A stretch of DNA of 25,213 nt, from the IMG/VR virus record IMGVR_UViG_3300047510_001738, positions 1-25,213 of that record. The stretch is one strand, 5' to 3'. The notes under the pieces were generated by a model. The model did not search any database, had not been told where the DNA came from, and saw only the letters and a program-made list of their open reading frames with translations. Made by a program: the position numbers and the translations under genes. Source of the DNA: a virus. Below, in pieces: positions 1 through 25,213 of this stretch (position 1 is the first letter of the stretch; each line of letters starts with the position of its first letter).

Positions 1-1949
1 GCGATGCGCGGGTCAGGCGGCGCTTGCGTGGCGGCCTGCTTTTGCTGTTCTTTGATCTGTTCGATCTCTTCTTCGGATTTGAAGATCTCGGCCGGGTCAA
101 CGTGCTGCGCCTGCAGCGCCTTTTTGAACAGCTTTTGCGGGTCGATATACATGCCAAACACCGGGTTCGTGGCCGCCGCCAGCAGCGAGAGAAACGCCTG
201 GTTCTGGATGTCGCGGATGAGCAACGCCGAAGACCCGCGGGCGTCAATGCTGAAATCGCCTTTGACCTCTTCGTCCTCGTTGTACATCATGTTGTAGTCG
301 TAGTACCGGCGGATGTGCGGCCGGGTGACCATGTCATCAAATTGCTTGACCAGCCGGCGCAGCACGACGTTGGCCGAGTTCATCAGCATCTGCATGCCGC
401 CGACCGTGTCCGGCGCTGCGCCCTTCTCGCCCTGCATGATCGTGGGCACGCCCGTCTCGGCGTCGGCCAGCTCGGTGGCCATCTTGATGATATTGGCCAG
501 CTCGGCTTGATGGCTGTCGAACTCAAACGTTGCGAAGGCTTTGCGAACGTCGTCCATGTCGTCGGTCGCAAACCAGATCTTGCGAGCGCTCACTTGCCAC
601 TGCTTGTCGGCAGGCTGGATCACGTTCGGGTTCATCACGATCTGCGGACCCGACGACACGCCAGCGTTGTCCATCATCTGGCGCCAAGCCGCGTTCAACA
701 CCTTCTGCTGCGCGCGCATCAGGTACGGCACGCCGTAGCCCCAGCAGCTGCCCGACACCTTTTCCCAGACGTAGAAATCGTAGGGCAGGGCGCCGTCTTC
801 CAGGGGGTTCAAGTACACCTTGACCACCGTGCTATTGATGAACACCACGCACGCGGAGATGGAACGCAGCTCGTCCTTCTCGCCCACGTTCATGCCGCAC
901 GCCTCAAGGTCACCGTGGTCAATCTCGCCCCAGTACTCCCATAGCTCGTAAGTGTCGCGGGCGATGTCGCGCTGGTCTTCGTCCTTCAACTCTTGGAAGG
1001 TGGCTGACTTCTTCGGCCCTTCCTCGAGCACCTTGCGCAGCTGGCTCTTCATGTAGCCCGGCTGCTTGGCCAGCTCGCGGATCTGCTTGGCGGTGAGCTT
1101 TTGCCGCTCGTACACGCCCTTGCCATCGTGGATGTTTTCGCCGCAGCCCGGGTCGGGCCAGACGTTGCGCGGGTCGGTACGAAACGACGCCGGGCTTTTC
1201 TCCTCGATGATGTCAATTTGGTGGATCGTCTGGCCCATCGCGTCGGTGTACGGCCGCCAGGCTTTACGCGTGCGGTTGGTCACCACCGGCCCCTTGACCA
1301 CGCCCGTGCCCAGCACGGCGGCGTCATGGATCACCTTGCGCAGCTCGCCGTTGTAGTCGCACTCGGTGAGCTGGTCATCGATCTCGGTCTGCATCGCTTC
1401 GGCTTTCTGGCGCGCCATCTCCATGACGGCGCGGGCGATGTCCTTCTTGCGCAACGGCTGGCCCTGCGCGTCAACCATCGGCTGGCCGGTCTGCGGGTCA
1501 ACGGCCGGGCTGTCATTGCGCGACATGCCGAGCAGATACGGCTCGGGTGTCGGCTCGATGCCCCAGTTCCTGTCGTCGGTCGGCAGCAAGATGTCGGCCA
1601 CGCGCGCCTCGGCGGCGTTGGTCTTTTGCCGGGTCATGCCGATAAAGATCGTTGAGCGGTGCGCCTTGGCGTGCTGGGTGGTGACCGGGTAACCCTGCTC
1701 GACGGACGCCATCATCTGCGACGCGGCGCGGGCGATGTTGTCCTTCGAGTTGTACTGGTCTTCGTCCTCCAGCCAGCGCTTGTCTACGCCGTAACTGTAG
1801 CGATCGCGGACCCACTCATCGCGCTGTTTGGCCAGGGTCTGGCCAAACGCCTGCAAGCGTTCTTCCATCTTCTCGCGCTCGATCTCGGGGTCGGCAATCT
1901 CCACCTCAACCTCAAGGTCCGCGGCGGCGTTCATGTTGGGAAAATCCAT
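1..1949 (-). CDS. Phage portal protein (C-terminus cut by window edge)
   Basis: I translated this leftward frame from the ATG at 1949-1947 and it stays open for 649 codons to the window edge, so the protein is incomplete at its C-terminus. An AAAGGA ribosome site lies just before the ATG, 18 bases after the large terminase stop. The acidic N-terminus is followed by a long mixed alpha/beta protein with recognisable stretches such as DDQLTECDYNGELRKVIHDA, WPDPGC and WGYGVPYLMR, and a Gln/Ala/Pro-rich end (EEEIEQIKEQQKQAATQAP). Size, composition and position directly after terminase fit a podovirus-type portal, the dodecameric ring through which DNA enters and leaves the capsid. The family is assigned from context and remembered similarity; the gene identity is fairly safe, the exact portal family is not. 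Confidence 0.82.
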   Translation of the reverse strand, partial: MDFPNMNAAADLEVEVEIADPEIEREKMEERLQAFGQTLAKQRDEWVRDRYSYGVDKRWLEDEDQYNSKDNIARAASQMMASVEQGYPVTTQHAKAHRSTIFIGMTRQKTNAAEARVADILLPTDDRNWGIEPTPEPYLLGMSRNDSPAVDPQTGQPMVDAQGQPLRKKDIARAVMEMARQKAEAMQTEIDDQLTECDYNGELRKVIHDAAVLGTGVVKGPVVTNRTRKAWRPYTDAMGQTIHQIDIIEEKSPASFRTDPRNVWPDPGCGENIHDGKGVYERQKLTAKQIRELAKQPGYMKSQLRKVLEEGPKKSATFQELKDEDQRDIARDTYELWEYWGEIDHGDLEACGMNVGEKDELRSISACVVFINSTVVKVYLNPLEDGALPYDFYVWEKVSGSCWGYGVPYLMRAQQKVLNAAWRQMMDNAGVSSGPQIVMNPNVIQPADKQWQVSARKIWFATDDMDDVRKAFATFEFDSHQAELANIIKMATELADAETGVPTIMQGEKGAAPDTVGGMQMLMNSANVVLRRLVKQFDDMVTRPHIRRYYDYNMMYNEDEEVKGDFSIDARGSSALLIRDIQNQAFLSLLAAATNPVFGMYIDPQKLFKKALQAQHVDPAEIFKSEEEIEQIKEQQKQAATQAPPDPRI

Positions 1950-1967
1950 GTGTCAGTCCTTTAAAAC

Positions 1968-3440
1968 TCAATAACCCACGTCTGCGTCCAGCACGCCGTA
2001 AGCCACGACCGGCGTGGCGCGATTGCGCTGCAGCCGGCTCACTCCTTCTTCGTGCGTCTTGGCAAAGCGCCGCATCATCAGCGCGTAGCGCGTCGCTGCC
2101 ATCAAATCGTCGCCGTCTTTCACGATCAGCCCGTCCTTGCGGTGGTACAGGCGGAACTCCTCGAACCAGTCCTGTAGGTGGGCAAACACCCGCAGTCGCA
2201 TGGTCTGCATGCGGGTAAGCATCTCGGCGATGCCCGCCTCCACGCCGTTGCTGCCGTCCTCAAACGTGGCGCGGTTCTTCAGCATGGCCAGCCCTTGGCG
2301 GCGGTACTGGTCGGCGATCTGTTCGCCCGACCCCTTATCCCGTTGCAAACCGTCATGCGGCCACGCGACTGGAATCCAGTCGCCGCGCGCCTTGATGCCA
2401 GCGGCGTGGATGGCGATCGATTGGTCCTTCACTCGGTAGGCGTCGGTGATGTAGACGCTGTCGGTGTCGCGGTCCCAGGCCATCCAGACGGCGGCGGTGG
2501 GGTGGTCAATCCCGAAGTCCAGCCCGACGATGCGCGGCCAGTGGGGCGGGATTGGAAAGGCTTGGCACTTGATCGCCTCTTCGGCGATGGGGAACACGCG
2601 GCCACTGCCCAGGATCGGTATGCCCTTGGCGCGGGCCTCGCGTTCGTGTTCCGGGTAGCTGGCGATGATCGCTGCCCGCTGTTCCGGGGTGTAGTGCTCC
2701 GCGTCCTCAATCGTCATGTTCGTGACGACCGTGCCCTCGGGCTTGTCCAGCAGGTAGCGCTTGACCACCTCGGACATCCCCAGCAGCGGAGTGAAGGTCA
2801 CAAACACCAAGCCCCCCGTGGCGTTGGTGCGGGTCAGGCCCTCAGTGTAGATGGGCATCGGGGGTTCTTCATCGAACCAGACCAGATCCACCGTGTCGGC
2901 CTGCCACTTGGAGCGGCCTTGGTCGTAGCTGTTGAACTGGATGACGCTGTCCTCGCCACACACATGGCGCACCACGGCGGAGCTGATAGCGTCGGGTACG
3001 CCAGCCTTCATGCTGGTGTCGCGCAAAGCGTCGTGCGGGATGGTGCCCGTGCCCCACTCTTCCCGCAGCTCGGGCGGGCCGATGAGCAAGCGTTGGATGC
3101 CCTTGCGCGTGAGTTCGGCCGACTCCGAGCCGCACATCGCCCGCACGGCATACGGAAAGCGCCGCCCGGTCCACCAGCTCGGGTAGCGTCCGGTCAGGTG
3201 CATAGCGAGTTCGTAGGCGCCGGCCCAGGTCTTGCCGAGCTGGTTACCGGCCATGAACAGGCGTTCGCGGTAGTGGCTGCCCACCTCGTGGAACTCGCGC
3301 TGCCGGGTGTAGGGCGCGTACGCTTGCAGCCGGTTGCGTCGGGCGCGCACGTCCTTCACGCGCAGCAGCTCGTACAACTCGCGCTTTTCCTCCTCGCCCA
3401 GCGCGGAGAGGTCCAGCTTGGCTAGGTCGGCGAAATTCAC
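1968..3440 (-). CDS. Terminase large subunit
   Basis: This 490-residue protein is the ATP-driven DNA-packaging motor and nuclease. The N-terminal ATPase carries a Walker A (MAGNQLGKT, residues 63-71), a Walker B with catalytic glutamate (VDLVWFDEE, 184-192) and a coupling motif (TFTPLLG, 215-221). The C-terminal RNase H-like nuclease has its first aspartate in GLDFGID (306-312), then PHDG (361-364) and DDLMAATRYAL (444-454). All key residues are present, so it should be active. The start is a GTG at 3440-3438 that overlaps the small terminase stop as GTGA, which argues for translational coupling. The residues around Walker A recall the terminases of BcepC6B/BPP-1-like podophages, from memory only. 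Confidence 0.96.
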   Translation of the reverse strand: MNFADLAKLDLSALGEEEKRELYELLRVKDVRARRNRLQAYAPYTRQREFHEVGSHYRERLFMAGNQLGKTWAGAYELAMHLTGRYPSWWTGRRFPYAVRAMCGSESAELTRKGIQRLLIGPPELREEWGTGTIPHDALRDTSMKAGVPDAISSAVVRHVCGEDSVIQFNSYDQGRSKWQADTVDLVWFDEEPPMPIYTEGLTRTNATGGLVFVTFTPLLGMSEVVKRYLLDKPEGTVVTNMTIEDAEHYTPEQRAAIIASYPEHEREARAKGIPILGSGRVFPIAEEAIKCQAFPIPPHWPRIVGLDFGIDHPTAAVWMAWDRDTDSVYITDAYRVKDQSIAIHAAGIKARGDWIPVAWPHDGLQRDKGSGEQIADQYRRQGLAMLKNRATFEDGSNGVEAGIAEMLTRMQTMRLRVFAHLQDWFEEFRLYHRKDGLIVKDGDDLMAATRYALMMRRFAKTHEEGVSRLQRNRATPVVAYGVLDADVGY

Positions 3441-3892
3441 CGGGCCGCCTTTGAGATGAGCGCGGCAAGGCGCTGGTCAAGCTGGTCGTTGGTGAGCTCA
3501 AGCGAGCCGGACATCTTGACTTCGACGGCTTTGAGCTTGGGCTGCGTGTACTGCAGCAGCTCGTTAAGTGTGCGCAGCCGGGTATCGGGATCGACGCGGT
3601 CAACCATCACCGGGTTGCCTTGCTCGTCCAGCACGGGCGCGCCGGAGCGGTCCATGACGATGACCTTTTCCTGCAGTGCGCGCAGGATCTCTACCGCGGG
3701 ATCTAACCCGGCGTCGATGCATGCCTCGGCCACGGCTTTGAGGTTGATGCGCCCAGGCTTTTTCGACATGACTTGCCGGGCGTGGGTGCGCCCAGTCAAT
3801 GCCCCTGCCGACTCAAGGTCCGCAGCGCTGGCCAGTTGCGGCGGCGCGCCGGCTAACTCCGCCATGCGCGCCGGTCGGGTCCGGTCAACCAT
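3437..3892 (-). CDS. Terminase small subunit (putative)
   Basis: A 151-residue basic/acidic protein immediately upstream of, and overlapping by GTGA, the large terminase; in this position it is expected to recognise the packaging site and load the motor. Residues 42-75 (MSKKPGRINLKAVAEACIDA...) could form a helical DNA-binding region, the middle holds a short acidic turn (VLDEQGNPVMVDRVD), and the C-terminus is helical and ends in KAAR. I start it at the ATG 3892-3890 with GGGAAGG upstream, although the internal ATG at codon 42 (around 3769) could be the real start and would give a 110-residue protein. Assignment is by synteny plus general shape, not by a diagnostic motif. Confidence 0.72.
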   Translation of the reverse strand: MVDRTRPARMAELAGAPPQLASAADLESAGALTGRTHARQVMSKKPGRINLKAVAEACIDAGLDPAVEILRALQEKVIVMDRSGAPVLDEQGNPVMVDRVDPDTRLRTLNELLQYTQPKLKAVEVKMSGSLELTNDQLDQRLAALISKAAR

Positions 3893-3897
3893 GGCGT

Positions 3898-4104
3898 TTA
3901 GACCTTCCCGGGGATGACGCCGCCCTGGAAGCCGGGCACGTTTTGCTTCATGCCGCCCTTGTACTCCGGCTGCGTGGCGTTCGTGCCGGGCAGGGGAACG
4001 GACACCTTCGACGGCAGCGTACCGGCGCCTTGAGTCTGGTTGCCGCCTACCTTGCCCGCGGCGATGGATACGTTGCGAGATTTGGGGTTGCTGTAGTCCT
4101 GCAT
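3898..4104 (-). CDS. Small phage protein of unknown function
   Basis: A 68-residue Gly/Pro/Gln-rich protein (starts MQDYSNPKSRNVSIAAGKVGG, ends GVIPGKV) that looks largely unstructured. I chose the ATG at 4104-4102 because a GGAG ribosome site sits six bases before it; the frame stays open upstream to 4182, but that extension would run into the hairpin region. It is the first gene of the leftward late operon, five bases before the small terminase gene. Small disordered proteins often precede terminase in phages, but no function can be assigned here. Confidence 0.6.
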   Translation of the reverse strand: MQDYSNPKSRNVSIAAGKVGGNQTQGAGTLPSKVSVPLPGTNATQPEYKGGMKQNVPGFQGGVIPGKV

Positions 4105-4150
4105 GATGTTCTCCAGGGTTTGCGCCTGCTGGCGCGGGTTGAAATTTGCA

Positions 4151-4170
4151 AAAAGTCCTGATGAAGGACT
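4151..4170 (-). terminator. Short terminator-like hairpin facing the late genes
   Basis: Read leftward, AGTCCT-(5)-AGGACT (4170-4154) is followed by TTTT. The stem is only 6 bp, so termination would be weak. It lies about 50 bases upstream of the first late gene and forms a series with the hairpins at 4180-4233 and 4509-4536. Confidence 0.35.
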
Positions 4171-4179
4171 CGAATTCAG

Positions 4180-4233
4180 CACAAAAGACCGAGGCCCGCT
4201 GCGGCTTTACCCCGGAGCGGGCCTCGTTTTGTG
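4180..4233. terminator. Strong intrinsic terminator, probably bidirectional
   Basis: A perfect 11-bp GC-rich stem, CGAGGCCCGCT (4190-4200) with AGCGGGCCTCG (4216-4226), has a 15-base loop. It is flanked by complementary A and T runs (CACAAAA at 4180-4186, TTTTGTG at 4227-4233). Rightward the T run follows at once; leftward it follows after three bases. It lies downstream of the 4248-4484 gene and before the late operon. Confidence 0.8.
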
Positions 4234-4247
4234 CAGTTTTTGTGCAG

Positions 4248-4484
4248 TCAGCGCATTAAATTCGGGTTTGCCGGCCGCGAGGCGGCCTCTTCGTTCCACA
4301 TTGACGCGGCGTCAAGTTCGGCCGTGTCGGCGGCTTGGCCGGGTTCCTCGGGCTGCTCGCCTCTGAGCATGTCACCCAGATATTCTAGGCATTCGTCCAC
4401 GCTCTGGCACTGATAAACCTGCTCGCCGTCAACACTGACCACTGAGCCGCCCGCGTCGTCGATCTCAATCGTGATTGTCTTCAT
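4248..4484 (-). CDS. Small acidic protein of unknown function
   Basis: A 78-residue acidic protein beginning MKTITIEIDDAGGSVVSVDG, which suggests two short beta strands, followed by a helix (SVDECLEYLGDMLRG) and a disordered Glu/Ala/Pro tail. An AAGGAG ribosome site precedes the ATG by ten bases. It stands alone between two terminator hairpins (4509-4536 before it, 4180-4233 after it), so its transcription may depend on read-through or on the attenuator-like hairpin in its leader. I do not recognise the family. Confidence 0.65.
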   Translation of the reverse strand: MKTITIEIDDAGGSVVSVDGEQVYQCQSVDECLEYLGDMLRGEQPEEPGQAADTAELDAASMWNEEAASRPANPNLMR

Positions 4485-4508
4485 CGCTGCGCGACTCCTT
4501 AAAAATGC

Positions 4509-4536
4509 AAAAAGCCGCTCGGAAAGCGGCTTTTTT
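4509..4536. terminator. Intrinsic terminator / attenuator before the 4248-4484 gene
   Basis: AAAAAGCCGCT (4509-4519), a 5-base loop, and AGCGGCTTTTTT (4525-4536) form a symmetric A-stem-T hairpin that can work in both directions. On the leftward strand it is followed by TTTTTGCATTTTT and, only a few bases on, by the AAGGAG of the 4248-4484 gene. A leftward transcript from the 4.6 kb promoter region must therefore pass it before reaching any gene. Confidence 0.8.
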
Positions 4537-4626
4537 GGTGTTTTGGATACGGATTGATCCGCTCAAAGCGTACACCCACACCGTTTGCCCCGTCAAGCGC
4601 ATAAGTACCGCTGTTTTTATTACTTT

Positions 4627-4655
4627 TAAATATAAAGCCTGTCGTTTTAAAACAA
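4627..4655 (-). promoter_or_regulatory. Candidate leftward promoter (weak match)
   Basis: On the leftward strand TTGTTT (4655-4650) lies 17 bases before TATTTA (4632-4627), with the better -10 hexamer TATATT overlapping at 4634-4629. A 10-bp palindrome GTTTTAAAAC (4644-4653) overlaps the -35. The region is much more AT-rich than its surroundings. It would feed the 4248-4484 gene and, past the terminators, the late operon. Confidence 0.35.
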
Positions 4656-4666
4656 CAGCTTAGGTA

Positions 4667-4697
4667 TTGACAGTGCTATGACATGTCATGGCATAAT
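4667..4697 (+). promoter_or_regulatory. Rightward promoter with palindromic operator
   Basis: A perfect -35 TTGACA (4667-4672) is followed after 19 bases by CATAAT (4692-4697), a 5/6 match to the -10 box. The spacer holds a perfect 12-bp palindrome, ATGACATGTCAT (4678-4689), placed where a bound repressor would block polymerase. It drives the 4759-6260 gene set. The 19-base spacing is longer than ideal, which fits a promoter tuned by a regulator. Confidence 0.6.
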
Positions 4698-4758
4698 GCA
4701 GTCATTGAAGCAACACACACCGAGCCGACCGGATGTCGGTATTTACCAGGAGATCAAA

Positions 4759-5184
4759 ATGGGCAATCGCGCCGTTATCACGTTTAACACCACCGAATCC
4801 GCGCCCTGCATTTACCTACATTGGAACGGCGGTCGCGCCAGTGTTGAGGCATTTTTGCGGGTCGCCCGCCACCTGGAGCTAAATGCCTCAATGCGCGGCG
4901 GCGGTATCAATTTTGATTTACAGGCCCATACGCTGGACGCGTTGGCTGAAATTCTCGCCAAGCATTTTTTCAATTGCGAGGTCGGTTTTACGGTCTACCG
5001 GCAGACATACGGCAGCGCCGACACTGACAATTGGGATAACGGCGTCTACGTGATGAACCGGAATTTCGACATCGTGCAGCGGTTGTACATGCGCCACGCC
5101 GAGGAGGTCGACACAGCAAAAACCGCTGAGATTTACGGGCACATCCTCAAAAACATCGCGCTTGCCGACGCTCAGGGGATTTGA
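4759..5184 (+). CDS. Conserved plasmid/phage protein of unknown function (MGNRAVIT type)
   Basis: A 141-residue protein starting MGNRAVITF, with IYLHWNGGRASVEAFL at residues 18-33 and a helical C-terminal half. The motif pair 'GNRAVIT' and 'IYLHWNGG' is familiar to me from hypothetical proteins on plasmids and phages of proteobacteria, where the function is unknown. I start it at 4759 because AGGAG lies eight bases upstream; the in-frame ATG at 4678 lies inside the promoter and has no ribosome site. First gene of the rightward operon controlled by the 4667 promoter; its stop is followed almost at once by the next start. Confidence 0.8.
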   Translation: MGNRAVITFNTTESAPCIYLHWNGGRASVEAFLRVARHLELNASMRGGGINFDLQAHTLDALAEILAKHFFNCEVGFTVYRQTYGSADTDNWDNGVYVMNRNFDIVQRLYMRHAEEVDTAKTAEIYGHILKNIALADAQGI

Positions 5185-5186
5185 TC

Positions 5187-5537
5187 ATGCGCGTAAACGT
5201 GAATGAACTGGCAAACGGCGCGCTTGATTGGGCAGTTGGCTATATTCGGTGCCATCAAGTCACGGGAGGAAAGCCAATACAGGCCCGAGACTTGATGACA
5301 GCCGCCATGTGTAACGGGATGGCAAGCCCGTCAACCGACTGGTCCGAAGGTGGGCCAATCCTTGAACGCGAATGCATTGTCCTAGTAACGACTGAGTCTG
5401 GCCAGCTGTGGGACGCAAAACGCGCAGGCGTAGAAAACACCTATTACCGAGGCCCCACCCCCCTCATCGCCGCCATGCGCTGCTACGTTGCCAGCAAGCT
5501 CGGCGATGAAGTGGAAGTGCCGGAGGACTTAGAGTGA
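5187..5537 (+). CDS. NinX-like phage protein (DUF2591 family)
   Basis: A 116-residue protein whose core reads STDWSEGGPILERECI (about residues 49-64) and whose end reads TPLIAAMRCYVASKLGDEVEVPEDLE. The W-x-x-GGPI-x-E block followed by P-L-x-AAMR-C-Y-V is the pattern of the DUF2591 family, which includes NinX of lambdoid phages; its role is not established. An in-frame TTG lies two codons earlier, but the ATG at 5187 has an AGGGG ribosome site at suitable distance. Its last codon overlaps the next gene as GTGA. Confidence 0.82.
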   Translation: MRVNVNELANGALDWAVGYIRCHQVTGGKPIQARDLMTAAMCNGMASPSTDWSEGGPILERECIVLVTTESGQLWDAKRAGVENTYYRGPTPLIAAMRCYVASKLGDEVEVPEDLE

Positions 5538-5728
5538 AAATCACTGAAAACATGGACCTGTATGCGCTCGCTGAACGAATTGGCCGCGACGCGACAACAG
5601 ATGACGCTGCCGCTGTTTTGGATTTATTGCTCTCCGCAGGCCATACCGACACGTCTGAAATCGCTGAAAACACCTGGCTCGCCATCATCGACGCCGCTAT
5701 TGCAAATACCCCGGAGAACTCAAAATGA
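5534..5728 (+). CDS. Small helical protein of unknown function
   Basis: A 64-residue acidic, all-helical protein (MKITENMDLYALAERIG... AENTWLAIIDAAIANTPENSK). It starts with GTG overlapping the previous stop (GTGA at 5534-5537) and ends with an ATGA overlap into the next gene, so it is translationally coupled on both sides. No recognised family. Confidence 0.7.
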   Translation: MKITENMDLYALAERIGRDATTDDAAAVLDLLLSAGHTDTSEIAENTWLAIIDAAIANTPENSK

Positions 5729-5811
5729 CCCGCACCGACTTGCTCTTCGTCGCGGTGTACGCCGCCGCGCTGATCGTCAGCCTCCTTGACCTATTTGTGT
5801 GGAGGCCGTAA
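5725..5811 (+). CDS. 28-residue single-pass membrane peptide
   Basis: A tiny gene: MTRTDLLFVAVYAAALIVSL followed by LDLFVWRP and TAA at 5809-5811. Residues 5-25 form one hydrophobic membrane span with a short charged N-terminus. The start overlaps the previous stop as ATGA, with GGAG in the preceding 12 bases, and the stop overlaps the next start (TAATG), which makes it likely to be a real member of the operon. It could act at the host inner membrane; no function can be given. Confidence 0.6.
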   Translation: MTRTDLLFVAVYAAALIVSLLDLFVWRP

Positions 5812-6260
5812 TGCCCGCTCAACCGCTTGATCTCGACCTTGACGCGTTCCTGGCGCTGGGTTGGTCGCCGGGCGTTCGCAACAAGCTGCAAGACATCGCC
5901 GCCCAGTCAGAAACCAAGCTCTTGCTAGCCTCTCAGAAATCCGGGAAGCTGGCGGCTTCGGTGTTCACTGAAGAGCCCGACAAGTTACCCGCTGGCGTCA
6001 TGGCGGTGTGGCGCAAGGACGCCCAGCGCGACGCCGGGAAGTCAAAAACGCAGCAAGCGGTAGATTTGGTCCTTGCCCAAGGCTTGACGCCGCATGCGGC
6101 TGCCGCCGCGATGAAGGTTCACGCGTCTGCCGTGTACCGGGCGCTGACTAGGGCGCAAGAAAAGCCGCTTTGCCCCTGCTGCCGGCAGGCGGTGCGCGAG
6201 GGCTTCAGCGTTGACGAATCGGTGCTCAAAACTCAAGCTGCCGGGCAATCCGCTTCATGA
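5811..6260 (+). CDS. TrfB/KorA-like helix-turn-helix protein
   Basis: A 149-residue protein with a helix-turn-helix at about residues 79-114 (KTQQAVDLVLAQGLTPHAAA, then AAMKVHASAVYRALTR). This resembles the DNA-binding part of the plasmid repressor KorA/TrfB and homeodomain-like resolvase HTHs. A CPCC pair at 121-124 might hold a metal or just be exposed. The ATG at 5811 overlaps the preceding TAA and has GGAGG five bases upstream. It is the last gene of the rightward cassette and a candidate to bind the palindrome at 4678-4689 (inference). Its 3' end overlaps the convergent 6226-6687 gene by 35 bases. Confidence 0.68.
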   Translation: MPAQPLDLDLDAFLALGWSPGVRNKLQDIAAQSETKLLLASQKSGKLAASVFTEEPDKLPAGVMAVWRKDAQRDAGKSKTQQAVDLVLAQGLTPHAAAAAMKVHASAVYRALTRAQEKPLCPCCRQAVREGFSVDESVLKTQAAGQSAS

Positions 6261-6687
6261 TGTCGGCGGCGACTTCCCGCTCCATCCGCGCGATTCTCTC
6301 CACGAGGTCGCGCTCTTTTTCTCCCGTCACGGCCCTCCTGCCCGCCCCCTGACAGCACTCACACGCCTCGTCCGACAGCATCGGAGTGCCGGCAACGACT
6401 TTGTACCCGCGGCCCTCGCACGGCAGACAGATGTCACTGGCCAGATGCGCCAGCACCCGGGCTACCATGTGGGGATCCTCTCCCCGCGCGATTAGCGCCT
6501 CGTAGACACGCGGAAGTTCTTTTTGGTCACCCCCATACCGCCACCTGAAAATGGACAGCCCTAAGGGGTTCTCCGCGCCCGCCAAGCCGCATGCGCGGAC
6601 GATGTCGATGTCGCCAATATCTTCCGGCCCCACTTCGCCCAAATTGTCGCTGGTTTGCGCGGTTCCGATTCTTTCCCGTGATGTCAT
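6226..6687 (-). CDS. Double zinc-knuckle protein, candidate late antiterminator
   Basis: A 153-residue protein with two DnaJ-type knuckles: CLPCEGRG (residues 87-94) and CECCQGAG (109-116), together able to bind one zinc ion. An N-terminal acidic part and FRWRYGGDQ (47-55) precede a helical region, and a charged C-terminal helix follows (EKERDLVERIARMEREVAAD). Q-type late antitermination proteins of lambdoid phages have a similar size and a C-x2-C-x-G-x-G zinc pair, and the phage's late operon is preceded by terminators, so Q-like activity is a reasonable hypothesis. It is last in the leftward replication operon, overlapping the helicase stop as ATGA. A DnaJ-like chaperone cofactor or another zinc regulator is also possible. 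Confidence 0.6.
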   Translation of the reverse strand: MTSRERIGTAQTSDNLGEVGPEDIGDIDIVRACGLAGAENPLGLSIFRWRYGGDQKELPRVYEALIARGEDPHMVARVLAHLASDICLPCEGRGYKVVAGTPMLSDEACECCQGAGRRAVTGEKERDLVERIARMEREVAADIMKRIARQLEF

Positions 6688-8063
6688 GCTGAAGCCCTCA
6701 ACTCAAGGTGTTGAAAAAAAGCGTCCTGTTCGGCCTCCTTGTCGGCCAAGCGTTGAATCGCTTTCGGATCAACGAGGCCGTTAGCCGCCACAATTCGATA
6801 AATCCGCACGATCTCCCGCTGCCCGCTGCGGACAATGCGTTTATTCGCTTGGTCGTACAGTTCAAAGCTGGCGGGGACTGCAAACCAGACAATGGCGCTG
6901 AAGTGCGCCTGCAACCCGTCCACGCCGTGACCGGCCGCTTGCGGGTGCAATAACGCCAGTTGCACCCGGCCCGCTTTGGCCGCCGCCAAGCCGTCGTCGG
7001 TGGCAATGTCCACCGCTTTCGGGAACCGCCGTTGCAGCCGCTCGAGATCGTGCGTGTACCAGTACGCGATGATCAGCGGGCCGTCGATCTCGTTGACCAG
7101 ATCCTCTAGCTCGTCAAGTTTCTCGTCGTGCAGCACGACGACCTTGCCGGCGTCGTCAAAAACCGCGCCTTGGCAAATCTGGTGCAGCTTGCCTTCGACG
7201 CTGCCTTGGCTGGCGGCGGTAAGCTCCAGCACGTCAAGGTCGATGACTTGCGTCCCCCTCAACGATTGGCACATGGCGCCGACGCTGGCCGGCAACGTCA
7301 CCTCCCGGTCAATCGTCACGCTTTGCAACCCGAGATCCGGCGCCACGGCGAAATACAAATCTGCAATCCGGCCGTACAGCGCCGCCTCCATGCCCGGGCG
7401 CAATCTCCAGCTGTAGATTTGGCCGGTGTGTCGGTTTTGTTTATTTGGCTCAAGATACTCCGCCCGAAAACCGGTCAGGGTTTTGCCAAGGCGCTGACCT
7501 TGATCCAGCAAGAAGACCGGCGCGAAAAGCTCATGCGCGGTGCCGGGTCTGGGGCTCCCGCTCATCAAAACCATTCTTGCGCGGGTCTTGGCGCTGACGG
7601 CGTTCATGGCTTTCCACCCCACGCTGCCGCGCCGCCCGCCGTTTCGCAAACGGCTGGCTTCGTCAAACACCACCAAACCAAACGGCCATTGGTCCAGCCG
7701 GATCGACTGCATCAGCTCCGGGAAGAACTCAAAGCTCACCACCAAAACATTTCCCTGGCCGGCCAATACAGCCTCCAGGGCCGCGTTTCGCTCGTGAGAT
7801 GGCCCGAGGTATTCCCTGAACCTGAAAAACCGCCCAAACGCCCATTTACGGGCTTCCTGAGCCCATTGCCGCACCACCCTCTTAGGGGCGACCACCAACG
7901 TTGCCTCAACCTCAAACCGGTCGAACATCAACGCGTCCATCAACGCCAGCACGATGCCCGTCTTGCCGGCCCCCGCTTTGGCCGCGAGATACCATCGCGG
8001 CGTACGCTCCCCGAACTCCAGGGCCGCCCGTTGGTAGGGCCTGAAATCATTCAAACATTGCAT
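6684..8063 (-). CDS. SNF2-type DEAD-box helicase
   Basis: A 459-residue superfamily 2 helicase/translocase that would use ATP to remodel DNA or protein-DNA complexes during phage replication. Walker A is KAGAGKTG (29-36), motif II is DEAS (134-137), motif III is MSGSP (167-171), and motif VI is DQANKRIVRSGQ (404-415), close to the Q-x-x-x-R-x-x-R-x-GQ signature of SNF2 proteins. I start at the ATG 8063 (MQCLNDFRPYQ), which places the Q-motif-like RPYQ at residues 8-11; the upstream extension lies inside the nuclease gene. It overlaps the VRR-NUC gene by 17 bases. Helicases of this type sit beside VRR-NUC genes in many phages. Confidence 0.93.
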   Translation of the reverse strand: MQCLNDFRPYQRAALEFGERTPRWYLAAKAGAGKTGIVLALMDALMFDRFEVEATLVVAPKRVVRQWAQEARKWAFGRFFRFREYLGPSHERNAALEAVLAGQGNVLVVSFEFFPELMQSIRLDQWPFGLVVFDEASRLRNGGRRGSVGWKAMNAVSAKTRARMVLMSGSPRPGTAHELFAPVFLLDQGQRLGKTLTGFRAEYLEPNKQNRHTGQIYSWRLRPGMEAALYGRIADLYFAVAPDLGLQSVTIDREVTLPASVGAMCQSLRGTQVIDLDVLELTAASQGSVEGKLHQICQGAVFDDAGKVVVLHDEKLDELEDLVNEIDGPLIIAYWYTHDLERLQRRFPKAVDIATDDGLAAAKAGRVQLALLHPQAAGHGVDGLQAHFSAIVWFAVPASFELYDQANKRIVRSGQREIVRIYRIVAANGLVDPKAIQRLADKEAEQDAFFQHLELRASA

Positions 8064-8313
8064 CGACGGCCCCCACCGAATCGACCACGCGCACATCCGC
8101 CCCCAGCGCGGTCAGCATCCCGTGGACCCGCTGCTGCAACGGCGTCGGGCTTTTTCCCGGCGCCTTTAGTTCAACAAAAACGATCTTTCCTCCCGGCAAG
8201 AACACAATCCGGTCGGGCACGCCGCTCATTGCCGGGGCCACCCACTTGATTGCCAGTCCGCCCGCTTGTCGGGCTTTGTTGACCAGTCGTTGTTCGATTT
8301 TCTTTTCCAGCAT
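8047..8313 (-). CDS. VRR-NUC family nuclease
   Basis: An 88-residue stand-alone VRR-NUC (PD-(D/E)XK fold) nuclease. The core is GVPDRIVFLPGGKIVFVELK with catalytic Asp34, Glu48 and Lys50, an N-terminal Glu (EKKIEQRLV) and Gln60 following (PTPLQ). Phage members of this size are thought to act as structure-specific nucleases, possibly on Holliday-like junctions. An AAAGGAG ribosome site lies six bases before the ATG. It is translationally coupled to the downstream helicase and is separated from the primase gene by the iteron-like region. Confidence 0.94.
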   Translation of the reverse strand: MLEKKIEQRLVNKARQAGGLAIKWVAPAMSGVPDRIVFLPGGKIVFVELKAPGKSPTPLQQRVHGMLTALGADVRVVDSVGAVDAMFE

Positions 8314-8344
8314 TGCGTCTCCTTTCCAGTCGCGTCGTGTGCCG

Positions 8345-8558
8345 TGTGACAGGTGTGACAGGTTTTATAGGTCGGTCAGCCTCTATACGCGTGTGCGTTT
8401 TTTTTAAACTGCCCACACACATCTCACATATGCGCGCTACCTCTATACCTGTCACACCTGTCACACAACCTGTAAAACCTAGGTAAATCAAGGCGTTACG
8501 CGTGTGACAGGTGCTGTGACAGGTGCTGTGACAGGAACCCCCTGGACCGCCTGTCACA
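8345..8558. repeat. Iteron-like array of TGTGACAGG, possible replication origin
   Basis: Eight exact copies of the 9-mer TGTGACAGG lie in 214 bases. Five are forward (starting 8345, 8354, 8503, 8515, 8527) and three reverse (8448, 8457, 8550). Spacing is 9 bases in the first pair and in the reverse pair, and 12 bases in the forward triplet. The pairs form a 19-bp perfect inverted repeat (8345-8363 with 8447-8465) around an AT-rich stretch containing TTTTTTTTAAA (about 8398-8407). A ninth degenerate copy lies in the primase gene end at 8609-8616. Position between primase-helicase and nuclease suggests an origin; an operator or recombination role is possible. Confidence 0.75.
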
Positions 8559-8564
8559 GAAAAG

Positions 8565-11009
8565 TCACTGCAAAAAGTCTTCCGCCGCGTCCGCGGTGCG
8601 ATTCAAGCGTGTGACAGCTTCCAAAATATCGACCGCCGAGCTTTCGTGCACCCAGATCCTGCACCAGGTGCCAAGCGCTCTGCGCCGTCCGGCGAAACGG
8701 AATCCCAGCCGGGTCAGCAAACCATTCAATCGGGTCGATGCCGGCCCGTCATGCCCGGCAGCCACCAACGCTTTTGTGAAATGAGCCGAACTGATCACTC
8801 CCGCCGTGATGCCAACGTCGCCCCGCTCGATTAAGTCTTCGGCCGCCATCTCGATGTCGCTTTTCGACAGTTCGACAACAGTCTTTTTCGTCTCGGTGTC
8901 CGGGGCCCGGCCGTTGGCGTCGAACTCGGGATGCAACTGGAACTCCAGCAGCCACTGGCGAATCGCGCCTGCGTGGTCATGGACGGCGTCGAAAAGGCGC
9001 TTGAAGTACCCGCCTTGCGTCAGCTTTTGGGCCTCGGCCGCCGTCAAACGACTGGAAAGAAACATGTACCGGCGGTCATTGGCGTCCACCGGGGCCCCGT
9101 CCAGGTAGTTCGAAAAAATGATGTAGTTGGAGACGTTCGGGGCGGTGTAGCTGGCCTTGCCCTTGGGGTGGATTTCGATTTGGGAATTGGTGATGTAGGG
9201 CTTGAGCCGGTTCATGATGTCGAACTTGTTATGCCCGTGCTGCTTCATCTCCTCGATCGCCACCAGCGCGTAGCCGGTCGCCCAGTCCGTGAAGTTAGAC
9301 TCCAGCGTGGAGCCGTTGAGCATGCGGACGTTTTGCCCGCCCATAGCCGCCCCGACCAGCTCACTGAAGAACGACTTCCCGTCGCCTGGAACGCCATGAA
9401 CATACGGGGCCCAGCGGACCTTTGCCCCCGGGTGCTGGACGTTCCACGCAATCCAGCTCATCAAAAGCTGCCGCTCGCGCTCGTCGGCCAAGTACGTGAC
9501 GAGGTGCTGCTGCACGGTCTCGATCGCCGCCTGGTCCGCCGCCGTCAGGACCGACGGCACCTCGGGCACCGACTCCGGGCGGTACAGGTTGACCCACTCA
9601 AGGCCGAACATGCAAAAGGTCGCGCTGGCGCCCGGCATGTAGGCTTTGTGCGCCACCACGGGCATGTCCCAGAACTCGACCGCCCACTGGTCGGCCCGCT
9701 CACGGCTGCCTTGTGCGTCAATTGGCATCAGCCGGTTGTGCATTGAGCGAAAACCCAAGCCAGTGACTTCTTGCTTGGTCTCGGTGTTGAAGAACTTGTC
9801 GCCGTCAGTGACGTACACCCACGGCTTGGCCCAGTCGGGCATGGGCGCCGTGCCCTCGACCGAGCGGGGCTTGAGCCAGGCGCGCACGTCAGTGATCCGC
9901 AGCGAGGGCACGCCGAGATCCTTGCCGCGCAGCTGGATAGCCTTGGCAAGGATCTCCCGCTCGACAGCGGTCAGCTCCAGCGCGCTGGCGATCTTGACGG
10001 CCACTTGGTCTTGCAGGTCGCGGGGGTCGGTGCAGACGGCGATCGCCTGCTTGAACGCCTCCAGCAAGTCATCACGCTCGGCGCGCACGGCTTGCTTGCG
10101 CTGGCCTTCGGTCTGCTTGAGAAGCGAGGCGAGCGTCAACGCGCCGCGGCCACTGGCGCGCTGGCCGTGGAAGCTGTCCCACTTCTCCGCGCACACGGTC
10201 TCGGCGTACTTGCCCGACGCCGCCGACCACTGGTCCCACGCCTCCAGCCACTCCGTGTCGCCTTGGCCTTGGTGGTGCAGCGCCTGCCCGATCGCCAGCC
10301 ACTCGGCGTACCCGCAGTCCGGGTCCAGATGCGGCAGCACCTCGTCGATGACGCGGTCCAGATCCCAGCCCTCGAGCGGCGGCTTGTACAAAGCCAGCGC
10401 CCGCTCGGCGGCGTCGCCGGTCAGCGCGACCGGCTCGGACAAATCCTCGTCAAACACCTTGTGCACAAACCAGCTGACGTCCTGCACGTCGGCGGGTAAG
10501 CCCGCATGGCCGTTGACGCCGTGGCCGGTGACGGTGAAATAGCGGCCGTCGCGGTACATCTCGACGCCCACCTCCTTCTTCGTCCTTGACCCGTCAAGGT
10601 TGGTGCGGGTGAACAGCTTGATACCGTTGCCAGAAGGCGACACTTCCGCGTAGCCCTCAACCTTCTCCAGCAGCTCCGTGGCCAGCGCCGACAGATACCC
10701 GGTGTGCGGATCGCGGCAGTCGTCCAGATCGATGCCTTGGACATCGTCGCCGAGCACGATTCCGATGCCGTCGAAGTCGCCCAGGATCAGCGCGTCGGCG
10801 GCCTCGTCAAACGTGGTCCAGGTTGCGGGCTTGATCGAGCTGGCGGCGTAGCCCTCGGCGGTCATAGGGAGTTTGGCCCACACTTTTTCGCCGTTGGGCT
10901 TGGTGCGCTGCACGTATTTCCAGCAGACCCAGCGATTAATCGCCCGCAGGTCGGCGGGAACGCTCCCCAGTTGAACCGGTAGCGCCGTTGGCTTTTTTGT
11001 TGTTGTCAT
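8565..11009 (-). CDS. Primase-polymerase / SF3 helicase fusion (PriCT-2, DUF5906-like)
   Basis: An 814-residue replication protein. The N-terminus resembles archaeo-eukaryotic primase-polymerases of the NrS-1 type: IDLDD (93-97) gives metal-binding aspartates, SPSGNGIKLF (124-133) the second motif, and VEMYRDGRYFTVTGH (149-163) the third. A PriCT-2-like segment follows (about 216-283, W-AIGQALHHQG...EKWDSF). The C-terminal superfamily 3 helicase has Walker A GVPGDGKS (539-546), Walker B ALVAIEEM (581-588), sensor NYIIFSN (628-634) and arginine finger NDRRY (644-648). It could prime and unwind phage DNA. I prefer the ATG at 11009 over an in-frame GTG at 11018 because AAAGGT lies at better distance. 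The iteron array lies just past its 3' end. Confidence 0.92.
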   Translation of the reverse strand: MTTTKKPTALPVQLGSVPADLRAINRWVCWKYVQRTKPNGEKVWAKLPMTAEGYAASSIKPATWTTFDEAADALILGDFDGIGIVLGDDVQGIDLDDCRDPHTGYLSALATELLEKVEGYAEVSPSGNGIKLFTRTNLDGSRTKKEVGVEMYRDGRYFTVTGHGVNGHAGLPADVQDVSWFVHKVFDEDLSEPVALTGDAAERALALYKPPLEGWDLDRVIDEVLPHLDPDCGYAEWLAIGQALHHQGQGDTEWLEAWDQWSAASGKYAETVCAEKWDSFHGQRASGRGALTLASLLKQTEGQRKQAVRAERDDLLEAFKQAIAVCTDPRDLQDQVAVKIASALELTAVEREILAKAIQLRGKDLGVPSLRITDVRAWLKPRSVEGTAPMPDWAKPWVYVTDGDKFFNTETKQEVTGLGFRSMHNRLMPIDAQGSRERADQWAVEFWDMPVVAHKAYMPGASATFCMFGLEWVNLYRPESVPEVPSVLTAADQAAIETVQQHLVTYLADERERQLLMSWIAWNVQHPGAKVRWAPYVHGVPGDGKSFFSELVGAAMGGQNVRMLNGSTLESNFTDWATGYALVAIEEMKQHGHNKFDIMNRLKPYITNSQIEIHPKGKASYTAPNVSNYIIFSNYLDGAPVDANDRRYMFLSSRLTAAEAQKLTQGGYFKRLFDAVHDHAGAIRQWLLEFQLHPEFDANGRAPDTETKKTVVELSKSDIEMAAEDLIERGDVGITAGVISSAHFTKALVAAGHDGPASTRLNGLLTRLGFRFAGRRRALGTWCRIWVHESSAVDILEAVTRLNRTADAAEDFLQ

Positions 11010-11021
11010 CGGCCCCACCTT

Positions 11022-11216
11022 TTAGTGCTGGCCGGGGTTTCTTGGCGCCAGCCACGCCGGCGACAGCAGGGCTTTGCGTAGACCATTCAAGCTGTCTGAC
11101 AAGATCAACGCAGCGGTCACGATGGCTTGGTCTTCGGGGTCGATGTTGTTGTGCTTGCACACGTCCTGACAATCTTTCATCAGTTCGTTGAAGTACTGCT
11201 GGCGCATTCCACTCAC
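11022..11216 (-). CDS. Small helical protein of unknown function
   Basis: A 64-residue protein (GTG start, then SGMRQQYFNELMKDCQDVCK; ends SPAWLAPRNPGQH) predicted to be mostly helical. The GTG at 11216 has AAGGAG five to six bases upstream; an alternative ATG lies three codons inside. It precedes the primase-helicase gene by about a dozen bases and is presumably co-transcribed. No family recognised. Confidence 0.6.
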   Translation of the reverse strand: MSGMRQQYFNELMKDCQDVCKHNNIDPEDQAIVTAALILSDSLNGLRKALLSPAWLAPRNPGQH

Positions 11217-11376
11217 GGGAGCTCCTTAATTGAATGCCGCGATCCGCGCGGTTCGGTGCTGATAGAGAAATGGTCCCGGCTGACGCGACCCGTGCCGGGG
11301 AACAGGTGTGCGCAAGGCCGCGCCTGCCCGAGGAAATTAGGAAGGGTAAGTAGCGCAGATAATCATGTCGGCTTCC
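11217..11376. other. 160-base gap without a clear gene
   Basis: This is an unusually long gap for this genome, between two leftward genes. It holds a GC-rich hairpin, CCCGGC (11276-11281) with GCCGGG (11294-11299), and a rightward 39-codon frame starting at the ATG near 11233 that lacks a good ribosome site. No leftward frame of useful length with a start was found. It may be an untranslated spacer, a small RNA or a decayed gene. Confidence 0.35.
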
Positions 11377-11577
11377 TCAATGCACATTCGGACTGGTGGG
11401 CAGCAGATGCAGCAGCGCGCGCTGCACCGCATCGCGCAGGGACTCCACCGCCATGTCGTCACAACGCAACAGCACATGGGTCACGTCGCCGCCGTCATCA
11501 ACGGCAAACACAAGCTCGTCGCCCTCGCTCATTGCCTGCAGCGCCTCCAGCGACAACGACAACCGCACCTCGGTCAC
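11377..11577 (-). CDS. Small protein of unknown function
   Basis: A 66-residue protein beginning with a GTG that overlaps the stop of the upstream HTH gene as GTGA (VTEVRLSLSLEALQAMSEGDE), followed by a beta-rich centre (ELVFAVDDGGDVTHVLLRCDD) and a helix. An in-frame GTG at 11586 is possible, but the GTGA overlap favours 11577. Being coupled to a repressor-like gene it may modulate it, which is inference from position only. Confidence 0.6.
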   Translation of the reverse strand: MTEVRLSLSLEALQAMSEGDELVFAVDDGGDVTHVLLRCDDMAVESLRDAVQRALLHLLPTSPNVH

Positions 11578-11795
11578 GCGCCGCACCGCAACGCGCCCCA
11601 GTTCAAATCCGGGCGCATGTGTTCTGCACGGACGGGGGCACCCAGCTCGCGGGCCAAGGCTTCAAGGTCGGGCACCCGGTCAGCCGGGATCCGGCCAGAC
11701 GCCGACCACAGCGACACGGCCTGCGATCGGACGCCAAGCCGACGCGCCACAAACGTCGGCCCGCCCAGGGCTTGAATGATTTCCTTAATGCTCAT
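11574..11795 (-). CDS. YdaS/Cro-like helix-turn-helix repressor
   Basis: A 73-residue DNA-binding protein. Residues 14-41 (TFVARRLGVRSQAVSLWSAS then GRIPADRV) form the helix-turn-helix; the tail MRPDLNWGALR is typical of YdaS-like Cro-type proteins of prophages, where the motif 'RPD-W' recurs. The ATG at 11795 has AAGG eight codons inside but only a weak site upstream, and a TAACAT -10-like box lies about ten bases before it, so the message may be nearly leaderless. It is the first gene left of the divergent region 11796-12037 and is the best candidate for the lysis/lysogeny Cro function there. No larger CI-like partner is visible. Confidence 0.83.
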   Translation of the reverse strand: MSIKEIIQALGGPTFVARRLGVRSQAVSLWSASGRIPADRVPDLEALARELGAPVRAEHMRPDLNWGALRCGA

Positions 11796-12037
11796 GGCGC
11801 AAAATGTTAGCACTGCTTTCAATTCCAGTCGGAACTTTTTTCTTAGCGACATCAAACAACGTTGCGCCTTGCTCCCGCGTGATCGGCGCAAGCCCCCCGA
11901 CAGACGCGCTGTCTGGCGTTGTGCGGTTACTCACTCAAAAGTAAAGTATTTGCCGTTTTTCATCCGGTGCTTGCGTTCGGTCAACAATGTAAGCTACACT
12001 TCCGTTCAGCAAGTGCCGCTTACAAAAGGAGGAACAA
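11796..12037. promoter_or_regulatory. Divergent switch region with repeated motifs
   Basis: This non-coding stretch separates the leftward repressor operon from the long rightward operon. GGCGCAA occurs three times: forward at 11796-11802 and 11885-11891, reverse at 11862-11868, the last two forming a 7-bp inverted repeat 16 bases apart. CAGAC (11901-11905) and GTCTG (11911-11915) form another inverted repeat. A rightward promoter candidate is TTGCGT (11971-11976), 18 bases, TACACT (11995-12000), about 40 bases before the first rightward start. These are candidate operators; none is proven. Confidence 0.5.
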
Positions 12038-12211
12038 GTGCCGAAACACATTCTGGATCCTGATTTCAAGTACGTGCCCGCAGCCAAGACCAACGCCGAG
12101 TACTTGGCCAAGAAATTCAAACGCATTGAGCGTGAACTGAAGCAACAGCAGCAATCCCCGCGCAACCCCGAGGTGGGAATCGTTCGCCCTTTGCAGTGGA
12201 GCCGCGGATGA
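12038..12211 (+). CDS. 57-residue protein, first gene of the rightward operon
   Basis: A short basic gene starting with GTG (PKHILDPDFKYVPAAKTNAE..., then a helix LAKKFKRIERELKQQQQ) and ending PLQWSRG. A strong AAAGGAGG lies five bases before the GTG, and the stop overlaps the next ATG as ATGA (12208-12211). Frame-length filters would miss it. The helical Lys/Glu/Gln stretch is a possible short coiled coil. Function unknown. Confidence 0.72.
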   Translation: MPKHILDPDFKYVPAAKTNAEYLAKKFKRIERELKQQQQSPRNPEVGIVRPLQWSRG

Positions 12212-12414
12212 AGCGTGACAACTACCGCCACGCCAACGACATGGACCTGCTGATTGAAGCCGGCCGCCATTCCGGCGACGCGCTGATTGCCGAGCTGGCT
12301 AAACGCTTGGAACAGAAGCTGACCCTGGCCGAGCACTACAACGAAAAAGTGCTGCGGCTTAAGCAGCAGTGCGACAGAAAGTATCCCGACTGCGACTGCG
12401 AATTCGACGATTGA
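12208..12414 (+). CDS. Small acidic helical protein of unknown function
   Basis: A 68-residue protein (MKRDNYRHANDMDLLIEAGR...) with a central helix and two late cysteines in CDCEFDD. It is coupled to the gene before by ATGA. Its composition suggests a helical protein, possibly a regulator partner; no family recognised. Confidence 0.7.
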   Translation: MKRDNYRHANDMDLLIEAGRHSGDALIAELAKRLEQKLTLAEHYNEKVLRLKQQCDRKYPDCDCEFDD

Positions 12415-12442
12415 CCCACCCACAACCAAAGAGATGGCAACC

Positions 12443-12826
12443 ATGATCAACCTGCATTTACAACTTGAATCACCCGCCCAGCTGGCAGCAGTCGCTGCTG
12501 CGCTGGGTCAGATCGGCATCGTGCCGGCCGTCGCGGCCGCCAACGTCGTGCTGCCGGCGGAGGACAAACCCGCCAAGAAGGCCAAGCCCGCGCCTGCCGC
12601 TGAAGCGCCACCCGCGCCCACGCCAGAAGAGGCAGTCGCCGACGCTGCCCCCGTGGCAGAGCCGACCGTCACGCTTGAGCAAGTGCGCGCCAAGTTGGGC
12701 GAGATCACGCAGAGCGGCAAGCGCGCCGAGGTCAAGGCGCTGCTGGAGAAGCACGGCGCAGCCAAGCTCACCGATCTGGACAAAGCGCAGTACGCCGCCG
12801 TGCTGGCGGATGCGGAGGCGCTATGA
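12443..12826 (+). CDS. Two-part phage protein with Ala/Pro linker, unknown function
   Basis: A 127-residue protein: an N-terminal part (MINLHLQLESPAQLAAVAAALG), an Ala/Pro/Lys-rich linker (about residues 40-75), and a C-terminal helical domain (EQVRAKLGEITQSGKRAEVK, then ALLEKHGAAKLTDLDKAQYAA). The C-terminal pattern 'G-x-x-x-EVKALL-KHGA-KL' recurs in phage proteins encoded near ssDNA-binding and recombination genes, as far as I recall. I use the ATG at 12443 because AAAGAG is nine bases upstream; the ATG at 12434 abuts that site. It overlaps the next start as ATGA. Confidence 0.72.
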   Translation: MINLHLQLESPAQLAAVAAALGQIGIVPAVAAANVVLPAEDKPAKKAKPAPAAEAPPAPTPEEAVADAAPVAEPTVTLEQVRAKLGEITQSGKRAEVKALLEKHGAAKLTDLDKAQYAAVLADAEAL

Positions 12827-13065
12827 CTACCGCGACCATCATCATCAAAGACAACGGCAACGAGATTCAGATTGAAGGTCACCTTGAGCCAGCCAACGCG
12901 ATTGATTTGCCGCCGACGCCAGCCGTGATCATCGGTTCGTATCTCGCCGCGAACATGGAGCGCGTCTGTAAAGACGCGATGACGTGGATGAATCAACAGA
13001 CGATTGCGCCGCTAGGCGATGAGCCAGGCATTCCAACTTCCATCCTAATTGACGGGGGCCGGTGA
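12823..13065 (+). CDS. Small phage protein of unknown function
   Basis: An 80-residue protein beginning MTTATIIIKDNGNEIQIEGH, with beta strands at the N-terminus and a helix around AVIIGSYLAANMERVCKDAM. Coupled to its neighbours by ATGA at the start and TGATG at the end. No family recognised. Confidence 0.68.
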   Translation: MTTATIIIKDNGNEIQIEGHLEPANAIDLPPTPAVIIGSYLAANMERVCKDAMTWMNQQTIAPLGDEPGIPTSILIDGGR

Positions 13066-13211
13066 TGGGCGACATCTGGGTATGGCTGCTGGCCATGTTG
13101 GTTGTCGTCGCAGTAGTGCTGGGGGCGATGAACTTTGCTTACCTTGCCGGCCTGCGGGACGGGCGCGACGCCGCCGAAACGCGCCACCGGACCAAGCGCG
13201 GGATCTGGTGA
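13065..13211 (+). CDS. 48-residue single-pass membrane protein
   Basis: MGDIWVWLLAMLVVVAVVLG at the N-terminus forms one membrane helix (about residues 4-27), followed by a basic cytoplasmic-type tail (GRDAAETRHRTKRGIW). The ATG overlaps the preceding stop (TGATG, 13063-13067) with GGGGGCCGG upstream. Position among replication genes hints at a membrane anchor, but nothing in the sequence shows that. Confidence 0.62.
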   Translation: MGDIWVWLLAMLVVVAVVLGAMNFAYLAGLRDGRDAAETRHRTKRGIW

Positions 13212-13255
13212 GCCCGACGTGGCGACCGTTTGCCCGCGACTTAAAAGGAATTGAG

Positions 13256-14434
13256 ATGAAGACCATCCCCATCCACGCCGAGCGCGCTCACGCGAAGCTC
13301 TCCGCCAGCGGCTCGAAGAAGTGGCTGACCTGCACCCGCAGCGCGGCATTGGAAGACCAGTTGCCGGACGTGCAGACCGAGTTCAGCAAGGAGGGCACGT
13401 TCGCGCACGAGGTTTTTGAGCATGTGCTAACCGCCTATCTCGAGGGCCAGCATGAGGCCGATCTGTCGCGGTTCCAGAGCAATGCGTTTATGTCAGAGGA
13501 TCTGCGCGACAACGTCGCCGCGGCAGTGACTCGGGCGATTGACGCGATTGAAGCGGCCCGTGCGCGCTGCAAGGATCCGGTAATCATGGTCGAGAAGCGC
13601 CTGGACTTTAGCGCTTGGGTGCCCGAGGGTTTTGGCACTGGCGACTTGGTCATCGTCACTGACGATCTGGTTGAAGTGATGGATCTGAAGTACGGCAAGG
13701 GCGTCCCGGTCGAGTGCGAAGGCAACACCCAGATGCAGCTCTACGCGTTGGGTGCGTACAACGAGCTCGCGCACTTGTATGACATCCGCCGCGTACGCAT
13801 GACCGTGCTGCAGCCTCGGCTGGACAACTGGGCCGACAGCGAGCTGCTGGTCGAAGACCTGCTGGAGTGGGCCGACAAGTACGTTAAGCCCCGTGCGCAG
13901 CTGGCCTGGGATGGCAAGGGCGATCTGGTTCCCGGCAGCCACTGCACAGACGGCTTTTGCCGTGCGCGTTACCAGTGCCCGGCGCGGGCCGAGGCGGCGC
14001 TTGCAGTGGCCAAGCAGGAGTTCGCGCTCAAAGCGCCGGAGCTGCTGACGCTGTCGCAGCTGGTCGATGTCTTGTCCAAGGCCGACATGGCGATCAAGTG
14101 GCTGCAGGACGTGCAAACCTACGCGCTCAAGCAGGCCGAAGGCGGGCATGACATCGCTGGCTACAAGCTGGTTGAGGGCCGCAGCAATCGCAAGTACAGC
14201 GACGCCGACGCCGTTGCCGAACGCTTGATTCAGTCCGGCGTTGATGAGGCCGTGATCTACGAGCGCAGTCTCCTCGGCATTACCGCGATGGAGAAGGCGA
14301 TCGGCAAGAAGAAGTTCGCCGAGCTACTGGGTGACTTGGTCACCAAGCCAGCCGGCAAACCAACGCTGGTGCCTGTCGATGACGGGCGTCCGGCAATCAG
14401 TTCTGTGGCGTCCGCCGCCGCAGACTTTTCGTGA
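13256..14434 (+). CDS. DUF2800 protein, PD-(D/E)XK nuclease
   Basis: A 392-residue protein of the DUF2800 family, related to RecB/Cas4-type nucleases. It carries EGTFAHEVFEH (46-56), GTGDLVI with Asp130, DLKYGKG with Asp143 and Lys145, and QMQLYALGAY (159-168), the usual order of H, D, D-x-K and Q motifs. Four cysteines, Cys26, Cys229, Cys234 and Cys240, are placed as in iron-sulfur nucleases of this superfamily. It would process DNA ends during phage replication or recombination. AAAGGA lies shortly before the ATG at 13256; the frame stays open further upstream but without a suitable start. Genes 14463 (DUF2815) and 16746 (polymerase) are its typical partners in phages. Confidence 0.92.
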   Translation: MKTIPIHAERAHAKLSASGSKKWLTCTRSAALEDQLPDVQTEFSKEGTFAHEVFEHVLTAYLEGQHEADLSRFQSNAFMSEDLRDNVAAAVTRAIDAIEAARARCKDPVIMVEKRLDFSAWVPEGFGTGDLVIVTDDLVEVMDLKYGKGVPVECEGNTQMQLYALGAYNELAHLYDIRRVRMTVLQPRLDNWADSELLVEDLLEWADKYVKPRAQLAWDGKGDLVPGSHCTDGFCRARYQCPARAEAALAVAKQEFALKAPELLTLSQLVDVLSKADMAIKWLQDVQTYALKQAEGGHDIAGYKLVEGRSNRKYSDADAVAERLIQSGVDEAVIYERSLLGITAMEKAIGKKKFAELLGDLVTKPAGKPTLVPVDDGRPAISSVASAAADFS

Positions 14435-14462
14435 AACAGCTCACTAGCAGGGAGGAACCCAC

Positions 14463-14990
14463 ATGAGCGCAAAATCCAACCCCACCAAGGTCGTCACCGG
14501 CAAGGTGCGTCTGTCGTACGTCACCGTCTTCGAGCCCAAGCCCGATGACCAAGGGCGCCTGAAGTATTCGCTGTGCGTGCTGATCTCTAAGAGCGACACG
14601 GCCAAGGCCGCCATCGAGGCCGCACGGCAGGCTGGCAAGGACGGCAAGTGGGGCGGCAAGATCCCCGCAGGTCTGAAGATGCCGCTGCGCGATGGCGACA
14701 CCGAGCGCGACAGCCCCGAATACAAGGGCTGCTACTTCATCAACTGCAACAGCCAGCAAAAGCCCGGCGTGGTCGACGCTGACCTCAACCCGGTGCTGGA
14801 TCAGAGCGAGGTGTACTCCGGCTGCTACGGCCGCGTGTCCATCAACTTCTACCCGTACGACCAGAAAGGCAACAAGGGCATCGGGGCGGGTCTGCAGAAC
14901 GTGCAGAAGCTGGAAGACGGCGACGCCCTGTCCGGTCGTTCGCGCGCCGAGGACGACTTCAGCGACGCCAGCGAAGACTTCCTGGCCTAA
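14463..14990 (+). CDS. DUF2815 single-stranded DNA-binding protein
   Basis: A 175-residue protein of the DUF2815 family (gp2.5/OB-fold-like ssDNA-binding proteins of phages). Characteristic blocks are YVTVFEPKPDDQGRLKYS (residues 19-36), YKGCYFINCNSQQKPGVVD and VYSGCYGRVSINFYPY, followed by GNKGIGAGLQNVQKL. The acidic tail AEDDFSDASEDFLA is the kind that binds polymerase or helicase partners in SSB proteins. GGAGG lies eight bases before the ATG. It should coat the strand exposed by the helicases. Confidence 0.9.
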   Translation: MSAKSNPTKVVTGKVRLSYVTVFEPKPDDQGRLKYSLCVLISKSDTAKAAIEAARQAGKDGKWGGKIPAGLKMPLRDGDTERDSPEYKGCYFINCNSQQKPGVVDADLNPVLDQSEVYSGCYGRVSINFYPYDQKGNKGIGAGLQNVQKLEDGDALSGRSRAEDDFSDASEDFLA

Positions 14991-15091
14991 GTGTTACGGG
15001 GGAAAGCGGATGCCGTTACCTGAAGCGCGCGGTCGGGTTGGCCACGACAACGGACGCAGCGAGTACCCCACCTAATTACAAAGGAGTGTTT

Positions 15092-15340
15092 ATGCAAGAC
15101 GAAAAGCAAACCCAGCCGCCAATTCTCAACATGCAGATGACGCCTGCCGGCATTGAGCTCGCCATTGCCGCGCTGCGCAAGCTGCCCCATGAGCAGGTTG
15201 ACCCGCTCGTACAAGAACTGTGGGCGCAGTACAAGCAGCAGATGCAGCAACTGGTTGAGGTCGTGAAGACCGCGCCGGACGGCATCATTGATGCCACCCC
15301 CACCACTACTAGCGAGGTCGGCTCTGCCGAGTTGTGGTGA
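15092..15340 (+). CDS. Small phage protein of unknown function
   Basis: An 82-residue protein (MQDEKQTQPPILNMQMTPAG...) with a long helix from about residue 20 (IELAIAALRKLPHEQVDPLV and on to QQMQQLVEVVKTA) and a flexible Thr-rich tail. AAAGGAG precedes the ATG by seven bases. Its stop overlaps the methyltransferase start. No function assigned. Confidence 0.68.
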   Translation: MQDEKQTQPPILNMQMTPAGIELAIAALRKLPHEQVDPLVQELWAQYKQQMQQLVEVVKTAPDGIIDATPTTTSEVGSAELW

Positions 15341-16749
15341 GGTTTCTTAGCATCTGCAGCGGCATAGAAGCCGCATCGGTGGCGTGGAAGCCGTTGGGCT
15401 GGAAGGCGGTTGGATTTTGCGAGATCGAACCGTTTCCTGCTGCGGTCTTGCGGCACCACTACCCGGAGGTGTTGAACTTTGGGGACATGACCCAGCTGGT
15501 TGACCTGCTGGGCATGGGGTTAATTGAACTGCCGGACCTGCTGTGCGGCGGGACGCCGTGTCAGGCATTTTCGGTGGCGGGTTTGCGTCGGTCTCTTGAG
15601 GACGAGCGCGGCAACTTGTCACTCGTTTTTTGTGAGATCGCCAATGCAATCGACAAACATCGCGCTGCAGCCGGACTTGTTCCCGGAATCGTCTTTTGGG
15701 AAAACGTCCCCGGAGTTCTCAACACCAAAGACAACGCCTTTGGATGCTTTCTGGCAGGGCTTGCCGGTGAAGATGGTGAGCTCCAGCCACCAAGGGGCAG
15801 GTGGGAGAACGCTGGTTGTGTGTATGGTCCCGAAAGAGCAGTCGCGTGGCGCATCCTCGACGCCCAATATTTCGGAGTGGCCCAACGACGCCGCCGTGTG
15901 TTCGTTGTCGCAAGTGCTCGAGACGGGTTTGATCCCGCCGCGGTTCTTTTTGAGTTCGACGGCCTGCGCCGGGATTCTGCGCCGAGCCGAGAAGCGGGGC
16001 AAAGAGTTGCCAATGCCCTTACGGATCGCGCTGACCGCGGTGGCACAAACAGCGAAGGGCAGCGACTGATCACGCAACCCTACGCCGTCGCCAACTGCCT
16101 GACCGCGCGGATGCACAAGGGCATCAACAGCACGCTGGATGAGGGGCAGACGCCGGTGGTGACGCACTCCCTGCGCGGCGAAGGCTTCGACGCCAGCGAG
16201 GACGGCACGGGGCGGGGGACGCCGTTGGGGCCGGTGCAGCCGTACACACTGGCGCTACGCGGGCGCGAAGGCTTGCCGCAACTTGAGTACCGTCAAGACG
16301 GCACAGCAAATGCGCTGCTGACGCCGAACGGAGGCCGGGGTGGCATCGGCGTGGGTGCCATCGCCTTCCACCCCACGCAAGACCCGATCAGCAGCGCCGA
16401 TGGCACAACGCACGCCAACGGCGGCGGGCAGATGGCGGTAGCGTTCACGACTGAGCAAACGCCAAAGTTTAACCATGACCAAGCGCTGACGCTCACCAAG
16501 CAGTCACCGACCGGCGGTGGGCAAGTTCAGTCGGTGATGACCGCAATGCAAGTGCGCCGCCTAACCCCAGTCGAGTGCGAGCGCTTGCAGGGCTTCCCCG
16601 ACAACTACACCGCCATCCCGTGGCGCAAGAAGCCCGCCAGCGAATGCCCTGACGGCCCGCGTTACAAAGCACTGGGCAACTCATGGGCGGTGCCAGTGGT
16701 GCGCTGGATCGGGGCGCGCATTGAAATGCATCTGGCGGGGTTGCTATGA
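15337..16749 (+). CDS. C5-cytosine DNA methyltransferase
   Basis: A 470-residue enzyme that transfers a methyl group from S-adenosylmethionine to cytosine C5. Motif I is RFLSICSGIEAASVAW (residues 2-17), the catalytic loop GGTPCQAFSV has Cys75, motif VI is WENVPGV (121-127), motif VIII is QRRRRVFVV (183-191), and motifs IX-X are RRLTPVECERLQGFPDNY and YKALGNSWAVPV near the end. About 200 residues between VIII and IX, rich in Gly, Thr and Asn, would be the target-recognition part. The start is GTG, either 15337 (overlapping the previous stop as GTGA, giving MRFLSIC, the usual N-terminus) or 15334. It likely protects phage DNA from host restriction. A second long frame is open inside it (15644-16069). 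Confidence 0.93.
   Translation: MRFLSICSGIEAASVAWKPLGWKAVGFCEIEPFPAAVLRHHYPEVLNFGDMTQLVDLLGMGLIELPDLLCGGTPCQAFSVAGLRRSLEDERGNLSLVFCEIANAIDKHRAAAGLVPGIVFWENVPGVLNTKDNAFGCFLAGLAGEDGELQPPRGRWENAGCVYGPERAVAWRILDAQYFGVAQRRRRVFVVASARDGFDPAAVLFEFDGLRRDSAPSREAGQRVANALTDRADRGGTNSEGQRLITQPYAVANCLTARMHKGINSTLDEGQTPVVTHSLRGEGFDASEDGTGRGTPLGPVQPYTLALRGREGLPQLEYRQDGTANALLTPNGGRGGIGVGAIAFHPTQDPISSADGTTHANGGGQMAVAFTTEQTPKFNHDQALTLTKQSPTGGGQVQSVMTAMQVRRLTPVECERLQGFPDNYTAIPWRKKPASECPDGPRYKALGNSWAVPVVRWIGARIEMHLAGLL
15644..16069 (+). CDS. Possible embedded gene inside the methyltransferase (second frame)
   Basis: In the +1 frame relative to the methyltransferase, an ORF is open from at least 15524; from the ATG at 15644 it encodes 141 residues. 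The protein starts MQSTNIALQPDLFPESSFGK, has NISEWPNDAAVCSLSQVLET near the middle and FFLSSTACAGILRRAEKRGK towards the end. I remember this last signature (ETG-x-x-P-x-R-[FY]-x-L-S...ACAGILRRAEKRGK-x-LP) as recurring in annotated phage proteins next to cytosine methyltransferases. It overlaps methyltransferase residues about 103-245, including motifs VI and VIII. No strong ribosome site is seen. It is either true dual coding or a shadow made stable by conservation of the methyltransferase. Confidence 0.42.
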   Translation: MQSTNIALQPDLFPESSFGKTSPEFSTPKTTPLDAFWQGLPVKMVSSSHQGAGGRTLVVCMVPKEQSRGASSTPNISEWPNDAAVCSLSQVLETGLIPPRFFLSSTACAGILRRAEKRGKELPMPLRIALTAVAQTAKGSD

Positions 16750-18764
16750 CCACACTCCGCATTGACTTGGAGACCTTCAGCTCCGTCGACCTGAAGAAGT
16801 GCGGCGTGCATAAGTACGCAGCGGCTGAAGATTTTGAGGTGCTGCTGTTCGGCTACGCGTTCGATGACCAACCCGAACAGGTCTTTGATCTGGCGCGTGG
16901 AGAGAAACTGCCGCGTCACGTCTTCGACGCGCTGACGGATCCGACGATCCTGAAAACCGCCTACAACGCGGCTTTCGAGATCGCCTGCCTGTCGCGCCAT
17001 GTGGGTCGGCAGCTTGACGCTGCGCAGTGGCACTGCACCTCAGTGCATGCGCTGTACTTGGGGCTGCCCGGCAACCTGGGCGAGGTGGGCAAGGTAGTAG
17101 GGCTGGCCGAGGACAAGCAAAAGCTGATGTCGGGCTGGTCCCTGATCCGTTACTTCTGCCTGCCGTGCAAACCGACCAAGAGCAACGGCGGCCGCAAGCG
17201 CAACCTGCCGCAGCACGACCCGGCGAAGTGGGATCTCTTTGTCGAGTACTGCCGGCGCGACGTTGAGACAGAGCGCGAGATCGCAAAGAAGCTGGCCAAA
17301 TTCCCGCTGCCGGAAATTGAGCACCAGCTGTGGGCGCTGGACCAGCAGATGAACACGACCGGCATTCGCATGCACCGCCAGCTGGTGGTCAACGCCATCG
17401 AGATGGACGCAGTATTCAAGCAGCGCCTGCTTGACGAGGCAATGCAGCTAACCGGGTTGTCGAACCCGAACTCCCGCGACCAGCTGCTGGCGTGGCTGCA
17501 GGAGGAACTTGAGGACGCCAGCATCGAGGACTTGACCAAGAAGACGGTCCCCAAGGTCTTGGCGGGCACTGACAGCAACGTCGTGCGCCGCGTGCTGGAG
17601 CTGCGCCAGCAGCTGGCCAAGACCTCGGTCAGCAAGTACCAAGCAATGCTGCGGGCGATGGGCGACGACGACCGCGTGCGCGGGCTCACGCAGTTCTACG
17701 GCGCGAACCGCACCGGGCGCTGGGCCGGGCGGCTGGTACAGGTACAGAACCTGCCGCAGAACAAGCTCAAGGACATTGATCTTGCGCGGCGGCTGGTGAT
17801 TGCGGGTGACCTTGAGACGCTGGAGATGATGTTCGGCAACGTCGCCGACACGCTTTCGCAGCTGATCCGTACCGCCTTCGTTCCGAGTCACGGCCACACG
17901 TTCGTGGTCGTTGATTTCAGCGCGATCGAAGCGCGCGTCATTGCGTGGCTGGCGTGGTGCAAGTGGCGGCTGGAGGTGTTTGAGACGCACGGCAAGATCT
18001 ACGAAGCGTCAGCCGAGCAGATGTTCAAGCTGCCTGCCGGGAGCGTCACCAAGAAGTCGCCGTACCGGCAGAAGGGCAAGATCGCCGAACTTGCGCTGGG
18101 CTACCAAGGCGGGGCCGGTGCGCTCAAGACGATGGGCGCGCTTGAGATGGGCATCCCCGAGGAGGAGCTTGAGCCGATCAAGCAAGCGTGGCGCGCCGCG
18201 AACCAAGAGATCGTTGACCTCTGGTACGCCTGCGAGCGCGCAGCCAAGGAGGCGGTGCGCCACAAGGCCGTCGTCACGCTGTCGATCGCCGACGGCCGTG
18301 CGCAGCTGGTGTTTAGCTACGAGAGCGGGTTCCTGTTCATCACGCTGCCCAGTGGCCGCCGGCTGGCGTACGTCAAGCCGCGCATCGAGCAGGAAGACTT
18401 GTACCGCGAGAAGGCCGACGGCAGCCGCTACGTCGTGGCCAGCGCCGGGTCGCTGACCTACGAAGGCATGGACCAGAAGACGAAGAAGTGGACACGGCTG
18501 GCGACCTACGGCGGCAAGCTGGTGGAAAACATCACGCAGGCCATTGCGCGTGACTGCCTGCGCGAGTCAATGCTGGAGATGGATGCTGCGGGCCTGCGCA
18601 TGCTGACCACCGTGCATGACGAGATCGTCATCGAGCACGAGGACGGGCCAGCTGGCTTGACCGCAGCCGAGGCCGTGATGGCGCGCCCGTTGCACTGGGC
18701 GCCGGGCTTGACGCTGCGCGGCGATGGATTCGTAACCCCCTACTACATGAAGGAGATCGACTGA
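16746..18764 (+). CDS. Family A DNA polymerase (PolA-like, with 3'-5' exonuclease)
   Basis: A 672-residue replicative polymerase. The N-terminal proofreading exonuclease has Exo I IDLETFS (Asp7, Glu9), Exo II YNAAFE (73-78) and Exo III YCRRDVETE (168-176). The polymerase domain has motif A DFSAIEARV (390-398), motif B RQKGKIAELALGYQG (441-455) and motif C VHDE (623-626). Between them is the template-binding NRTGRWAGRLVQVQNLP (321-337). There is no 5'-nuclease domain, as usual for phage versions. It overlaps the methyltransferase stop (ATGA at 16746-16749) and the next gene (TGATG at 18762-18766). With DUF2800 and DUF2815 it makes up the rightward half of the replisome. Confidence 0.97.
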   Translation: MTTLRIDLETFSSVDLKKCGVHKYAAAEDFEVLLFGYAFDDQPEQVFDLARGEKLPRHVFDALTDPTILKTAYNAAFEIACLSRHVGRQLDAAQWHCTSVHALYLGLPGNLGEVGKVVGLAEDKQKLMSGWSLIRYFCLPCKPTKSNGGRKRNLPQHDPAKWDLFVEYCRRDVETEREIAKKLAKFPLPEIEHQLWALDQQMNTTGIRMHRQLVVNAIEMDAVFKQRLLDEAMQLTGLSNPNSRDQLLAWLQEELEDASIEDLTKKTVPKVLAGTDSNVVRRVLELRQQLAKTSVSKYQAMLRAMGDDDRVRGLTQFYGANRTGRWAGRLVQVQNLPQNKLKDIDLARRLVIAGDLETLEMMFGNVADTLSQLIRTAFVPSHGHTFVVVDFSAIEARVIAWLAWCKWRLEVFETHGKIYEASAEQMFKLPAGSVTKKSPYRQKGKIAELALGYQGGAGALKTMGALEMGIPEEELEPIKQAWRAANQEIVDLWYACERAAKEAVRHKAVVTLSIADGRAQLVFSYESGFLFITLPSGRRLAYVKPRIEQEDLYREKADGSRYVVASAGSLTYEGMDQKTKKWTRLATYGGKLVENITQAIARDCLRESMLEMDAAGLRMLTTVHDEIVIEHEDGPAGLTAAEAVMARPLHWAPGLTLRGDGFVTPYYMKEID

Positions 18765-19150
18765 TGGAATACGGAACGGAACTGCTGGAAGCGCAGGGCG
18801 GCGGCAGAGGCAACACGCCTGAAGCGATGGCGGTGGGCGGGGTGAAGTATGACAACGGCAAACCCCGCATGGACCTGTTGGACTCCTATGCCGTTGAGCA
18901 GTTGGCGGCGGTGCTGACGTTTGGCGCGCAGAAATATGACTCGCACAACTGGCGCAAAGGCATTGCAAAGAGCCGGCTGATTGCTGCTGCATTGCGCCAC
19001 TTGTTTGCTTACTTAGGCGGCGAAGACACAGACCCCGAAACAGGACTGTCGCACGCGGCACATGCGATGTGCTGCTGCATGTTCCTGCTCGGACTAGAAC
19101 ACCGTATTGAACTTGACGATCGTTGGAAGGGAGAGAAGCATGGCAATTGA
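18764..19150 (+). CDS. dATP/dGTP diphosphohydrolase-like (MazG-type) protein
   Basis: A 128-residue all-helical protein with GVKYDNGKPRMDLLDSYAVE (residues 26-45), LTFGAQKYDSHNWRKGI, LRHLFAYLGGEDTDPETGL and SHAAHAMCCCMFLL. This is the pattern of the phage family annotated as dATP/dGTP diphosphohydrolase N-terminal domain, which includes MazZ of phages with 2-aminoadenine DNA. It would hydrolyse a deoxynucleoside triphosphate to monophosphate and pyrophosphate. It is coupled to the polymerase gene. No PurZ or DatZ gene is in this window, so base substitution is not shown; nucleotide-pool adjustment is the plainer reading. Confidence 0.83.
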   Translation: MEYGTELLEAQGGGRGNTPEAMAVGGVKYDNGKPRMDLLDSYAVEQLAAVLTFGAQKYDSHNWRKGIAKSRLIAAALRHLFAYLGGEDTDPETGLSHAAHAMCCCMFLLGLEHRIELDDRWKGEKHGN

Positions 19151-19352
19151 TCACTTAAAGCTGCTCCGGGCGGAAGACCTAGCGGCCCTGCTCGGCCGCG
19201 CGCCCAGCACCATCAAGAGCGACGTTCGCCGCCGGCCGGAGACACTGCCGCCGCGGTTCCAGGTGCCCGGCACCAACCGCTTGCGCTGGCTAGAGGCCGA
19301 CGTGGTGGAGTGGGTGGCCAAGCAGCGCGAGTTGTCGAAGCAGGGACGGTGA
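19140..19352 (+). CDS. Small winged-helix / AlpA-like DNA-binding protein
   Basis: A 70-residue protein: LLRAEDLAALLGRAPSTIKSDV (helix-turn-helix, residues 8-29), then PPRFQVPGTNRLRWLEADVV, a wing and the W-x-E-x-D-V-x-x-W pattern of AlpA/excisionase-like proteins. It may be a transcription regulator or an excisionase for the integrase, although it lies 4 kb from int. The ATG at 19140 overlaps the gene before by 11 bases and has GGGAG just upstream. Confidence 0.75.
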   Translation: MAIDHLKLLRAEDLAALLGRAPSTIKSDVRRRPETLPPRFQVPGTNRLRWLEADVVEWVAKQRELSKQGR

Positions 19353-19687
19353 TGCGCCGCGCCAAACCCGACGGCCGCTTCGTCGCCGAACAGGCGGCGC
19401 GCATGAGCCAGCTGTTGCAGCAACGCGGGGCCATCCCGCGAGAGGAATTGGAGTACGTGGCCGAGCGCGTGGCCAAGATGAAGGACGATCGGCTCCAAGC
19501 TGCAGTCGCCGGGCTGATCGGCTGGGGTGACGAGGAGCGTGCTGAGATCGAAACGTTTGTGGCGATTGCGATCGAGGTGATGAAGAAAACAAACGTGTCG
19601 AAACTGCGCGAAGCCGCTCAAGTAGTGGAGCTGCGGTTTCACTTGAACGAAATTACTACGCAGTCAAAGGGGAGATATGGAGACTAA
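19352..19687 (+). CDS. Helical phage protein of unknown function
   Basis: A 111-residue charged protein (MRRAKPDGRFVAEQAARMSQ...), helical throughout, with RGAIPREELEYVAERVAKMK in the centre. It begins at a TGATG overlap with the HTH gene. The pairing suggests a shared role, but no family is recognised. Confidence 0.7.
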   Translation: MRRAKPDGRFVAEQAARMSQLLQQRGAIPREELEYVAERVAKMKDDRLQAAVAGLIGWGDEERAEIETFVAIAIEVMKKTNVSKLREAAQVVELRFHLNEITTQSKGRYGD

Positions 19688-19877
19688 GTTTTGTACTGCG
19701 TGCCAGTGTTTGCGCAACCCCGAAGGAGGCGTGATCCGGGAGAGCGGCAGGACCAAGCGCTGGATATGCCAGCTTTGCGTTGCAAAGAAAAGTGAAAGCA
19801 TCTATCGGAGGACAGTCAAAAATGAAAAAGTTTTTATGGATGATGGCCCTGGTTTGCGCAAGCGCGCAGGCCGATGA
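19677..19877 (+). CDS. Small zinc-ribbon protein
   Basis: A 66-residue protein with FCTACQCLRN (Cys6, Cys9) and WICQLCVAKK (Cys31, Cys34), a four-cysteine zinc ribbon, followed by a basic tail. AGGGGAG lies directly before the ATG, overlapping the previous gene by 11 bases. Its last 56 bases overlap the next gene in another frame, so the tail after the ribbon may be under little constraint. Confidence 0.65.
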   Translation: METKFCTACQCLRNPEGGVIRESGRTKRWICQLCVAKKSESIYRRTVKNEKVFMDDGPGLRKRAGR

Positions 19878-20100
19878 CTACCTTGTTGCGCCTACCGTAG
19901 CCGGCGGCGAGATTGTCCTGACGTCGCAGAAGCCCAAACACTGCAAGGGCTTATTTTTTATGTACGTAGTAGGCCCGGACCAAGACGTCTCCTACGGCTG
20001 CTGGACCTCACTGAACGGCATGGTGCATGTTCGATATGACGACGGTACGCGCCGTGTCTACGATCACAAGGGATGGGCGCTGCGCAAGGGGGCACTTTAA
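19822..20100 (+). CDS. Small exported protein with Sec signal peptide
   Basis: A 92-residue protein with a clear signal peptide, MKKFLWMMALVCASAQA, and probable cleavage before DDYLVAP. The mature part (about 75 residues) is beta-rich with two cysteines (KHCKGLFFMY and YGCWTSLN), which could pair in the periplasm. GGAGG lies ten bases before the ATG. Exported phage proteins of this kind often alter the lysogen's envelope, for example in superinfection exclusion, but nothing here proves it. It ends in a TAATG overlap with the next gene. Confidence 0.72.
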   Translation: MKKFLWMMALVCASAQADDYLVAPTVAGGEIVLTSQKPKHCKGLFFMYVVGPDQDVSYGCWTSLNGMVHVRYDDGTRRVYDHKGWALRKGAL

Positions 20101-20396
20101 TGGGTAGCAGCCTAGAAGCAATGAGGCTGGCACTGCAGGCGTTTGAGTCTGGCCGCGCTGCTGATCGAGCGGAGGCGATGACGGCATTGCGAGATGCGTT
20201 GCGTCACCCGAAACAGGAGCCTCAGACCAGAGCGGCAGAGCTGCACGCACTAAAAACAGAATTATGGAGGGCTCCGCCAAGCCGCGAATGGGTCAGCCTG
20301 ACGGACGAGGAGCTTGATTATTGGGTTGGCAGCAACCGCACGAAGAAAGCATTGTGCAGAGCTATTGACGCTGCACTGAAGGAGATGAACACATGA
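20100..20396 (+). CDS. Phage protein of unknown function
   Basis: A 98-residue helical protein (MGSSLEAMRLALQAFESGRA...) with WVSLTDEELDYWVGSNRTKK near the end and a closing AIDAALKEMN helix. The 'LTDEEL...AIDAALKE' pattern recurs in small proteins of proteobacterial phages, function unknown. Coupled to its neighbours by TAATG and ATGA overlaps. Confidence 0.68.
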   Translation: MGSSLEAMRLALQAFESGRAADRAEAMTALRDALRHPKQEPQTRAAELHALKTELWRAPPSREWVSLTDEELDYWVGSNRTKKALCRAIDAALKEMNT

Positions 20397-20527
20397 ACAA
20401 CTTATTCAAACCGCATCAGTGCCCGAGATGCTTGGGCCTGTTTAAAGTGGGCGACAAATTCTGGAATGACTCTGGAACCGTCTATCACTGGCTTTGTTGG
20501 GTTAATAAATCCAAGGAGAAAAAATGA
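20393..20527 (+). CDS. 44-residue zinc-finger miniprotein
   Basis: MNNLFKPHQCPRCLGLFKVG is followed by DKFWNDSGTVYHWLCWVNKS. Cys10-x2-Cys13 and His32-x2-Cys35 make a plausible zinc site. It is enclosed between ATGA overlaps on both sides, which supports it as a real gene. Function unknown. Confidence 0.62.
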   Translation: MNNLFKPHQCPRCLGLFKVGDKFWNDSGTVYHWLCWVNKSKEKK

Positions 20528-20889
20528 CAGACCGAGAATTACTGGAGTTTGCTGCTAAGGCTGCGGGGTTGGAGTTTGACAGATCGCCGCACAACGGCGG
20601 GGGCAGCGGGAACACCGGCTTTGACATGATGGGCAATGCCGTACTGGACTGGCACAACAATACGATATGGAACCCACTCACCGACGACGGCGATGCGCTG
20701 CGGCTGGCGGTGAAACTGCGGATCAAGTTTAGGTACAGCGAGGTTCTTGGGCAAGGATTGGCGTGTACTGGCAGGAGCCCAGATTTTGAAGCGCAGGCCA
20801 ACATTGAGGATTTCGGACGCGACGAGGTGGCTTGCGTCCGCCGCGCCATTGTCAGGGCAGCTGCTGAGATTGGGAAGGCGAGCATATGA
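20524..20889 (+). CDS. Conserved phage protein of unknown function
   Basis: A 121-residue protein with MTDRELLEFAAKAAGLEF at the start, WNPLTDDGDALRLAVKLRI (about residues 49-67) and AIVRAAAEIGKA at the end. I recognise the 'PLTDDGDALRLAVKL' block from hypothetical phage proteins in betaproteobacteria, with no known role. AAGGAG precedes the start by six bases. Confidence 0.75.
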   Translation: MTDRELLEFAAKAAGLEFDRSPHNGGGSGNTGFDMMGNAVLDWHNNTIWNPLTDDGDALRLAVKLRIKFRYSEVLGQGLACTGRSPDFEAQANIEDFGRDEVACVRRAIVRAAAEIGKASI

Positions 20890-21158
20890 CTAAAGACGAC
20901 ATCATCCGCATGGCGCGGGAGGCTGGGTTTAATCCTGTGTCGTTTATGGGTGGAAATTTTGAATTGTTCAAACGTTACACCGCCCTTGTCGCCGCAACCG
21001 AGCGCAATCGCACATGGACACAAGCACACTGGACGGAGTACGAGCGCAGCATTGCAGCAGCAGAGCGTGAGGCTTGTGCGAAGGTGTGTGAACAAAAACG
21101 AATGGTGAAGGGCGGTGAGGTATTTGCCGCAGCAATCAGAGCAATGGGGGAAAAATGA
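20886..21158 (+). CDS. Phage protein of unknown function
   Basis: A 90-residue protein, MTKDDIIRMAREAGFN at the N-terminus, then FELFKRYTALVAATERNRTW and a helical AAAEREACAKVCEQ segment. The start overlaps the previous stop as ATGA. The first 14 bases of the gene are repeated at the start of the 21343 gene. No function known to me. Confidence 0.7.
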   Translation: MTKDDIIRMAREAGFNPVSFMGGNFELFKRYTALVAATERNRTWTQAHWTEYERSIAAAEREACAKVCEQKRMVKGGEVFAAAIRAMGEK

Positions 21159-21346
21159 ACTGGCTGAAAAACAAAATATGCGACTGGTTTCATGTTGGCG
21201 GCGACGTGAAACGCGACTACTCTGGACGGATCAACTGGCAGTGCCGCACGTGTGATCGGTGGGCGGAACCAGTTGACCTAGCAACCGAACTTTTGATCGT
21301 TGAGGCGGATATTAGAAAAGCTATCCGCGCAAGGGAGAAGAAATGA
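21155..21346 (+). CDS. Small CxxC protein
   Basis: A 63-residue protein (MNWLKNKICDWFHVGGDVKR...) with CRTCDRW in the centre and a C-terminal helix ending RAREKK. With Cys9 and His13 the CRTC pair could hold zinc (C-x3-H...C-x2-C). Coupled to both neighbours by ATGA overlaps. Confidence 0.65.
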   Translation: MNWLKNKICDWFHVGGDVKRDYSGRINWQCRTCDRWAEPVDLATELLIVEADIRKAIRAREKK

Positions 21347-21474
21347 CTAAAGACGATGGTTATTACTGCGTCGTATGCGGGAAATTATTGAAGAACGAGG
21401 GGAGCGTGATTGTTCACGACGACATACCGCACCCACTAGGCATGACATTTGACGAAGAGGAAAATCCGCAATGA
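21343..21474 (+). CDS. 43-residue zinc-finger miniprotein
   Basis: MTKDDGYYCVVCGKLLKNEG is followed by SVIVHDDIPHPLGMTFDEEE. Cys9-x2-Cys12 with His25 and His30 suggests a C2H2-like zinc site. Overlaps both neighbours by ATGA. It shares its start sequence with the 20886 gene although the remainder differs. Confidence 0.6.
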   Translation: MTKDDGYYCVVCGKLLKNEGSVIVHDDIPHPLGMTFDEEENPQ

Positions 21475-21683
21475 CACATACTTTGACACCAAAAGCCGTT
21501 AATGAATTGAAAAAGCTGCACAACAAATATCTGGAAGAAGGCCAGAGTATGTACGCCCAGGTACTGGAGCTACACGGTAAATGCCTTGAGTTGCAGCAGA
21601 AAATACAAGAGGCGGAAGGGCCGGAATACGACCCTATCCCGTTGATCTTTGGTTCGGGCTTTTGGATTGACCCGGAGCTCTGA
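21471..21683 (+). CDS. Coiled-coil miniprotein
   Basis: A 70-residue protein (MTHTLTPKAVNELKKLHNKY...) with a single long amphipathic helix to about residue 48, likely a coiled coil, and a short hydrophobic tail (PLIFGSGFWIDPEL). Coupled upstream by ATGA and downstream by TGATG. Function unknown. Confidence 0.65.
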   Translation: MTHTLTPKAVNELKKLHNKYLEEGQSMYAQVLELHGKCLELQQKIQEAEGPEYDPIPLIFGSGFWIDPEL

Positions 21684-21946
21684 TGAGACGGCGCGAATTC
21701 ATCCCACACCCGCTGCTAGATACGCTCATAGAGAGGTTTGAACTGCGCAACGATTCGGCACTGGCTAGGTTTTTGGGCTGCGCGCCGTCCCGCATTTCAA
21801 GAATACGCAGCGGGGATACCCCAGTTGGCGTCGGGTCAATCCTGCGCATTCATGAAACCACCGGCATGCCGATCGCCAAAATCAAGATCCTGCTGGGGCT
21901 GAGAAGTCAGTCCAGTGTTGACGCAGTAAACAAGAAGGCCACATGA
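21683..21946 (+). CDS. Cro/C1-type helix-turn-helix protein
   Basis: An 87-residue DNA-binding protein. HPLLDTLIERFELRNDSALA leads into the helix-turn-helix RFLGCAPSRISRIRSGDTPVG (about residues 29-49), followed by ILRIHETTGMPIAKIKILLG. This arrangement is common for small regulators in Burkholderiales genomes and prophages. It sits near the end of the early operon, just before the methyltransferase, so it may repress early genes late in infection (inference). Confidence 0.8.
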   Translation: MRRREFIPHPLLDTLIERFELRNDSALARFLGCAPSRISRIRSGDTPVGVGSILRIHETTGMPIAKIKILLGLRSQSSVDAVNKKAT

Positions 21947-22006
21947 ATTTTATCTGCCCGCTACCCCGCACGCCGCGGCGGCGTTGAAGCAACTGGAGAA
22001 AGAATG
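21939..22006 (+). pseudogene. Possible remnant of a short gene
   Basis: Between the HTH and methyltransferase genes, an ATG at 21943 overlapping the HTH stop gives only 14 codons. Reading one base differently after ATGAATTT gives YLPATPHAAAALKQLEKE and a stop that overlaps the methyltransferase ATG exactly as in other gene junctions. A one-base insertion in the TTTT run may have broken a roughly 20-codon gene. It may also be chance. Confidence 0.25.
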
Positions 22007-22966
22007 AATAAGATTGAATTTGGAGACTGCCGCGAGACGATGCGGCGATGGGCCGCTGAAGGGGTAAAGGTACAGACCTGCGTGACGAGCCCACCTTATT
22101 TTGGCCTGCGTGACTACGGTCACCAAGGGCAAATTGGCCTGGAACAGACGCCAGAAGAATATATTGGCGCGATGGTAGCAGTATTCAGGTGCGTGCGGGA
22201 TGTGCTGGCCGACGATGGGACGCTGTGGCTGAACATTGGAGACAGCTATGCTGCAAACCGGGCGTACCAAGTTCCAAGCACCAAAGGCATCAAACCCAAA
22301 GACTTAATCGGCATCCCCTGGATGCTCGCTTTCGCCCTACGCGCAGACGGTTGGTATCTGCGGCAGGACATCATCTGGCACAAACCGAACCCAATGCCCG
22401 AGTCGGTGCGCGACCGCTGCACCAAGTCGCATGAGTACATTTTTTTGATGTCGAAGTCGGAGAGGTATTTCTTTGACAGCGAGGCGATGAAGGAACCGGC
22501 AGTCAGCGAGAAACCGGCTGGCAACAAGCGCCACAAATACGCCGACGCATACGAAGCCGGTACCAGCGAGGAACACCGCACAAAATCCGGCTTACTGGCA
22601 CTGACCGGCGTCGAGTGGGAAAAGCGCAACCGCCGCAGCGTATGGACCGTTGCCACACGCCCATACAAAGGCGCACACTTCGCCACGTTCCCCCCGGCCC
22701 TAATTGAGCCCTGCATCCTATCTGGGTCACGGCCGGGAGACGTCGTGTTGGACCCATTCATGGGAAGCGGGACAACGGCCGCCGTCGCCTTGCAACACGG
22801 AAGACAGTATCTCGGCTGCGAGCTAAACCAAGAATATGGTCCGCTGCAAATTGAACGTATCCGAGCAGCAACACAAGCCACAGCTAAAAATACACAGGCC
22901 GCGCTATTTGAAAACGTAGCTCCGCGAGACAAAATCTCTAGCCCAGCTTGTCCGCCAGATCGTTGA
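22004..22966 (+). CDS. N4-cytosine/N6-adenine DNA methyltransferase (beta class)
   Basis: A 320-residue exocyclic-amino methyltransferase. The catalytic motif IV is TSPPYFGLRDY (from residue 28) and the SAM-binding motif I is DPFMGSGTTAA (250-260), in the order IV-then-I that marks the beta class; an EL pair near the end (GCELNQEY) closes the SAM site. The SPPY sequence is typical of N4-cytosine enzymes, but N6-adenine activity cannot be excluded. GGAG lies before the ATG. No restriction endonuclease gene is beside it, so it probably protects phage DNA. Its 3' end overlaps the convergent integrase gene by 29 bases. Confidence 0.92.
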   Translation: MNKIEFGDCRETMRRWAAEGVKVQTCVTSPPYFGLRDYGHQGQIGLEQTPEEYIGAMVAVFRCVRDVLADDGTLWLNIGDSYAANRAYQVPSTKGIKPKDLIGIPWMLAFALRADGWYLRQDIIWHKPNPMPESVRDRCTKSHEYIFLMSKSERYFFDSEAMKEPAVSEKPAGNKRHKYADAYEAGTSEEHRTKSGLLALTGVEWEKRNRRSVWTVATRPYKGAHFATFPPALIEPCILSGSRPGDVVLDPFMGSGTTAAVALQHGRQYLGCELNQEYGPLQIERIRAATQATAKNTQAALFENVAPRDKISSPACPPDR

Positions 22967-23987
22967 CGGTCGGGTTGTAGTAGAACTTCAACGACTGGAG
23001 CGACTTGTGGCCGGTAACGGCTGACAGCTCCAGGACGTTGGCAAACTTCTTGGCCAAGCGCGAAATTGACTCGTGCTTGATGTCGTAAAAGCGCAGGTCC
23101 GCATCTTTCAGCCCCGCCTTCGCACGCAACTCCCGGTAGTACGCGCCCAACGTCCCGGCCGTGATCGGGATCATGGCCTCGTCTGGCCGCTTGTCCTTGA
23201 TCAACGTGGCCACGATCTTGATGGCGCGCTTGGACAGCGGCACCTCGCGCCCGCTGCCGTTCTTGGTCTCGCCCTCGTGCAACACGATGCAGCGCCGATC
23301 GAGCTTAACATCTTGGACCTTGGCCCCGCAAAACTCGCTTGGGCGCATCGCCGTCTCCAGCCCGAGCAGCAAAGCGTAGGGCACGTAATCACGGCCAGCG
23401 GCTGGCGCGGCGTCCTCATCAAAGCTGGCCGCCTTCAGGAACGCGTCAAGCTCGTGCGCTTCCCAGCGCCGCCGCCGGTATTTGACGCCGCCGCCCTCGG
23501 GCCGGGCCACTTCCGTGACCGGATTGACGCCACCATTGAAAACGTAATCCCACTCTTCCATGGCGTAGGCGAAGACGGCGGAAAGCAAGTTCATTTCGCG
23601 GTTGACGGACTGCGGGGCAACTTGCTGGACGCGAGCTTTGCGCCACTCGCGCAGGTCAGAAGGGTGGAGCTGCTTGATCTGCAGCTTCATGAACGCAGAC
23701 TCGCGCAAGAATTTGTTGATGCGGTTGCGCTCCCACTTGCCGCCCTTGCGGCCAGGGCAAACCTCGTCGCGGAATTTCTCGAACACCGAACCCACGGTGT
23801 CGCGCGCGGATTTGTCGGAATCCCGGTATTTGCGGGAGTCCATCTGGGCCTCGGTGGTCGTGGCCCACTTCTTCGCTGCCGCCTGCGTGGGGAAGATCTT
23901 CGAAACCGTCTTGTAGCCAGCCTTGCGCACCACGGCGCGGTAACGGCCGTCCGGGCGCTTCTCGGGATACGCGCTGATATGTGCCAT
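22938..23987 (-). CDS. int: Tyrosine integrase with unusual catalytic box
   Basis: A 349-residue site-specific recombinase that would insert the phage into the host chromosome at the attP region next to it. An N-terminal arm-binding part (ISAYPEKRPDGRYRAVVRKA) and a core-binding SAM-like domain (about 63-155) precede the catalytic domain: Arg215 in TAMRPSE, Lys242 in ETKNG, His327 in TGHKS, and the nucleophile Tyr336 or Tyr337 in KFYYNP. The second box, normally H-x-x-R, reads YDIK at 301-304 (codons TAC GAC ATC AAG), so both usual residues are replaced. The enzyme could be impaired or could belong to a divergent group. AAGGAG lies six bases before the ATG at 23987. Confidence 0.95.
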   Translation of the reverse strand: MAHISAYPEKRPDGRYRAVVRKAGYKTVSKIFPTQAAAKKWATTTEAQMDSRKYRDSDKSARDTVGSVFEKFRDEVCPGRKGGKWERNRINKFLRESAFMKLQIKQLHPSDLREWRKARVQQVAPQSVNREMNLLSAVFAYAMEEWDYVFNGGVNPVTEVARPEGGGVKYRRRRWEAHELDAFLKAASFDEDAAPAAGRDYVPYALLLGLETAMRPSEFCGAKVQDVKLDRRCIVLHEGETKNGSGREVPLSKRAIKIVATLIKDKRPDEAMIPITAGTLGAYYRELRAKAGLKDADLRFYDIKHESISRLAKKFANVLELSAVTGHKSLQSLKFYYNPTVNDLADKLG

Positions 23988-24000
23988 CTCTGCTCCTTGT

Positions 24001-24196
24001 TATCCCTGCACAGGAACTGCACAGGGTTTATGGAGCGAAGTGTACATTCAACGGCTTACGCGTGCAAATTGAGTCCCTTCCTGGGCACCAGCGTACAAGG
24101 GTTTACGTTTCGCTTCAACGACTTAACGCGTGCAAAGCACTGCACACGCGTACAGGGGAGAGCAGCGCCGTAGCGGCAGCAGTCCACAAAAACCGC
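24001..24196. other. attP: Probable phage attachment site (attP) region
   Basis: This non-coding stretch lies directly upstream of int. The 20 bases 24071-24090 (GAGTCCC TTCCTGGGC ACCA) look like the 3' end of a tRNA gene: end of T-loop, acceptor strand, discriminator base and CCA. Such sequences are common integration cores. Flanking direct repeats look like integrase arm sites: ACGCGTGCAAA at 24058-24068 and 24126-24136, the variant ACGCGTACAG at 24146-24155, and AGCGTACAAG at 24090-24099. CTGCACAGG repeats at 24006-24014 and 24017-24025, one helical turn apart. Acceptor-strand complementarity predicts a host tRNA starting GCCCAGG. Confidence 0.65.
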
Positions 24197-25213
24197 TCAC
24201 GGCGCGGCGCTCTCCTTAGCGTCCCGGACCCGGTCGTTGAACCGTTTCATCCGGGCCGTGATCTGGGCCTCGAGGAGCTTGATCGACTCCTTTGAGGCGC
24301 CGCGCTCAACCATCCTGCGCTTCTTTTCCTTCAGCTCGCGCACTTGGGTGTCGATGCTGTTGGCCTGGTTGACCAGCCGCGCCTCCGGGTTCTCCCGGCG
24401 GTACTCGTCGATCCCACCTTGGCCCGACTTGCGCCGGCCCTTGATCTCAGCCTCGTGCTCGTTGAGATCCGTGATGTTCGCATAGAAGCGGTTGGACTCG
24501 GCCGCGCTCGACTTGGTGTCGCCGTAAAAGCGCCCAAACAGTGGGATCTTGTACGACGGCAGTTCCTCGCCAGTGACTGCCGAGGTGACGGATTGCTCGA
24601 CCTTCATCGCCTCCCGGCCCACGCCGCCCGTGGCCTGGCCGATCAGGTAGTCGATCTGGTCTGGCGTCGGGGACAGTAGGCCCTTCTTGAACTCCGTGCC
24701 GCCGGTAGCCAAGTTCAGGTAATACGACAGCTGCTTAGAGAACCAGCTGGCCGTCTCGCGCGTGCGCAGGTAGCCCGGGGTGGGGGCGAGACTGCTGCGG
24801 TCGTCCTTGGCAATCGGCTTGCCGGTAAAGTCGCGGTTCTCGGACAGCGCCGCGATCGGGTCAACGAGGGTCGGGGTCAGCGTCTGCACGCTCCAGCCCG
24901 CGTTGCCGATCGGGTTGAACGCGTCCAGCAGCGCGCCGGTAATCTGGCCGATGCGCTGGGCCGGATTGCGGAAGCCCGACAGCACGAACTCAGTCAGCAC
25001 CCGGCTGGTGTTCGGGATGATGTGCAAGCCCAGCGGCATCGGTATTTGCAGGTACTTGCCATCCTTGAGCGGGATGAGCAGGTTGCGCTCCCGGACAAAC
25101 TCTGGCGGCTCGTCCTCATCGTACCCAGCGGCGGCCAGCAGCACCGCCTGCATTGCGCCCAGCAGCAAGCCCCCGCCTAAGATCTTCTTGCCGGCAGGGC
25201 CGGTAAGCGTCTC
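24197..25213 (-). CDS. Large polyvalent virion protein, C-terminal part (LPD38-like)
   Basis: The frame is open to the right window edge, giving the last 338 residues of a longer protein. It begins inside a hydrophobic Gly/Ala/Leu stretch (GGGLLLGAMQAVLLAAAG), then EDEPPEFVRERNLLIPL and YLQIPMPLGLHIIPNTSR, a pattern I recognise from the LPD38 domain of giant phage polyvalent proteins. The end is a charged coiled coil (LVNQANSIDTQVRELKEKKR and following). Such proteins are often carried in the virion and ejected with the DNA. It ends about 100 bases from the attP core, as the last leftward late gene. The domain name is from memory. Confidence 0.72.
   Translation of the reverse strand, partial: ETLTGPAGKKILGGGLLLGAMQAVLLAAAGYDEDEPPEFVRERNLLIPLKDGKYLQIPMPLGLHIIPNTSRVLTEFVLSGFRNPAQRIGQITGALLDAFNPIGNAGWSVQTLTPTLVDPIAALSENRDFTGKPIAKDDRSSLAPTPGYLRTRETASWFSKQLSYYLNLATGGTEFKKGLLSPTPDQIDYLIGQATGGVGREAMKVEQSVTSAVTGEELPSYKIPLFGRFYGDTKSSAAESNRFYANITDLNEHEAEIKGRRKSGQGGIDEYRRENPEARLVNQANSIDTQVRELKEKKRRMVERGASKESIKLLEAQITARMKRFNDRVRDAKESAAP

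What the first reader, a model, noticed from the sequence alone, without database searches (positions are those of the whole stretch)
15337..16749. Two long reading frames share the methyltransferase gene
Seen: inside the cytosine methyltransferase gene a +1 frame is open for about 180 codons (15524-16069), covering methyltransferase motifs VI and VIII. Its product contains FFLSSTACAGILRRAEKRGK and SEWPNDAAVCSLSQVLETG, which I remember as recurring in annotated phage proteins. If both proteins are made, this is a conserved overprinted gene pair; if not, a widely annotated 'protein family' may be a shadow.
Basis: partly seen in the sequence, partly recalled or inferred. Interest (0 to 1): 0.72.

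Follow-up and report, generated by a model that had tools for sequence, protein, structure and literature searches.

The report
Hidden gene inside phage DNA methyltransferase
Inside the gene for a virus DNA-methylating enzyme lies a second gene read in another frame; evolution has kept it for a very long time, and it seems to carry a piece that the enzyme itself has lost, so one stretch of DNA probably makes two parts of one machine.

Summary
The +1 frame (open 15524-16069; ATG product 15644-16069, 141 aa) lies inside a C5-cytosine methyltransferase (15334-16749). In three divergent phage MTase clades collected by sequence outside, or mostly outside, the overlap, third codon positions in the overlap are frozen (divergence 0.14-0.18, against at least 0.39 outside). 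In one clade the +1 product is better conserved than the MTase product (82% vs 64%). An ATG is kept in 63/64 and 67/70 genes; one clade has a Shine-Dalgarno-like site with an almost invariant AGG codon. Most other phage and bacterial C5-MTases lack the ORF, and no free-standing copy was found. This is a widespread, essentially unannotated overprinted gene, also present in phage P1 dmt. New: its C-terminal domain matches the segment that canonical C5-MTases carry after motif VIII (Dcm [18 protein letters not shown]; hhalign E 2e-9, shuffled controls far lower). That segment is absent from 195/195 main frames and present in the +1 frame of 70/70 and 60/61 genes of two clades. Best model: a nested MTase subunit, as in M.EcoHK31I. 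Coding is well supported; expression and function are untested.

The parts
15334..16749 (+). C5-cytosine DNA methyltransferase (main frame, 471 aa; GTG start at 15334 or 15337)
   Evidence: Pfam PF00145 E=3.6e-38, phrog_116 E=3.4e-88, TIGR00675; AF2 model aligns to M.HhaI at Z=25.8
15644..16069 (+). overprinted inner gene, 141 aa from ATG
   Evidence: ATG kept in 63/64 relatives of set A; stops of homologues cluster just before it, at residues 16-39 of the 181-codon ORF
15632..15636 (+). possible weak ribosome-binding site GTGAG, 7 nt before the ATG
   Evidence: sequence; the Glu codon there is GAG in 93% of set A against 55% gene-wide. Much weaker than the GAAATGAGGTG site of set B
15644..15877 (+). 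N-terminal part of the inner product; moderate constraint, low-confidence structure
   Evidence: synonymous identity about 0.55-0.73; pLDDT mostly below 60
15878..16048 (+). C-terminal domain of the inner product (WPNDAAVCSLSQVLETGLIPPRFFLSSTACAGILRRAEKRGKELPMPLRIALTAVAQ), similar to the canonical C5-MTase segment after motif VIII
   Evidence: strongest synonymous constraint; three helices, pLDDT 72-88 from about residue 101 to 140; hhalign with canonical segments
15700..15708 (+). MTase motif VI (ENV), inside the overlap
   Evidence: sequence
15883..15897 (+). MTase motif VIII core (QRRRR); same DNA encodes the start of the inner C-terminal domain
   Evidence: sequence
16555..16599 (+). MTase motif IX (RRLTPVECERLQGFP), outside the overlap
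   Evidence: sequence

Best explanation
The +1 frame is a real, same-strand overprinted gene nested in a subfamily of phage C5-methyltransferases. It has its own start codon and, at least in one clade, its own ribosome-binding site. It makes a small protein with a poorly ordered N-terminal half and a conserved helical C-terminal domain. That domain corresponds to the segment which canonical one-chain C5-MTases (for example E. coli Dcm) carry between motif VIII and the rest of the target-recognition domain, and which is missing from the main-frame product here. I infer that the two consecutive pieces of one enzyme are encoded by the same DNA in two frames, and that the small protein binds the MTase as a nested subunit, supplying or regulating the DNA-recognition side. 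SHOWN by comparison: coding constraint, kept start, restriction to a subfamily, similarity to the canonical segment, absence of that segment from the main frame. INFERRED: that the protein is made, that it binds the MTase, that it is needed for or modulates methylation. My confidence is about 0.95 for a selected overprinted gene and about 0.5 for the subunit role.
For: (1) Codon-position divergence in sets A, B and D: pos3/pos1 in the domain 0.73, 0.43, 0.57; lowest value in 206-342 windows outside 1.09, 1.54, 1.62. (2) In set B the +1 frame has 82% mean identity and no stops, the main frame 64%; the other four frames have stops in 19-100% of sequences. (3) ATG in 63/64 (A) and 67/70 (B, plus 2 GTG); the codon there is AAT or GAT in nearly all although Asn is AAC 71% elsewhere in A; in B, GAA-ATG-AGG upstream with Arg AGG about 98% against 14% gene-wide. 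(4) Present in P1-like, Vibrio, Caulobacter, Mycobacterium, Streptococcus, Ruminococcus and other phages, in the +1 frame wherever I read the DNA. (5) Absent from 72 of 76 other phage C5-MTases and from the bacterial MTases read except prophage-like ones. (6) hhalign with canonical segments: Prob 96.2, E 2.3e-9, score 50.3; best of 30 column shuffles 13.7; reversed 9.6; B and D individually E 1.9e-10 to 5.4e-6. (7) A canonical-segment HMM hits 0/195 main frames but the +1 frame of 70/70 (B) and 60/61 (D). (8) In P1-like dmt variants with different recognition regions the +1 frame keeps the domain while the main frame diverges. (9) Precedent: M.EcoHK31I and M.AquI work as two polypeptides (PMC3404938).
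Against: No ribosome profiling or mass spectrometry was available. All catalytic motifs, IX and X included, remain in the main frame, so the MTase might work alone. Set A, to which the window belongs, gives only weak similarity to the canonical segment on its own (E 0.002 and 3e-4; 4/64 by HMM), and relies on its relationship to B and D. The canonical segment lies about 20 residues downstream of motif VIII, whereas the inner domain overlaps motif VIII, so a single frameshift cannot explain the origin; convergence is not excluded. Two near-complete genes (L170, L380) have a stop in the +1 frame with an intact MTase frame there. In set D the start codon is unresolved.
Confidence: 0.6

Rival explanations
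1. Real overprinted gene with a job of its own (for example regulator or anti-restriction protein); the likeness to the canonical MTase segment is convergence or only an origin, and the product does not act with the MTase.
For: The main frame keeps all catalytic motifs. N-terminal half has no known relative. Many phage overprinted genes encode unrelated accessory proteins (general knowledge).
Against: Never found apart from the MTase gene; the segment it carries is the one the main frame lacks.
Confidence: 0.3
2. The inner domain is expressed by a programmed +1 frameshift, as a C-terminal tail on the MTase N-terminus, not by internal initiation.
For: Phage Toutatis joins the MTase N-terminus to the inner frame through a one-base shift; an SD-like site can also stimulate frameshifting (general knowledge).
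Against: A start codon, not a slip site, is the conserved element: ATG in 63/64 and 67/70, replaced by GTG in two. Toutatis may be a sequencing or decay event.
Confidence: 0.06
3. Shadow: the frame is open and similar only because the MTase protein is conserved.
For: All homologues map to the overlap; ORF length is not exceptional under codon shuffling.
Against: Frozen synonymous sites, reversed codon-position pattern, +1 better conserved than main frame, absent from other C5-MTases.
Confidence: 0.02
4. Nucleotide-level element (RNA structure, or a conserved junction for swapping recognition domains) freezes the sites.
For: In P1-like dmt genes the conserved stretch ends where the recognition region is exchanged.
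Against: The freeze has codon periodicity: in set B codons 217-228 inner positions 1/2/3 diverge 0.187/0.119/0.471, the pattern of protein coding.
Confidence: 0.02

Closest known systems
M.EcoHK31I (and M.EaeI), two-polypeptide C5-MTase
   Same: Conserved C5-MTase elements are shared between a large and a small polypeptide (PMC3404938). From my own knowledge, not checked here: the beta gene lies wholly inside the alpha gene in another frame, and both proteins are needed for methylation.
   Different: There the small subunit carries motif IX; here motif IX stays in the main frame and the small product carries the segment after motif VIII. Here it is spread over phages of many phyla.
M.AquI, two-polypeptide C5-MTase
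   Same: The break lies in the variable region; L298 and L164 show the same split (large: I-VIII; small: segment, recognition region, IX, X).
   Different: The usual arrangement here is nested, with a complete main frame.
E. coli Dcm-type C5-MTases
   Same: The segment [31 protein letters not shown] after motif VIII aligns with the inner domain.
   Different: In Dcm it is part of the single chain and the +1 frame is not open.
phrog_16143 ('DNA methyltransferase', 139 aa)
   Same: Matches 69 of 92 inner products, best E 5.1e-11.
   Different: The window product itself scores E=0.29; the name appears to come from the overlapping gene.

Membership tests
same-strand overprinted gene | second frame stays open across divergent relatives | tested here: met
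   open in nearly all complete members of sets A, B and D, GC down to 0.35
same-strand overprinted gene | extra synonymous constraint in the host frame | tested here: met
same-strand overprinted gene | own start codon and ribosome-binding site | tested here: met
   ATG in A and B; strong SD-like site in B, weak in A; unresolved in D
same-strand overprinted gene | protein is made | not testable with these tools
   no ribosome profiling or proteomics available
C5-cytosine MTase (PF00145), main frame | conserved motifs and fold | tested here: met
two-polypeptide C5-MTase of the M.EcoHK31I type | canonical element missing from the large chain and carried by a small chain encoded in another frame | tested here: met
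   0/195 main frames, 70/70 (B) and 60/61 (D) +1 frames; set A only 4/64 directly
two-polypeptide C5-MTase of the M.EcoHK31I type | small chain carries motif IX | tested here: not met
   motif IX is in the main frame, 16555-16599; so not filed as a member, only as working in a similar way
two-polypeptide C5-MTase of the M.EcoHK31I type | both polypeptides needed for methylation | not testable with these tools
   needs an assay
phrog_16143 | significant profile match | tested here: inconclusive
   window product E=0.29; 69/92 relatives match

The most novel reading that the evidence does not exclude
A phage enzyme family has folded two consecutive pieces of one protein onto the same DNA: motif VIII in frame 0 and the next canonical segment in frame +1. 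The displaced piece is made as a separate nested subunit from its own start and rejoins the enzyme in trans.
Probability: 0.42. Interest if true: 0.92.

Novelty: new variant of a known kind. Interest (0 to 1): 0.82.

Why it matters
It would add a conserved gene to many phages, including the model phage P1, that gene finders and databases overlook or label as the enzyme itself. It would mean that assays of these MTases made from the annotated frame alone may be missing, or unknowingly including, a partner. It also offers an unusual case in evolution: an overlap whose second product is not a new protein but apparently a displaced piece of the same enzyme, which suggests a route to the split MTases known from restriction-modification systems. 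It is directly testable in laboratory E. coli.

Tried and rejected
ORF length as evidence: rejected, codon shuffling gives long +1 ORFs too. Pfam, NCBIfam and PDB sequence searches with the inner product: nothing convincing. Structure search with the inner model: no PDB match below E=2; the one viral hit with E<=0.001 is a protein annotated as cytosine methyltransferase, not followed further. Free-standing homologues: none among the 80 best of at least 575 bacterial loci or in a 299-genome sample, where a 77-aa copy (L477) proved to be a truncated remnant. Antisense ORFs as the cause of constraint: rejected in set B, two of three antisense frames have stops in 57-96% of sequences and identity below +1 in all. 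M.EcoHK31I primary paper: not held. Literature searches for a described overlap in phage C5-MTases: nothing found in the open-access library, which does not prove absence elsewhere. A MTase model could not test the missing segment: residues 214-350 are low confidence.

Full report
OBSERVATION. The MTase gene is 15334-16749 and the +1 frame is open from 15524 to 16069, with an ATG at 15644 giving 141 aa; both quoted peptides are there. The main frame is a C5-cytosine MTase by Pfam, NCBIfam and PHROGs, and its model aligns to M.HhaI with Z 25.8. The neighbours are phage replication genes: exonuclease, single-strand binding protein, DNA polymerase.

HOMOLOGUES. tblastn of the +1 product finds 160-196 phage records depending on the query and cut-off, among them P1, Vibrio, Caulobacter, Mycobacterium, Streptococcus and Ruminococcus phages, 532 plasmid records and, for the P1 version, 493 of 5426 E. 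coli genomes. Wherever I read the DNA the match is in the +1 frame of a C5-MTase. In 84 homologues stops fall at residues 16-39 of the 181-codon frame, that is before the ATG, and hardly ever between 40 and 175. That set was chosen by similarity of the inner frame, so I built others.

INDEPENDENT SETS. Set A (close to the window) was collected with MTase codons 1-100, set B (Firmicutes-type) with an N-terminal stretch that ends about at the inner start, set D (a third clade) with codons 3-122; D therefore partly overlaps its own +1 ORF but not the constrained domain. Nearly all complete members keep the +1 frame open, in B from codon 105 and in D to codon 193, at GC down to 0.35. Length alone is not decisive: codon shuffling gives a mean of about 109 codons.

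CONSTRAINT. In the domain, third positions of the MTase diverge 0.174, 0.137 and 0.179 in A, B and D, against minima of 0.491, 0.504 and 0.393 in any same-sized window outside. The pos3/pos1 ratio is 0.73, 0.43 and 0.57 against outside minima of 1.09, 1.54 and 1.62. Identical-codon frequency at conserved amino acids is 0.873, 0.865 and 0.840 against outside maxima of 0.506, 0.484 and 0.620 (detail). In set B codons 217-228 the three inner positions diverge 0.187, 0.119 and 0.471, the profile of a coding frame, and +1 identity exceeds main-frame identity, 0.794 to 0.464. Sequences are related, so window counts are descriptive, not p-values. The N-terminal half is less constrained; in B codons 169-180 show none.

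START. Set A has ATG in 63 of 64 and set B in 67 of 70, with GTG in two more. The MTase codon there is AAT or GAT in nearly all, although Asn is AAC in 71% elsewhere in A. In B the upstream GAA-ATG-AGG-TG has Arg AGG in about 98%, against 14% gene-wide, 8 nt before the ATG. In A the site is weaker (GAG 93% against 55%). In D the start is not settled.

CONTROLS. Of 76 usable MTases collected with a Mycobacterium phage N-terminus, 72 have no inner domain in any forward frame. Bacterial MTases in 13 genomes lack it except prophage-like ones. So the frame is not a general by-product of C5-MTase sequence.

WHAT THE PRODUCT IS. The C-terminal domain is modelled as three helices, residues 88-94, 105-118 and 124-138, with good confidence from about residue 101; the rest is low confidence. 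I noticed that a Bacteroides phage MTase carries a look-alike in its main frame. Dcm and its relatives carry it about 20-40 residues after motif VIII. Profile comparison gives Prob 96.2, E 2.3e-9, score 50.3; 30 column shuffles reach 13.7 and the reversed profile 9.6. By clade: B and D strong, A weak. A model of the canonical segment finds 0 of 195 main frames and the +1 frame of 70/70 B, 60/61 D and 4/64 A. These E-values are for single comparisons that I chose after seeing the likeness, but they leave ample room for correction.

MODEL. The simplest reading is that the segment left the main chain and is made separately from the same DNA. How it came to overlap motif VIII is unclear; one possibility is a deletion with frameshift and a later compensating shift. 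L298 and L164 show the +1 frame running on through the recognition region and motifs IX and X, as in split MTases; they may be natural or sequencing errors. M.EcoHK31I and M.AquI are known two-polypeptide C5-MTases and fragments of others complement each other (PMC3404938). In P1-like plasmids with exchanged recognition regions the +1 frame keeps ...ACAGILRRAEARGRKLPEMLEMAL while the main frame differs.

LIMITS. No expression data; no multimer modelling; the literature library is open-access only and REBASE was not available. The subunit role is inference, about even odds; the coding claim is strong.

Noticed in passing
L298 (+ 2119-3607) and L164 (+ 2808-4541): Main frame ends early and the inner frame continues through the recognition region and motifs IX-X, the layout of a split MTase; could be natural or a frameshift error.
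   Followed up: partly
L085 2126-2731 (phage FP_Toutatis): A one-base shift joins the MTase N-terminus to the inner frame; annotated as two methyltransferase genes.
   Followed up: partly
L562 539-2340 (Mycobacterium phage Thibault): MTase gene interrupted by an HNH endonuclease gene; the annotated gp104 is the inner frame.
   Followed up: partly
L593 and E. coli P1-like plasmids: About half-way through the inner domain is a switch point between P1-like dmt versions with different recognition regions (matches end at base 421 of the P1 inner ORF).
   Followed up: partly
L449 (minus strand, 1501 on): A divergent, longer inner ORF starting near motif IV (MDQLTFLSEEPPAK...), weak domain match E=0.0027; may be a further branch.
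   Followed up: no
L478 1263-1803 (minus): Another divergent inner ORF in an MTase with the ending LPCIETGEVSEKYFLSQNAATGILRR.
   Followed up: no
window 15334-16749: phrog_864, labelled DNA primase, matches the MTase at E=4.6e-51; probably a fused or mislabelled profile.
   Followed up: no
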